A stretch of DNA of 64,000 nt from Nitrosomonas sp. (GTDB lineage: Bacteria > Pseudomonadota > Gammaproteobacteria > Burkholderiales > Nitrosomonadaceae): assembly GCF_019752415.1 (NCBI RefSeq), contig NZ_JAIEME010000010.1, forward strand, positions 18,461-82,460, read 5' to 3'. The notes below the pieces were generated by a model. That model was not told where the DNA came from and searched no databases. It was given only the letters and a program-made list of their open reading frames with translations. Each line of letters begins with the position of its first letter. Position 1 is the first letter of the stretch. Below, piece after piece: positions 1 to 64,000 of the stretch. The position numbers were made by a program, and so were the translations under genes.

Positions 1-103
1 GCGGCTTGATAAGCTGCAAACTGATTGCATACAACACTGCCATCGCCACTAAAGCAAATAGTATCTTTGCTAACAAATCCAAAGCGTGATGGTTATTCCA
101 CAT
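1..103 (-). CDS. ftsQ: Cell division protein FtsQ (5' end only, cut by window edge)
   Basis: The minus strand opens an ATG at 101-103 and reads [20 protein letters not shown] and onward without a stop to the window edge, about 34 residues. A short polar N-terminus followed by one hydrophobic membrane segment is what FtsQ has before its periplasmic POTRA domain. FtsQ bridges FtsA/FtsZ-side and periplasmic parts of the divisome through FtsL and FtsB. The start overlaps the end of ddl by 11 nt, and ftsQ directly follows ddl in most betaproteobacterial dcw clusters, so position supports the call as much as sequence does. Confidence 0.8.
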
Positions 104-1010
104 GAGATAAATCCAATATTCTCAAAACCAGATCCTCAAACGAAATTCCAGCCGTCCTGGCTGCCATCGGTACCAGACTATGGCTAGTCATTCCAGGCGA
201 AGTGTTCGCCTCGAGAAAATAAAATTGATTGGTTTGACTCAAGATCAAATCAACTCTTCCCCAACCCTGGCAACCCAACACCTGATAAGCCCGCAATGCT
301 TGACTCTGGATTATCGATTCCAATTCATCCGGTAAACCGCTTGGGCAGAAGTATTTCGTCTCATTCGAGAAATACTTGGCTTGATAATCATAAAGCTCAC
401 CGGCAATTTCAATTTTCACGACTGGCAGTGGTGTTTCTCCCAGAATAGCAACCGTCAATTCCGTTCCTGCAATGAATTCTTCAGCGAGTACCAAAGCATC
501 ATGTTGTGCGGCCAATTGATACGCTGCTGCCAAATCCTGCTGGTGATGCACTTTACTCAAACCAATCGTGGATCCTTCCCGCGCTGGTTTAACAATCAGC
601 GGTAATCCCAAGGTTTCAGCGACTTGTTCAAAATTACTGTCAGCTTGCAACAATTCATAGCGCGGCGATTGGATACCCGTTGCCTGCCAGATCAATTTGG
701 TGCGCCATTTATCCATAGCGAGCGCGCTGGCCATTACACCACTGCCGGTATAAGGCAATCCCAGCCATTCCAGCACGCCCTGGATTGTGCCATCTTCACC
801 AAAACGTCCGTGCAGCGCGATAAATGTTCTATTGAATCCTTGATGTAAAAGTTCTTCCAGTGCTTGCTCTGCCGGATCAAATGGATAAGCATCGACACCA
901 CCTCTACGCAGTGCATCTAGAACAGCTTGCCCGCTTTGCAGTGATATTTCACGCTCTGCAGAACGGCCGCCGAGTAGAACAGCTACTTTGCCGAAGTTAT
1001 GCGTTATCAC
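93..1010 (-). CDS. ddl: D-alanine--D-alanine ligase
   Basis: This cytoplasmic ATP-grasp enzyme joins two D-alanines for the end of the peptidoglycan stem peptide. The 305-residue length is normal for DdlB. Visible are the N-terminal GGRSAERE loop (about residues 14-21), the [22 protein letters not shown]-grasp segment (about 135-153) and the C-terminal [15 protein letters not shown] segment (about 268-282), which carries metal and substrate ligands. The start is GTG at 1008-1010, sharing one base with the murB stop (TAGTG), so the two are translationally coupled. It is the penultimate visible gene of the dcw operon and supplies D-Ala-D-Ala to MurF. Confidence 0.95.
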
Positions 1011-2038
1011 TACGTAAGTCTCCTGGCATCGCCGATGATCCGGACTTCCTGGTGCAACTCGATAGCCGTTGCTTTTTTAACCCTGCTTTGCACCATCAGG
1101 ATCAAGGCTTCAATATCCGTAGCTGTGGCGGTGCCGGTATTGACAATGAAATTGGCATGTTTGGGTGAAACCATGGCACCGCCGATACTACATCCCTTCA
1201 AACCACAGGCTTCAATTAAACGCGCTGCATAATCCCCCGGGGGGTTGCGGAATACTGAACCTGCGTTCGGTTGATTGAGTGGTTGACTGTCGACGCGTTG
1301 CGCCAGCAGTTGCTTAATGCGTTGCCGCGATTCTGTCTGTTCCCCATGCGGCAATCTGAGATACCCGCCGACAAACCATTCTGGCTCAATCGTGCTGGTC
1401 AATTCGTGTTGTAGTGCTACGCTGCGATAGCCAATCGTGTACTCACTCTGTTGGCGAATAAATACGTGTCCGCTGCGATTAATAATCTGTGGTTGAGCAA
1501 CAATTTCCCAAATCTCCGATCCATAGCATCCTGCATTCATTGCCAGCGCCCCGCCTATTGTGCCCGGTATGCCGGCGAGAAATTCTGCACCAGCCAGATT
1601 ATGCCTGGCGGCAAATCGTGCAATCTTTGCACAGGCCACACCGGCACTTGCATAAATGAGACCGCCGGACTCATTCTCCTCAATCAATCGTAAATCATTC
1701 AATTGTGCATGAAGTGCTATCACCGTACTGCGTAAACCACCGTCCCTAACCAGCAGATTGCTGCCCAATCCGATGACGACAATGGATTCATGAGGTGATT
1801 CCTGCAGGAAATTTGCAAAATCGTCCAGATCAGCCGGCACGTAATAATGGTCTGCATGTCCCCCAGCACGCCAGGAAGTATGTTTGCTCATGGGTTCAGC
1901 AGTACGCATTAGACCACGCAGAGCAGGCATGCTCGCATCACCGGTCAATAGATCGTTTACTGACATAGCAAATCTTGTATTTGTTGACAAACCGCGCATT
2001 CCCCATTGATTCTCAGTATTCATAACCATTAACAACAA
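1010..2038 (-). CDS. murB: UDP-N-acetylenolpyruvoylglucosamine reductase
   Basis: MurB is a cytoplasmic FAD enzyme that reduces UDP-GlcNAc-enolpyruvate to UDP-MurNAc. The FAD-binding stretch [14 protein letters not shown], the [12 protein letters not shown] loop, [37 protein letters not shown] (whose Ser is the expected proton donor) and the terminal LHQEVRIIG glutamate are all present. The longest frame (342 aa) overlaps murC by 26 nt. A start at the ATG of MNTENQ (2021-2023) is equally possible, and the first 25 or so residues are not conserved family sequence. It lies between murC and ddl in the dcw operon. Confidence 0.95.
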
Positions 2039-3440
2039 TCAACTTGTTCTTCAGTTGGGCGATATGCGGCGCTATTTTTGCCACAGAACCGGCCCCCATC
2101 ACCAGCACAACGTCACCATCTTGCACAACATCAAGAATGGCTTTAGATAAGTCATCCACTTCCTCAATATAAATGGGTTCCACTTTTCCTTGCACGCGGA
2201 TGGCGCGTGCCAATGATTTACTATCCGCTGCAACGATAGGATCTTCACCTGCCGGATAAACTTCTGTGAGTAACAACACATCAACTGGTGATAAAACCCG
2301 GGCAAAACCCTCGAATGCATCCCGGGTACGTGTGTAGCGATGCGGTTGAAATGCCACTACCAATCGCCGGCCAGGAAAGGCACCGCGAGCCGCTTTGATG
2401 GTTGCTTCCATTTCAGCCGGATGATGACCATAGTCATCAACAAGCGCAAAGCTCTTCTGCGCGGAGAAATTAATTTCTCCGTATTGCTGAAATCGCCTTT
2501 CCACCCCGCTGAATTCTAATAGTGCCTTGATAATCGCCACATCCGGAACACCAATCTCGTTGGCAACCGCAATCGCCGCCAGTGCATTCTGTATATTGTG
2601 TAAGCCGGGTAAATTCAGGATGATCTCCAGTTGACGGGCTGAGCCATTAACACCGACCACGGCAGTGAACTTCATCTGATGATTTGCATACTGAATATCG
2701 ATGGCGCGAACTTGCGCATCTTCGGACAATCCATACGTGGTAATAGGTTTCGTAATAGCCGGCAGCACGTCACGCACATTGGCATCATCCACACACACCA
2801 CGGCCATTCCGTAAAAGGGCAGATGCTGTACAAACTCTACAAATGTTTGCTTTAAGCGGTTGAAATCATGGCCATAAGTTTCCATATGATCTTCATCGAT
2901 ATTTGTCACTACGGTCAGAATTGGTTGCAAATACAAAAATGAAGCATCCGATTCATCTGCTTCGACAACAATGAATTCACCACTTCCCAGTTTCGCATGA
3001 CAGCCCGCCGCTTCCAGTTTTCCACCGATAACAAAAGTGGGGTCCATATCTGCTGCTGCCAGTATGCTGGCAATCAAACTGGTGGTGGTAGTCTTGCCGT
3101 GCGTGCCGGCAATTGCTATGCCGCTGCGTAATCTGAGCAATTCTGCCAGCATTAATGCACGCGGCACAACCGGAATATTCTTGTTTTTGGCTGCGATCAC
3201 TTCAGGATTGTCCGGCTTGACCGCGGTCGAAATAACTACCACGTCGGCGCCGACTATCTGTTGGCTAGTATGACCGGCATAGACCTTTATACCCAGCTTG
3301 GCCAAGCGCTGAGTTACCTGGTTGTTCATCAGATCTGAGCCGCTTACCTGATAACCCAGATTAACGAACACTTCAGCAATGCCGCTCATCCCCGCGCCAC
3401 CGATACCGACAAAATGAATGTGTTTAACTTTATGTTTCAT
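2013..3440 (-). CDS. murC: UDP-N-acetylmuramate--L-alanine ligase
   Basis: MurC adds L-Ala to UDP-MurNAc, the first stem-peptide ligation. Seen are the N-terminal Rossmann motif [12 protein letters not shown], the Mur-ligase P-loop [11 protein letters not shown], the [10 protein letters not shown] segment and the [10 protein letters not shown] segment of the C-terminal domain. I chose the ATG at 3438-3440 (475 aa) over an upstream GTG at 3450-3452: a GGAG Shine-Dalgarno sits 8 nt upstream of the ATG, and [15 protein letters not shown] matches the usual family start. It overlaps murG by 11 nt. Confidence 0.96.
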
Positions 3441-4521
3441 GCAGCGCTCCACTCAGTTCAATACAGGCCTCGGCCACGATTCGGGTTGCTTCCGGTTTTG
3501 CCTGACTACGCGCAGCTATTGCCATACCGAGCAATTTTTCCCGTGTCAAATTTGCCAGCAATTCAGCCAGTTTCTGCGCAGTCAATTCACTTTGTGGTAA
3601 TAACACGGCAGCGCCATTGCTAGAAAGAAATCTGGCATTACTGGTCTGATGGTCATCCACCGCATGCGGATACGGCACCAGTATGCTGGCGACGCCTGCT
3701 GCGCTTAATTCCGCAATAGTCAGTGCGCCGGCACGGCACAATACCAAATCACAGGCGGCGTAGCGTATTGCCATGTCATCGATAAATGCGATCACTTCTC
3801 CGTCCAGCTGTAGTTCTTCATAAGCCTTTTTAACGGTTTCCAGATTTGCGGTACCCGCTTGCTGCACCACCGCCGGACGCTGATTCTCCGATATTAATTT
3901 AAGCGCTTGCGGCACAAGGGTATTCAAGATTTGCGCACCCAGACTGCCGCCTACGACAAGCAAATTCAATTTTCCTTGCCGACCGAGGAAGCGTTTTTCA
4001 GGCGTTTCTATTTGTGCTATCTCTGAACGTACTGGATTCCCAGAACATACTGTTTTTTCTTGATCAGCCTGAATGGCATCCGGAAATCCGAGAAAAATTT
4101 TATCCGCTAGCTTCGCCAGAACTTTATTGGTTAACCCCGCTACCGAGTTCTGTTCATGAATCACCAATGGCTTATTTAACAGTGATGCCATCATGCCACC
4201 AGGGAATGCAGGATAACCGCCCATGCCCAGAACCACATCAGGCTTCACGCGGTGAATAATCCGGACACTCTGCCAGAACGCTTTAAGCAAATGTAGCGGT
4301 AGCATCAACCAGGCGATCAATCGCTTACCCCGTAACCCGGAAAAACTAATCACTTCGGTTTCATAGCCATGCTGTGGCACCAACTTTAGCTCCATTCCTG
4401 CTTCAGTTCCTAGCCAAACGACGCGCCATCCGGTTTGCTGGAGATAATCAGCCACTGCCAATCCCGGAAACACATGTCCGCCGGTGCCGCCTGCCATAAT
4501 CAGAATGGTAGGCGCGCTCAT
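3430..4521 (-). CDS. murG: UDP-GlcNAc:lipid I N-acetylglucosaminyltransferase
   Basis: MurG is a GT28 glycosyltransferase at the inner face of the membrane that converts lipid I to lipid II. The glycine-rich acceptor loop [19 protein letters not shown] is at residues 9-27, with [32 protein letters not shown] and the donor-binding [32 protein letters not shown] further on. The length (363 aa) is normal. The start ATG overlaps the ftsW stop by 4 nt (ATGA), so flippase/polymerase-side and transferase genes are coupled. Confidence 0.97.
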
Positions 4522-5678
4522 ACGTTTAGCCCCCGCAACCGCTGCCGGTTTTCCCAGTCAATCCGTAGTATTACTGCTAATGCAATACAATTTGCCGTGA
4601 TACTGCTGCCACCAAAACTTAGCAACGGTAGTGTTAACCCTTTGGTGGGTAAAACGCCCATATTAACGCCCATATTGATTAATGCCTGTACACCGATCCA
4701 GATACCAACCCCTTGCGCTACTAATGCCGAGAAAGGATTACCCAATTTTGCCGCCAACCTGCCGATGACAAAAGCGCGCATAATTAGCCAGACAAACAAT
4801 AGGATAACTGCAGCTACTCCAACAAACCCAAGTTCCTCAGCCAACACAGAAAGTAAGAAATCAGTGTGCGCTTCAGGCAAATAGAAGAGTTTCTCGACAC
4901 TGCCTCCCAAACCGACACCAAACCATTCGCCGCGTCCAAATGCGATGAGCGCGTGGCTCAACTGATAGCCTTTTCCATACGGATCCGCCCAGGGATCCAT
5001 AAATGCGACCACTCGAGCCATCCGGTATTCCGAGCTCAAAATTAGTTCGTACAAACCAATGGCCAGAATACCAATTAGCGCAATGAATATTTTTAAACTG
5101 ACGCCCCCCAGAAACAGGATAGACATAACCAGTGCGGTTACTACAAAAAATGCGCCGAAATCAGGCTCCAGTAACAATAAAAATCCCACGATGGATAGAA
5201 CTACTGTGATTGGAAGAAACCCTTTCAGGAAAGAATTTAAATCGCCCGCTTTGCGACTAACATAGTCAGCGGTATATAAGACCATAAAAAGTTTCACAAA
5301 CTCAGAGGGTTGAATATTCACTACATAAAGTGAAATCCAGCGCTGACTCCCATTCACTTCATGACCGATACCGGGAATCAAAACCAGTGCCAGCATCAGG
5401 ACACTGATCATGAACACATAGGTGACATATTTCTGCCATATCCGCATAGGCACCTGAAAGGTAACCAATCCCAACAGCAATCCGATAGCCAGATAAGCGC
5501 TGTGCCGTAATAAATAATAACCGGCACGGTCGGCACCAAACTGCGCTTCTGCAATCGCAATGGAAGCTGAATAAATCATGATCAATCCAATACTCAACAA
5601 CAGCACAACCGACCACACCAGTGCCTGATCGAAATCGGCCAGAACCCTTTGCTTCTGATTGTTTGCTTGATAGATCAT
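4518..5678 (-). CDS. ftsW: Peptidoglycan glycosyltransferase FtsW
   Basis: FtsW is a SEDS-family polytopic membrane protein that polymerises lipid II at the septum with FtsI. The frame of 386 residues holds about ten hydrophobic segments. Family signatures seen are [58 protein letters not shown] text and the C-terminal [17 protein letters not shown]. The FtsW rather than RodA assignment rests on the dcw position between murD and murG; 3 nt separate it from murD. Confidence 0.96.
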
Positions 5679-5681
5679 CAG

Positions 5682-7097
5682 TTAATGTTTTTTCTGTCCA
5701 AAACTAAAGAATTTGTTTTCAATATCTCTGACGGCTGCAACAAATACTTCTGCGCGGTGTATATGATTTCTAAACATATCGAAGCTGGCGCAAGCGGGGG
5801 ATAGCAATACCACATCTCCCGCTTGCGCAAGCAAAAAGCTTTTTTGCATAGCTTCTTCCATCGTTACTACAAAATGCAAAGGCACACCGCAATCTTTCAA
5901 TTCGTCAGCAATGATTCCCGCATCACGACCAATTAGCACCACTGCCCGGGCATTATTGGCAACCGCCTGTTTCATAAGTGAGAAATCTTGTCCCTTTCCA
6001 TCACCGCCGGCAATCAATATGACATTCTGCTTCATGCCGTTAAGTGCTGCCACCGTTGCACCGACATTCGTACTTTTCGAATCATCATAGAAAGTAACGC
6101 CGTTAAACGCAGCAACCTTTTCCATCCGGTGCGGTAAACCACGAAATTCCCGTAGCGCTGACAACAGCGGCTCCATGGATGTGCCTAATGCGCGACACAT
6201 GGCCAATGCTGCTAGTGCATTGATAGCATTATGCAACCCATTGACAACCAGCTCGGAGGTTTTCATTAATTGTAAATCCCCTTCCATCAGCCACAAATCA
6301 TCCCCATCGTGCATGATGCCAAAATCTTTTTGCGTAGGGGACTCATCCAAACCAAAAGTGATTTGCTTCCTGCTCGCCAATGCCATGGCACAGACACCCG
6401 GATCATTCCGGTTTAGTATCTGTATACCTTCATTACTCTTTTCATGTAAAAAAACTCTTGCTTTTGCCGCTACATAATCTTGCATACTGGTATAGCGATC
6501 TAAATGATCTTCACTCAAATTGAGTACTGTAGCTACATCTGCGTTCAGATTATGGGTCGTTTCCAATTGAAAGCTGGATGTTTCCAGAACCCAGGCTTGT
6601 GGCCAATTACCCGCATCTATTTGCTGCATGAGTGCATTTAAAACGGCGGGGCCAATATTGCCCGCCACTTCAACGTTCCAGCCTGATTTCTTCAACATAG
6701 CGCCAACCATTGCGGTTACTGTTGTCTTGCCATTCGATCCCGTAATAGCGATAACCTTAGGCTTTGGCATACCGCTTTGCTCAAGCGCCCAGGTAAAAAG
6801 AACCATGTCACCGATCACTGGTATTCCACGCTGTATGGCTTGTTGCACAAAAGGATCCGCCAACGGGACACCTGGACTCATTGCAATCATTTCGATGTCA
6901 TCAAAAACTTTGTCTTCAAATTTTCCTTTGTACACCTTTATAGCTGGATGTGTTTCCATGATTTCTTTCCAGTGCGGCGGTTCCAGCCGGCTATCTGCTG
7001 CACGTACGGTTGCACCCTGGCGCACTAGCCATTTCACCATGGACAGGCCCGTTTCGCCCATTCCTAACACTAGTACTGTTTTATCTTGCAAAATCAT
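5682..7097 (-). CDS. murD: UDP-N-acetylmuramoyl-L-alanine--D-glutamate ligase
   Basis: MurD adds D-Glu to UDP-MurNAc-L-Ala in the cytoplasm. The N-terminal Rossmann domain ([17 protein letters not shown]), the ATP P-loop [15 protein letters not shown], the [11 protein letters not shown] segment and the C-terminal [13 protein letters not shown] and [22 protein letters not shown] motifs are all intact. The length is 471 aa, slightly above the usual 440-450. It overlaps mraY by 4 nt and sits in the standard dcw order. Confidence 0.97.
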
Positions 7098-8179
7098 CTT
7101 AATTTTAATGTTGATAATCCAATTAACACCAGGATGATGGTAATAATCCAGAATCTGACCACCACCTGATTTTCTTTCCAGCCTTTTAATTCAAAATGAT
7201 GATGCAGTGGCGCCATGCGAAAAACACGTTTGCCCAGTAATTTGAATGATGCTACCTGCAACATCACAGACAGCGCTTCCACCACAAAAACACCACCCAT
7301 AATTACCAGCACAATCTCCTGGCGGACTATCACGGTGACGATTCCCAATGCAGCACCCAAAGCCAGTGCACCCACATCACCCATAAATACTTCAGCGGGA
7401 TAGGCGTTAAACCACAGAAAGGCAAGCCCAGCGCCTGCCATGGCACCACAAAATACGGATAATTCTCCTGCATTGGGGATATAGGGAATTCCCAGATACT
7501 TTGCAAATACGACATGCCCTGCCACATAGGCAAAAACAGCCAGTGCGCTGCTGATCATGACAGTCGGCATAATCGCTAAACCATCCAACCCATCGGTAAG
7601 ATTTACTGCATTGCTGGTGCCGACAATAACAAAATAGGTCAATATCACAAAGCCAGTGACTCCCAATGGAATCGCTACTTCCTTGAAGAATGGTACGATC
7701 ATGTCCGTTTGTGCCGGCACTTCTGCAATCGAAACCAGATATAGTGCAACAATAATGGCAATCAGCGATTGCCAAAAGAATTTGACACCTGCAGAGAGCC
7801 CCTTTGGGTTGCGGTAGACTACTTTCCGATAATCGTCTACCCAACCAATTGCACCAAATCCCAGAGTAGTCAGCAACACTACCCAGATGTATTGATTGCT
7901 TAAGTCAGCCCACAATAAGGTGGTGAGTACAATTGACATCACTATCAAGGCACCGCCCATCGTCGGTGTACCCACTTTCACAAGATGCGTTTGCGGACCA
8001 TCATCACGTACGGATTGGCCAATTTTGTAGGCGGTCAGCTTGCGTATCATCACCGGGCCGATGATGAAAGAAATAATCAATGCAGTCAGAGCAGCCAGCA
8101 TAGTGCGTAAGGTAATATAACTAAATACATTAAAAGCACGGATATCCTGAGCCAACCATTGGGAAAGCGTTAGCAGCAT
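7094..8179 (-). CDS. mraY: Phospho-MurNAc-pentapeptide transferase
   Basis: MraY is the polytopic inner-membrane enzyme that moves phospho-MurNAc-pentapeptide to undecaprenyl phosphate, making lipid I. The 361-residue frame has about ten membrane segments and the catalytic signatures WVDDYRKVV (double Asp), [29 protein letters not shown] and [14 protein letters not shown]. It overlaps murF by 10 nt and murD by 4 nt. Confidence 0.97.
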
Positions 8180-9579
8180 GGAATCCTCATGGGTTGTTCC
8201 AGTTGTCGGACCACTCGTTCCATATGCATAAAGCGCGATCCTTTCACCAACAGGGTGACATCATCGGCAAGCAAACTTTCGGTTGCATTGAGCAATTCGT
8301 CGATGGTGTTAAAATGTTGCGCACCTTTTCCAAATTCTTCTGTTGCGTAAGCGCTGAGTTCACCCAAAGTCAGCAATTGATCAAGCCCTGCATTGCGCGC
8401 ATCTCTTCCAATCGTACGATGTAAATCAATGGCTGATTTGCCCAATTCGCCCATATCGCCGAGCACCAGTATTTTTTTCCCTACAGCTGCAGCCAGAACA
8501 GCCAGAGCAGCACGCACCGACTCTGGATTTGCGTTGTATGTATCGTCGATTAATAGTGCATGATGTAACCCCAGCTTTTTTTGCATCCGCCCTTGCACAC
8601 TCCGAAATTGCTCCAATCCTGCTGCAATCATTTCTTTACTGATGCCCAATGCGGTCGCTGCGGCGGCTGCCGCAAGTGCGTTATAGACGTTATGCACACC
8701 TGGCGCCTGTAACTTTAATTCGACGACGCCATCCGGCAATTTCAGCCGGATTTTGTTGACCAGTAAATCAATTTGATACTCGGCGCTTACCTGCGCTTTT
8801 TTCCGCAAACCAAAATCGACTATTTTACGTGTACCGGCACATTCACGCCACAATGTCGCATACTTGTCATCCGCATTAATAACAATTGCTCCTTGCTGAT
8901 CGAGCCCGGTAAATATTTCAGCTTTGGCACGTGCTACTGCTTCAACCGAACCTAATCCTTCAATATGCGCAGCGCCTGCATTGGTAATCAGTGCTATGCT
9001 AGGTTTTACCAGCTGTGTCAAATAGGCAATTTCCCCAACATGATTCATGCCCATTTCAATCACTGCATAACGATGCTGCTGCCGCAGCCGCAATAGCATT
9101 TGTGGCACACCAATGTCATTATTGAGATTACCTTCGGTTGCCAATACATAATCCGTCTGCGCATTGACTTCCGCTTTGCCAGTAGCTGTCGCCTGACGTA
9201 ATATCGCTGCAAGCATTTCTTTGACTGTAGTCTTGCCGTTACTGCCTGTGATTCCAATTACCGGTAGCGCAAAACGGCTTCTCCAGTGCGCCGCCAATTG
9301 CCCCAACCCCAATCGCGCATCTTTGACACGAATCAGGGGTAATCCGGCGGGCAGGTCATTGTCGTCAATCGCTTGTTGGATCATCGCGGCAATGGCGCCT
9401 TTCTCCTTAGCGCTGCTAACAAATTTGCTGCCATCAAATCTTTCTCCGGTTAAAGCGACGAACAAGTCACTCTCCCTAAGCGTGCGGCTATCTGTGCTCA
9501 CTCCGGTGAATAGCACATCCTTTCCGCGCCAGTCGGCGTGCAATACGTCAGCAGCTTCCTTAACCGTCATCATGATCAC
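8170..9579 (-). CDS. murF: UDP-MurNAc-tripeptide--D-Ala-D-Ala ligase
   Basis: MurF adds the D-Ala-D-Ala dipeptide made by Ddl to the muramyl tripeptide. The domains in order are an N-terminal substrate domain with [20 protein letters not shown], a central ATPase domain with [19 protein letters not shown], the [13 protein letters not shown] stretch, and a C-terminal domain with [17 protein letters not shown]. The length is 469 aa. The start overlaps the murE stop by 4 nt. Confidence 0.96.
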
Positions 9580-11126
9580 ACTCGCACTTTCATCGCCAAA
9601 TCCTTCAACACTTGTTGCACAACCTTCATATCATTAAAAGGAATTTTCTGTCCTTGTATTTCCTGAAATTTTTCATGGCCTTTACCTGCAATCAGAACAA
9701 TATCGCCGGGTTGGGCATTATCGATGGCCTGATAAATTGCTAACGCCCGGTCGGCTTCTATTTGATAGCTCTTTTTGCTTGCTCCAGCAACAATATCTTG
9801 AATAATGCTCAAGGGATTTTCCGTACGCGGATTGTCACTGGTGAAAATGACCTCATCCGCCAGGCGCGTAGCCACTTCACCGACCATTACGCGCTTGCCT
9901 TTGTCGCGATCACCGCCGCAGCCTACGACACAAAACAAACGCGCATTTTGCCCGGCTGTTCCTTTCTTTTGACTGGCGGTGCGTGAAAGCTCACGCAGTG
10001 TGCACAGCACTTTCTCCAATGCATCCGGGGTATGCGCGTAATCCACGATAATAATAGGTTGACCAACCCCTTCATATTTCTCCATCCGGCCCGGAATAGG
10101 TTGTACGCTTTGAAGTGAACGGACTGCATCCGGTAAACGAATTCCACTTGCCAACAAAGTTGCAACGACAGCCAGCAAGTTTGATGCATTGAATTTACCT
10201 AGCAAACCAATTCTCAAATGTTCGTGATTATCCTCAAACTCAATATCAAACTCCATACCCGCGATATCCACTTTGAGATTTGAGCCATAGATCATTTTGA
10301 ATTGATTAGAATAACGTTCTTCTGGAAAATGAAATCCATAACCTATTGTTATTACAGACTTATTAGCGAGCTGTCGCGATAACTCAACACCCAGTACATC
10401 ATCCATATTGATGACCGCATACTTTAATTCCGGCCAAAAAAACAAACGCGCCTTAGCAGCTGCGTAAGTATCCATATCCTGATGATAATCCAGGTGATCA
10501 CGCGATAAATTGGTAAGCACGGCAATAGAGAACGTTGTTCCGTTGAGTCTCCCTTGCACCAAGCCATGCGAAGATACTTCCATTGCTACACTCTGTGCAC
10601 CCCGTTCGAGAAATTTTGCCAGCGAGCGTTGCAACAGCGTGGCTTCAGACGTTGTATTTTCACTCGCCTCTAATTCGCTACCAAAACCATTTCCCAATGT
10701 TCCCAGTACGGCCGTTTTCTTGCCTAAACTTGTCATGGCTTGTGCGTACCAGTGACTGCAGGATGTTTTTCCGTTGGTTCCAGTAATCCCGACCACCCAT
10801 AATTTTTGTGAGGGATTACCATAAACACTACTGGCTATCAGTCCTGCTTTTGCTCGCAATTCATTGATCGCCAACGCGGGAATATGCCATTCCGGATTCC
10901 ATGAAAAATTTTGTGGATCCCAGAGAACGGCATTGGCCCCGGCTGCGATTGCTTGCGGGATAAATTTACGCCCGTCAGTGACTTCACCCGCGTAGGCTAG
11001 AAACGTATCTCCGCGTTTTACCAGGCGGCTATCCGTGACGAGATTCTCAATAGGAACCCCGATCTCATCCAGAAGATGATTATCAAATAATTTTGATGCT
11101 TTCTTTTTGACGGTCATCAAACTCAT
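9576..11126 (-). CDS. murE: UDP-MurNAc-L-Ala-D-Glu--meso-diaminopimelate ligase
   Basis: MurE adds the third stem residue. The frame of 516 aa shows the P-loop GITGTNGKTSCSHWYAQ, the EVSSHGLVQGR segment, the LSRDHLDYHQDMDTYAAAK segment and FTSDNPRTENP. The DNPR tetrad is the known signature for meso-diaminopimelate rather than lysine as substrate, so the cell wall is of the Gram-negative type. The N-terminus (MSLMTVKKKASKLF) is not conserved, and MTVKKKA three codons in is an alternative start. It overlaps ftsI by 4 nt. Confidence 0.96.
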   Translation of the reverse strand: MSLMTVKKKASKLFDNHLLDEIGVPIENLVTDSRLVKRGDTFLAYAGEVTDGRKFIPQAIAAGANAVLWDPQNFSWNPEWHIPALAINELRAKAGLIASSVYGNPSQKLWVVGITGTNGKTSCSHWYAQAMTSLGKKTAVLGTLGNGFGSELEASENTTSEATLLQRSLAKFLERGAQSVAMEVSSHGLVQGRLNGTTFSIAVLTNLSRDHLDYHQDMDTYAAAKARLFFWPELKYAVINMDDVLGVELSRQLANKSVITIGYGFHFPEERYSNQFKMIYGSNLKVDIAGMEFDIEFEDNHEHLRIGLLGKFNASNLLAVVATLLASGIRLPDAVRSLQSVQPIPGRMEKYEGVGQPIIIVDYAHTPDALEKVLCTLRELSRTASQKKGTAGQNARLFCVVGCGGDRDKGKRVMVGEVATRLADEVIFTSDNPRTENPLSIIQDIVAGASKKSYQIEADRALAIYQAIDNAQPGDIVLIAGKGHEKFQEIQGQKIPFNDMKVVQQVLKDLAMKVRV

Positions 11127-12853
11127 CCTTCTTCATCCATCTCGGGTGTTGCCGTAAAGGTAATCACATTATTGGCGGGCGCATCGGGTGGAATATTCAT
11201 AATGCGTAATGCGCCGGACATTATCTTGTTGAAGACAGGCGCAGCCACAGCACCTCCAAAATATTTTCCTGCGGAGGGCTCATCAATCATCACCGCGATG
11301 ATTAAGCGTGGATTTGATGCAGGCGCATAGCCCACAAAAGTTGAAATATAGCGTTTATTGGCATACTGACCATCGATCAGTTTATGTGCCGTTCCCGTTT
11401 TACCGGCGACGCGGTAGCCACTAATTTGCGCCAATGGTGCTGTGCCGCCGGGCTTGGTTGCCATCTCCAACATATTGCTCATTGCCAATGCAGTATGACG
11501 TGAGATCACGCGTTGCCCCATGACGGGCATCGTTTGCTTCAACAATGAGATTGGTTTTAATTCGCCGCCGCTGGTAAAGATTGTATAGGCGCGCGCTAAT
11601 TGCATCAGACTGGTTGAAATGCCGTGTCCATATGACATAGTGGCTTGTTCAATCGTGCGCCATTTATTATAGGGTCGCAGTATTCCGCTGGCTTCTCCGG
11701 GAAAACCTGAGTTCGTCAGCATGCCAAACCCGGAGCGATTAAACATCTCCCACATCGTTTGCGACTCAAGTGACAAAGCTATTTTTGCTGTCCCGACATT
11801 ACTCGACTGTTGGATTACCTCGGCAACTGTCAATTCTCCCTTATTATTGACATCGCGGATGGTTTTTCTGCCTACTTGCAGCGTTCCTGGTGATGTCTGC
11901 ATGACCGTATCCGCATTCACTTTTCCTACTTCCATCGCGATTGCTACAGTAAATGGTTTTAGCGTGGACCCAGGCTCGAAAGTATCAATCAGTGCACGAT
12001 TGCGAAGTCTTTCATTATTGATCGTTGATCTTCGGTTTGGGTTATAAGCCGGTAAATTGGTCAACGCCAGAATTTCTCCCGTCTGCGCATCCAGTACAAC
12101 AACGCTGCCAGCCTTGGCTTTATTGGCATTTACCGCGTCTTTTAGTTCGACATGCGCGCGATACTGAATTCTTCTATCGATTGACAAAACCAGATCTTGA
12201 CCCGGTTTGGGCGGGCGGATATTTTCAATATCTTCGATGATTCGCCCTTTGTTATCCTTGATAACACGACGGCTACCCAAAGCACCGGCAAGTGATTCCT
12301 GCCAACCGCGTTCGACACCTTCTTGACCTTCATCGTTAATATCAGTAAAACCCAGGACATGCGCGGCAAACTCACTTTCAGGATAGTATCGCTTGGATTC
12401 ACTGGTTAAAAAAATACCCGGAATCTTTAACTTCATGATCTTCTCGGCGGCATCCGGAACCACTTGCCGTTTTAGATAAACAAATCGGCTGTTTTCTCTT
12501 TTAATCCGGTGATCTATCTCGGCCACACTAATTTCAAGTAAACCGGCTAATTGTTTTAGCTGCTCGGGGGTGATCTTTACTACTTTCGGATCGGCATATA
12601 CCGATGCGATCGGTGAGCTGATCGCAAGGATTTGTCCATTCCGGTCTGTGATCATTCCCCGGTCTGCATTCATTTCTATAACCCGGCTATAGCGCAATTC
12701 TCCTTTTTGTTGCAAAAAATCATGGTGCATTCCCTGCAAGTAGGCTGCGCGCCCTGCCAAACTGACTAAACCCAGCACCAATAAAGTGAGCAATAGGAAT
12801 GAGCGCCATGCCGATAATTTGATTTGCGGTATCTCGGGTTTTATTTTTATCAT
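11123..12853 (-). CDS. ftsI: Septal peptidoglycan transpeptidase (PBP3, FtsI)
   Basis: FtsI is the class B penicillin-binding protein that cross-links septal peptidoglycan together with FtsW. One membrane anchor lies at about residues 18-38, then the pedestal domain and the transpeptidase domain. The catalytic SxxK is Ser296-Lys299 (GSTLKP), SxN is Ser350-Asn352 and KTG is 485-487. The length of 576 aa is normal. It overlaps ftsL by 4 nt and lies at the head of the Mur-ligase run. Confidence 0.97.
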   Translation of the reverse strand: MIKIKPEIPQIKLSAWRSFLLLTLLVLGLVSLAGRAAYLQGMHHDFLQQKGELRYSRVIEMNADRGMITDRNGQILAISSPIASVYADPKVVKITPEQLKQLAGLLEISVAEIDHRIKRENSRFVYLKRQVVPDAAEKIMKLKIPGIFLTSESKRYYPESEFAAHVLGFTDINDEGQEGVERGWQESLAGALGSRRVIKDNKGRIIEDIENIRPPKPGQDLVLSIDRRIQYRAHVELKDAVNANKAKAGSVVVLDAQTGEILALTNLPAYNPNRRSTINNERLRNRALIDTFEPGSTLKPFTVAIAMEVGKVNADTVMQTSPGTLQVGRKTIRDVNNKGELTVAEVIQQSSNVGTAKIALSLESQTMWEMFNRSGFGMLTNSGFPGEASGILRPYNKWRTIEQATMSYGHGISTSLMQLARAYTIFTSGGELKPISLLKQTMPVMGQRVISRHTALAMSNMLEMATKPGGTAPLAQISGYRVAGKTGTAHKLIDGQYANKRYISTFVGYAPASNPRLIIAVMIDEPSAGKYFGGAVAAPVFNKIMSGALRIMNIPPDAPANNVITFTATPEMDEEG

Positions 12854-13152
12854 GGTTCAATGCCTTTCGGAGTTAATCGTTCCTCTGCATTGCTGATCGA
12901 AACAATTTGTATACTGGAGGTTGCGGGCACTGTCATATTCAGATTCTCTTTCGCAATCTGCTCGATGCGTCCGTGCATGATTAATGTGCTTTGCTCCAGT
13001 TGCAATCTTCCCCATTCCACGTCCAGTTTTCGCTCTATTCCTTTTTCGTTCTCCAGTGCCATAAAAAGCTTGCGGGCTGTATGTTGCGAGGTCACTATGC
13101 CCAGTGCGCAAGCAATCACTACAAAAATAAAGAAAATGTTCAGTTTGAACAT
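12850..13152 (-). CDS. ftsL: Cell division protein FtsL
   Basis: This is a small bitopic protein of 100 residues with an N-terminal membrane segment (about 3-20, NIFFIFVVIACALGIV) followed by an amphipathic, coiled-coil-like stretch (ENEKGIERKLDVEWGRLQLEQ). That shape, together with the slot between rsmH and ftsI, identifies FtsL, which forms a periplasmic complex with FtsB and FtsQ. Sequence conservation in the family is low, so position carries much of the weight. It overlaps ftsI by 4 nt and starts 4 nt after rsmH ends. Confidence 0.9.
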   Translation of the reverse strand: MFKLNIFFIFVVIACALGIVTSQHTARKLFMALENEKGIERKLDVEWGRLQLEQSTLIMHGRIEQIAKENLNMTVPATSSIQIVSISNAEERLTPKGIEP

Positions 13153-13156
13153 CCGA

Positions 13157-14101
13157 TTATCCGTTTAATGTCATTCTTTCGGCCACTCGCATCACCGCAC
13201 TCCTTGCTCGCGCATTCTCTGCTACTTCCAGTTCGCCCGGATGAATTGCTTTGCCAATTAAGCGCAACGTCTGTTTGCTGAACCGTTGCAGCTCCTTCTC
13301 TCGTAACGGCACGCCGCGAGGAAGCTCGTCAGTACTGGCACCTGTCCGCATAAACTGTTTGACCATGCGATCTTCCAAAGAATGAAAACTGATCACCACT
13401 AACCTTCCCCCTGGATTCAACAATTCAACACATTGCGGCAAAACTAGCGACAGCTCCTCAAGCTCCTGATTGAGATAAATCCGTATCGCCTGAAAAGCAC
13501 GCGTCGCCGGATGCCGGAAATTTTCCCGTTGACGCTGGCGCGTGCGAACGACCGCTGCGATGATCTCGGCAAGTTGTAATGTGGTAACAATAGGCTGCCG
13601 CGTTCTTGCCATAATAACCGCTCTTGCAATCTGCCTAGCAAACCGTTCTTCGCCATATTCTTTTATCACCCATTCCAGTTGATCTTCCGTAACCGCCGCC
13701 AGCCACTCTGCCGCAGTCTGCCCGCTACTTGTATCCATACGCATATCCAGCGGACCTGCAGAACGAAAGCTGAATCCCCGCGAAATTTCTTCCAACTGCG
13801 GTGAGGACACCCCCAAATCCAACAGCACGCCATCAATTTTTGTGATACTCATTTCCTGCAAAATCTGCCGTATTCCGGAAAAACTGCTATGCCGGATACA
13901 AAATCGCTTGTCGGCAATCGCCTCACCTGATTTAACTGCAGCAGGATCTCTATCCAAGGCGATTAACCGGCCATGCTCACCCAGCCGCGACAGTATCAAG
14001 CGGCTATGTCCGCCACGTCCAAACGTTGCATCCACATAGACACCATCCGGTTTTATCGCCAATGCATCAACCGCTTCCTGCAACAACACCGCAATATGCA
14101 T
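13157..14101 (-). CDS. rsmH: 16S rRNA m4C1402 methyltransferase
   Basis: RsmH (MraW) methylates N4 of C1402 in 16S rRNA using SAM. The frame is 314 aa, with HIAVLLQEAVDAL at the start, motif I YVDATFGRGGHSRLIL (about residues 22-37), GVLLDLGVSSPQLEE, a helical insert, and RLVVISFHSLEDRMVKQF near the C-terminus. It starts 20 nt downstream of mraZ, the conserved second position of dcw operons. Confidence 0.97.
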   Translation of the reverse strand: MHIAVLLQEAVDALAIKPDGVYVDATFGRGGHSRLILSRLGEHGRLIALDRDPAAVKSGEAIADKRFCIRHSSFSGIRQILQEMSITKIDGVLLDLGVSSPQLEEISRGFSFRSAGPLDMRMDTSSGQTAAEWLAAVTEDQLEWVIKEYGEERFARQIARAVIMARTRQPIVTTLQLAEIIAAVVRTRQRQRENFRHPATRAFQAIRIYLNQELEELSLVLPQCVELLNPGGRLVVISFHSLEDRMVKQFMRTGASTDELPRGVPLREKELQRFSKQTLRLIGKAIHPGELEVAENARARSAVMRVAERMTLNG

Positions 14102-14121
14102 CTGCCCGTTTTACCGTTTTA

Positions 14122-14568
14122 TCACAGCGAAAAGCCATCCAGCTCAGGCGGCATATCGCCATCCTTGAAAGCCAGTGCATTTTCTATCTGTAAATTCCAT
14201 TGCGTTTCATCCCACAATTCAAATTTTGTGCCTTGACCAACCAAAACCACATCTTTGGACAAACCAGCAAACTGACGCAGCGGTGGCGACACCAGAATAC
14301 GACCGGCAGCATCCATCTCGACATCACAGGCATTACCTACCAGCAACCTCTGCAAGTTGCGGGTTTTGGATTCAAAACTGGAAAGATTATTGAGTTTTTG
14401 TTCTATCGGTTCCCAGGCTGGCTGAGGATAAATCAACAAACACTTTGAAGGATCAACAGTGACTATCAAGTGTCCTGTGCAGGAAGACATCAGTTCGCCA
14501 CGGTATCTTGCGGGTATCGCAAGCCTACCTTTCGCATCCAGACTGAGCTGCGTGATGCCACGGAACAT
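14122..14568 (-). CDS. mraZ: Transcriptional regulator MraZ
   Basis: MraZ is an AbrB-like oligomeric DNA-binding protein that represses the mra/dcw operon. The 148-aa product starts MFRGITQLSLDAKGRLAIPARYR, a textbook SpoVT-AbrB module, and the second module reads VEMDAAGRILVSPPLRQFAG. I chose the ATG at 14566-14568 rather than the longer frame to 14631, because AAAGGAGA sits just upstream and the longer version would run through the operator boxes. It is first in the operon and lies just below its own predicted operator. Confidence 0.97.
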   Translation of the reverse strand: MFRGITQLSLDAKGRLAIPARYRGELMSSCTGHLIVTVDPSKCLLIYPQPAWEPIEQKLNNLSSFESKTRNLQRLLVGNACDVEMDAAGRILVSPPLRQFAGLSKDVVLVGQGTKFELWDETQWNLQIENALAFKDGDMPPELDGFSL

Positions 14569-14603
14569 GCTGTCTCCTTTTATTAAGGGAAAATTAATCG
14601 AGG

Positions 14604-14641
14604 CCCACCAAATTTTCCCACATTCTCCCACCAGATCCCAC
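14604..14641 (-). promoter_or_regulatory. MraZ operator: four GTGGG boxes
   Basis: On the minus strand GTGGG occurs at 14637-14641, 14627-14631 and 14617-14621, exactly one helical turn (10 bp) apart, and a fourth copy lies at 14604-14608 at 13 bp spacing. MraZ is known to bind direct repeats of this kind ahead of mraZ. The boxes lie between the predicted -10 and the mraZ start, as expected for autorepression. The fourth, off-phase copy may be chance or an extra contact. Confidence 0.85.
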
Positions 14642-14668
14642 TTTAATCAAAAAACAGACGATAGTCAA
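14640..14668 (-). promoter_or_regulatory. Predicted sigma-70 promoter of the dcw operon
   Basis: The minus strand reads TTGACT (14663-14668), a 17-nt spacer, then TAAAGT (14640-14645). The -35 is near consensus and the -10 is moderate. The -10 abuts the first MraZ box, so bound MraZ would block polymerase. The transcription start is inferred only. Confidence 0.6.
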
Positions 14669-14885
14669 GCAAGAATTGGGAAGTTTATAGTTATATGACA
14701 AAGACTTAATGACAAAGCCGATTGCAATCCAATAAGCAATAAAATGTTCAAATAAATAAGAGAGATAGAAGAAATACTCAATGTGAATTGTTAGTTCTAT
14801 TTTGAGAATGACTCCGAACAAGCTTGTTTTACCGCTGGAAAAATCGCACACTCTCCGCGTTCAACAATCCCACTTCAGCAGAGTT

Positions 14886-15503
14886 ATGACACCGTTATAC
14901 TGGACACAAGCGATACAGGAACTGGCTGCATGCGATACAGTCATGCAGCAGTTAATCCGGCAATTTGAAGACGCCACGCTCACTTCACGGGGCTGTGCTT
15001 TCACCACCCTGGCGCGTTCCATCGTCGGGCAGCAGATTTCCGTCAAAGCTGCCGAAAGCGTTTGGCAAAAAGTAATCCGCACCATTCCGGACATGACACC
15101 GCACACGATTGCTACAGCAGAACAGGATTTATTGCGAACCTGCGGATTATCCGCACGAAAAATAACCTACCTGCAGGATTTGTCGCGGCATTTCACCGAA
15201 GGGAGTTTGAATGAAACTACATGGACTGATAGGGATGACGAAACCATCATCAAACAACTGACCGAAGTGAAAGGAATAGGGCGCTGGACCGCGGAAATGT
15301 TCCTGATTTTTCACCTGCAGCGCCCGGATGTCCTGCCGCTGGACGATATCGGATTACAACGCGCGATCAGTCAACACTATTTTGACAAGCAATCGGTAGA
15401 CAAAAAAACTATGCTCGAACTCGCTAAACCTTGGCAGCCCTGGCGCTCGGTCGCGACGTGGTATTTATGGCGTAGTTTGGATCCGCTGCCGGTGGCCTAC
15501 TAA
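14886..15503 (+). CDS. DNA-3-methyladenine glycosylase II (AlkA type, HhH-GPD)
   Basis: This is a base-excision repair enzyme of the HhH-GPD superfamily, 205 aa from the chosen start. It shows FTTLARSIVGQQISVKAAESVW, the helix-hairpin-helix LTEVKGIGRWTAEMFLIF, and the catalytic-Asp segment DVLPLDDIGLQRA. It probably removes alkylated purines. The open frame reaches back to 14802, but MTPLYWTQAIQELA is where family similarity begins and no upstream start has a good ribosome site. It is transcribed divergently from the dcw operon. The iron-sulfur cysteines of MutY/Nth are absent, which argues for AlkA. Confidence 0.88.
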   Translation: MTPLYWTQAIQELAACDTVMQQLIRQFEDATLTSRGCAFTTLARSIVGQQISVKAAESVWQKVIRTIPDMTPHTIATAEQDLLRTCGLSARKITYLQDLSRHFTEGSLNETTWTDRDDETIIKQLTEVKGIGRWTAEMFLIFHLQRPDVLPLDDIGLQRAISQHYFDKQSVDKKTMLELAKPWQPWRSVATWYLWRSLDPLPVAY

Positions 15504-15521
15504 GCTGCTAACTTATTTAGA

Positions 15522-16496
15522 TCAAGCTCGGATTGGAATACCCGAGACAACAACACGATTCTCTGCATCATCAATTCCAATTTTTTTGAGAGCATGAACA
15601 AATGCATTGAACTGAACTAAAGGATACTCAGAGGGACCGATAATAAGACGATCGAAAATATTACAGAAATCTATATCCTCGATACCAACCACATTTTTAT
15701 TTAAAGGCAGTTTGTGAACGATTTGTGGAACACTACCAATTACTACAATTTCTTGTTCTACAAGAGTTGATGGCCATAGTTTTGGGGAATAAAAAATCCT
15801 CCATTCGCGCTCCTCTTGAAACCCTTGATGTTTAAGACACATTACATTAACCAAGAGCATAGTGAATATATGATCGCTTAGTTCATCGGGATCAATCGAT
15901 CTCAAGAACATTTGATTCTCTTCGATTCTTTCAATAATGGTATTAATTTCGCTATGTAAATCATCTTTCTCAAGATAGGACACCGGATTAAAACCAATTA
16001 CTAAGTCATCAGGCAAATCCATATTCTTTGGGACTCTAAAAACAATGGCTACGCGCGTTGAGTTTCCTCCAAATGCCCTCCACATCGATAATCTACCATG
16101 CTCATCTTCTTTTTCATCATGTTCAGATACCGATGCAATATACGTTTCCAGCCGAATATTAGGACGCCATTGACTAAATTCTTTAAAAACCTTCTCGGCA
16201 ATACCTGGTGAGCAAGAATCTAGCGCCTCTGAGAATTTATCTTGATTAAATTTTTCTCGAAAAAATGAATTCAGCAGCTCAAATCCATGATTTACCTCTC
16301 GATAGTCTGACATGCACATTGTGTTACGCATCCATAAACGCTTGGTATTAATAATTTTTAGCGCAGATTCTGACGATGTGTAATGTACAAATCTTGCATG
16401 ATTGTTTTCGCTGTAGAAACTTTTTTTACACTTACTAGCGGTGGGTAATAAGATGCTCTCAATCTTGTGCGCGTATTCAAGTTCTTGTGTAGTCAT
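15522..16496 (-). CDS. DUF2971 domain protein
   Basis: This protein of 324 residues has the DUF2971 pattern: FVHYTSSESALKIINTKRLW (about residues 36-55), MSDYREVNHGFELL shortly after, a central RLSMWRAFGG segment, and EEREWRIFYSP near the C-terminus. The biochemical function of this family is not known to me. It is more AT-rich than the repair gene before it or the desulfurase-like gene after it, stands alone on its strand, and has a 411-bp AT-rich upstream region. These are signs of an acquired gene. It converges with the AlkA-type gene with only 18 bp between stops. Confidence 0.75.
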   Translation of the reverse strand: MTTQELEYAHKIESILLPTASKCKKSFYSENNHARFVHYTSSESALKIINTKRLWMRNTMCMSDYREVNHGFELLNSFFREKFNQDKFSEALDSCSPGIAEKVFKEFSQWRPNIRLETYIASVSEHDEKEDEHGRLSMWRAFGGNSTRVAIVFRVPKNMDLPDDLVIGFNPVSYLEKDDLHSEINTIIERIEENQMFLRSIDPDELSDHIFTMLLVNVMCLKHQGFQEEREWRIFYSPKLWPSTLVEQEIVVIGSVPQIVHKLPLNKNVVGIEDIDFCNIFDRLIIGPSEYPLVQFNAFVHALKKIGIDDAENRVVVSGIPIRA

Positions 16497-16907
16497 GGTT
16501 AAAGATTCTTATCAAAAGTTATGCAGGATTGTTTAGTAACACAGTAACCAATCTTATATTCGCTATTCTATTTCTACTATCTTGTTAACATCGTGCTCCA
16601 GGATTGTAAACTCAGGAGTGGCAAGAATTTTAGATAAGTGACTTTTGTTGTTAATTTATGCAATTGTAACTAGCTCTGTGGAAGAACAAGCATAGTTTTT
16701 CCCAGTTTTAAGAAGCTGAGCTAAAATTATGGCGCGAAAAATTAAGTCAATACATACTGTTTATACGATTAGATTAGTAATCTTAAAATTAGAGATTCTA
16801 AGTTTAGGTTTTTACAAGACTTCTCCAAGATCCTAAACATTTACCCACATGAAAATTCTCATTAAGTATTATCATTCGATCTTCTTTCGTTTGATTTCTC
16901 AAAATTA
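16497..16907. other. AT-rich intergenic region without a recognisable gene
   Basis: This stretch of 411 bp separates two divergently transcribed genes, so it must hold both promoters. I see no credible ORF or RNA. A 13-bp odd palindrome AGATTAGTAATCT lies at 16771-16783 and could be a regulator site, though AT-rich palindromes of this size arise by chance. Base composition resembles the DUF2971 gene, not the GC-richer operon that follows. Confidence 0.5.
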
Positions 16908-18065
16908 ATGAAACCAACCTATTTCGACCACAACGCCACCACCTGCGTCGATGATGCCGTGCTGGATGCCATGCTGCCGTACTTCCAGCAGGAATTCGGC
17001 AATGCGTCCAGCCGCCATGGTTATGGCATTACCGCCCGGCGTGCGATTGATAAAGCGCGTAAGCAGGTAGCGGATGCGGTGGGAGTGCAGCCGGTGCAGG
17101 TGATTTTTACTAGCGGCGGTTCGGAAGCCAATAACTTGTTTATTCGCGGTGCGGCGGATAGTTTGAAACCGGGGAATCTTTTCATTAGCGCGATTGAACA
17201 TCCTTGTGTGTTGAAACCGGCGCAAGCGCTGGCGCGTCGTAGTTGTGATGCGTGGAGTGTGCATCAATTAGCAGTGAATCCATCGGGGCAGGTTGACTGG
17301 GATGCTGCTGGCAGCGCCATGCGTGAACACAAACCGGGATTGGTTTCTGTGATGCTGGCGAATAATGAAACCGGTGTCATTCAAGATGTCGCGGGTATTG
17401 CTGAGCTGGCGCGAGTGCAGGGCGCTACCGTGCATACCGACGCGATTCAGGGATTGGGAAAAATCCCGGTGGATTTTGCTGCGCTGAAAGTGCATGCGAT
17501 GACGTTGTCCGCGCACAAGATTTATGGCCCCAAAGGCGCGGCGGCTTTGATTGTCGACAAACGGTTGTTATTAAAACCGCTGATTTATGGCGGCGGGCAT
17601 GAAAACGGGTTGCGTTCCGGCACTGAGAATGTGCCCGCGATTGTGGGTTTTGGTGTTGCCTGCGAATTAGCCCGTTCCCGCTTGGCAGAAACCGCACAGC
17701 CTATTTCTCAACTGCGGGATGATCTGGAAAAAGGGCTGGTTGCCATGGGCGCGGTGATTTTTGGCGCCGGGGCTGCGCGCATCCCGAACACGTGTTATTT
17801 TGCGTTGCCGGATATCGAAGGCGACACGTTGGTGGTTAAGCTGGATAAAGCCGGTTTTGCTGTTGCCGCCGGGGCTGCCTGTTCCAGCGTCAATCCAGGG
17901 CAAAGTCATGTATTGAGCGCGATGCAGGTTGATCCGATGCTCGCGCGCTGTGCGGTGCGCATCAGCTTGGGAAGCCGCAACACACGTGAGCAAGTCGAGG
18001 ATTTTCTGCGCGCAATCCAACGCATTGTTGAAGAATTGCGGCAGATCAGCAGTCTTTCCAGCTAA
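16908..18065 (+). CDS. Cysteine desulfurase-like PLP enzyme (class V aminotransferase fold)
   Basis: The frame of 385 aa follows NifS/IscS throughout: YFDHNATT at the start, FTSGGSEANN (about 68-77), HTDAIQGLGK, the PLP lysine in SAHKIYG (Lys204), RSGTENV, and the catalytic-cysteine loop AACSS (Cys325). The expected reaction is removal of sulfur from L-cysteine as a persulfide. No Fe-S scaffold gene accompanies it. Instead it heads a run with a nucleotidyltransferase, a HIT protein and a desaturase, so it may be a specialised paralog supplying sulfur, or acting as a lyase, in another pathway. Confidence 0.85.
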   Translation: MKPTYFDHNATTCVDDAVLDAMLPYFQQEFGNASSRHGYGITARRAIDKARKQVADAVGVQPVQVIFTSGGSEANNLFIRGAADSLKPGNLFISAIEHPCVLKPAQALARRSCDAWSVHQLAVNPSGQVDWDAAGSAMREHKPGLVSVMLANNETGVIQDVAGIAELARVQGATVHTDAIQGLGKIPVDFAALKVHAMTLSAHKIYGPKGAAALIVDKRLLLKPLIYGGGHENGLRSGTENVPAIVGFGVACELARSRLAETAQPISQLRDDLEKGLVAMGAVIFGAGAARIPNTCYFALPDIEGDTLVVKLDKAGFAVAAGAACSSVNPGQSHVLSAMQVDPMLARCAVRISLGSRNTREQVEDFLRAIQRIVEELRQISSLSS

Positions 18066-18088
18066 AGTGCCCTATAATCAATCCATCT

Positions 18089-18871
18089 ATGACGAATAAT
18101 CCAATCACACGACCGGACAGACACACCAAGGCCATCATCCTCAGCGCAGGGCAGGGGCGGCGGTTGCTGCCGCTGACCGAAAGCACGCCCAAGTGCCTGT
18201 TGCTTGTTGCCGATAAGCCTGTGCTGGCGTGGCAGATTGATGCGTTGCTGGCGGTGGGCATTGAAGAAATCACGATTGTCGCGGGTTTTCAGGTGGGTAT
18301 GATCGAAACGCTGTTACAACAGCGTTATGCGAATCACCCCAAGATTAAAATATTGTTCAATCCGTTTTTTGAAGTGGCGGATAATCTCGCCAGTTGCTGG
18401 ATTGCGCGTGGTGTGATGACGGGCGATTTTCTGATACTCAATGGGGATACCGTGATCGAAGCCGCGCTCATCGCGCAGGTCTTGAATTCAAAACTGGCGC
18501 CCATTACACTCAGCGTGGATTATAAAAACGCTTACGATGCCGACGATATGAAAGTGCAATTGGATTCGGATGGGTGGGTGAAACAGGTCAGCAAAATAAT
18601 TCCCCCGCATCAGGTGAATGCAGAATCCATTGGTCTGATTTACTTTCGCGAACAGGGTCCAGAGCGCTTCAGTCAAGCCGTCGAATCGGCATTGCGCCAT
18701 CCGGCAGAATTGAAATCATGGTATTTGTCGATTATTGATGCATTGGCCAAGCAGCATCTGGTGAATTCCTGTTCCGTCAAGGGCTATCGCTGGTGTGAAA
18801 TCGATTTCATAGAGGATTTGGCGAAAGCCGGTATCCTTTTTGATGAAAACCCATCAGGAATAAACCCGTGA
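18089..18871 (+). CDS. LicC-like sugar/choline-phosphate nucleotidyltransferase
   Basis: A 260-aa NTP-transferase fold: the N-terminal signature AIILSAGQGRRLLPLTESTPKCLL (about residues 14-37) carries the G-x-G-x-R loop and catalytic Lys. NPFFEVADNLASCWIAR, FLILNGDTV and YDADDMKV follow, then NAESIGLIYF and WCEIDFIEDLAKA. This ordered set resembles LicC-type phosphocholine cytidylyltransferases more than hexose-1-phosphate enzymes. The true substrate is unknown. It starts 23 nt after the desulfurase-like gene and overlaps the HIT gene by 4 nt. Confidence 0.75.
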   Translation: MTNNPITRPDRHTKAIILSAGQGRRLLPLTESTPKCLLLVADKPVLAWQIDALLAVGIEEITIVAGFQVGMIETLLQQRYANHPKIKILFNPFFEVADNLASCWIARGVMTGDFLILNGDTVIEAALIAQVLNSKLAPITLSVDYKNAYDADDMKVQLDSDGWVKQVSKIIPPHQVNAESIGLIYFREQGPERFSQAVESALRHPAELKSWYLSIIDALAKQHLVNSCSVKGYRWCEIDFIEDLAKAGILFDENPSGINP

Positions 18872-19317
18872 CATCAGAATCCGCAAGCCTGAATGCCACC
18901 ATGCGCAAATTTGGCGCGCCGCAAACGATTATCCGGCAATATCAATACTGGTCGGTGATGCTACGCCCGGCGCAGGCGACGCTCGGTGCGCTGGTTTTAG
19001 CCGCGCATGAACCTGCTGAAGCCTTTTCACAACTCAGTCCAGCGAGTTTTACGGAACTCCATACCATCACCGGGCATATTGAATCCGCGCTGACTAAAGC
19101 GTTTCAATATGACAAAATCAACTATCTGATGCTGATGATGGTCGATCCGGATGTGCATTTTCACGTTATTCCGCGTTATGCCCAGCCCAGGCAGTTTGCG
19201 GATAGGGAATTTATCGATGCAGGTTGGCCGGCCATGCCGAACTTGGGGCAAATCAACAAAACCGATGCGGCGATCAATCAGCGCATTATGAATTACATTC
19301 AATCCTGCTGGTCTTAA
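18868..19317 (+). CDS. HIT-family protein
   Basis: The 149-aa product begins at a GTG that overlaps the previous stop (GTGA). The histidine-triad motif is VHFHVIPRYAQP near residue 96, followed by a GWPAMPNLG tail. HIT proteins are nucleotide hydrolases or nucleotidyl transferases acting through a histidine. The partner gene upstream makes a nucleotidyl intermediate, so a paired role in nucleotide-activated chemistry is plausible but inferred. Confidence 0.8.
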   Translation: MTSESASLNATMRKFGAPQTIIRQYQYWSVMLRPAQATLGALVLAAHEPAEAFSQLSPASFTELHTITGHIESALTKAFQYDKINYLMLMMVDPDVHFHVIPRYAQPRQFADREFIDAGWPAMPNLGQINKTDAAINQRIMNYIQSCWS

Positions 19318-19339
19318 GTGAAACGATACGAGCCGCCAA

Positions 19340-20401
19340 GTGACTGAAGAAAAACCGCCTTACATCAAAGAATTTCCGCTCCGCGAAGCCCATCATTTGG
19401 TACGCGACCTGATGACGCCGATTCCGTGGATTTATTGGACTGATTTTCTGTTTCATATTACCTTGGGCTGGGCCGCTTTTTTCACCGCATTGTTGTCACC
19501 CGCGTTTTCTCTCTGGCAACTGGGCGGATTTGTGGTGGCGGTGCTGGCGTTGTACCGCTCGGCTGTTTTTGTGCACGAACTGGCGCATTTAAAGAAAGGC
19601 TCATTCAGGAACTTCCGCCTGGCCTGGAATATCCTCTGTGGCATTCCATTCTTGATCCCATCTTTTACCTACGACGGTGTGCATAATGATCACCATAAGC
19701 CGGATGTCTATGGCACCAGCGCGGATGGCGAATACCTTCCTTTCGCAACACGCAGACCCACGGAAATGGTTGCTTATGTCTTATTGTCCTTTTTATTGCC
19801 GGTCTTTCTGGTAGCACGATTCGTAGTGCTGACGCCCTTGTGTTACTTGATTCCACCATTACGCAAGATCGTCTGGGAACGCGCTTCGTCACTCACGATT
19901 GACCCTAATTACCGGCGCGCTGCTGACGCGATTCGCAATGATCTGAACTGGCACCAGCAGGAAATTGCGGCCTGTCTGCTTGGTGCGGCTATCATTACGC
20001 TGGTGGTGCTGGATGTACTACCTTATTCGCTGTTGGTACTCTGGTATCTGATTTCTGTAACCGTTTACTTCCTCAATTCACTGCGTACGCTGGCTGCCCA
20101 TGCCTATCGTAATCCCGGCGACCGCAAAATGACACTGGCTGAACAGTATCTGGATTCAATCAATATACCCGGCAATTTTCTGATTACGCCGCTCTGGGCA
20201 CCGGTCGGATTGCGTTACCATGCCACGCATCATCTATTCATGAGTATGCCCTATCATAATCTGGGCAAAGCGCAACGCCGCTTGGTCAATGGTTTGACCG
20301 ATAATTCGCAATACATTAAAACCATACGCAGCGGTTTATGGGATGCACTCAGGCGCATCTGGCATGAATCATCCGTATCGGATACCACCCAACGCCAATA
20401 A
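19340..20401 (+). CDS. Membrane fatty acid desaturase/hydroxylase
   Basis: The integral-membrane di-iron fold has 353 residues and three histidine boxes: HELAH (79-83), HNDHH (115-119) and HATHH (294-298). Hydrophobic stretches lie around 35-75, 145-175 and 210-250. It inserts double bonds or hydroxyls in acyl chains using O2. The start is GTG, 22 nt after the HIT gene. The substrate is not evident; its neighbours suggest modification of a specific lipid rather than bulk phospholipid. Confidence 0.85.
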
Positions 20402-20406
20402 CCGTA

Positions 20407-21147
20407 ATGCTTCGAGCTATTGCTTCAACAGCAAACACACAGAAAAAGATCACGCAACTTGTCCTGCTGCGCCATGGGCAAAGTGTCTGGAATCGCGATA
20501 AGATTTTTACCGGCTGGAGTGATGTTGCCTTGAGTCCCAAGGGCGAAAGAGAAGCTGGACAGGCCGCCTATTTACTGAAGCAGGCAGGTTTTACTTTTGA
20601 TCTGTGTTTTTCTTCCACATTACAGCGCGCCAAATCCACATCACAAATCGTTTTGGCTTCGATGCAGTTGAACGAAATACCGGTTCACGAAAGCTGGCGA
20701 TTGAACGAGCGTCATTATGGGGCACTGGAAGGGATGGAACGTTGGCAAGCCATCAAGAAATTTGGTATCTGGCCCATCCTAGGCTGCCAAATTAAATTTG
20801 ATGCGGCGCCTCCGTATCTGGATTCCCAGGATCCGCGTTTTCCCGGGAATCAACCCGGTTATACCGGTATTAATACAGATGAGCTGCCTTTGGGGGAGAG
20901 CATGCAACAAACCCTTGCGCGCTTTCAGCCTTACTGGCAGGAAACCATCCAACCGGAAATACAACAAGGGCGGCGAATACTCATTGTTTCCCACAAAAAT
21001 ACCCTGCGCACGTTAATGATGCTATTGGATCACCTCACCCCCGGACAGGTCATGAAATTATCATTGGCCACCGGCCGGCCATTGGTTTACGAACTGGATC
21101 AGCAATACAAGGCTATTCGGCATTACTACGTGGATCATCTCAAATAA
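20407..21147 (+). CDS. gpmA: 2,3-bisphosphoglycerate-dependent phosphoglycerate mutase
   Basis: This enzyme interconverts 3- and 2-phosphoglycerate. The catalytic LRHGQSVWN (His23) is preceded by a 16-residue extension absent from E. coli Gpm[18 protein letters not shown], the [15 protein letters not shown] segment and [12 protein letters not shown] follow. The second catalytic histidine sits in [12 protein letters not shown], where HKN replaces the usual HGN. The length is 246 aa. It starts 5 nt after the desaturase gene, so a glycolytic gene rides in this operon. Confidence 0.88.
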
Positions 21148-21159
21148 TCTACCTGCAGC

Positions 21160-21690
21160 ATGTCGAACTGCTATAGTTTTCAACCCATCGTCGACAACCA
21201 TGCGAAAATCCTGATCCTTGGCAGCATGCCGGGACAGGCTTCATTAGCGGCAAACCAATATTATGCGCATCCCCGCAACGCCTTCTGGCCGATCATGGCG
21301 CAATTGCTGCAATTCAATCCGGAAGTATCGTACGCAGAGAAAATTACGGCACTAAAATCATCGCAGATAGCTTTATGGGATGTGCTCAGATCCTGTCATC
21401 GTATAGGGAGCTTGGACTCTAGTATTGAAGCCGATACGCAAACAATCAATGACTTCCAATCTTTTTTCCCGGAACATAGAGAAATTACCCATGTGTTTTT
21501 TAACGGCGGGAAAGCGGAAGCATGTTTTAAACGCTATGTCTTATCAGAAAATAACTTGGGTTTGCTGAGATTCACTCGTCTGCCCTCCACAAGCCCTGCC
21601 AATGCTCGATTATCTTTTGAAATTAAATGCAAAATATGGCATGAAATGATTCACTCGGCGTTTGGATCAGAAAAGCCATTCCAAAAATAA
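21160..21690 (+). CDS. Hypoxanthine-DNA (deoxyinosine) glycosylase-like protein
   Basis: The protein has 176 aa in the uracil-DNA-glycosylase superfamily. The signature ILGSMPGQASLAANQYY and the following AHPRNAFWPIMAQLL match the hypoxanthine-DNA glycosylase (UDG family 6) pattern, which removes deaminated adenine. IALWDVLRSCHR and LPSTSPAN follow in the order expected of the fold. It starts 12 nt after gpmA and ends the plus-strand run. A second repair glycosylase (AlkA type) is encoded about 6 kb upstream. Confidence 0.75.
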   Translation: MSNCYSFQPIVDNHAKILILGSMPGQASLAANQYYAHPRNAFWPIMAQLLQFNPEVSYAEKITALKSSQIALWDVLRSCHRIGSLDSSIEADTQTINDFQSFFPEHREITHVFFNGGKAEACFKRYVLSENNLGLLRFTRLPSTSPANARLSFEIKCKIWHEMIHSAFGSEKPFQK

Positions 21691-21792
21691 GGCTTCGGAA
21701 AAATACTTGACGGCAATGCATGGGATGCGTTTTACTTATATTGTGTCAGTCCGCTGTGACTATTCGATATTTAACTGAAAGGGGTCAATTCG

Positions 21793-21867
21793 ATGAAAAA
21801 GCTTGTTATTATTGCGCTGGTTATTTTTGCAGCTGGATACATCACCTTAATGGTTCAATATTTCTAG
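21793..21867 (+). CDS. Possible 24-residue membrane micro-protein
   Basis: This short ORF reads MKKLVIIALVIFAAGYITLM and four more residues: two lysines followed by one hydrophobic helix. A purine-rich GAAAGGGG lies about 9 nt upstream of the ATG, which is better than chance. No homologue is known to me. It lies alone in a 358-bp gap between the glycosylase and VanZ-like genes. I see no convincing -35/-10 pair upstream. Confidence 0.4.
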   Translation: MKKLVIIALVIFAAGYITLMVQYF

Positions 21868-22048
21868 GAAGTTCCAGGGCCAGAAATAACAAAAAATAAC
21901 CTAAACTCCTGGCATAAAACTCCATGAGAGCAAATTGAAGAAGGTTTGATCTTTGCAGCGTGCCGGTTAGATGAAAAACAGCGCTTATATTTCCTAGCTC
22001 TAAAAACTTCTTAGCAGCGCTGAATCTGCTTTTTTCCGGTATCTATCT

Positions 22049-23083
22049 ATGCCTTTGATAAAAACAAATTGTTTTCTTTTCTTTCTTCTGGCCGCTGCAA
22101 CTCTAATTTCACATACATGGGTTAACCAGTACGAACAGACTGGACCTGAGCTATTAATGACCCACTGGAAATTCAAAAAAGCAGAAAGCAACCGGGTCGA
22201 TATCACAGAAAATGGATTAAACCTATCAGCCAATGATGCAAAAACCGGTGTCAGTACTCGGAAAGACCTTCCGCCGGTTAATTCGGGCACTACCTTACTC
22301 ATATCCGCCGATGTGAAATGTACGAATGTAGTGGCAGGCAAGAAACCCTGGAACTTGGCTAGAATTATTCTGGCACAGAATGACGGGGAAAAAGACCGGT
22401 GGGATCTGCCGAATACGGTTGTCGCTCTGACTGGAACCACTGATTGGAAACATTATCGCACAGCTTTTACCATTTCCCCGGAAACCAAAAACATCCGATT
22501 GCTTGCACAATTAAATCAATCGACAGGATCATTTCAGATAAGAAATTTACAGGTCTATCCTGTCCGTGTGAATCAGGCGTATATCGGGGCAAGAGATACT
22601 ATTCTTTTTGCATGGGGTACTTTTTTCCTGCTGCTGGCTGGCTCATGTCTATTCATCCGCGGGAAGACGGTCTTCTTCCGTGTATTGTTGCTAACTACCT
22701 TCATTGTCATTGTCGCCGGGATATCGCTGCCGGGTGATTTGAAAAACCAGGTTTCTGACGAAATCAAAATTCAGATTGATGCAGAAAGCGAATCATTTAA
22801 AACGGCCATTCCATGGGATTTATCCAAGGTCTGGCATTTCTGCTTTTTTTTCTTGTTTGGCCTGGTCCTGTGTTTAATGATGACAAAGGATTCCGCCATC
22901 CAGGTGGCGGCTATTATTCTGATGCTGGCTGGCGGCACTGAGATGGCACAACTCTATATTGAAGGACGATCCCCGCTTATCACCGATTTTTTCATTGATG
23001 CGGCAGGCGGGTTGTTAGGCATTATCCTAATCAAAGTAATCGGTGCGAATAAAAATACTGTTCAATCTGCATACAATCAATGA
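22049..23083 (+). CDS. Membrane protein with jelly-roll-like N-terminus and VanZ-like C-terminus
   Basis: The frame has 344 aa. An N-terminal hydrophobic segment (about 5-22) precedes about 150 extracytoplasmic residues whose beta-rich pattern (THWKFKKAESNRVDI ... SFQIRNLQVYPV) resembles carbohydrate-binding jelly-roll domains. Then come membrane helices and a VanZ-like block: DLSKVWHFCFFFLFGLVL, LAGGTEMAQLYIEGR and TDFFIDAAGGLLGI. VanZ-like proteins are widespread with mostly unknown roles. The first half is assigned only by pattern. Codon use resembles the neighbours. Confidence 0.65.
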   Translation: MPLIKTNCFLFFLLAAATLISHTWVNQYEQTGPELLMTHWKFKKAESNRVDITENGLNLSANDAKTGVSTRKDLPPVNSGTTLLISADVKCTNVVAGKKPWNLARIILAQNDGEKDRWDLPNTVVALTGTTDWKHYRTAFTISPETKNIRLLAQLNQSTGSFQIRNLQVYPVRVNQAYIGARDTILFAWGTFFLLLAGSCLFIRGKTVFFRVLLLTTFIVIVAGISLPGDLKNQVSDEIKIQIDAESESFKTAIPWDLSKVWHFCFFFLFGLVLCLMMTKDSAIQVAAIILMLAGGTEMAQLYIEGRSPLITDFFIDAAGGLLGIILIKVIGANKNTVQSAYNQ

Positions 23084-23113
23084 TCAGGTTTCCTGGTTTT
23101 TTCTGATAGAAAG

Positions 23114-24259
23114 TTACTCGCCGGTAACGGCTTGGTTGCGTCCCAGTTCTTTTGCCTTGTATAAGCGCGCATCAGCGATAGCCATATAACTGTCAATGGT
23201 GTCCATTTCATCGGGCGTCTTAGTCACGGTGCCGATAGAAACTGTCAAATGTTTAGCACCATCGCTGTAACCATTGAGAATTTTTAGCTCTTCTATACCC
23301 TTTCTTATGATCTCTGCAAATTCCACTGTCCCTTGATGATCCAAGTTAGCCGCTATTACACCGAATTCTTCCCCGCCAAGGCGAAAAGCATAATCGTCAG
23401 GGCGCTGGCAAAGTTTTTTTAATTTTCGGCTTATCTGGATCAACACTTGATCACCTTTGCTGTGGCCATAGTTATCATTAATTCTTTTGAAGAAATCGAT
23501 ATCCAGTATGATTAGAGCAAGATAAATGTTGTGCCGATGAGCCCTTTTAATTTCACGGGCGAATACATTCCTAAAATGGCGGCGATTAAATAAACCAGTG
23601 AGCTGATCGGTCATGGCTAGCGCCTCTAACTTTAAATTGACCTTTCGCAGCTGCTTATTGGCTTTATGCAGTTCAGCTTCGATCTTTTGGCGCTCATAGT
23701 TTTCACGCATTAGCACCAGCGTTCTTGAAGATAAGCTATCGTACATAATCATAACAGTCTCGATGAGTACTCTAATTGAACCGTTCATTTTCTTGTCTGA
23801 AACGATTTTTGCTTCTTCCAAAGACAGTCCTTTATTGACATTTTGAACGACAAAAGCCATTCGTTTGTCATTATCCAAGATGTGGAAGGCTAGCCAGCGA
23901 ATGAGGAATAAAATAATACTTTCAATAATCTCATTCTGCGGCTTGTTAGTTTCCTGCTCTTTAATTTCTACCACTTTGGGTAAGAACGATGAGTGGGTTA
24001 GTTGATGAGATGATAGCCAGGAATCATCGCCGAAGTACTCTATCCAAATAGCTTCCTCAGTTTCAAAATGAAACTCAGCATATTTGGCCAATGCATCAAA
24101 AAAATAATTTATTTCTAAATGATTACCGCGTACTAAGGCCCCTGCCAGTTCATTCAAAAGAGAAATAAGTTTCTGATGCTGCACATCAATTATTTCTATC
24201 CCCGTTTCAAAATTTTTATTCCACGGAAATACTTCAAGTTGATTTATATGTTCAGTCAT
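23114..24259 (-). CDS. Bacteriohemerythrin-GGDEF diguanylate cyclase
   Basis: The 381-aa cytoplasmic sensor has an N-terminal hemerythrin domain whose seven ligands are all present at His28, His64, Glu68, His85, His89, His126 and Asp131, an O2-binding di-iron set. Next comes a helical linker (about 160-215), then a GGDEF domain with DIDFFKRINDNYGHSKGD and catalytic GGEEF (295-299). RPDD at 286-289 lies five residues before it, the classical inhibitory I-site. The protein should make c-di-GMP under control of oxygen or redox state, which is relevant for an obligately O2-using nitrifier. Confidence 0.9.
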   Translation of the reverse strand: MTEHINQLEVFPWNKNFETGIEIIDVQHQKLISLLNELAGALVRGNHLEINYFFDALAKYAEFHFETEEAIWIEYFGDDSWLSSHQLTHSSFLPKVVEIKEQETNKPQNEIIESIILFLIRWLAFHILDNDKRMAFVVQNVNKGLSLEEAKIVSDKKMNGSIRVLIETVMIMYDSLSSRTLVLMRENYERQKIEAELHKANKQLRKVNLKLEALAMTDQLTGLFNRRHFRNVFAREIKRAHRHNIYLALIILDIDFFKRINDNYGHSKGDQVLIQISRKLKKLCQRPDDYAFRLGGEEFGVIAANLDHQGTVEFAEIIRKGIEELKILNGYSDGAKHLTVSIGTVTKTPDEMDTIDSYMAIADARLYKAKELGRNQAVTGE

Positions 24260-24403
24260 AAAATCTTATTGGCTAGAAATCTCATATTAAGTTTGCAAGC
24301 ACACCTGATCTGATTACCAACCATTTTTCCCATAAAAGATAGTTCTGCGAGAATTAAGCATTGATACCTATTTCACTTAGGAAAAATAAGGGTGTGCATG
24401 CAT

Positions 24404-25867
24404 TCAGTACTTCACTTGCACGCGATATTTGAGTGTGATAGAACCTTCAGCAGGTACGGCCACTTTCCACATCGCTGTGTTGCTGGCGGGTTTGCTGTGC
24501 GGTTGGCTCTCATCCACCATTTTCCAATCACCCGGGATAGGTTCTTGCACAACAACTGTGGCCAGTTCCTTTTTAGCATTTTTAAGTGTGATTTCATAGG
24601 CGCTTTCAAAGCGATTAATGCCACTGGCACCGCCGGTACTTAACTGTTTAAACTCGACTTGTTTTTTATCCGCGGTCACATCAAACGATTGTCCTAGTTT
24701 CAAGCGTATGATCTCGTTCTTAGCGGTGTGGTCTATGTGATCTTCACCAACAAACTGCGCATTGCCGGTTTTATCAAGCTTGTAAACACGTATGATGCCT
24801 TTCGGCAGCGGCATGCCTAATCGAGCCGACTCTTTATTATCAAACTGCACGAATACATCCACTTTCATTTTTTGTCCCAGATCACCATAGCTGGCTGCAT
24901 AATAGTAATCGCTGCCGGCCAGAACGAGCTCTTTACTTGCAGGCACAGCGGAAGCATTGAGTAGTGCGACTTGTTTGGTTTGGTTTTCGGCGATGGTTGT
25001 TAATCGATCCAGACTATATAAATGATATTCCATCAGCGCTTCTTCACGCATTGGTGCCGCAGCGGCATCAGCCATTATCTTGGCTCTCAGTGCCCTGGGT
25101 GCGGCAAATTCTCGCTGCACCCGATTAATATCACCCGCGACTAATTGTAATTTTGCATTGGGATAGCTGGTACCGCTGGTATTGGTCAATGTTACCCAAC
25201 CGGATAAATCCAGTTGATCATCTTTATCATTCAGTTCTGCGACATAATCCGCTTTCCAGGATAAGCCGCCCGTTAAGTAACTCAGCGCTATATCTTGTGT
25301 AGCTGCTCCGCGATTGTCCCCGCCAATTACTAGTGTAGGACGATCGCGTAAATTGCTCGGTACATTATCAAAGATAATGCGACCAGGAATGCCCGTTTCG
25401 ATGCGATCGGCCATTTTAAGTACCATGCCATTGCTGGCCGCGAGTACGATGGCGTTTTCTTTGCTTTCAACGCCAGTCGCTGGATTGCTTTTAACGACCG
25501 ACACCGTTTGCCCAATGTATTTGTTCAATAAGCTTTGTGGAGTGAGCAAATCAAAGTTAAAGTTTTGTTCCAATACATCAATGCTGCCGGGATTGGTGAT
25601 ACTGCGCAGCAGCGCGGTTTCTGGCCGCATTTGCGCACTGACATCGCGCCATGCCAAATTAAAATTACCGCTGACTAAAGTAACTTGCCGTAAATCCTTG
25701 ATCAATGCTAAGTCATCGTTGTATATGGTCACTGCGACGGATTTTTGTTCTTTGAGGGTACTCAATTGTTCGACGCTATCCGCGGCGATTACCTTGGTGT
25801 TACTGAAAAGAAATAGGCAGCTTATCGTTAGCAGGGCTAGATTATGGGTGCGGCGTGTAGTGTGCAT
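24404..25867 (-). CDS. Secreted DUF4139 domain protein
   Basis: The protein has 487 aa with an N-terminal signal peptide (hydrophobic core ALLTISCLFLFS, likely cleavage after VIAA). The mature part begins with SVAVTIYNDDLALIKDLRQV and carries the DUF4139 beta-rich body: LSYLTGGLSWKADYVAEL and a C-terminal SITLKYRVQVKY. The family is predicted to be an envelope protein of unknown function. It is a lone minus-strand gene, separated from the hemerythrin gene by 144 bp. Confidence 0.8.
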   Translation of the reverse strand: MHTTRRTHNLALLTISCLFLFSNTKVIAADSVEQLSTLKEQKSVAVTIYNDDLALIKDLRQVTLVSGNFNLAWRDVSAQMRPETALLRSITNPGSIDVLEQNFNFDLLTPQSLLNKYIGQTVSVVKSNPATGVESKENAIVLAASNGMVLKMADRIETGIPGRIIFDNVPSNLRDRPTLVIGGDNRGAATQDIALSYLTGGLSWKADYVAELNDKDDQLDLSGWVTLTNTSGTSYPNAKLQLVAGDINRVQREFAAPRALRAKIMADAAAAPMREEALMEYHLYSLDRLTTIAENQTKQVALLNASAVPASKELVLAGSDYYYAASYGDLGQKMKVDVFVQFDNKESARLGMPLPKGIIRVYKLDKTGNAQFVGEDHIDHTAKNEIIRLKLGQSFDVTADKKQVEFKQLSTGGASGINRFESAYEITLKNAKKELATVVVQEPIPGDWKMVDESQPHSKPASNTAMWKVAVPAEGSITLKYRVQVKY

Positions 25868-25958
25868 GGGATTTTCCTATAGTAATTACAGGCTACTACA
25901 ATAGCGATAGAAGCTGCAAGGTGCAGCTGGCTAAAAGGGAGAGGGTTCAGCCCCGGCT

Positions 25959-26318
25959 TTACTTACCGGGTTTAGGCCGTTCAAACGATAGAATCTTGCC
26001 GACAGGCGCCTTTTCTAAGGTGCTGAGTATCTTTCTGGGCTCTTGGAGCGCATTGAGCAATCCATTTTCTCCAACCACATTGTTCCACATTTTCTGCGAA
26101 ATCTGTAGACAGGCAGCCATTGGATTACTGGCTTGTTTGCGAACTTGATCGACTTGCCACTGCAAGCCGATCATCCTCTGTTTGAAATGTTCAGGTGATT
26201 GCGCTATCAAGTCATCAATCAATTGTTGACGCATGGATTCAAATTTCTCGGGTTCCTCCTGAGCCATTCTAGACCATTCGTCAAAGTCAAAATCGGATGT
26301 TTTTTCTTCTTCGTTCAT
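25959..26318 (-). CDS. DUF3135 family small protein
   Basis: This acidic, helical 119-aa cytoplasmic protein starts with FDFDEWSRMAQEEPEKFES, the recognisable DUF3135 opening, followed by a Gln/Met-rich helix (QSPEHFKQRMIGLQWQVDQV). The function is unknown. It lies 91 bp upstream of the DUF4139 gene on the same strand, with no sign of coupling. Confidence 0.7.
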   Translation of the reverse strand: MNEEEKTSDFDFDEWSRMAQEEPEKFESMRQQLIDDLIAQSPEHFKQRMIGLQWQVDQVRKQASNPMAACLQISQKMWNNVVGENGLLNALQEPRKILSTLEKAPVGKILSFERPKPGK

Positions 26319-26566
26319 TGGAATATTTTAGCATTCTTCATTAGAGCACATGTAATCGCATTCGACTTTATCTGTTGAACCCGAAAAGAGCTAATTTGTA
26401 TTGTTGATCGAGTCATATCACGATGGCGCTTATATTCTTTGTATCAGCCAGATCTTGTGAAGACTAAAAATTCATGCAGAGCAACAATAGAAACGGCAAC
26501 TGCAGGAAAAAGTAAGGGCAAGGTAATTTTTAGTGAGAATCTAATCTTGAATCCAGTCTTCCGGGA

Positions 26567-27037
26567 TTAGGCGCTTTCATTGAGAGTTTCTCGTACCGGA
26601 ACACGCCAGATATAAAAGGCCAATATACTGCCAATCATAACCAGCATGATCTTTTGCCATAGCTCCGGCACAATTAAAATAGAGCTGCCGAATGACAATG
26701 TCATCAATAAATAAGCCCAACGTTTGGCACGACACGGAATGCTGTGATAGAGATACCACTCTCGAATAATTGGACCGGCGATTCGATTTTCCAGTAATTT
26801 GCGATGAAAATACTCAGAACCGCGGGCAAAACAAGCAGCGGCCAGAAGCACAAAGGGCGTCGTAGGTAATACCGGTAAAAACGCGCCTAGCGCACCCAGC
26901 AACAATGCCAAAAAACCGGCTCCCAGATACAGGGCGCGGACCAACGGTGAGTCGTGCAGGCATAACAAATCAGCCATTTGCTGGTCTACTGTCTGCTGCT
27001 CATTCTGATTTGTTTCACGTTGTTCAGATGTATGCAT
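26567..27037 (-). CDS. YbaN-like (DUF454) inner-membrane protein
   Basis: A 156-aa protein with a polar, Gln-rich N-terminus (QRETNQNEQQTVDQQ) followed by DUF454: hydrophobic helix LGAGFLALLLGALGAF, then LPVLPTTPFVLLAAACFARGSE, a hallmark of the family, then YFHRKLLENRIAGPIIREW. Two to three more membrane segments close it. The physiological role is unknown. It is divergent from the FKBP gene across about 190 bp that must hold both promoters. Confidence 0.82.
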   Translation of the reverse strand: MHTSEQRETNQNEQQTVDQQMADLLCLHDSPLVRALYLGAGFLALLLGALGAFLPVLPTTPFVLLAAACFARGSEYFHRKLLENRIAGPIIREWYLYHSIPCRAKRWAYLLMTLSFGSSILIVPELWQKIMLVMIGSILAFYIWRVPVRETLNESA

Positions 27038-27226
27038 AGCTTTGATGGATTCGGAATTCGCAGTGTAAAATTAAAAGAATTAGGCTATTTAAGTCCTTAT
27101 GACCAAATTGATGTAAAAACGATCAATTCGAACACCGCCGCTGATAAAGAACGGATGTTACCAGTTATAATACCTGAGAGTTAATTGTTAGGATTAACCG
27201 GATTTAACTTTTTTCTTGAGGAAACC

Positions 27227-27691
27227 ATGCATAAAATGAAAACACTGTTTAATTTAAGTATCATCCTGCTGGCGTTGGCACTACTGCCGCAGACAGCCTT
27301 CTCTTATAAAGAACATGCCGCTGCTGATGAATCAGCGTTTAAGAAAATCGATGTCAAAGTCGGTGCCGGAGAGGAAGCGGAAATTGGAAAAACTGTCAAT
27401 GTTCATTATACCGGCTGGCTTTATGATGAAAGCGCTCCGGACAAAAAAGGTCCAAAGTTTGACAGCTCCTATGACCGTAAAGAGCATTTTTCATTCATGC
27501 TCGGCGCAGGACGTGTGATTAAAGGCTGGGATAAAGGCGTCGTCGGGATGAAGGTGGGCGGCCAACGCACGTTGATTATTCCGCCATCCATGGCTTATGG
27601 CGCACGCGGTGCGGGCAATATTATTCCTCCGGATGCAACCTTGATTTTTGATGTTGAATTAATCGGCCTGAAAGAGAGTTCACACTATTAA
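27227..27691 (+). CDS. Periplasmic FKBP-type peptidyl-prolyl isomerase
   Basis: I chose the ATG at 27227 (154 aa) because TTGAGGAAA lies just upstream. The open frame extends a further 14 codons without a ribosome site. Residues 1-26 form a signal peptide ending in TAFS, so the protein is exported. The single FKBP domain shows VNVHYTGWLYD, FDSSYDRKEHFSFMLGAGRVIKGWDKGV, GGQRTLIIPPSMAYGARGAG and IIPPDATLIFDVELI. It catalyses cis-trans isomerisation of prolyl bonds in envelope proteins. It is followed by an intrinsic terminator. Confidence 0.92.
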   Translation: MHKMKTLFNLSIILLALALLPQTAFSYKEHAAADESAFKKIDVKVGAGEEAEIGKTVNVHYTGWLYDESAPDKKGPKFDSSYDRKEHFSFMLGAGRVIKGWDKGVVGMKVGGQRTLIIPPSMAYGARGAGNIIPPDATLIFDVELIGLKESSHY

Positions 27692-27730
27692 ATCTATCAT
27701 TTACCAGGTTTTTTAGGTGAATTTTATCCA

Positions 27731-27787
27731 TTGAGCTATTCGGTTGATTACGCTGCTGCTTCTGAATAGCTCAATTTGTTTTTTGGT
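27731..27787 (+). terminator. Intrinsic terminator after the FKBP gene
   Basis: A perfect 11-bp stem (TTGAGCTATTC at 27731-27741 and GAATAGCTCAA at 27764-27774) with a 22-nt loop is followed by TTTGTTTTTT. The stem is only moderately GC-rich, but the T tract is good. Confidence 0.75.
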
Positions 27788-27875
27788 TCTTAATTTTCTG
27801 CAATAAACAACGTACCATCATTTAAAATGTATTGAGCACTTCGCTAACCCGCTGTAGAAATTGACAGGGACCGCT

Positions 27876-30800
27876 ATGACTCCGACCATACAGCCACGTT
27901 TTATTCGATACAAGCGTCTGATTATCAGTCTCGGCGTGATTGCGGCCCTAATCGTCATAGTGGGGGCGCTGATTACATTTTGGTTGCCGGGTTATGCCAA
28001 ATCTCAACTCGAAACTCGTCTGTCTGAGGCTCTGCAACGCTCTGTCACCGTTACATCCATTGAAATAAAACCGCGTACCCTCGAGTTGATCGTACGGGGT
28101 TTTCGTATCGACGAGAAAGCTGGCGCCAATGAAACACGGACAGCGCTTTTTTCTTTTAACAAGCTGACTGTCGATTTGAGTATTGAGTCACTCAAGCAGC
28201 GTGCGCCCGTCCTAACAGCAATCACTTTGATAGATCCGCAATTGCGCCTGGTCCGGGAAAGCAAGGAGCAACTGAATATTTCCGATCTGCTGGAAAAATT
28301 CGGCCAACCTGAGGATGAAGAAAGCGCTGCGAGTGATCAGCGTAACCAATTCTCTATCAGCAATATTCGCATTGAGGGTGGCCGCTTTGAATTTATTGAT
28401 CGATACAAAAATGCTGAGCATACAATCTCAGAAATAAATCTTGGCATTCCGGTTGTCGCCAATATCAATAGCGCCACGGCTGACTGGATTGAGCCGCACT
28501 TCAGCGCAAAGATTAACGGTGCGCCTTTTTCACTCGACGGCAAGTTGCGTCCTTTTGCGGCAAATCAGGAAGCAACATTGGCTGTTAAACTCAGTAATAT
28601 TGATTTAACTCAGTTTGATCAATATGCGGACCTGCCAAAGGGAATCCATCTGCTTTCAGGTTATTTCGACAGCGATCTGCTGCTTACATTTGCTCAAGAA
28701 TCCACTAAAGCACCTGACATTACCTTAACCGGCGCCACCACATTCCGCCAAATGGCGATCAAAAATAGCGCAGTCGCCGCACCGTATCAGGCCGAGCTTA
28801 AGAAACTGAAAGTCGATTTGGCGCAAACCGATCTGACCGGTAAAAAACCATCGCAGGTCAAGCTGGCAATGGATCAAGTCGCCATCACCCGTGACGGCGA
28901 GAACGAACCGGCATTAGCGCTGGCAAAGTTGGCTATCGATTCCATCACGGTCAATACAGCGGCACAGCGAATCGCATTAGGCAATATCACGCTGGATCGT
29001 TTGAGCACCACGTTGCGCCGCGATGCCAGCGGCACGATTGATTTAACCCGATTGTTTAATTCCCTGGAAGCTCAGAATCCGGCGGAGTCTCAGATTCAAA
29101 GCCAAGCACGCATTCCTATTCCTGCCAGAAAACCGGGGCATGCCAATGCCGGGATTAAACTGGCTGAAAAAGAGCCGGGATTGCCCGCGCCGGCACGCGC
29201 AGACAATAAACCTTGGGTGCCGCAGATCAAGAGCATTCAACTCAAAGCTGCGACGCTACGCTATGAAGATCTCACACTGACAAAAATTACACCGATGATT
29301 GTCGATTCACTGGATCTAACCCTGGAAAGCATCGACCTGAATGGCGTCAATCCGTTGAATCTGGTGCTGCAGGCGCAGGTAAACCAACATGGCAACTTTA
29401 AAGCCAATGGCTCGCTGGCTTGGGCGCCGCTTTCGGCTGATTTAATGCTAAACCTTGATGCGGTTGACCTGGTGTCTTTACAAGGCTGGCTGGGTGATAG
29501 GCTGACGGCGCTTCTGACCAGCGGCGACATTTCCTTCACCGGAAATCTCAAAGCCAGTGGCAGTCCGCTGAAAATTCAGGCAAACGGGCAAGGGAAGCTC
29601 GCCAACTTCAATATCTTTGATAGTAAAAATGCTCATGATCTGCTGCGCTGGAAGAAGCTGGATATCAGTCATCTAAACTTTGTCAATGAGCCGTTGCTGC
29701 TGGATATCAGCACAATACACTTGAGTGATTTTTTTGCGCGCATGACGATTCTTCCGGATGGCAGCCTCAATCTCAAGCAAATTATTCAATCCGGCAAAAC
29801 AGCGGAACCTGGTATTGCCGTTGCCGCTGTTGCACCCAGCGGTAACAGTTCAACCGCTTCAAAAGGCGAGACGCCCGTTCATATCGATAAGATTTTTCTG
29901 CAAAATGGCAGTATCAATTTCAATGACCGGTTTATTAAACCGAATTACCGCGCAAATCTGACCGCGCTCTCGGGCCAGGTTGGTCCATTGTATCCCGGAA
30001 AATCCGGAAAAATAGACATACACGGCATGGTCAGCAAAACAGCGCCGCTGCAAATTAGTGGAACGATAGATCCGTTCAGTGCCGAACTGCTGCTGGATAT
30101 CGTTGCAAAAGTTAAAGATATCGATCTGCCGCCGTTTAGCCCTTATTCTGGAAAATACATTGGTTACGCGATTGAGAAAGGAAAATTGTCAGCCGATGTG
30201 AATTACCAAATCGAGAATGGTGCGTTGACAGCAGACAACAAAATCTTTCTGGATCAATTTACCCTGGGCGATAAAGTCGACAGTGAAGATGCCGTGTCTC
30301 TTCCGCTCAGCCTGGCGATTACGTTGCTTAAAAACAGCCGCGGTGAAATTAATCTCCATCTACCGCTCAAAGGATCTATTAATGATCCCCAATTTAACCT
30401 CGGGGATGTCATTTTCACCGCATTCACTAATCTGATCACCAAAGCGATCACCTCACCTTTTACATTACTGAGTTCCGTATTTGAAGGCGGCGAAGAATTA
30501 TCCAAGATTTCCTTTACTCCCGGTTTTGCCGATATCGATGCGGAATCATTACAACGCCTGCAAACCTTATCCGAGGTTCTAAAAGATCGCCCATCACTGC
30601 AATTGGAAATTTCCGGTCACGTTGATCCGGCTGAAGACTATGAAGGACTGAAGCTTGCCATCCTGCAAAACAAAGTAAAAGCGCAGAAATTAGCCGATGA
30701 CGCCAAAAAAGGCATCGCCAGCGGCGCCATAACGGATATGACATTAACCCCGGAAGAATATAGTAAATACCTTGAAATCGCCTACAAAAAAGAAGCTTTT

Positions 30801-31052
30801 GACAAACCCAAGAATGCGATCGGCCTAGCTAAGAGCCTTCCCGCCGCTGAAATGGAACAACTCATACTTGCGCATACCGTGATTACTGACAATGACTTAC
30901 AAGTACTGGCAGAAAACCGCGCCAGCGCCGCGCGCAATTGGCTGATTGAAAAAGGGGAAATTTCCAGCGAGCGAATTTTTGTCGTGGGTATCGATGAAAC
31001 GGAAGACAGCGATCAGAAGAGGGGCAGTTGGGCGGAGTTTTCATTGAAATAA
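27876..31052 (+). CDS. DUF748 / AsmA-like large envelope protein
   Basis: The start is the ATG at 27876 (1058 aa), with ACAGGGA 5 nt upstream; the frame extends five codons further to a TTG. One membrane helix lies at about residues 15-38 (LIISLGVIAALIVIVGALI). A very long periplasmic domain follows with the AsmA/DUF748 pattern: SQLETRLSEALQRSVTV, FNKLTVDLSIESL, and repeated beta segments ending in NLPGLHL-like and FTLGDKVDS stretches. The C-terminal part (LQRLQTLSEVLKDRPSLQLEISGHVDP) resembles an OmpA-type module. Such proteins are proposed to carry lipid between membranes. It stands alone, downstream of the terminator. Confidence 0.82.
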   Translation: MTPTIQPRFIRYKRLIISLGVIAALIVIVGALITFWLPGYAKSQLETRLSEALQRSVTVTSIEIKPRTLELIVRGFRIDEKAGANETRTALFSFNKLTVDLSIESLKQRAPVLTAITLIDPQLRLVRESKEQLNISDLLEKFGQPEDEESAASDQRNQFSISNIRIEGGRFEFIDRYKNAEHTISEINLGIPVVANINSATADWIEPHFSAKINGAPFSLDGKLRPFAANQEATLAVKLSNIDLTQFDQYADLPKGIHLLSGYFDSDLLLTFAQESTKAPDITLTGATTFRQMAIKNSAVAAPYQAELKKLKVDLAQTDLTGKKPSQVKLAMDQVAITRDGENEPALALAKLAIDSITVNTAAQRIALGNITLDRLSTTLRRDASGTIDLTRLFNSLEAQNPAESQIQSQARIPIPARKPGHANAGIKLAEKEPGLPAPARADNKPWVPQIKSIQLKAATLRYEDLTLTKITPMIVDSLDLTLESIDLNGVNPLNLVLQAQVNQHGNFKANGSLAWAPLSADLMLNLDAVDLVSLQGWLGDRLTALLTSGDISFTGNLKASGSPLKIQANGQGKLANFNIFDSKNAHDLLRWKKLDISHLNFVNEPLLLDISTIHLSDFFARMTILPDGSLNLKQIIQSGKTAEPGIAVAAVAPSGNSSTASKGETPVHIDKIFLQNGSINFNDRFIKPNYRANLTALSGQVGPLYPGKSGKIDIHGMVSKTAPLQISGTIDPFSAELLLDIVAKVKDIDLPPFSPYSGKYIGYAIEKGKLSADVNYQIENGALTADNKIFLDQFTLGDKVDSEDAVSLPLSLAITLLKNSRGEINLHLPLKGSINDPQFNLGDVIFTAFTNLITKAITSPFTLLSSVFEGGEELSKISFTPGFADIDAESLQRLQTLSEVLKDRPSLQLEISGHVDPAEDYEGLKLAILQNKVKAQKLADDAKKGIASGAITDMTLTPEEYSKYLEIAYKKEAFDKPKNAIGLAKSLPAAEMEQLILAHTVITDNDLQVLAENRASAARNWLIEKGEISSERIFVVGIDETEDSDQKRGSWAEFSLK

Positions 31053-31262
31053 GCAGGATTCTTCATGCTTGCACGAAAAGCGTCATGGACAATAACCCGG
31101 CAAACAAGGTTTTAGCGGCTTATCGATTTTCTACTAAATCGGAGCGGACGGCTGAATATTCATATTTCATCAATAGAGATCTCATTTATAAGTACAGAAT
31201 AAAGCACAGTATGATTAATCATGCATAATCAATGCATCACTTAAATCCATACACCTTCACGC

Positions 31263-34200
31263 TTAAGGCCGATTCCAAGATTCCCTCTCTTCTGCGATGT
31301 CTGCCGTTTCGATTTCACGATCCATGCCAACAATTTCATCTTCAATCCAAGACATCACATGCACATCGAAACCTTTACTCAACCATCCACGGAACTGATC
31401 ACGCCTTGCTCTTAGATGCTGACTCCTTGGTCCACTCCAGCAACCGGAGTGAAAATTACAACTGATCCCACTTATAACTCCATCAAGATTTCGGTAATTC
31501 GTAAGTAATGCTCTTGTTAAAGCACCACCAAACTGGTCATCCAGCGAGCTCGGTGCACAGTGCGCAATCATAGAAGCTCGTTCCTCCTGATCTTGTTCGA
31601 TCCAATTTAGAATTAACTGGAGTGGAAATTCGGCAATTGGTGGTATTACTTTCTTTTCATCAAAACTGCCGAATCCACCTTTCAGCCAATTTAATATATC
31701 TACCCGCCATTCTGGAGCAATACTTAGCAGATGAGAAACAACAATCCCCCACGCTTCTGTCGGACTCATACGGCATAGTGATTTGGCCAATGGTTCCACA
31801 TAACCGTCATAGCTCAATCGGTAGTTGCTGCCCATTTGTTGCAAAAGCACATCAAGCAATGGCAGAGCTTTCGTTGAATCATAAGCTATCAGCTTATTAC
31901 ATACACTATGCCAATGGTAAGTATGCATGGTATCCAATTGCTCTTCAAAGTGAGTCTGTGCTGTTGACACTTTAAAAACAAAATCAGGATTCACAGGCCA
32001 AGCATTTTTCTCCAGAACCTGATCCAAAAGATCGACTAGAACATTAGCTGAAGTTTGATCTTCACGTTTAGAAAGCAAGGTAAAAAGACGAACCAATTCA
32101 TTTTGGGATACCGCCCGCCAGCTCATGCCATAACAAAGGCTGCTAAAAATATTTGATCCTATCCATCCCATTTCAAATGCATTCATGCATGCGATTAACA
32201 CCTGATTGTCAAAACCGGAATACCAGACAAGATTGGCAACACGATTGGCGGTTTCTTCGTTAACCAGCAATCCAAGCAAAACCTCGCTCCATTTACTTGG
32301 ATCTCGTTCCTTAAGACCAGCAAGATAGCCTCCAGCACACTGAGAATTTATGGAATCGCTTTTGAATGAAAGTAAAGATATAAGGCGCTTGTTCTCCTTG
32401 TCCGCATTACACAAGGCTTGACCAAAAGTAAACAACGCCCCAGTCCTCGCGCTGCTGCTTACAAGTTTCGGTAACAGGCATTCAAATGCATTATCGTATC
32501 CAGCTACACGTTCCGCCAACGCTCGCACAAGCTTTTTAGGTCGAGTGTGCTTGCGAAGCTCATCTTCAACGCGATAGTCTTCCCATTCATCCCACGTTGT
32601 ATCCAGGACATAGCGCTGGAAACGTGATGCCAAGTTACGCCTCGTAAGACGCCCTTCAAGACGTCGCAAGCGAAAATGCATTGATGAATCTTCTTCATCG
32701 CGATACCGACGTAACCTATCAATAAAAAAGTAATTTAACTTTTGAATATCAGTAATCAAGTCATTTGCAATTTGCTCAAGTATGGAAAAAACCGCCTCAC
32801 GATGAGAGGGAATTTTCAATTGCTCACCCGCTGATTTGATGATTGCCGAATTTGCTTCTCTGCGCAAAGCTTCATTCCAATCTCGTGTCTCATTGACCAA
32901 ACAATCCCAGTAGCACTGAAATTCTTTACACCATTCATCATTAGTCTGGGGGCACCAAAGAACAGCTCTTTCCTTGATTCCTTGGTGCTCAGGGCCAATC
33001 ATCCGAAAATGCATTCCAGATGTATGCAGCGCTGATTCCGCTACTTTTAGTCCAATACGCTTTAATTCATCATCGTCTGAAGTAAGCATTTCTTTCAAGG
33101 CAGGCAGCCGCTCGGTTGGGCTTGCTTCGGTAGCTGCCCATTCTGGACCGATCCGGAATAATGCCAATAAAGTACCTGTTGAATTGTTACTGTTCGTCGC
33201 ATTCTCTGCAACCGCCAACCGAGCGAGTATTCTGGCCGCACGAACAAATGTTGGTTTCCAAACGGCAATTTTCTCCAGCGTCCAAACGAAGCTTTGACGA
33301 TTTTGCTCAAAGGAATAAAGTTCTTCCCGCGACCATGTGCCAAAAGTGTGCTCGATCAGCGCAAGAGTCGCTTCTGATTCGGCTTCTGCAAGAGTGGAAA
33401 GGAAAGATGTGCCTTTGTCCGAACAGAGAAAGTTACGATTTGCATAAATACCGTTCCGACGAAGAATTTCTCGAACAACTGGTGCAGCACAGGTGTCATG
33501 GGCGTAACGGAACATATCCATAAACCAGCCATGCAATGATTCCGGCATGTTCTCAAACGCATTGACGAAATCAAAGCCACGTCCATACCAGTGCCAATAT
33601 TCGCGCCACAAGTGGATGTGCAGTGCCCAGGGGACTATGAATAAAGTTCGTGATCCTTGAAGAATTCGGCGTTCGCGTAATGACTGAACAATTTCCTGAA
33701 ATCTGGACCAACTAACTGCCGAATCAGAGTGTGCGACAAGTTCTGAAATATACTTTGCCTCGGCACCCACCGGATCTTCAAAACCAAAACGGGAAAACAA
33801 AGCGATGTGCCTCATCACCAATGCAACTTGGCGAGCTTCATCGCTCTGTTGTTTCGCATAACCAAAAAGAAAGCGATCCCAGATAGGTACAGTTGCAGGA
33901 GGTTTGAGAATATCATCTGGATTCGCTGCCAGATTCTCGCCAACTGCCTGAGCAACTCGAGGTGAACCTTCGCATATAGCCACCCAACGATCAAGATCCT
34001 TGTTTTTTCCAACGCAGTTTTCAAGGATTAATTTAATTGCTGGATCGGGAAGACGGGGGACTGAAACATATTCAATTTCCGAATCGCTACTTCTATTGCG
34101 CTCGTGATCAAGACTGATTAACTTCAATGACCCGCAGCGATTCTTTAGATGTCCCCATATTTCTGACATTTCCTGTTCAGAAAGCTCGTCCAGAATCAAA

Positions 34201-35042
34201 ATAAGCGGATATTTTGGGTTTTCACGCAACAATTCGCGAAACAATTTTGTTTGTGAAAACTTGGAACCATGTTGAACGTAAAGAACACTGGGCGCGATTT
34301 CTTCCGAGCGCACTGCTTCTAATACTAGGCGAGTTTTCCCAATTCCCGGCTCACCCAATATCCGTATATGCTTTGTTTCTCCCTGCAATTTCTCTCGAAG
34401 CGAATTGATAAGCTGGGATTGATCTTCCGAAAGCGCAATTTGATTGCTCATATGTGCATGTTGCGACCACTCGGATACTGACAAGAAATCATCATCGCTG
34501 CCTCCCACTAAGGAAAGACGTAACGATGGGTAGCGTTCAAAATACGATGCAATTTGGGATTGCCCGAAAATTTCAATTTGCGCGCTTTTATCGGAAAACC
34601 CAGATTTCGCAAAAAGTTCCGAAATTAAGGATTGGCTATCATTTCTTTGCTTAGGTGTCAGGTCAAGGCCAAAACAAACCAATAAATAGTGGCCGTCAAG
34701 CTCAAGAGTTCGCCTAACCTCGGATACCAATTCTCCTGATTTGGATAACAATTCTTTTTCCAATGAGCTTCGCTGCCATGGCTTAAATGTTGTACCGGTT
34801 TTAAGCTGAAATCCATTTCTACCTACTTTCAAGAAAGTATCTTGAGGCAAGCTATGAGCTGATTCTACTTGGGCATCAATTCCACCATCAGAGACATTAA
34901 GGTTTGCTGAAATAGTTACAGCATCAGGCCGTAAGCCAGCATACCTTGCTTCGCAATGAAGTAATTCTCGAAACTTTGCAATAGCGGCTTCAGCACTGAG
35001 ATTTCCTGTTAAATTTGGATTAAACGGCCCAGCTATACTCAT
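31263..35042 (-). CDS. Putative nuclease-STAND NTPase protein (Avs-like defence candidate)
   Basis: The protein is 1259 aa from the ATG at 35040-35042; a GTG 14 codons earlier is possible but overlaps DUF2442. Residues 15-125 resemble a PD-(D/E)xK nuclease core: GGID (53-56) with QLK (79-81) 22 residues on. A P-loop GEPGIGKTR (230-238) and a Walker B LILILDEL (280-287) define a STAND/AAA NTPase. A winged-helix-like stretch (about 400-480) follows, then about 750 helical residues without recognised catalytic motifs, as in sensor arms. The architecture resembles Avs anti-phage proteins but I recognise no named family. It ends an accessory run with DUF2442 and a toxin-antitoxin remnant. The function is inferred from architecture alone. 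Confidence 0.6.
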   Translation of the reverse strand: MSIAGPFNPNLTGNLSAEAAIAKFRELLHCEARYAGLRPDAVTISANLNVSDGGIDAQVESAHSLPQDTFLKVGRNGFQLKTGTTFKPWQRSSLEKELLSKSGELVSEVRRTLELDGHYLLVCFGLDLTPKQRNDSQSLISELFAKSGFSDKSAQIEIFGQSQIASYFERYPSLRLSLVGGSDDDFLSVSEWSQHAHMSNQIALSEDQSQLINSLREKLQGETKHIRILGEPGIGKTRLVLEAVRSEEIAPSVLYVQHGSKFSQTKLFRELLRENPKYPLILILDELSEQEMSEIWGHLKNRCGSLKLISLDHERNRSSDSEIEYVSVPRLPDPAIKLILENCVGKNKDLDRWVAICEGSPRVAQAVGENLAANPDDILKPPATVPIWDRFLFGYAKQQSDEARQVALVMRHIALFSRFGFEDPVGAEAKYISELVAHSDSAVSWSRFQEIVQSLRERRILQGSRTLFIVPWALHIHLWREYWHWYGRGFDFVNAFENMPESLHGWFMDMFRYAHDTCAAPVVREILRRNGIYANRNFLCSDKGTSFLSTLAEAESEATLALIEHTFGTWSREELYSFEQNRQSFVWTLEKIAVWKPTFVRAARILARLAVAENATNSNNSTGTLLALFRIGPEWAATEASPTERLPALKEMLTSDDDELKRIGLKVAESALHTSGMHFRMIGPEHQGIKERAVLWCPQTNDEWCKEFQCYWDCLVNETRDWNEALRREANSAIIKSAGEQLKIPSHREAVFSILEQIANDLITDIQKLNYFFIDRLRRYRDEEDSSMHFRLRRLEGRLTRRNLASRFQRYVLDTTWDEWEDYRVEDELRKHTRPKKLVRALAERVAGYDNAFECLLPKLVSSSARTGALFTFGQALCNADKENKRLISLLSFKSDSINSQCAGGYLAGLKERDPSKWSEVLLGLLVNEETANRVANLVWYSGFDNQVLIACMNAFEMGWIGSNIFSSLCYGMSWRAVSQNELVRLFTLLSKREDQTSANVLVDLLDQVLEKNAWPVNPDFVFKVSTAQTHFEEQLDTMHTYHWHSVCNKLIAYDSTKALPLLDVLLQQMGSNYRLSYDGYVEPLAKSLCRMSPTEAWGIVVSHLLSIAPEWRVDILNWLKGGFGSFDEKKVIPPIAEFPLQLILNWIEQDQEERASMIAHCAPSSLDDQFGGALTRALLTNYRNLDGVISGISCNFHSGCWSGPRSQHLRARRDQFRGWLSKGFDVHVMSWIEDEIVGMDREIETADIAEERESWNRP

Positions 35043-35065
35043 ATAGTTTTTAATCCGTATATAAA

Positions 35066-35392
35066 CTAAGCCAAAGCACACCAAATTTTATTTTTTCCAA
35101 TCTCCTCATGCATCCACACAGGATCAAGATCCGCGCCATTCGGCCAAGTGAGTGCGCCCAATTCTATTCGGACCTGAGTGAATAATTGTTTATCTTTCAG
35201 TGCGGCGAATATACCCGCCTGTTCACCGGAGATTAACTGCGTCATATCAACGGTACCGGTGGTGCCATCGTTGCAAGTCACGGAAAGGCAATAATTGGGC
35301 AGTACAGTCATTGAACGAATACGCCATGGTGCAACTGCTATTCCTTCGATGAAATCTTGTTTAAAAATTGTGTCAAGTGATTGCCTGGTCAT
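35066..35392 (-). CDS. DUF2442 domain protein
   Basis: The product has 108 aa. The core RIRSMTVLPNYCLSVTCNDGTTGTVDMTQLI and the tail ALTWPNGADLDPVWMHEEI match DUF2442, a small fold often encoded beside DUF4160 or RelE-type toxins and therefore suspected to be an antitoxin. No DUF4160 partner is adjacent. It lies 7 nt downstream of the shortened toxin gene and 24 nt upstream of the STAND gene, so it is probably co-transcribed with both. Confidence 0.8.
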   Translation of the reverse strand: MTRQSLDTIFKQDFIEGIAVAPWRIRSMTVLPNYCLSVTCNDGTTGTVDMTQLISGEQAGIFAALKDKQLFTQVRIELGALTWPNGADLDPVWMHEEIGKNKIWCALA

Positions 35393-35398
35393 CGTGTA

Positions 35399-35611
35399 TC
35401 AAGATTCTCTTGGAATATTTTCATCTTTCAGGTTTCTTCTCTGGTGCACTACAGCGAGTACAAAAATTACTTCGTCTTTTATCTCATAGATGATGCGATA
35501 GGAATACAGGAACAGCTCTCTCACATCTTCTTCATTGAGCTCCGGAACGACTCTTCCCATTTTTGGTAACCCGTTTAATTCATCGACTGCCTGCTGCGCC
35601 CAGATTACCAC
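35399..35611 (-). pseudogene. RelE/ParE-type toxin gene with an in-frame internal deletion
   Basis: The 70-residue frame opens like a ParE toxin (VIWAQQAVDELN) and jumps straight to the second half (GLPKMGRVVPELNEEDVREL, then LYSYRIIYEIKDEVIFVLAVVHQRR). ParE toxins are usually 90-105 residues. The missing piece is the helical hairpin between strand 1 and the F-P-x-x-G-R motif, roughly 30-40 residues. The reading frame is intact on both sides. The start overlaps the antitoxin end by 7 nt as in a normal operon. The toxin is probably inactive; a small variant family is the alternative. Confidence 0.65.
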
Positions 35612-35793
35612 GCATCAATTTCCCGTTTAAGTTGTTCGCTTGTCAGCGTTTCAGCTTGTGCGACGGCTTCTTGACCTTTTTTAATCTTATCCAGTACATA
35701 AAGCCGGTACATGATTTCATCCATGTCAGCATCCTCAGGCAACTGATTAATGACTTTCAGTACCTCCTGTTTTATTGCCAGCATATCGTTCAC
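35605..35793 (-). CDS. Antitoxin of a RelBE/ParDE-type pair
   Basis: This short acidic helical protein of 62 aa (LAIKQEVLKVINQLPEDADMDEIMYRLYVLDKIKKGQ, then TLTSEQLKREIDAW) has the form of antitoxins paired with ParE/RelE toxins, whose gene overlaps its 3' end. The N-terminal helices would be the dimerising part. With the toxin damaged, the antitoxin may persist as a repressor of the operon that includes DUF2442 and the STAND gene. It lies 36 bp downstream of ettA. Confidence 0.65.
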   Translation of the reverse strand: MNDMLAIKQEVLKVINQLPEDADMDEIMYRLYVLDKIKKGQEAVAQAETLTSEQLKREIDAW

Positions 35794-35829
35794 CTCCCTT
35801 GATAAAAGAACTCAGCAATTTGATACCCG

Positions 35830-37494
<1,665 letters not shown>

Positions 37495-37580
37495 GGGTTT
37501 AATCTTTGTTTGATAGGTAAAAATTGATAGATAGAGAGTTTAACGCACGTCTTCCGGCAATGAAAGCCAATCCGCGTAGA

Positions 37581-37814
37581 TTAGGGTTTATCATTGATGC
37601 GGGTGATGGATACAAATTTATGGTTTTCATCAAAAACCAATTCAAACTTGCCATACACGCCATGACTTTGCACCACTGAACGCAAGATATTTGCGGGAAA
37701 GCGGAGGATGCGCCCATCGGTTGTTTTCGCTACGACGACGTCGACTTCGCCTTCGTAATAATACAACAGTTGGTGCGAAGGGATTTTAAGGACAACGTGC
37801 AAACGCTGATACAT
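37581..37814 (-). CDS. DUF2835 family small protein
   Basis: The product has 77 aa: LLYYYEGEVDVVVAKTTDG, then RILRFPANILRSVV, then GVYGKFELVFDENHKFVSI, which follows the DUF2835 pattern from end to end. It is probably a small beta-barrel-like protein, and its role is unknown. It lies 15 nt downstream of the methyltransferase gene on the same strand, so the two are likely co-transcribed. Confidence 0.8.
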   Translation of the reverse strand: MYQRLHVVLKIPSHQLLYYYEGEVDVVVAKTTDGRILRFPANILRSVVQSHGVYGKFELVFDENHKFVSITRINDKP

Positions 37815-37829
37815 GGGAGAACATACGAT

Positions 37830-39104
37830 TTATGGCCGTTGAAGATAGATGCAGCCCATGGGATAAAGATCTTCAAAAATGGATCGCAATTCCAATCGGA
37901 TTTTTTGCTCACTGGCACCGCATTTCATTTTTACTTTGCGAATAATACTGCTAATGGGCGTTTTTCCATCCATATAGCGGAAGCAAGCTTTATTGATTTT
38001 ATTGCCCATTAACTGAAAAACTGTTTTTTCATTGTTAATCGTAAAAGTAATGCTAAGCGTTTCCTCTGGTTTTATCGCGTCATGGATGGCCATATTTTGA
38101 TTCGCAAGCTCGTGCTCAAGAATAATCGCATTGTCTTCATCGTCTATGGAAGCCGTACAAGACGCTTGTCGAGAAAGGTAAAACTGATGCTTGATATGAT
38201 TGGAAAACAGTTTTTCTGCAAGGGATTGCTGTTCTTGGATATTTTTTTCACGCCATAACGATCGAATACTTTGATCGGCGACCAGATGAGCCGGATCGTA
38301 AAATCGTTTATTTGGCCCAAGAAAGGTCACCAGCTTTAATTCTGCCGCTGCGGCAAGTGCATAGACTTCATTGACGTTATAACACCGGTCAACGCTATGC
38401 AGCAGCAAATCATACAAGCCTGAATCTCCGTATCCGCTGGCAGTAATCTCATTCGCCCATTTTTCCAAATCTTTGATAAAGGCATGATCGATAGGCAAAG
38501 CGCCGATAATGCGGCGCGCTAGGATCACTTTTTCCGGAATGCTCACGTGTTGCGGAATCATTTCGCGAAATAAAGTCTGCAGTAAATAAATGGAGTGCCT
38601 GCCGTACTCGGCATACAACATCAGATAAATAGCACCATCGTCCTTCAGCGCACTTACGAGCGAGCGCGCGCCTTCCAGAGGATCATCTAAATGATGCAAA
38701 ACTCCCGAGCAGTTAATGTAATCAAACTGTCCAATGTCCAGTTCCGGGATGGATAATAAGGATTCGGTTAGCCAGGTAATATTGTTCAATCCGCGAGCTG
38801 CGGCACGCTGTTCGGCAATGCTGCGCGATGCCGCAGACATATCCAGATAAACGATTTCCGCCGAAGTCTCGCGCAGTTGTTCAGCCAGGTTAATGACACT
38901 GTCTCCTGTTCCGCCGCCGGCGACCAGGCAACGGAAATCCTGGTTAAAATTTCGTTGCCCCCTGAAACAGCAATGATTCAACTCACTCAGTGTATCGCCC
39001 ACGGTGCGCAACAATCGGACTTTCTCATCTTCCGGGTTTCTGGGAGGGTACGGCAATGCCTCATACTGCTGCTTTACCGAGGAAATCATTTTTGATTCGT
39101 CCAT
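37830..39104 (-). CDS. Class I SAM-dependent methyltransferase with extra C-terminal domain
   Basis: The protein has 424 aa. An N-terminal YEALPYPPRNPEDE segment precedes SAM motif I LVAGGGTGDSVINLA (about 60-74), the acidic post-I strand VYLDMSA, and FDYINCSGVLHHLDDPLEGARSL (motifs for class I enzymes). From about residue 330 a separate domain ends in TPISSIIRKVKMKCG and resembles a winged-helix or PqqD-like module. The substrate is unknown. The YPYPxR-type start occurs in several bacterial tetratricopeptide-associated methyltransferases. Confidence 0.75.
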   Translation of the reverse strand: MDESKMISSVKQQYEALPYPPRNPEDEKVRLLRTVGDTLSELNHCCFRGQRNFNQDFRCLVAGGGTGDSVINLAEQLRETSAEIVYLDMSAASRSIAEQRAAARGLNNITWLTESLLSIPELDIGQFDYINCSGVLHHLDDPLEGARSLVSALKDDGAIYLMLYAEYGRHSIYLLQTLFREMIPQHVSIPEKVILARRIIGALPIDHAFIKDLEKWANEITASGYGDSGLYDLLLHSVDRCYNVNEVYALAAAAELKLVTFLGPNKRFYDPAHLVADQSIRSLWREKNIQEQQSLAEKLFSNHIKHQFYLSRQASCTASIDDEDNAIILEHELANQNMAIHDAIKPEETLSITFTINNEKTVFQLMGNKINKACFRYMDGKTPISSIIRKVKMKCGASEQKIRLELRSIFEDLYPMGCIYLQRP

Positions 39105-39140
39105 CGCCTATCCTCGCAAGAAAAAAATTAATGAGATTCT

Positions 39141-39306
39141 TAGCCCGGATATTGCATGAATTGCACACGCCCTCACTTGTCTCTTGATTCCACAAGGGAT
39201 TTGTCTCAGTCAGGTGTATAAATAACTACACCGTTTCTTCGAAAAATCCCTTGTGAAACCAATATCATGCGTGATCATCGTGCGAATTCATGCAATATCC
39301 GGGTTA
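39141..39306. repeat. 166-bp nested palindromic element (MITE- or REP-like)
   Basis: Outer arms match 21 of 22 bases: CCCGGATATTGCATGAATT runs from 39144 and its complement is at 39285-39303. Inner arms CACAAGGGATTT (39191-39202) and AAATCCCTTGTG (39244-39255) match perfectly, and a central GGTGTA/TACACC hairpin lies at 39213-39232. There is no ORF inside. The nesting and terminal inverted repeats fit a miniature transposable element. I see no second copy in this window and no clear target duplication. Confidence 0.65.
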
Positions 39307-39335
39307 GAAATTACGGTAAAGGCTAAAATACCATA

Positions 39336-40067
39336 CTAAAAATTCTCACCATCTTGCAAATAACGCCACTTTCCTTCCGGTAAATCCCGCAATCCAATGT
39401 TGCCGATACGCACCCGTTTCAAGCCGATTACTTTTAGATTCACCAGCTCGCACATGCGGCGGATCTGGCGTTTTTTGCCTTCCTGCAGGATAAAGCGCAA
39501 TTGATTTTGATTTTGCCAGCTTACTTGCGCCGGTTTTAACGCCTTGCCGTCCAGACTTAGCCCATGATTCAGCAACGCCAGCTTATCTTTCGGCAAAGCG
39601 CCTTCGACTCGCACCAGATATTCTTTTTCAATTTCAGAGTCCGCACCGATCAATTGTTTCGCAATACGGCCATCCTGCGTCAGGATCAGCAAGCCTTGGG
39701 AATCAATATCCAGCCGCCCGGCTGGCGCCAGATTTTTCAAATGCGCAGGTTGAAAGCGCTTGGTGGATTGCGGATTGATAAACTGATTTTCCGGTTTGAT
39801 CAACACAACTGCGGGGCGGTAGCCCGGTTCTGGCTGTCCCGAAACATAACCGATGGGCTTGTTGAGTATTAGCGTAACCAAGCTGGTCTGCTGCGATTGT
39901 GCCGCTCTGTTCAGTTTGATTTTCTGCGTGGGATAAATTTTTGTTCCCAGCTCAGAAATCTGTATGCCATCGACAAACACCCAGCCCAGCTCGATATAGC
40001 GATCCGCTTCCCGGCGCGAGCATATGCCTTGTTCAGACATTAGTTTAGATAAACGAATTTTTTCCAT
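39336..40067 (-). CDS. rRNA pseudouridine synthase (RluF/RsuA family)
   Basis: The protein has 243 aa. An N-terminal S4 RNA-binding domain ([31 protein letters not shown]) is followed by the catalytic domain with [13 protein letters not shown], the active-site aspartate in [16 protein letters not shown] (about residue 118), [10 protein letters not shown] and [11 protein letters not shown]. RluF, which acts on U2604 of 23S rRNA, is the closest member by the KPxGYVSG motif. RluE or RsuA roles cannot be excluded from sequence alone. Confidence 0.82.
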
Positions 40068-40176
40068 GAAGCAGCTATAATATTGGGAAATACAAAGAAT
40101 AAGTGCGAGGTTGGCATTACGCCTATTATAAAGGGAATCAACAGATCATTTTTATTAACATCACCAGGATCATTTT

Positions 40177-40629
40177 ATGGAAACTACCGCAGCTATACTG
40201 GAAAAGGCGCAACAACGCGCCGAAGAAATGGAGCTTCCCTACAAGGGTGCATTGCTTCCCATTGAAGCGTATCGCGTCTTACAAGAATCTGCCCAGGCGC
40301 AATTAGTAGATGTACGATCCCGTGCTGAACTGGATTGGGTCGGGCGCATTCCCGGTGCAACGGAAATCGAGTTGCGTTCATATCCCGGTATGCAACCCAA
40401 TCCCGGTTTCCTCGATCAAGTGGCGGGGCAGGTCGATAAAAAACTACCTGTGTTGTTCATCTGTCGCAGCGGATCACGCTCGAACCAAGCCGCTATAATG
40501 GCCAGTCAGACCGGTTTTACTGATTGTTACAATATTTTAGAAGGCTTTGAGGGAGATAAAGATGAAAACGGCCAGCGGGGTAAAATTTCCGGCTGGAAGG
40601 CGGACGGACTGCCGTGGGTACAGAGTTAA
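40177..40629 (+). CDS. Rhodanese-like sulfurtransferase
   Basis: A single rhodanese domain of 150 aa: QLVDVRSRAELDWVGRIPGATEIEL starts the fold, and the active-site loop is FICRSGSRSN with Cys near residue 95, which would carry a persulfide. It ends SGWKADGLPWVQ. Single-domain rhodaneses move sulfane sulfur, and some protect against cyanide or reactive sulfur. There is no signal peptide. It is followed by a bidirectional terminator shared with the mcl-mtk operon. Confidence 0.88.
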   Translation: METTAAILEKAQQRAEEMELPYKGALLPIEAYRVLQESAQAQLVDVRSRAELDWVGRIPGATEIELRSYPGMQPNPGFLDQVAGQVDKKLPVLFICRSGSRSNQAAIMASQTGFTDCYNILEGFEGDKDENGQRGKISGWKADGLPWVQS

Positions 40630-40702
40630 AGATGTTTTGAGCGATTTTTTAGTGCGAATTGTACTACAAATGCTTTTTACCACAGATACCGATTGAGCAA
40701 GA

Positions 40703-40734
40703 AAAAACCCGGAAACACCAGCTCCCGGGTTTTT
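40703..40734. terminator. Bidirectional intrinsic terminator
   Basis: AAAAACCCGG (40703-40712) pairs with CCGGGTTTTT (40725-40734) around a 12-nt loop. A-tract and T-tract flank the stem, so it can end transcripts from both the rhodanese gene (plus) and mtkB (minus). Confidence 0.88.
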
Positions 40735-40752
40735 ATTTTAACTACAAAATGA

Positions 40753-41640
40753 TTACATCTTAGCCAATACTTCCGCCACTGTCTGACCCATCAACGACGG
40801 TGTCGGGCAAATAGTGACGCCGAGTTCTTTCAATATCGCAACCTTTTCAGCCGCACTTTCCCCCACGGAAGAAATGATGGCACCGGCATGTCCCATGCGC
40901 CGTCCTTCCGGAGCAGTCAGGCCGGCGATATAAGCCACCAACGGCTTGGTCATATTTTCTTTGGCGAACCTACCGGCTTCCACTTCCTGCGGACCGCCGA
41001 TTTCGCCGATCATCAGCGCTACCTTGGTTTCAGGGTCCTGCTCCAATCTTTCCAGAATGTCACGGTGTGAGCTACCGGTGATTGGATCGCCGCCAATGCC
41101 CACAGAGGTTGAAATCCCGATTCCCAGCAAGCGCATTTGATCGGCGGCTTCATACCCCAGTGTGCCGGAACGGCCAACCACACCGACATTTCCACGGATA
41201 TAAATATGCCCGGGCATGATTCCCAGCATGGCACGGCCTGGGCTGATGGTGCCGGCACAATTCGGACCTGCCAGCAGCATGCGTTCTTCCTTGGGGAAAC
41301 GACGCAGGAAATTCTTCACCGTCATCATGTCTTGCGTCGGAATGCCATCGGTGATGGATACGCAATATTTGATACCGGCATCGGCGGCTTCCATGATGGA
41401 ATCTGCAGCAAATGCGGGCGGCACAAAAACAATGCTGGCTTCTGCACCGACTTGATCGACTGCTTCTTTGACCGTATTGAATACCGGCAATCCCAGGTGG
41501 GTTTGTCCACCTTTACCAGGAGTGACGCCACCCACCACATTGGAACCATAGTCAATCATTTCCTGTGCATGGAAGGTGCCGATTTTTCCGGTAAAACCTT
41601 GAACAATAATTCGTGTATTTTCGTTGATTAAAATCGCCAT
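40753..41640 (-). CDS. mtkB: Malate--CoA ligase (malate thiokinase) beta subunit, MtkB type
   Basis: The frame has 295 aa, with the CoA-binding Rossmann domain QGFTGKIGTFHAQEM, the phosphohistidine loop GHAGAIIS near residue 248, and SGTLGYEAADQM. It could be read as succinyl-CoA synthetase alpha. However, GGVTPGKGGQTHLGLPVFNTV and LLAGPNCAGTISPGRAMLGIMPG resemble methylotroph MtkB. The partner genes are mtkA-like and a malyl-CoA lyase. The expected reaction is malate + CoA + ATP to malyl-CoA. The SucD reading is the fallback. Confidence 0.75.
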   Translation of the reverse strand: MAILINENTRIIVQGFTGKIGTFHAQEMIDYGSNVVGGVTPGKGGQTHLGLPVFNTVKEAVDQVGAEASIVFVPPAFAADSIMEAADAGIKYCVSITDGIPTQDMMTVKNFLRRFPKEERMLLAGPNCAGTISPGRAMLGIMPGHIYIRGNVGVVGRSGTLGYEAADQMRLLGIGISTSVGIGGDPITGSSHRDILERLEQDPETKVALMIGEIGGPQEVEAGRFAKENMTKPLVAYIAGLTAPEGRRMGHAGAIISSVGESAAEKVAILKELGVTICPTPSLMGQTVAEVLAKM

Positions 41641-41649
41641 TTTATACTC

Positions 41650-42831
41650 CTAGGCTTTTTTTGCGACGACTTCGTTACGTGCGCGTACGACTTTCTCCGC
41701 GGCATCTGCTAACGTATCGGCTGTGATAATCGGCAAGCCGCTATCCGCAATAATGCGGCGGCCTTCTTCTACATTGGTTCCCGACAGACGAACCACCAAC
41801 GGTATTTTCATATCGATGTTTTTGACCGCATGTACAACCCCTTCTGCGATCCAATCACAGCGGTTGATACCGGCAAAAATGTTCACCAGCATCGCTTTAA
41901 CACCGGCATCTGCCAACACCAAACGAAAAGCTTTTTCTGTACGCTCGGCTGACGCGCCACCACCGACGTCAAGAAAGTTGGCAGGCTCGCCGCCAGCCAG
42001 TTTAATCATATCCATGGTCGCCATCGCCAGACCTGCGCCATTAATCATACAGCCGATATCCCCATCCAGGCCGACATAGCTCAAGCCTGCTTCCGCGGCA
42101 GCGACTTCACGATTGTCTACTTGCGTGTTGTCACGCAACTCTGCAATCTTGTGGCGGCGGAACAATGCGTTCTCGTCAAAAGCCATTTTTGCATCGAGTG
42201 CAACGATTTCGTTGTTGGTGGTCAACACCAATGGATTGATTTCCAGAACGTTGGCATCCAGATCGCGCAAGGCGCGGTAGCAGCCTTTGATCGTTTTAAC
42301 CGCGTGATTCAGTTGCGCACTGTCGATATTCAAGGCAAAAGCCATTTTTCTCGCCTGGAAATCCTGCAACCCGACTGCCGGTTCGATATAAATCTTGAGG
42401 ATCGCTTCCGGATTGGTTTCAGCCAGTTTCTCAATTTCCATGCCGCCTTGCGCTGAACCGACCATGATGACGCGCTCGCTGCTGCGATCAATCATGAATG
42501 ACAGATACATTTCTTTGGCGATACTGGTTCCTGCTTCAATATATAGCCTGGAACAGATTTTTCCGGCAGGTCCGGTTTGATGTGTCACCAGATTCTTTCC
42601 CAGCAATGCTTCGGCAGCTTGTTCCACTTCAGCATGTGTTCTGCAAACCTTGATTCCGCCCGCTTTACCGCGCGCTCCGGAATGAATCTGTGCTTTGACA
42701 ACCCATACGTCGCCATCAATTTCTCTGGCGCGTTGTACGGCTTCCACTACGCTATAGGCTAAACCGCCTTCAGCAATTTTGACGCCGTATTCAGCCAAAA
42801 TTTCCTTTGCTTGATATTCGTGAATATTCAC
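41650..42831 (-). CDS. mtkA: Malate--CoA ligase (malate thiokinase) alpha subunit, MtkA type
   Basis: The product has 393 aa. An ATP-grasp domain with [20 protein letters not shown] and [20 protein letters not shown] is followed by the ligase domain [20 protein letters not shown] and [18 protein letters not shown]. That [11 protein letters not shown] stretch, and [12 protein letters not shown], match MtkA better than SucC, where the usual text is NIFGGIVRCD. Both family and context (malyl-CoA lyase upstream, MtkB-like downstream 9 nt away) support malate rather than succinate as substrate. Enzyme data would be needed to exclude dual activity. Confidence 0.75.
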
Positions 42832-42907
42832 TTCAATTTCCTCAATAATCGCATTAAATTCAATTCGATAATTTTATATTGTCTCAATACACCGAGCCAT
42901 AAAGATT

Positions 42908-42928
42908 AAGGCCGCTCAGTGCGGCCTT
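42908..42928 (-). promoter_or_regulatory. Intercistronic hairpin overlapping the mcl stop
   Basis: A perfect 8-bp GC-rich stem (AAGGCCGC at 42908-42915 and GCGGCCTT at 42921-42928) with a 5-nt loop spans the mcl stop codon (42927-42929). On the transcript only a short, broken U tract follows, so it may be a partial terminator or an RNA-processing or stability element setting the mcl to mtkAB ratio. Confidence 0.6.
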
Positions 42929-43877
42929 ATCCATTTTTTGCTGCAATCGCTTCAGCGACTTTCACCACATTATTGGCCATTCTTTCAGAGGCGGCGTCGA
43001 TTAAGCGACCATCCAGCGCAGCAGCACCCTTACCTTGCGCTGCAGCTTCTTTGAGTGCAGCCAGAATTCGTTTTGCTTTTTCAATTTCTCGGGCTGGCGG
43101 TGTAAATACGTCATTCGCCAATTCGATCTGCGTGGGATGAATCGCCCACTTTCCTTCACAGCCCAATGCGGCCGCACGCTTGGCAGCCAATACGTAGCCA
43201 TCCGGATCCTTGATATCGCCAAAAGGACCATCGATAGGACGTAAGCCATAGGCACGGCACGCCACGATCATGCGACTGATGGCAAAATGCCATTGATCGC
43301 CAGGATAATCCGGATTCAGACCGCCGATATTGGTGGTTCTGGCCCGGTTACTGGCGGCATAATCGGCCACGCCAAAGTGCAATGCTTCCAGCCGTCCTAA
43401 CGTGCCATTACGCGCTATATCTTCCACATTGGCCATCCCCAGCGCTGTTTCGATCAATGCTTCCAGGCCGATTCTGTTTTTCAGGCCTTGCTGCATTTCG
43501 AGCTGGGTAACCATGGCTTGAACCATATAAATATCTGCATAAACCCCGGCTTTAGGGATTAACAGCGTATCAATCTTATGCCCGGCCTGCTCCACCAGAT
43601 CAACGACATCCCGCACCATATACTGGGTATCCAAGCCATTAATGCGCACTGAAACCGTGATGCCATGACCTTTCCAATCCAGATCGTTGAGCGCCTGGAT
43701 GACATTCTTACGTGCTTGTACTTTGTCATCGGGCGCTACGGCATCTTCCAAATCGAGGAAAACAAAGTCTACGCCGCTATTGAGTGCTTTCTCAAACATC
43801 CCCGGATTGGAACCTGGAACGGCTAATTCACAGCGTTGTACCCGCTGAATAGTGGTTTCGTATAGCGTGTGACTCAT
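42927..43877 (-). CDS. mcl: Malyl-CoA lyase (CitE/HpcH-aldolase family)
   Basis: The protein has 316 aa. RCELAVPGSNPGMFEKAL, DFVFLDLEDAVAPDDKVQARKN, VRINGLDTQYMVRDVVD, GLEALIETALGMANVEDIA and LHFGVADYAASNRART give the family's TIM-barrel signatures, including the Mg-binding acidic residues and the CoA-binding part. LRPIDGPFGDIKDPDGY closely resembles the methylotroph enzyme, which cleaves malyl-CoA to acetyl-CoA and glyoxylate. It precedes mtkA by 95 bp. HMG-CoA or citramalyl-CoA activity is possible. Confidence 0.85.
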   Translation of the reverse strand: MSHTLYETTIQRVQRCELAVPGSNPGMFEKALNSGVDFVFLDLEDAVAPDDKVQARKNVIQALNDLDWKGHGITVSVRINGLDTQYMVRDVVDLVEQAGHKIDTLLIPKAGVYADIYMVQAMVTQLEMQQGLKNRIGLEALIETALGMANVEDIARNGTLGRLEALHFGVADYAASNRARTTNIGGLNPDYPGDQWHFAISRMIVACRAYGLRPIDGPFGDIKDPDGYVLAAKRAAALGCEGKWAIHPTQIELANDVFTPPAREIEKAKRILAALKEAAAQGKGAAALDGRLIDAASERMANNVVKVAEAIAAKNG

Positions 43878-44148
43878 TTTTTCTCCAGAATTAATAAATA
43901 TTTATAGTAATGAAAAGGCCAATAGACGAACATGCCGGATGCGCTATTTGTTTTTTAGTGTCATCTCACCTGATCTGCTTATGTAGCAGGCATGGAATTA
44001 AGGCATTCTTTAGTTCTTGATTTTGCAACGCAGGTAATCTTGTTGACGTGAATGGTTAGAATGATTGGTTAATTTTGGTTCGTCTTTTAAAGACTGACTA
44101 ATTATTCAGTAAATTATATCCATTCTCCGAGAATTTATCCACTGACTC

Positions 44149-45117
44149 TCAGAGTTGCGCGCAAGCATGCGCCGCGACGGATAGCTTTTGGTAGCGTGCA
44201 GCCCACTCAAACGGAATAACGGAGTGCTGTTCACTGTGCTGCGCTGTATACGCCGCCATGATGGCGCCGAGCATGATGGCACGGCCACAGCTGTCGCCGC
44301 CGATGCGGATATTTTCTTCGATGGCAGCACGATAATCAGGTGCATATTGAGCAATGTGCGCAATCACTGGTAACCCCTCCAGAACGTGACAGGCTGAACC
44401 AAAGCGTTTTGCCACTGCAACACTATCGAGTTGGCGGGTTTGCAAAGCTTCTTCAAGCAAGGGTATCAATTTCTCTCCAGCGTGCGGTAGCACGCCTGTA
44501 AGTGCTTGGGTGATGGATTTGCCGTTCAATACTTCCAGCAAAACGCAACCCGCATACTGCGCGGCTGCAACCGCTGTGTCATTATGATTGGTCAGTCGCA
44601 CGACCTGCTCAATTTTAGCTTTCAGCGCTGCTTGCGACCCGGTATGCGTAGCTACTACCACCGGTATTGCTGCCAATGCGGCAAACTGATCGTCATCAGC
44701 GCCGGAATTTTCCGGGAATTCTTCAGGTTTAAGGGGTAATAGTGTTTGTAGGGTTTGGCGTGTGGGTGAATCGACATAACCGATATAAGCGCCGCCCGGA
44801 CCAAAATGACTGCGGTATTCCGTCTGGTACGCAACGCGATCAAATTGGCCATGCTGCGCAAAATGTCGCAACATCAGCAGGCATATCTCACCATACCCGG
44901 ATGAATCACCCGCTGATTTATTGCCATGCGCAAAATATCCGCTAGTACCGGCAAAATCATTGGCATCGGGCTGCAAAAAAACCAATCCTTTAATTTTTTC
45001 GATCTGTGCAATACGCTCGGAATCATAAAGCCAATGCAAACCCAATGCCGCAGAATCTGCAATCAATGCGCCTAAAATAGCCGCCACACGGGGCTCAAGC
45101 CGAATACTAGAATTCAT
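44149..45117 (-). CDS. ADP-ribosylglycohydrolase family protein
   Basis: The protein has 322 aa. AAILGALIADSAALGLHWLYD at the N-terminus and GGDSCGRAIMLGAIMAAY near the C-terminus are the two halves of the DraG/ARH metal-binding core, with DDQFAALAAIPVVVATHTG between. Members remove ADP-ribose from proteins or ADP-ribosylated small molecules. There is no nitrogenase-linked DraT here, so the substrate is unknown. A 271-bp gap toward mcl holds no recognisable gene. Confidence 0.8.
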   Translation of the reverse strand: MNSSIRLEPRVAAILGALIADSAALGLHWLYDSERIAQIEKIKGLVFLQPDANDFAGTSGYFAHGNKSAGDSSGYGEICLLMLRHFAQHGQFDRVAYQTEYRSHFGPGGAYIGYVDSPTRQTLQTLLPLKPEEFPENSGADDDQFAALAAIPVVVATHTGSQAALKAKIEQVVRLTNHNDTAVAAAQYAGCVLLEVLNGKSITQALTGVLPHAGEKLIPLLEEALQTRQLDSVAVAKRFGSACHVLEGLPVIAHIAQYAPDYRAAIEENIRIGGDSCGRAIMLGAIMAAYTAQHSEQHSVIPFEWAARYQKLSVAAHACAQL

Positions 45118-45138
45118 CGTATTTTATAAAATTGGGAT

Positions 45139-45321
45139 TTATTTAATTTCAACTTCGTCCGGTATCCTGCGCGCTTCTTCTGCCAGCATGATTGGAATAC
45201 CGTCTTTGATCGCAAATGCAAGCCGATCAGGCTTGCAGATCAGTTCCTTGTCATCTTTTTTGTAGATCAGCGGCCCTTTACACAGGGGACATACCAAAAT
45301 ATCCAGCAATCTTGCATCCAT
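45139..45321 (-). CDS. Trm112-like zinc-ribbon protein
   Basis: The 60-aa product reads [20 protein letters not shown], then [19 protein letters not shown]. This is the small Trm112p-like fold, with a CPLC pair and one further cysteine (ELICK). The complete four-cysteine zinc site is not visible, which is common in proteobacterial members. Bacterial homologues lie beside lpxK/kdsB or methyltransferase genes. Here the neighbours are parB and the glycohydrolase. Confidence 0.85.
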
Positions 45322-45357
45322 AATTTTCCTTGTTCACACTAATGTTGATGGACTATT

Positions 45358-46197
45358 TTATAACTTACTCAGAATATCATCCAATTGATCCAAGCTGGTA
45401 TAGTGAATGACAATATTGCCTTGACCATTCTTCTTCGGCTTAATCGCCACCTGCGCACCAAGACGCTCGGAAACATCTTCCTGTAATCGCAACAGATCTC
45501 TATTGGGTTTTTTTATCTGTTTAAGTGCAGGATGTTCTATCTGATTGACGATCTTTTCCGTTTCGCGCACGGAAAGCTGTTTTTGCACGATCACATTGGC
45601 AATTTTAATTTGTTGCACAGGCGATAATGACAATAACGCACGTCCATGTCCCATATCAATTTTACCCTGCATCATCAATTCCTGTACCGGTGCAGACAAA
45701 TTGAGCAAACGCAACAGGTTGGAAATCGTGCTGCGTGAATTGCCTAGTGCTTCACCGGCGGTTTGATGCGTCATACCAAATTCATTAATCAAACGCTGAA
45801 TGCCCATGGCTTCTTCCAATGGATTAAGATTTTCACGTTGTATATTTTCAATCAATGACATGGCGAGCGCGGATTCATCAGAAACTTTTCGTATCAGCGC
45901 CGGCACTTCGGTCAATCCAGCCAACTGGGCTGCGCGCCATCTTCGTTCGCCCGCGATAATTTCGTATTGATCCGCATTGATGGGCCGCACCAGAATCGGC
46001 TGCATGACACCTTGCGCTTTGATCGATTCAGCTAGCTCTGCCAAAGCCACCTGATCCATATTGGTTCTGGGTTGGTATTTACCGGGCTGAAGCTTGTCTA
46101 TTTCAAGGCTTTGCAGTGATTCTTCCGCAAAATCGGCATTTCCATTGCCCGACAATAAGGCATCCAAACCTCTTCCCAATCCTTTTTGTTTTGTCAT
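45358..46197 (-). CDS. parB: Chromosome-partitioning protein ParB
   Basis: The protein has 279 aa. The N-terminus MTKQKGLGRGLDALLSG carries the ParA-activating Arg/Lys region. The ParB/Srx CTP-binding domain shows DKLQPGKYQPRTNMD and IIAGERRWRAAQLAGL, followed by SLIENIQRENLNPLEEA and the helix-turn-helix MTHQTAGEALGNSRSTISNLLRLL. ParB loads at parS as a CTP clamp; a parS site lies about 3.4 kb upstream, next to mnmG. Confidence 0.96.
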   Translation of the reverse strand: MTKQKGLGRGLDALLSGNGNADFAEESLQSLEIDKLQPGKYQPRTNMDQVALAELAESIKAQGVMQPILVRPINADQYEIIAGERRWRAAQLAGLTEVPALIRKVSDESALAMSLIENIQRENLNPLEEAMGIQRLINEFGMTHQTAGEALGNSRSTISNLLRLLNLSAPVQELMMQGKIDMGHGRALLSLSPVQQIKIANVIVQKQLSVRETEKIVNQIEHPALKQIKKPNRDLLRLQEDVSERLGAQVAIKPKKNGQGNIVIHYTSLDQLDDILSKL

Positions 46198-46221
46198 TTT
46201 ACCGATTCCTTAATTTTGCAA

Positions 46222-46980
46222 TCATGCGCCAAGTATTTCTTTAGCAAGTTCAAGATAAGCCAGGGCGCCTTTTGATTGTGCATCGTGATACAAAACGGGC
46301 AAGCCAAAACCGGGCGCTTCGGCCAGGCGGATATTGCGCGGGATCACGGTACGATAAACTTTATCGCCAAAGTGTTTTTGTAATTGGTCAGAAACCTGCT
46401 GTGCCAATATATTGCGCGGATCAAACATGGTTCGTAGGAGACCTTCAATCTGTAATGTCGGGTTAAAATTATTACGCACGCGCTTAATGGTATTGACCAA
46501 ATCACTGAGTCCTTCCAGCGCATAATATTCGCACTGCATCGGGATCATCACCGCCTGTGCCGCGCATAAGCCATTGAGTGTCAACAAGTTTAAAGCAGGA
46601 GGGCAATCGATCAGAATATAATCATAGTCGTGTTCGATGGCTTCGAGTGCCGTTTTCAGCCGCGCTTCCCGCTGGGGCAAATCAACCATTTCAACTTCTG
46701 CGCCCGCCAAATCGCGGTTGGCTGGAATCAAGTCATATTTACCTTGCGTGCCGGTAATGCGTGCCGCTTGTATCGCCGCATCACCGAGCAAAACATGATA
46801 AACCGTGATCTTCACCGTTTGTTTGTTGGTGCCGCTGCCCATTGTGGCGTTGGCTTGCGGATCGAGATCAACCAATAGAATACGTTTACCCGAAGCAGCC
46901 AAGCTGGCGGCCAGATTAACACTGGTCGTGGTTTTTCCTACACCACCTTTTTGATTGGTAATGGCGAGAATTTTCGTCAC
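46222..46980 (-). CDS. parA: Chromosome-partitioning ATPase ParA (Soj)
   Basis: The Walker-type ATPase of 252 aa from the chosen start opens TKILAITNQKGGVGKTTTSVN (deviant Walker A) and has ILLVDLDPQANATMGSG and the switch DYILIDCPPALNLLTLN. I chose GTG at 46978-46980 because CAGGAG lies 8 nt upstream. An ATG seven codons earlier (47001) has no ribosome site. It partners ParB (24 nt downstream) to segregate origin-proximal DNA. Confidence 0.94.
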   Translation of the reverse strand: MTKILAITNQKGGVGKTTTSVNLAASLAASGKRILLVDLDPQANATMGSGTNKQTVKITVYHVLLGDAAIQAARITGTQGKYDLIPANRDLAGAEVEMVDLPQREARLKTALEAIEHDYDYILIDCPPALNLLTLNGLCAAQAVMIPMQCEYYALEGLSDLVNTIKRVRNNFNPTLQIEGLLRTMFDPRNILAQQVSDQLQKHFGDKVYRTVIPRNIRLAEAPGFGLPVLYHDAQSKGALAYLELAKEILGA

Positions 46981-47028
46981 GGGTTTAGCTCCTGCATTCA
47001 TTAGGTTGAATCAAAGCTGCCAAGTGTT

Positions 47029-47682
47029 CTAATCCGGAATTATTGTTTTTCTAATGATAATCAATTGCCTGTCTGCATTGAGTCCCGGGACAACCAGCGA
47101 TACGCTTTTTTCAATACGAAAAGGGGCGTGGATTTGCTTCAGTTCACTGTCTGCACAATTTGCTTTCATCGCGACCCAGCGGCAATTGTCATTTTTTTCC
47201 GCAGCCAATTGCCGGGTTAAATCAATAAATTCACCCAGCTCGGAAAATGCACGCGTAATAATGGTATTCACTTTTTTATCCGAATGAATAGCTTCGATGC
47301 GTTGCCCGATAACTTCAACATTCTGCAATGCCAATTCAATCTTAACCTGCTGCAAAAAAGATGCTTTCTTTTGATTGCTTTCAACCAACGATACCTGCCA
47401 ATCCGGTCTTGCCAGTGCAATCGGTATGCCCGGCAAACCGGCACCGCTGCCGACATCAATGATTTGCGGGCCATTGATATGAGGCAACACAGCCAGGCTA
47501 TCCATCACATGCTGATACAGCATGTCTTGCAGATTCCGGATAGCGGTTAAATTATGTATTTTGTTCCATTTCTCGATCAGCAATAAATACCGTTCGATCA
47601 GTCCGGGAAGCAGCTTTTCCTGAGCTGCAAAATCATAACCCAGCGCCCGTAAACTTTGCGTAATTTGCTGTAACAAACTCAT
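47029..47682 (-). CDS. rsmG: 16S rRNA m7G527 methyltransferase
   Basis: The protein has 217 aa. [16 protein letters not shown] precedes the SAM site [20 protein letters not shown], followed by [17 protein letters not shown] and the [16 protein letters not shown] segment. RsmG (GidB) methylates G527 of 16S rRNA; loss gives low-level streptomycin resistance in other bacteria. It overlaps mnmG by 4 nt, the conserved gidA-gidB arrangement next to parAB. Confidence 0.96.
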
Positions 47683-49571
47683 GCGCTCTGCTTCTTGTCT
47701 CCAAATCCACGCTTTAAATGCACCAGTAACAATGAGATCGCGGCCGGTGTCACACCGGAAATTCGCGAAGCCTGGCCCATGGTTTCCGGCTTATGCTGAT
47801 TCAATTTTTGTTGTACTTCATTGGAAAGACCATTAACCGCCTTATAGTCAATATCTTTTGGCAGTAAAGTATTCTCATATTGCGCCTGACGCGACACTTC
47901 TTCCTGCTGCCGCTGGATATAACCGTGATACTTAGTCTGTATTTCAACTTGCTCAGCCACTTGCACATTGTCTACCGGTTCGCCCGCGCCAGGTAGCGTC
48001 ATCAACGTTGCATAGGTCACATCAGGGCGTTTTAACAGTTCCATCAGCGTATATTCCCGCTCTATTCCTTTTCCTAGAACGCGCATGGCCTCATCATCCG
48101 GCAACGTGCCGGGCAGCAAACGTACCGAATTAAGCCTTTGCTGCTCCTTCTCAATTGCTTCCTGCTTATCAGTAAAGGCAGCCCAGCGCTGATCATCGAT
48201 CAAGCCAAGCTTTCTGCCCATTCCAGTCAAGCGCAAATCGGCATTGTCTTCGCGGAGTTGCAAACGATACTCCGCACGGCTGGTAAACATCCGGTAAGGC
48301 TCCGTCACGCCGGAAGTTATTAGATCATCGACCAGAACGCCTAAGTAGGCTTCATTGCGCTGTGGTAGCCACGATTCTTTTCCCTGAATTTTCAGTGCGG
48401 CATTAATGCCGGCCAATAAGCCTTGGGCAGCGGCTTCTTCGTATCCGGTTGTGCCGTTGATTTGTCCGGCAAAGAACAGGTTCTCGATGGTTTTTGTCTC
48501 CAGCGAACGCTTCAGATTGCGCGGATCAAAATAATCATATTCGATCGCATAGCCCGGCCGCGTGATATGCGCATTTTCCAACCCAGATATCGAATGAATC
48601 AGCTCAATCTGTACTTCAAACGGCAGACTGGTTGATATGCCGTTGGGGTATATTTCATGGGTACCCAGACCCTCCGGCTCGAGAAATATCTGGTGCGATC
48701 CCCGGGCGGAAAAACGCACCACTTTATCTTCGATTGAAGGGCAATAACGGGGTCCTATCCCTTCAATTTTTCCAGTGTACATCGGTGAATCCACCAGACC
48801 GCCGCGAATGATATCGTGCGTGATCGCATTGGTATGGGTAATCCAACACGATATCTGCGGTGGATGCTTAATGCCGGAATCGATCAATGAGAACACCGGT
48901 ATCGGCTGATCACCGGGTTGCTCCAAAAGTTTTGTATAATCCATGCTGCGGCCGTCGATGCGCGGCGGTGTGCCAGTCTTCAATCGTCCGGCTGGAAATT
49001 CCATTTCGCGCAGTCTTTGCGCGAGCATCACGGAAGGCGGATCACCGGCTCGGCCTGCTTTGAAATTGGTTTTGCCGATATGTGCCATTCCCGCCAGGAA
49101 TGTGCCGACGGTCAATATCACCGCGCGTGCGTAAATTCTGATATTAAGTTGTGTGATAACACCAATCACTTGATCTTTTTCAATAATCAGATCATCCACC
49201 GCCTGTTGCATGACATGAAGATTAGATTGATTCTCGATACGCTTACGGATTGCTTGCCGGTAAAGCACTCGATCTGCTTGGGCTCTTGTGGCCCTGACGG
49301 CAGGACCTTTGCTTGAATTGAGGATGCGGAACTGAATTCCGGCTTCATCAGCGGCCATCCCCATCGCACCACCCAAAGCATCAATTTCCTTGACCAGATG
49401 ACTTTTTCCTATGCCACCGATAGATGGGTTGCACGACATCTGGCCTATTGTTTCGATATTGTGCGTCAGCAACAATGTTTTGTGCCCCATGCGTGCAGCC
49501 GCCAATGCCGCTTCAGTTCCGGCATGACCGCCACCAACAACGATAATCTCAAAATCTGTGTGATTGCTCAT
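47679..49571 (-). CDS. mnmG: tRNA 5-carboxymethylaminomethyluridine-forming enzyme MnmG (GidA)
   Basis: The FAD protein has 630 aa. [21 protein letters not shown] is the dinucleotide-binding site, followed by [51 protein letters not shown] and [18 protein letters not shown]. With MnmE it modifies wobble U34 in several tRNAs. It is typically close to oriC together with rsmG-parA-parB, as here. Confidence 0.97.
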
Positions 49572-49638
49572 AGTGCCAAAGCCTGCGATTGTTAGAGTTA
49601 CTAAATTTCTTGGTGATGCGAGAGGGTTTTATCAGAGA

Positions 49639-49654
49639 TGTTTCACGTGAAACC
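49639..49654. promoter_or_regulatory. parS centromere site
   Basis: TGTTTCACGTGAAACC matches the conserved 16-bp parS palindrome at 15 of 16 positions (last base C instead of A), with the core GTTTCACGTGAAAC perfect at 49640-49653. It lies in the intergenic region just upstream of mnmG, 3.4 kb from parB, the classical place. ParB should load here. Confidence 0.93.
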
Positions 49655-49872
49655 TTTTTGCTGCATTCGCTGAAAAGGCGTGATTTCCAGGGTGCGATTA
49701 TAGGTGTAGCTGATAAATGAACGCAAGTTTATGTTTTGTGGTTGCACAAATTTTTTGATCAGTTACCAAAAACAATCCTAGGTAAATCATCTGAACCGGA
49801 AAACAAGAAGTAAGCAAAGGTAGCTCTGTACTTACAAATCCAATAAAGTGAGAAGGTTTTTATTTCGACTAC

Positions 49873-51672
49873 TTAATAAAATTTTATGAACAACTCGGAT
49901 GGCATCGGTTTTCCAAAGTGGTAGCCTTGCAATTGATCGCAACCAAATTCTTCTAGCAACTCAACTGCACCGGCTGTTTCTACTCCTTCCGCAATAACTT
50001 TTAAGCCAAGGTTATGCGCCAGATCAATCGTCGAGCGCACAATAACTTTGTCATTTTCATTGGTAACCATATGCGTAATGAATGATTGATCAATTTTGAT
50101 CTTATCTAAATGCAGCATACGCAGATAGGATAAATTAGAATAGCCAGTGCCGAAATCATCGATAGAAAATTTTATACCCAATTGTTTTAGTCGAGAAAGT
50201 ACTTTCCGCATGGTCTCGGTATCGTGAATGAGTATCGACTCAGTCAGTTCAATTTCTAATAGACTGGGATCTAATTGATGCCGTTCAAGCGCTGTTGAGA
50301 CTAGCTCGATAATATTTCCTCGCTTGAATTGCGATGCGGATATATTGACGGCAACCACTAAGGGCGTCCCCGCATCTTGCCAGATTTTAGCCTGATGACA
50401 AGCTGCATTAACAACCCATGCGTCGACCTCAAGGATGATCCCAGAATTCTCAGCCACAGGAATAAATTTTCCTGGAGGAATAAAACCATCCGGTGTTTCC
50501 CAACGTATCAGAGCCTCACAGGCGATGATTTTCCTAGTTATCGTATCAACTTGTGATTGGTAATAAAGTTTGAATTGATTGAATCCAAGGGCCTGGCGAA
50601 TGTGATTCAGTATATGTAATCGTTCTTTAGAGCTGGCTGCCATCTCTTCATTAAAAAATTGGTAACCATTCCCACCCGAATCTTTGGCATGATACATCGC
50701 CGTATCTGCATATTGCAGAAGCTGGCTAAGGTCATTGCCGTCTTTTGGAAATAGTACAATGCCTAAGCTTGCGGTTATTTTGACACTATCGCCATCAATC
50801 AAAAAGGGTTTATTAAGTATTTCAAGAATCTTTTGAGCAACAATAGTCACATCTTTCGCTTCGTGAATGTCCGGCAGGAGAATAATAAATTGATCACCAC
50901 CCTGGCGACTGATGGTATCCACATCGCGGACACAGGTTTTAAGCCGGGCAACGACTGCTTTGAGCAGGAAATCTCCCGCGTGGTGGCCAAAAGAATCGTT
51001 GACTACCTTAAAGTGATCCAGATTGAGGGATATCAAACCGACCGAGACGTCTTCTCGCTTAACCGATGCAATCGCTAACTTAAAACGCTCAATCAGTAGA
51101 ATACGGTTAGGTAATTCGGTCAGAATATCGTGGTGCGCAAGGAATTCAATCCGCTGCTGAGATGCTTTAACCGACTGAATATGCTCTTGACGTTCAATCT
51201 CCATACCAATGCGCTGACCAAATATTCTAAGTATTTCTATATCCTCTTCAGTGTACTCACGGGGTCTATCGTCAAGGAGACAAGTTACCGCTTTGACTTT
51301 TCCATCGTTCCCCAAGCAAGGAAAACCGCAATAGGAATGGGCATTGTGTTGCTGAAGGAATAGTGCATCGGGAAACCGCTCTTTAACGTGATCGTATATC
51401 CTCACATCTTGGGTCATTTCTACTGTTGCGCACGGTGTAATGGCGAGATTGCACGAACCTCCATCGGTGAAAATCTGGCCCTCATGGTAGATCGCCAGAA
51501 GATCGAGCTGATCACCGTTTATTTTTGAAAGGCATACAATTTTTAGTTCGAAGAGCTCACCAATAATTTTTGCAATATGCTTGAATACTTCAACGGAATC
51601 ACCCGAAATAGTCATGCTCAATTCATAGAGTTTTTTTAACCTAACTAATTCATTGGATAAATCTTTTTGCAT
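49873..51672 (-). CDS. GAF-GGDEF-EAL c-di-GMP signalling protein
   Basis: The protein has 599 aa. An N-terminal GAF-like domain (about 1-155) is followed by a GGDEF domain (about 165-330) and an EAL domain (about 345-599). The GGDEF signature is RQGGDQF, with Gln where the catalytic Glu should be, so cyclase activity is doubtful. The EAL domain looks active: ACEALIRW, VNISASQFKRG, EIELTESILI, SIDDFGTGYSNLSYLR and KIDQSFI. It is probably a phosphodiesterase in which GTP at the GGDQF site may regulate EAL. Confidence 0.88.
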   Translation of the reverse strand: MQKDLSNELVRLKKLYELSMTISGDSVEVFKHIAKIIGELFELKIVCLSKINGDQLDLLAIYHEGQIFTDGGSCNLAITPCATVEMTQDVRIYDHVKERFPDALFLQQHNAHSYCGFPCLGNDGKVKAVTCLLDDRPREYTEEDIEILRIFGQRIGMEIERQEHIQSVKASQQRIEFLAHHDILTELPNRILLIERFKLAIASVKREDVSVGLISLNLDHFKVVNDSFGHHAGDFLLKAVVARLKTCVRDVDTISRQGGDQFIILLPDIHEAKDVTIVAQKILEILNKPFLIDGDSVKITASLGIVLFPKDGNDLSQLLQYADTAMYHAKDSGGNGYQFFNEEMAASSKERLHILNHIRQALGFNQFKLYYQSQVDTITRKIIACEALIRWETPDGFIPPGKFIPVAENSGIILEVDAWVVNAACHQAKIWQDAGTPLVVAVNISASQFKRGNIIELVSTALERHQLDPSLLEIELTESILIHDTETMRKVLSRLKQLGIKFSIDDFGTGYSNLSYLRMLHLDKIKIDQSFITHMVTNENDKVIVRSTIDLAHNLGLKVIAEGVETAGAVELLEEFGCDQLQGYHFGKPMPSELFIKFY

Positions 51673-51725
51673 AGCAAGCTTGCTTTCTCAGCAGATTCTA
51701 GTTTGGATTATAACAATTAATGGGT

Positions 51726-52593
51726 CTATGTGAAATACCGTGGGTAAGAGAAAGTCAATCTTCCGCACAAGAAATAGATCATGTTGATGTAGTTCTTGGT
51801 GTTTCTAAAACCGCTAGGACGTCGTTTGGTCGGTAGGGTTTTGCTGTTGATGCTCTCCAATATTGCGTTGGAAATGTTCGATTCGACGAAGTGAATAATC
51901 CCTGACCGATGTGTACTGAGTGTATTGGTAAGCTTCTGAAAGGCTCAGATTTTTGCCTTCCAAACCTGAGCGCACCAGTCGTTCAGAAAGGTATCCGCCG
52001 CAGGCTTGCCTGACATCGTCCATAAATCGTTGAATAACGACTTCAATCGATAAGCTACGCCCAGTGTGGGATACAGCGTAATCATTTCTTCAAGCACCTG
52101 TCTTTTCTTGTCGGACAGAGCCGCTTTATTTTTTAGAAACGTGTACTTGTGATTCTTTAGCGCAGCATGCTCCTTGCGCTCATCAATACGCACCTTGTTC
52201 ATGTCATCTAAGAGCAGTTTGACAACATGAAAATGATCAAAAGTGATTGATGCTTTGGGAAATGATTCGCTCGCTCCGGCAATCAATGCAAGGGGATAAG
52301 CCCATACTGAGTTGTTCGATTTGCTCCGGTGACACGCCTTTCTTTATCAAATGCCAGGCGACGCTCTGCATACATAGCTTGCCCTTGCCCTTGCCCTTGC
52401 CCTCGGTGTCATGAATGACGCCTGCTGTGCCAATCCAGTGATTAAAGATTGTCCAGATGCGCTGTGGATGAACGCCGAGTATTTGAGCTACGCGGGTCAC
52501 GGGCATTTCACGCTTAATCAATGCCAAGGCAAATGCTTCGAATAGAAGCGTGAAGCAACTTTGCGCCCGTGTCCACGGCGCTTGTAATCCCAA
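51726..52593 (-). pseudogene. ISL3-family transposase, broken by frameshift, stop and internal deletion
   Basis: The minus strand encodes APWTRAQSCFTLLFEAFALA, then after an internal deletion VAWHLIKKGVSPEQIEQLS. A one-base insertion near 52290 shifts frame to IAGASESFPKASITFDHFHV, HAALKNHKYTFLK and LKSLFNDLWTM. A TGA near 51946 interrupts the frame before RSGIIHFVESNISNAILESI and PSGFRNTKNYINMIYF, the normal C-terminal end, whose stop falls inside the terminal repeat. The N-terminal zinc-binding part is missing. Transposition from this copy is not expected. Confidence 0.85.
52379..52402. repeat. TTGCCC hexamer repeat, four copies
   Basis: Four tandem TTGCCC units inside the ISL3 transposase remnant encode a KGKGKGKGK run on the minus strand. 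This looks like slippage expansion in a gene no longer under selection. Confidence 0.8.
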
Positions 52594-52779
52594 TGCCGAA
52601 CCAAATAGCGCATCGCTGTTTATATCGAGATCTCTAGTTTATCCACTCAAAGTCACATAGACCTCAAATTTATTACCGTGAGCATCTGTCGATCAATGAT
52701 ACTCAAAGAAGTACAAGTCTTTTACGGAATACGATAAAGAAGTGGCTGAAAACACCCAGAAGTAGTGCTTTAAGTATCA

Positions 52780-52908
52780 AAGAGCAAAACAGAAAGTTTC
52801 CGAATATATCGAAGTCTTTCATAACTGGCAGAAAAACAAGAAAGATTGGGATATTTATCACCAGCAGAATTCATACAACAATACTATGCAAATCCACTCG
52901 CTACCTAA
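52780..52908 (+). pseudogene. IS3-family OrfB C-terminal stub
   Basis: The plus strand reads AKQKVSEYIEVFHNWQ in one frame and, after a shift near 52845, GYLSPAEFIQQYYANPLAT to a TAA at 52906-52908. This is the standard C-terminal end of IS3-family transposases (xxYIEVFYN ... GYLSPAEF). The rest of the element is absent; the ISL3 element may have inserted into it or next to it. Confidence 0.75.
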
Positions 52909-52949
52909 TCAAAAGGACTCCATATTTTAACAACACACCTCTGTTGCAT

Positions 52950-55547
52950 TTATTTTATTAATTTCTTTCTCACCCAATTCATCACGCTATCAAGCGCTGC
53001 AGGGAGTTGATCCAGTTGTGTACCCCCAGCTTGCGCCATATCCGGCCGACCACCGCCTTTGCCACCGACTTGTTGTGCAACAAAATTCACCAGCTCGCCC
53101 GCTTTGATCTGCCCGGTCAGGTCAGCACTCACACCAGCAATCAGCGTTATTTTCCCGTCTTCAGCGGTACTCAGTACGATGGCACAGGTTTTCAGTTTAT
53201 CTTTAAGCTGATCCAGCGTTTCACGCAAGGTTTTAGCATCGGCATTCTCCAGATTGGCGGCCAAAACTTTGATGCCTTTTATATCCTGTGCTTGCACAGC
53301 CAGATCATCGCCTTGTGAGCTCGCAAGTTTGGTTTTTAACCGCGTCAGTTCTTTTTCGGTTTGCCGCACATTGTCGATGATTTGGGCGATTTTTTGTGTG
53401 ACTTCCTGAGGGTTGGTTTTTAAGCTTTGCGCGATTTCCAGCAATTGTGCTTCGCGTTGCTGCACATATTCAACGGCTGCTTTTCCGGTGACTGCTTCAA
53501 CACGCCGGATGCCTGCGGCCACACCCGATTCTATTACAATTTTAAAGAAACCGATTTGTCCGATTTGCGCTACGTGCGTCCCGCCACATAATTCCGTAGA
53601 AAATTCACCCATACCAATGACGCGTACGACATCCGAATATTTCTCGCCAAACAGCGCCATAGCACCACGTTTGATCGCATCATCGTATTTCATGGTTTCA
53701 GATGCAACGACCCAGTTGTGTCGGATCTGTTCGTTGACCAGGCGCTCTGTTTCGCGTAACTCATCTACTGTCAGAGGCGCATTATGGGAAAAGTCGAAAC
53801 GTGCACGATTGGCATCCACTAATGAGCCTTTCTGCGTTACATGAGTGCCCAGCACCTTGCGTAGCGCAGCATGCAATAGATGCGTGGCAGAATGATTGTT
53901 GGCAGTGCTGGTGCGGGTTAACGGATTAACCTTTGCCAGCACACTATCTTTGATCACCAACCGTCCACTGCGCAATAAGCCTTTGTGACCAAACACGCCG
54001 GCTTGTATTTTCTGGGTATCCGCTACGGCAAAGGTGCCATTGGCTGCCAGTAACTCGCCACTATCGCCGACTTGTCCGCCGGATTCCGCGTAAAAGGGTG
54101 ACTGATCCAGAACAACTAAAGCCTCGTCACCAGCTTCGATAAAATCTACCGCGCTGCCCTGTTTATAAATGGCCAGAACTTGTCCTTCATGCTGCAGGGA
54201 ATCATAGCCATAGAAAGTGGTTTGACTGCCATTGTATTCAATACCCTCTTGCATGGTGAACTTGTTAGCTGCACGCGCCTGTTCACGCTGACGCGCCATA
54301 GCCTGCTCAAATCCAGCATGATCGATGGTAATGCCGCGCTCACGGCCTATGTCGGCAGTCAAATCCAGCGGAAAACCAAACGTATCGTAGAGCCGGAATG
54401 CTGTTTCGCCATCGAGTATTTTTATTTTACGGCTCAATGCTTCTTCCAAAACTTGCATGCCGTGTTCCAATGTTTCAGCAAAACGTTCTTCTTCTTGTCG
54501 TAATACGGCTGCGACACGTGCCTTTGCTGCAACTAATTCCGGATAGGCTTGGCCCATGACTTTACTTAAATCTTCTACCAGTTCATAGAAGAAAGGCTGT
54601 TTCTGTCCCAATTGATAGCCATGGCGAATGGCGCGACGGATGATGCGCCTTAATACATACCCACGACCTTCACTGCCTGGAATGACGCCATCAGTAATCA
54701 GAAATGAACAGGCGCGGATGTGATCGGAAATGACTTTTAATGAGTTATCGGCAAGATCTTTCGTGTGGGTAGCACGCGCGGCAGCTTGAATTAAACTTTG
54801 GAATAAATCAATTTCGTAGTTACTGTGAACCTGCTGCATGACTGCAGAAATTCGTTCCAAACCCATGCCGGTATCCACTGATGGTTTGGGCAGCGGGTGG
54901 AGTGTGCCCGCGCTGTCACGGTTATACTGCATAAACACCAGATTCCAGATTTCAATGTAACGATCACCATCGGCATCGGCAGAACCAGGCGGTCCGCCTT
55001 TCACCTCTGGGCCATGATCATAAAAAATCTCGGAGCAAGGACCGCAGGGACCGGTATCGCCCATTTGCCAGAAATTATCCATGGTAGCAATGCGCACAAC
55101 TCGGGACGGATCGACACCGATTTCATTCAACCAAATATCTGCAGCTTCATCGTCCTCTGCATACACGGTTACCCATAGTTTTTCGCGTGGGATTTTGAGT
55201 GAAACGGTGAGAAATTCCCAGGCAAAATGAATGGCATTGCGCTTAAAATAGTCGCCAAAACTAAAATTGCCCAGCATTTCAAAGAATGTATGATGTCGTG
55301 CGGTATAGCCAACATTTTCCAGGTCGTTATGTTTTCCGCCCGCTCGGACACAGCGTTGCGAACTGACTGCGCGGACATAAGGCCGTTTATCCTGACCTAG
55401 GAACACATCTTTGAATTGCACCATACCCGCGTTGGTAAACAAAAGAGTCGGATCATTACCCGGCACTAAGGTGCTGGATGCGACGATGGTGTGGCCGTGA
55501 GATTCAAAAAATTCGAGAAATTTTTGTCGTATTTCGCTGCTTTTCAT
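52950..55547 (-). CDS. alaS: Alanyl-tRNA synthetase
   Basis: The protein has 865 aa. The class II catalytic core shows [37 protein letters not shown] and [15 protein letters not shown]. The editing domain has the HxxxH of [13 protein letters not shown] and the [10 protein letters not shown] of the SAD motif. The C-terminal [12 protein letters not shown] glycine-rich end is typical. It overlaps the OB-fold protein gene by 4 nt, completing recA-recX-OB-alaS. Confidence 0.97.
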
Positions 55548-55909
55548 ATTCTTTGCTGTTGCTCGTATCGTTTCAATTCGGTTACTGTCAAGCCCACCGC
55601 TTCGCCTTTGACGATTGCCAGACTTTGGACTCTAACCCGAATAGTAATTTCTTCATTCATCTTGGGTAAATTGAATTCTGTCAGAACTGTAATTTCCCCG
55701 CTTTTATCTTCCAGCACATAGGATTTCAGATTGACCAGCGGCAGGCGTGTGGGGTTTTTTGCAATGCCTTTCAGCTTAACTTCTTTGCCGTCAAAATTCA
55801 CTGGCGATGTATTGATATCGTTAATGGATACTATTTCATCAGCACTGGCATGATTACCTAGCAATACGATCGCCAGTATGAGCGTCATCTGCACAAGCAG
55901 CTTTTTCAT
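55544..55909 (-). CDS. Small exported OB-fold-like protein
   Basis: The product has 121 aa. An N-terminal signal peptide (hydrophobic core [14 protein letters not shown], likely cut after ASA) is followed by a five-strand pattern: [37 protein letters not shown] and [13 protein letters not shown]. This resembles periplasmic OB-fold (BOF-type) proteins. It is not a known partner of RecA or AlaS but is coupled to both by 4-nt overlaps, which is notable. The function is unknown. Confidence 0.7.
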
Positions 55910-56364
55910 GAATTCTCCTCTTCAGCTTGCGATAAAACTTGTTGTATTATTTCCATTGAGAAGCCTCTACTCATCATGAAACGCATTTGCTTACCCCGTT
56001 CTTCTCTTGTATTGGGTAATTGGTCAAATTTCTTTTGCCAGATTTTAAACGCTGCATCCAATTCAGTTTCTTTAAGCGTTGGCAAAATATTGTCAACTAA
56101 CTGCTCGTCAATGCCTTTTTCTTTCAACTCATAAATGATACGTTGGCTACCAAACCGCGATCTGCGTGTGCGTATAACTTGTTCAACCACTCGTTCAGCC
56201 GATAACAAACCGTTTTGCTCCAGCTTATCTAATACGTTGGATATAGCTTCCGGTGTGGAAAATCGCGCGTGAGAAGAAAGTTTCTGTTCGAGCTCTAAAC
56301 GAGAATGCTCTCGTTGTGCCAGATAACGTAACGCACGCAATTCTAGAGAAGACCGAGTATTCAC
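55906..56364 (-). CDS. recX: RecA regulator RecX
   Basis: The protein has 152 aa. RecX three-helix repeats show ALRYLAQREHSRLELEQKL, VLDKLEQNGLLSAERVVEQVI and the signature SRFGSQRIIYELKEKGI. RecX caps or trims RecA filaments. It lies 5 nt downstream of recA on the same strand, the usual arrangement. Confidence 0.93.
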   Translation of the reverse strand: MNTRSSLELRALRYLAQREHSRLELEQKLSSHARFSTPEAISNVLDKLEQNGLLSAERVVEQVIRTRRSRFGSQRIIYELKEKGIDEQLVDNILPTLKETELDAAFKIWQKKFDQLPNTREERGKQMRFMMSRGFSMEIIQQVLSQAEEENS

Positions 56365-56369
56365 ACAGT

Positions 56370-57419
56370 TTATTTCTCTTTATCTGTTTTTTCTTTTTCG
56401 ATTTTCTCTTTTACAGGTCTCGCCTGATCCACAATGCCTACAATCGACCGAATCTTCTGTTCAATTTCATGGGCTATCTCTTTATGATCCTTCAGATACT
56501 CACGCACATTGTCTTTACCTTGGCCGATTTTTTCACCTTTGTAGGCATACCAAGCACCCGCTTTGTCGATGAGTTTATGCAATACACCTAATTCGATAAT
56601 TTCACTATCACGGGAAATACCTTCACCATACAGAATATCAAAATCGGCCTGTTTGAACGGCGGCGCTACTTTATTTTTGACTACTTTTACGCGCGTTTCA
56701 TTGCCAATGACCTCTTCACCTTTTTTGATCGATCCGGTACGGCGAATATCAAGGCGGACTGACGCATAAAATTTTAATGCATTGCCACCCGTCGTTGTTT
56801 CGGGATTGCCGAACATGACGCCGATTTTCATGCGAATTTGGTTAATGAAAATAACCATGGTATTGCTGCGTTTGATATTTGCGGTCAGTTTGCGTAACGC
56901 TTGTGACATTAATCGTGCCTGCAATCCCATCTGAGGATCGCCCATGTCGCCTTCTATTTCTGCACGTGGCGTGAGTGCTGCGACTGAATCCACTACAACA
57001 ATATCAACCGACCCCGAACGCACCAGCATGTCAGCTATTTCTAGTGCTTGCTCTCCATTGTCGGGCTGAGAAATCAACAGTTCTTTAACATTGACACCAA
57101 TTTTCTGCGCATATTGTGGATCCAATGCATGTTCTGCATCAATAAACGCTGCGGTACCGCCAATTTTTTGCATTTCTGCAATGACTTGCAATGTCAGCGT
57201 AGTTTTACCCGAGGATTCAGGTCCATAAATTTCAATGACCCGGCCGCGTGGCAATCCCCCCACGCCCAGTGCAATATCAAGTCCCAACGAACCGGTAGAA
57301 ACAACCTGTATATCATAGGCGACATCGTTTGCGCCCAGTCGCATGATTGAGCCTTTACCAAACTGCTTCTCGATTTGAGCTAGCGCAGCATCAAGCGCTT
57401 TACTTCTATTTTCGTCCAT
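56370..57419 (-). CDS. recA: Recombinase A
   Basis: The protein has 349 aa. The Walker [18 protein letters not shown] (about residue 66), [10 protein letters not shown], the [15 protein letters not shown] segment, loop L1 [26 protein letters not shown] text and L2 [21 protein letters not shown] are intact. The C-terminal tail is acidic/lysine-rich ([13 protein letters not shown]). It carries out homologous recombination and triggers LexA self-cleavage. I do not see a clear LexA box in the 215-bp gap toward adk. Confidence 0.98.
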
Positions 57420-57553
57420 GATTTTTCCTGTTAAGAGTCAATCAAATTATCGCATAAGCTGCACTGGTTCAACGTAACTTGTTACAAAGATGTTCAGCTC
57501 CGCAAAAATTACCGCAGTAAAAAACTCGAGTATCTGGCCAGCCTACGATATAA

Positions 57554-58313
<760 letters not shown>

Positions 58314-58350
58314 CCAACCGCATTCTTTGGTTCAAAGAACAGAATTGAAA

Positions 58351-58384
58351 ACTCAGGAGAGCGATGAGTCGTGCCTGGGTTTTT
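58351..58384 (+). terminator. Possible intrinsic terminator after adk
   Basis: ACTCAGG (58351-58357) can pair with CCTGGGT (58374-58380), with one G-U pair and a 16-nt loop, followed by five T. The stem is short, so termination may be partial. Confidence 0.5.
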
Positions 58385-58446
58385 GTACGTACAGAAGAGT
58401 AGGACACAAATAGTTTACTTACGATTTGATCAATCAGGAGAAAAAA

Positions 58447-59706
58447 ATGGCAATTAAAAATGCATTTTATGCCCAATCCGGTGGCGTTACGGCAGTAATC
58501 AACGCTTCTGCGGCGGGTGTTTTAGAAACAGCGCGTCAGCACGCTGATAAAATTGGCAATGTCTATGCTGGTCGCAATGGGATTATCGGTGCATTGACCG
58601 AAGATCTGATTGATACCAATGCTGACTCAGCAGCAGCGATTGCTGCGCTACGTCATACCCCATCAGGTGCTTTTGGATCTTGCCGCTACAAATTAAAGAG
58701 TTTGGAGCAGAATCGACGTGAATACGAGCGGCTGATCGAAGTATTCAAAGCACATAATATAGGTTATTTCTTTTATAATGGCGGCGGTGATTCTGCGGAT
58801 ACCTGTCTTAAGGTTTCACAACTATCCGATACGCTTGGCTATCCCCTTCAGGCGATTCACGTTCCAAAAACGGTTGATAACGATTTGCCAATCACAGATT
58901 GTTGCCCTGGTTTTGGTTCTGTCGCAAAATATATCGCGGTATCCACACGCGAAGCGAGCTTCGATGTAGCCAGCATGTCCAAAACATCAACTAAAGTTTT
59001 TGTGCTGGAAGTAATGGGCCGCCACGCAGGATGGATTGCCGCAGCGGGTGGATTGGCCTCGAGTCCAGATTGCGAGATTCCAATCATCATCCTGTTTCCA
59101 GAAATCACATTCAACAAAGAAAAGTTTCTTGCCAAAGTGGATCGCTATGTTAAGGAATATGGCTATTGCTCGGTTGTCGTATCTGAAGGTGTTAAGGGAG
59201 AGGATGGTAATTTTCTTTCCGACCAGGGACTGCGGGATGCCTTTGGTCATGCGCAACTAGGCGGTGTTGCGCCGGTAGTAGCCAATATCATCAAAGATGG
59301 TCTGGGATTAAAATATCATTGGGGTGTGGCAGATTATTTACAGCGCGCTGCACGCCACATTGCGTCTAAAACCGATGTGGAACAAGCTTATGCAATGGGT
59401 AAAGCGGCGGTGGAATATGCTATTGCAGGACATAACTCAGTCATGCCAACGATAGTCCGTCAATCCAATACACCTTATAGCTGGAAGGTGGGTATGGCTA
59501 AGCTTGCTAATGTGGCCAATGTCGAGAAAATGATGCCGGCTGATTATATCAGTGAAGACGGATTTGGCATTAGTCAGTCATGTCGCGAATACTTATTGCC
59601 ATTGATTGAAGGTGAAGACTACCCGCCCTATAAGAATGGGTTGCCTGACTATGTGCGGTTAAAAAATATAGCGGTTGAGAAGAAATTGGGAGAGTTCAAA
59701 ATTTAA
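58447..59706 (+). CDS. pfp: Pyrophosphate-dependent 6-phosphofructokinase
   Basis: The protein has 419 aa from the ATG at 58447, which has AGGAG just upstream. The phosphate-donor loop is GGGDS (112-116) and the substrate loop PKTVDND (140-146). Asp115 and Lys141 replace the two glycines of ATP-dependent enzymes, which marks PPi specificity. MSKTSTKVFVLEVMGRHAGW and EGVKGEDGNF follow. The reaction is reversible, fructose 6-phosphate + PPi to the 1,6-bisphosphate, and can run in the gluconeogenic direction in an autotroph. Confidence 0.94.
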   Translation: MAIKNAFYAQSGGVTAVINASAAGVLETARQHADKIGNVYAGRNGIIGALTEDLIDTNADSAAAIAALRHTPSGAFGSCRYKLKSLEQNRREYERLIEVFKAHNIGYFFYNGGGDSADTCLKVSQLSDTLGYPLQAIHVPKTVDNDLPITDCCPGFGSVAKYIAVSTREASFDVASMSKTSTKVFVLEVMGRHAGWIAAAGGLASSPDCEIPIIILFPEITFNKEKFLAKVDRYVKEYGYCSVVVSEGVKGEDGNFLSDQGLRDAFGHAQLGGVAPVVANIIKDGLGLKYHWGVADYLQRAARHIASKTDVEQAYAMGKAAVEYAIAGHNSVMPTIVRQSNTPYSWKVGMAKLANVANVEKMMPADYISEDGFGISQSCREYLLPLIEGEDYPPYKNGLPDYVRLKNIAVEKKLGEFKI

Positions 59707-59941
59707 GGAATAATTTGGATTGAAACTGCTCGGGTGTTGTAATAGAGTCAAACAATAATGCGCAAGTCACGTAACAATCTAAATTTCATTAATATTTGAT
59801 ACATTCTGAGGGCAAGAACAGATAAAATACGCCCTGATTGTATTTAGGTTTTGAATAAGTGAAGTGTCTAATAATGTGGAATTAAATTAGGCCAAGATTC
59901 CACATACGATTTTGATGGTCTGACTTTAATTGGAGTTCTTT

Positions 59942-61999
59942 ATGGCTAACGGTTTTATTATCGCAATAGGTAGCGCGATCATAGCCCTGATATTCAGTGG
60001 TATCTGGATTAGGGGCATTTATGTTCAATCAACTGGTAATCAGCGTATGCAGGAAATTGCTGCTGCCATCCAAGAAGGGGCATCTGCATATCTTAAGCGC
60101 CAATACATGACTATTGGTGCCGTTGGTGCAGTTTTATTTGTTGCCCTTGCAATAGCGATTAGTTGGGATACAGCCATTGGTTTTGCTTTGGGTGCTGTGC
60201 TCTCTGGTGCCGCTGGTTTTCTTGGTATGAATGTTTCAGTTCAATCGAACGTACGTACGGCACAAGCTGCGACTGTCGGGTTGAATGAGGCGCTTGCAAT
60301 TGCCTTCCGCGGCGGTGCTGTCACTGGAATGTTAGTAGTAGGCTTAGGCTTACTGGGTGTCGCCGGTTATTGCGCCACATTGTTTGATGGCGCAGATCCC
60401 AGCCAACCGATTAGCGATGTGATTAAACCTTTAATCGGTTTTGCATTTGGCGGATCACTGATCTCTATTTTTGCTCGTTTGGGTGGAGGTATTTTCACTA
60501 AAGGCGCTGACGTAGGTGCTGATCTGGTTGGAAAGGTAGAAGCCGGTATTCCAGAAGATGATCCACGGAATCCAGCGGTTATTGCCGATAATGTGGGCGA
60601 TAATGTCGGTGATTGTGCAGGTATGGCTGCTGACTTGTTTGAAACCTATGCGGTAACAATCATCGCCACCATGATTTTGGGTGCCTTACTGTTTTCAGCA
60701 AATACCATTGATGCAGTGATTTACCCATTAATGTTAGGCGCCGTTTCCATTATTGCTTCAATTATTGGTTGCTACTACGTCAAGATGCGCGAAGGCGGCA
60801 AGATTATGAATGCGCTCTATCGTGGTTTGGCAGTAGCGGGGGGCATTGCTTTATTTGCTTATCTCCCTGTGACTGTTTGGTTTATGGGCGATATGTCTCT
60901 TGATATTGATGGCACTGAAGTAGCTGGCGGCATGCTGGTTATGCGTATATTCCTGGCCGCAACGATCGGGCTGGTGCTTACGGGGCTTATGGTTGTCATT
61001 ACTGAGTACTACACTTCAACGGATTATCCACCTGTACAGCATGTTGCTGAAGCATCAACTACAGGGCATGCAACTAATATTATTGCTGGTTTGGGTGTTT
61101 CAATGCGTTCAACCGCTGCGCCTGTATTGGCTGTTTGTATTAGTATTTTGCTGGCCTATTCTCTAGCAGGCTTGTACGGTATTGCTATCGCTGCAACTGC
61201 GATGTTATCCATGACGGGTATTATTGTAGCGCTGGATGCCTATGGTCCAATTACTGACAATGCTGGCGGTATTGCCGAAATGTCAGAAATGCCAGATTCA
61301 GTTCGCGCCATTACTGATCCACTGGATGCAGTTGGCAATACGACCAAAGCAGTTACCAAAGGTTATGCAATTGGTTCTGCTGGTTTAGCCGCCTTGGTAT
61401 TATTTGCTGACTATACGCATGCATTGGAACATGCTGGACATTCAATAACCTTTGATTTATCCAATCACATGGTTATTATTGGCCTGTTTATCGGCGGCAT
61501 GATTCCTTATTTATTTGGTGCCATGTCGATGGAAGCTGTTGGACGCGCAGCAAGTTCAGTAGTTATTGAAGTGCGTCGTCAGTTCAAAGAAATTCCTGGC
61601 ATCATGGAAGGCACAGCCAAGCCGGATTATTCACGTGCAGTGGATATGCTGACCCAATCAGCTATCAAGGAAATGATGATTCCTTCATTATTGCCTGTAC
61701 TGATTCCGCTCCTAGTGGGTGTGATCCTAGGGCCACAAGCTTTAGGCGGGGTATTGATGGGTTCTATCGTAACCGGTCTGTTTGTGGCAATCTCCATGAC
61801 AACCGGTGGCGGTGCTTGGGATAATGCAAAGAAATATATCGAAGATGGACACTATGGCGGTAAAGGTAGTGATGCCCACAAAGCATCGGTAACTGGTGAC
61901 ACGGTTGGTGATCCTTATAAAGACACCGCTGGGCCAGCGATTAACCCACTGATCAAGATTATTAACATCGTGGCTTTGTTGATTATTCCACTGTTGTAA
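59942..61999 (+). CDS. hppA: K+-independent H+-translocating pyrophosphatase
   Basis: The protein has 685 aa from the ATG at 59942 (TGGAG upstream) with about 16 membrane helices. The pyrophosphate site shows [20 protein letters not shown] followed by [19 protein letters not shown], and the second Asp-rich [18 protein letters not shown] is at the C-terminal end. [10 protein letters not shown] has Lys and Thr at the positions that set K+ independence. It pumps protons with PPi energy. It lies 235 bp after pfp, so both PPi-using enzymes are clustered. Confidence 0.96.
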
Positions 62000-62026
62000 A
62001 TATACTTTTTAGCTTTAGACATCCAG

Positions 62027-62070
62027 TCACCCCCAGTTGTGTCACCATTTGGTGACACAACTGGGGGTGA
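62027..62070. repeat. 44-nt perfect palindrome with 2-nt loop
   Basis: TCACCCCCAGTTGTGTCACC begins the left arm, which is 21 nt long. After two bases the right arm is the exact complement. No T tract follows on either strand, so it is not a standard intrinsic terminator, though it can still form a strong hairpin in the hppA transcript. Transposase debris begins 20 bp further on. Confidence 0.9.
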
Positions 62071-62089
62071 AACGAAGGATTTATACTGC

Positions 62090-62588
62090 TTACAGTTGTT
62101 GTGCTGCTATACCCGCAGTCTTGAGTCGCTGCGCTGTGCGTTGTTTGGGCAAGGTGAATAGAAGAACTTTGGTTGAATCGTCTGCAAGTCTGATAAATTC
62201 CATGCGTATAACCGCTGTGCTAAGAGACCGCCGGTCAGAGCTTGTTTGTTGCACCCACGGTGTCACAAAACAGTGATCGGAAAGACTGCTCAATAACTGA
62301 AACAGTTTCCACGCTGATTAGCGAATCTGTATCCATACTCCAGCATACTGCGTTTCTGCTGCCACAAGTTTGTTTATGTCCCCACCAGCTTCAGATTGTG
62401 AAACAGGGGTTCGGTGTTCCAGCGGCATGGTATAGATGCAAACCTTCTCGGCACGCAAATCCGTTTTGATCACTAATATAGCCACGTGCTTTTGACCAAT
62501 GTTGTTTGTCCGCATCGTAGAAGTCGCACAAGAACCCCTTTGAAAAATGCGTCATTGTTACCACGGTGTTAGCTCGCAACACCTGCAA
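62090..62588 (-). pseudogene. Decayed transposase fragments, possibly IS1380-like
   Basis: Minus-strand frames with several shifts give pieces such as FQLLSSLSDHCFV, NKQALTGGLLAQ and TAVIRMEFIRLADDSTKVLLF. Their order loosely follows the C-terminal end of IS1380-family transposases. The resemblance is weak and rests on pattern only; the element ends are not visible. Confidence 0.35.
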
Positions 62589-62903
62589 GCCTACCTCAAT
62601 GAATATTCACGTTTCGATCCAACCCGTTTCTATCCACTCAATGTGCTCCGTTCCTTGCTTGGCATTGCTGGCGATGCCGCTGCGCCGGCCTATGCTGAAC
62701 TTTATGCAAAAAATCACGGCCTACTACTACATCTAGCAACCTTGGGAATTAACCGGATAAACACGATTAATTCTATGCGTAAATTCAGCAGCGAAAAAAG
62801 CACCGGAATAAAAGTCACAACGTTGAAAGAACTCAGTGTTATGATTTATCCAGCACCATCACTGATGGAAGAATCGGTTACAGAAAGGTTAGCTAAATCT
62901 TAA
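62547..62903 (+). pseudogene. IS1595-family transposase C-terminal fragment
   Basis: CYHGVSSQHLQAYLNEYSRF and FYPLNVLRSLLGIAG match the ISXO2-like transposase end (YHGVSxxHLQxYLxEFxxR). Everything upstream of that domain (about 200 residues) is missing. About 65 residues of unrelated reading frame follow (INRINTINSMRKF onward). It may have been cut by the minus-strand fragment next to it. Confidence 0.6.
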
Positions 62904-62984
62904 CAAAACGCTAACTGTAGCCAAAGACAAACAAAAAGGCGGTATCAGCAATGACGCCAGATAATTTTTATAAGGGATAAGAAA

Positions 62985-64000
62985 ATGACTACTATTCGAG
63001 TCGATGATGTTTTTGTGGATGAAACCAATGCAACCGCAAATTTTATTGTGTGGTTGGATGTTGCTAATGCCGCGCCGGTGACTGTCAATTACGCCACTTC
63101 AGCCAATACCGCTGCATTTAATTCAGATTATTTACATATTACAGGCGCTTTGACCTTCGTTCCCGGTGAGTTGTCTAAGACCGTCAGCGTTTCTATCATC
63201 AACAATGCAGTAGCCGAAGTGACAGAGAATTTTTTCCTCGTATTATCGTCACCCAGTGCCAATGCCACCATCGCCGATAGTTTTGGGCTTGCCACCATTA
63301 TCGACAATGATGCGCCTTCTGGCACACCGGTGGTTTCAATCAACGACTTCGTCGTCGATGAAGCCAGCAAGGAAGCCTCGTTTGTCATTACGTTGGATCG
63401 GCCTTCCACCAGCGCGGTTACTATGAACTATGCCACGCAGAATGGTACGGCAGTTGCCGGTGCGGATTTTGTCACCAAAACCGGTTCGCTGAGCTTCGCT
63501 CCGGGTGAGACCGCCAAAACCGTCAAAGTCACCATCACTAATGACGCCGCGTTTGAGAACGCTGAAGCCTTCAATCTGGCATTGTCCGCCATTACCAACG
63601 CCACCACGCTTGACGGCATTGGTACCGCCACTATTTTTGAGAACGATGCGGCGCTGGTAGGTAATTCCAGGGTTTCTGTGGACGACGTGGTGGTCGATGA
63701 ATCACAAACTTACGCCGACTTTCTGGTGCGCCTGGACGCGCCCAATACGGCTGCGGTGACAGTCAATTACGCCACCTCAGCCAATACCGCGGCGTTTAAT
63801 TCGGATTATCTGCATCTCACCGGTAGCCTGATGTTTGCTCCTGGCGAGATGGTTAAAACCGTGCGTGTCAGTTTGCTTGGCGGCACAACTGCTGAAGCTG
63901 CAGAGAATCTTTTCCTGGTGTTGTCGTCACCCAGTGCCAATGCCACCATCGCCGATAGTTTTGGGCTTGCCACCATTATCGACAATGATGCGCCTTCTGG
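62985..64000 (+). CDS. Large Calx-beta repeat protein (5' part, runs off window)
   Basis: The frame is open from the ATG at 62985 (AAGGGA upstream) to the edge, 338 residues. It starts directly in a Calx-beta domain (IRVDDVFVDETNATANFIVW), with repeats near residues 1-113, 114-225 and 226 onward; YATSANTAAFNSDYLH recurs. Calx-beta domains bind Ca2+ and occur in adhesins. The lack of a signal peptide suggests type I secretion with a C-terminal signal outside the window. Repeats 1 and 3 are nearly identical. Antisense frames here are shadows. Confidence 0.85.
   Translation, partial: MTTIRVDDVFVDETNATANFIVWLDVANAAPVTVNYATSANTAAFNSDYLHITGALTFVPGELSKTVSVSIINNAVAEVTENFFLVLSSPSANATIADSFGLATIIDNDAPSGTPVVSINDFVVDEASKEASFVITLDRPSTSAVTMNYATQNGTAVAGADFVTKTGSLSFAPGETAKTVKVTITNDAAFENAEAFNLALSAITNATTLDGIGTATIFENDAALVGNSRVSVDDVVVDESQTYADFLVRLDAPNTAAVTVNYATSANTAAFNSDYLHLTGSLMFAPGEMVKTVRVSLLGGTTAEAAENLFLVLSSPSANATIADSFGLATIIDNDAPS
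63246..64000 (+). repeat. 678-bp higher-order repeat in the Calx-beta gene
   Basis: Bases 63246-63322 recur without change at 63924-64000, an offset of 678 bp or 226 codons, which equals two Calx-beta units. The middle unit is more divergent. This points to recent duplication of a two-domain block and a gene prone to length change. Confidence 0.9.

Follow-up and report, generated by a model that had tools for sequence, protein, structure and literature searches.

A predicted nuclease-STAND-HEAT protein of Nitrosomonas, related to PD-Lambda-4_A, as a probable one-gene anti-phage receptor

What is the role of the long protein that, in a Nitrosomonas genome, is encoded between EttA and an OmpA-like gene, next to fragments of toxin-antitoxin genes? 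The initial annotation of this DNA (a stretch of 64,000 nucleotides, hereinafter the window) proposed a protein with an N-terminal nuclease, a STAND ATPase and a helical sensor. The open reading frame with its nuclease motif, Walker A and B motifs and helical C-terminus was borne out by the ORF call, the alignment and the structural model (Table 1), and a chance ORF is ruled out because full-length homologues are present on many other contigs. An alternative upstream start, the TTG at 35084, would yield a protein of 1273 residues.

Table 1. Features of the receptor gene and its surroundings (window coordinates)
Feature	Position	Strand	Basis or remark
DUF748/OmpA protein, other flank, common to L049	27861..31052	+	PF05359, 899 bits
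Nuclease-STAND-HEAT protein, 1259 aa	31263..35042	-	Whole gene including stop; ORF from ATG
HEAT-like helical solenoid, predicted sensor, residues 501-1259	31266..33542	-	Model, Foldseek/VIA matches
Helical part of STAND module, residues 346-500	33543..34007	-	Conservation, AlphaFold model
Linker and P-loop NTPase domain, residues 181-345	34008..34502	-	AAA_16, STAND/NB-ARC fold matches
Walker B LILILDEL, residues 280-287	34182..34205	-	Alignment
Walker A GEPGIGKT, residues 230-237	34332..34355	-	Alignment
Predicted Mrr-like PD-(D/E)xK nuclease domain, residues 1-180	34503..35042	-	Motif, model, hhalign
QLK, residues 79-81, predicted catalytic K81	34800..34808	-	Alignment, tree rows
DGGID, residues 52-56, predicted catalytic D56	34875..34889	-	Alignment, tree rows
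DUF2442 protein, orphan DhiA-like antitoxin family	35066..35392	-	Pfam PF10387, 40.8 bits, above cut-off
ParE toxin remnant, 70 aa	35399..35611	-	Pfam ParE_toxin above cut-off; profile positions 33-88 of 89
Antitoxin-like 62-aa ORF	35605..35793	-	98% identical ORF in L048
EttA (ABC-F), housekeeping flank	35830..37494	-	NF008775 equivalog, 977 bits vs cut-off 599

In an alignment of the window protein with 13 homologues that are 47-72% identical to it, all 14 rows share D56, K81, K236 and D285 without exception, as they do the motifs DGGIDA and QxK. The most conserved region is residues 346-500 (mean identity of the 13 homologues to the window protein 69%), which, judging by position, may be winged-helix-like, and the most variable stretch of the solenoid is residues 751-1000 (43%). 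The AlphaFold models are confident (pLDDT 84.7 and, for the C-terminal model, 86.3), with values of 73-95 per 10-residue block across residues 11-180. In the model and the alignment, D56 directly precedes the strand 57-61 and Q79-K81 closes the strand 74-81, that is, in the order of strands and motifs expected for PD-(D/E)xK nucleases, so that the motif appears to sit on the secondary structure proper to an Mrr_cat domain.

The family assignment of this domain comes from profile-profile comparison only, Pfam Mrr_cat being absent among the matches of the window protein at E<=1. When compared with Mrr_cat by hhalign, a union of 46 rows that included the sister families reached a probability of 77% (E 2e-5), as against 20% for the clade of the window protein alone. 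The proposed N-terminal nuclease thus holds, as a prediction, with an invariant motif and a profile match of Mrr type once the sister families are included; the Mrr domain of type IV restriction enzymes shares the D...QxK motif but here is fused to a STAND core. Cap4 (DUF4297) was tentatively rejected as the nearest kin of the nuclease: in a weak test with only three Cap4 sequences, the profile probability was 0.1% with the window family, 0.4% with the union and 1.9% with PD-Lambda-4_A. Sequence searches against solved structures, with the single sequence and with a profile, gave nothing useful.

The fold search with the AlphaFold model showed that the front half of the protein resembles Avs3, NLRs and Apaf-1, Avs3 being the best Foldseek match, while AAA_16 of Pfam matches the NTPase at E 1e-4, under the family cut-off. 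The claim of some 750 helical residues also stood, given that residues 480-1259 are modelled as helices with only two isolated strand positions, and this C-terminus matches helical-repeat proteins of HEAT-like kind in Foldseek and VIA. The 50 VIA matches listed for it name eukaryotic helical-repeat proteins and one designed protein; despite these eukaryotic matches, bacterial sensors may still be its kin. Altogether, the models and the fold matches support the plan of effector, STAND ATPase and helical sensor.

This plan is that of Avs1-4 (AVAST), Avs3 in particular: fold matches and Walker motifs point to the STAND NTPase core of Avs, and the motif and the Mrr-like profile match, with sister families included, to a predicted nuclease effector at the N-terminus, as in Avs1-4. 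Avs3 itself combines a Cap4-like nuclease with a TPR-like sensor, whereas the sensor of the window protein is HEAT-like. A named Avs type was rejected, as there is no AVAST model among the four PADLOC matches at E<=1. With animal and plant NLRs, Apaf-1 and CED-4 the protein has in common the fold of the NB-ARC/STAND switch but differs by its nuclease-like front, HEAT-like sensor and bacterial host. The STAND core is also that of Avs5 and SIR2-STAND proteins (fold matches 9jap and 9nc9), in which, according to the accessible text of PMC12931631 on Avs5, the effector is Sir2, unlike the nuclease motif found here.

By sequence, the nearest named relative of the window protein is PD-Lambda-4_A, the PADLOC model of which (PDLC03991; PADLOC models carry no printed cut-off) matches residues 28-1007 with E 1.5e-40 and 136.8 bits. 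Accordingly, the original remark that the protein was not recognised as a named type stood with respect to the AVAST models but has to be qualified: because of this match and of a branch beside that of PD-Lambda-4_A, the protein is not wholly outside the named families. The two have in common their length, the DGG[IVL]D...QxK front domain, the P-loop and long homology, and it might therefore be thought that the window protein is the A subunit of the two-gene PD-Lambda-4 system and requires the B partner. We consider this unlikely, since with the same model PD-Lambda-4_A proteins from its own genus (L053, L057, L058) reach 1022-1071 bits, aligned identity is 17-19%, and in a core tree of 27 rows picked by hand the window protein falls into a clade of 14 rows separate from the 8-row clade of PD-Lambda-4_A, each with support 100/100. 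Furthermore, PD-Lambda-4_B (PDLC03992) has no match at E<=0.001 in the genome of the window (99.93% complete, 108 contigs), although the model, as a positive control, finds its matches in E. coli, so a complete PD-Lambda-4 system was rejected. PD-lambda-4 is a system of Vassallo et al. 2022 (PMC9519451), although the term was not found in the main text of that paper as accessible, and it is listed under P-loop NTPase in a table of PMC10952713, in the part available. In the literature searched, we found neither an explanation of the mechanism of PD-lambda-4_A nor a paper describing the family of the window protein.

At two places of the core tree, one of them inside PD-Lambda-4, an alpha/beta-hydrolase replaces the nuclease on the same core, and an HTH_37 domain is fused in three relatives; as the 27 rows were hand-picked, counts of effectors on this tree are no frequencies. 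The hydrolase-like front on the same core suggests that we are likely dealing with a new branch of anti-virus receptors with an exchangeable weapon. These exchanges bear also on the idea of a restriction-type enzyme that recognises the invading DNA itself, with the ATPase as a motor or gate and the helices reading DNA, and confers direct, non-abortive defence. The Mrr-like profile speaks for it, as do a relative that overlaps GmrSD, with a gene for a DNA methylase-HNH protein on its other side, and the direct immunity that Vassallo et al. (PMC9519451) report for 7 among 11 systems containing parts that bind or cleave DNA; nevertheless, the core is of STAND type and, as the nuclease is swapped for an alpha/beta-hydrolase in relatives, independent of DNA cleavage, so this alternative appears unlikely, if a little less so than a PD-Lambda-4 A subunit.

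Of 7996 sequences scored, 752 are homologues at E<=1e-3, and a contig scan with one query sequence yielded 2 loci only. The family is patchy, occurring in 7 of the 368 other genomes of its class, with relatives on plasmids and next to phage tail genes, an accessory and partly mobile distribution; a housekeeping gene was rejected, given that the family is missing from nearly all genomes searched. Neither of the two proteins queried matched phage records. The receptor family is under purifying selection (dN 0.19 and dS 2.1 against L014). The protein could, in principle, be a MalT-like STAND regulator or a housekeeping protein with no defence role and a dead nuclease-like domain, and indeed the maltose-system STAND entry 8bob matches the NTPase and HTH_37 is fused in the three relatives. 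This is very improbable in view of a catalytic motif that is invariant in the 14 rows and kept in relatives from Nitrosomonas to Haloarcula, and of the patchy distribution and mobile neighbourhoods; besides, there is no HTH among the Pfam matches of the window protein at E<=1.

The content of the spot behind EttA varies: eight of 43 other Nitrosomonas EttA loci hold the candidate defence pairs HEC-01 or PDC-M65, an association that is descriptive and provides no estimate of enrichment, since the survey of neighbours scanned chosen genes. In the window, the DUF2442, ParE-type and antitoxin-like ORFs do form a minus-strand run with the receptor gene, as initially described, and EttA is a housekeeping flank, the other flank being the DUF748/OmpA gene on the opposite strand; with only one gene, 'defence island' is too strong a term for what is a variable spot with toxin-antitoxin remnants. 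Compared with the intact 99-aa ParE of L048, the window gene is a remnant that has lost 87 bp in frame, and 9-base stretches with one mismatch are seen by eye at both ends of the lost part. The 62-aa ORF has no family above the curated cut-off and one weak PADLOC match (Cas8c, 12.9 bits), and is called antitoxin-like because its counterpart precedes ParE in L048. Promoter-like sites number 6 against a shuffle mean of 8.7 and terminator-like sites 6 against 5.5; an Rfam scan found none of its families.

The distance between DUF2442 and the receptor downstream of it is 23 bases in the window, counted to the ATG, as against 26 in L015, and DUF4160/DUF2442 is an experimentally demonstrated toxin-antitoxin pair, DhiTA (PMC8198452, accessible text), so that receptor, DUF2442 and ParE remnant might be taken for an addiction module that stabilises the locus. 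DUF4160 and DUF2442 occur together in six of the 43 other EttA loci (L047, L063, L065, L067, L075, L077); in the window, the ORF list, inspected by eye, holds no DUF4160-like ORF beside DUF2442, so DhiTA is not formed. An addiction module was rejected as highly implausible because DUF2442 in the same spot precedes other cargo, namely PDC-M65 in L059, L061 and L065 and an uncharacterised gene in L048, and because ParE is deleted; by eye, no DUF2442 was seen beside the surveyed relatives. Most likely, the DUF2442 and ParE remnants are what is left of toxin-antitoxin modules occurring in the same spot, and do not belong to the receptor system.

Taken together, the invariant motifs, computed folds, patchy and partly mobile distribution, purifying selection, front exchange and variable EttA spot indicate that the protein is probably a one-gene anti-phage receptor of NLR/Avs type. 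The HEAT-like coil would sense the invader, perhaps with the C-terminus directly binding a phage component; the STAND switch, driven by ATP, would assemble the protein, such oligomerisation conceivably activating the nuclease; and the predicted Mrr-like nuclease would then cut DNA, so that phage or host DNA might be destroyed (abortive infection).

At a wider scale, the evidence tips slightly in favour of an unnamed superfamily of NLR-like receptors in bacteria and haloarchaea, in which one STAND-plus-HEAT core carries an Mrr-like nuclease, an alpha/beta-hydrolase (at least two exchanges) or a nuclease with an autoregulatory HTH, and of which PD-lambda-4 would be the one branch where an anti-phage effect has been tested. 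If so, PD-lambda-4 would itself be a bacterial NLR. The analysis connects a defence gene from a screen, PD-lambda-4_A, with NLR and Avs receptors through a core that is seen with either a nuclease-like or a hydrolase-like front. Residues 751-1000 are a candidate recognition surface in the receptor coil, and in Nitrosomonas, an ammonia oxidiser, the spot behind EttA stands out as a place where candidate defence genes are exchanged.

The 1259-residue reading frame of the initial annotation is a real gene: it is a full open reading frame with many relatives on other contigs. Among 7996 scored candidates, 752 homologues were found at E<=1e-3, and identity spans 46-100% among the 120 matches listed, the window's own protein included. 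The proposed nuclease and NTPase motifs are unchanged in all 14 rows of an alignment of the window protein with 13 homologues (47-72% identity), namely, DGGIDA (residues 52-57) with Q79 and K81 in the nuclease, the Walker A glycines and lysine (230, 233, 235, 236), and the Walker B end, D285-E286-L287. Against the 71% identical copy of Candidatus Nitricoxidireducens (locus L014), dN is 0.19 and dS 2.1, the latter probably saturated; judged by these rates, the protein is under purifying selection.

The earlier view, in which this Avs-like protein was not recognised as a named type, stands insofar as PADLOC assigned no AVAST model but has to be qualified by a remote assignment to PD-Lambda-4_A (E 1.5e-40, 136.8 bits, residues 28-1007), one of the two models of the two-gene system PD-lambda-4. 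Three proteins from the same genus reach 1022-1071 bits with this model, in contrast to the 136.8 bits of the window protein, and a broken protein of the PD-Lambda-4_A type on contig C14 of the window's own genome scores 1047.6 bits. Intact relatives of the latter, in similar surroundings, are present in loci L053 and L058; the genes around all three are presumably GreB-like and YchJ-like. PD-Lambda-4_B is absent from the window's genome. In a maximum likelihood tree of 27 chosen rows (core from Walker A onward), the window protein falls in a 14-row clade that includes one cyanobacterial and one haloarchaeal plasmid protein, and the PD-Lambda-4_A proteins comprise a separate clade of 8 rows, both with 100/100 support; support is weak at the deepest forks (72/94), the terminal branches are long, and composition deviates in 12 of the 27 rows. 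Kin to PD-Lambda-4_A but, by partner and tree, outside PD-Lambda-4, the window protein is predicted to be a single-gene NLR/Avs-like nuclease receptor.

The nuclease signature DGG[ILVM]D...QxK is present in 20 of the 27 tree rows and DGGED...QxK, by eye, in 3; the other 4 carry GHSxGG and resemble alpha/beta-hydrolases, with Pfam matches above the cut-off for L056, L099 and L121 and below it for L055. Because L099 and L121 sit within the PD-Lambda-4_A clade and L055 and L056 form their own branch, the front domain, as read from the tree, was swapped at least twice, in a direction that the tree does not settle. In L113, L114 and L115, an HTH_37 domain (first ~100 residues) is fused ahead of the nuclease, which suggests self-regulation.

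Counting the window's own genome, the family is found at E<=1e-20 in 8 of 369 genomes class-wide (the 7 others from 7 families; G222 partial only, G557 as two pieces) and in 3 of 398 phylum-wide (2 others, of which G659 partial only). Among 199 relatives, 9 have matches at E<=0.001; the close form (at least 79% identity) is confined to the own genome and G063, and the remaining matches are 22-31% identical. Of 72,556 plasmid records, 16 match, 3 covering at least 80% of the query and none at 60% identity or above; none of 50,697 phage records matches. Two IMG/VR contigs carry relatives, one 47% identical and adjoining tail and tape-measure family genes (L161), the other 25% identical and adjoining an integrase (L162). 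The L117 relative shares 4 bases with a GmrSD restriction gene and has a DNA methylase-HNH gene as its other neighbour; in L112, L113 and L119, the neighbours appear, by eye, housekeeping-like.

In STAND proteins, according to PMC12931631, the effector is N-terminal, the NTPase central and the sensor C-terminal. Given this layout, we propose that sensing would fall to the C-terminal coil, assembly of the protein to the ATPase and subsequent cutting to the predicted nuclease. Mean identity over 13 rows rises from 43% in coil residues 751-1000 to 55% in the nuclease and 69% in residues 346-500; since the coil varies most at 751-1000, this stretch is a candidate contact surface, although against L014 alone its dN (0.24) hardly exceeds that of the nuclease (0.23). 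The outcome for the cell could be abortive; against this, Vassallo et al. (PMC9519451) reported direct immunity for 7 of the 11 systems that included DNA-binding or cleavage components.

Features with coordinates in the window and the compared loci
Locus	Position	Strand	Feature
Window	31263-35042	-	Predicted receptor, 1259 aa
Window	23114-24259	-	Hemerythrin domain fused with GGDEF diguanylate cyclase
Window	16001-18000		Kilobase of 36.9% GC adjoining one of 55.9%; GC skew reversed
L046 (own genome, C14)	12187-16017		Second receptor, PD-Lambda-4_A type, split into 132- and 1122-aa frames
L014	7489-7731		80-aa HicA-toxin-like ORF (by eye) upstream of the 71% identical receptor, which here adjoins another kind of toxin-antitoxin relic
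L015	17185-19658		Adjacent 139- and 684-aa frames resembling an NB-ARC protein with repeats, ~5 kb from receptor; apparently one split gene (by eye)
L047	3250-5723		As in L015
L059	878-4278		PDC-M65 A/B candidate defence pair, also in L061 and L065; HATPase_c match below cut-off in L059 A protein
L123, L124, L125	residues ~50-80		DGGED...QAK/QCK replacing DGGID...QxK

The ABC-F gene EttA, which flanks the receptor locus, gave 58 full-length matches in 57 genomes; 45 loci were taken besides the window, 43 of them with >1.9 kb downstream. Behind EttA, these 43 harbor the candidate defence pairs HEC-01 (5 loci) and PDC-M65 (3), a broken receptor (1, L047) and a DUF2442 gene (12), in overlapping categories, and otherwise other or unknown genes; L082-L097, the 16 most distant loci, contain none of these four. 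The PADLOC assignments cover L049 (A, B), L059 (A, B) and L060 (A); the remaining ones were made by BLAST to L049 and L059, with identities of 36-43% in L060 and L072. The cargo genes of L048 (348 aa), L051 (260 aa) and L063 (284 aa) have no PADLOC or Pfam match; L070, L071, L077 and L079 encode unknown proteins of 204-216 aa, similar by eye. The two genes flanking the spot in L049 correspond to those in the window (EttA 98.7%; DUF748 93.6% over the 591 aa present), but HEC-01 occupies the place of the receptor.

The ParE-type toxin gene noted beside the receptor is present, but 87 bp have been lost in frame. Six of the 43 loci (L047, L063, L065, L067, L075, L077) have a DUF4160 gene ahead of DUF2442; Pfam identifies the copy in L063 as DUF4160, and its DhiT match lies below the cut-off. 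DhiTA is a toxin-antitoxin pair shown experimentally, according to PMC8198452. With DUF2442 ahead of the receptor in the window and L015, and ahead of other cargo in L048, L059, L061 and L065, the spot reads, from gene order, as one in which cargo has been swapped behind a toxin-antitoxin relic.
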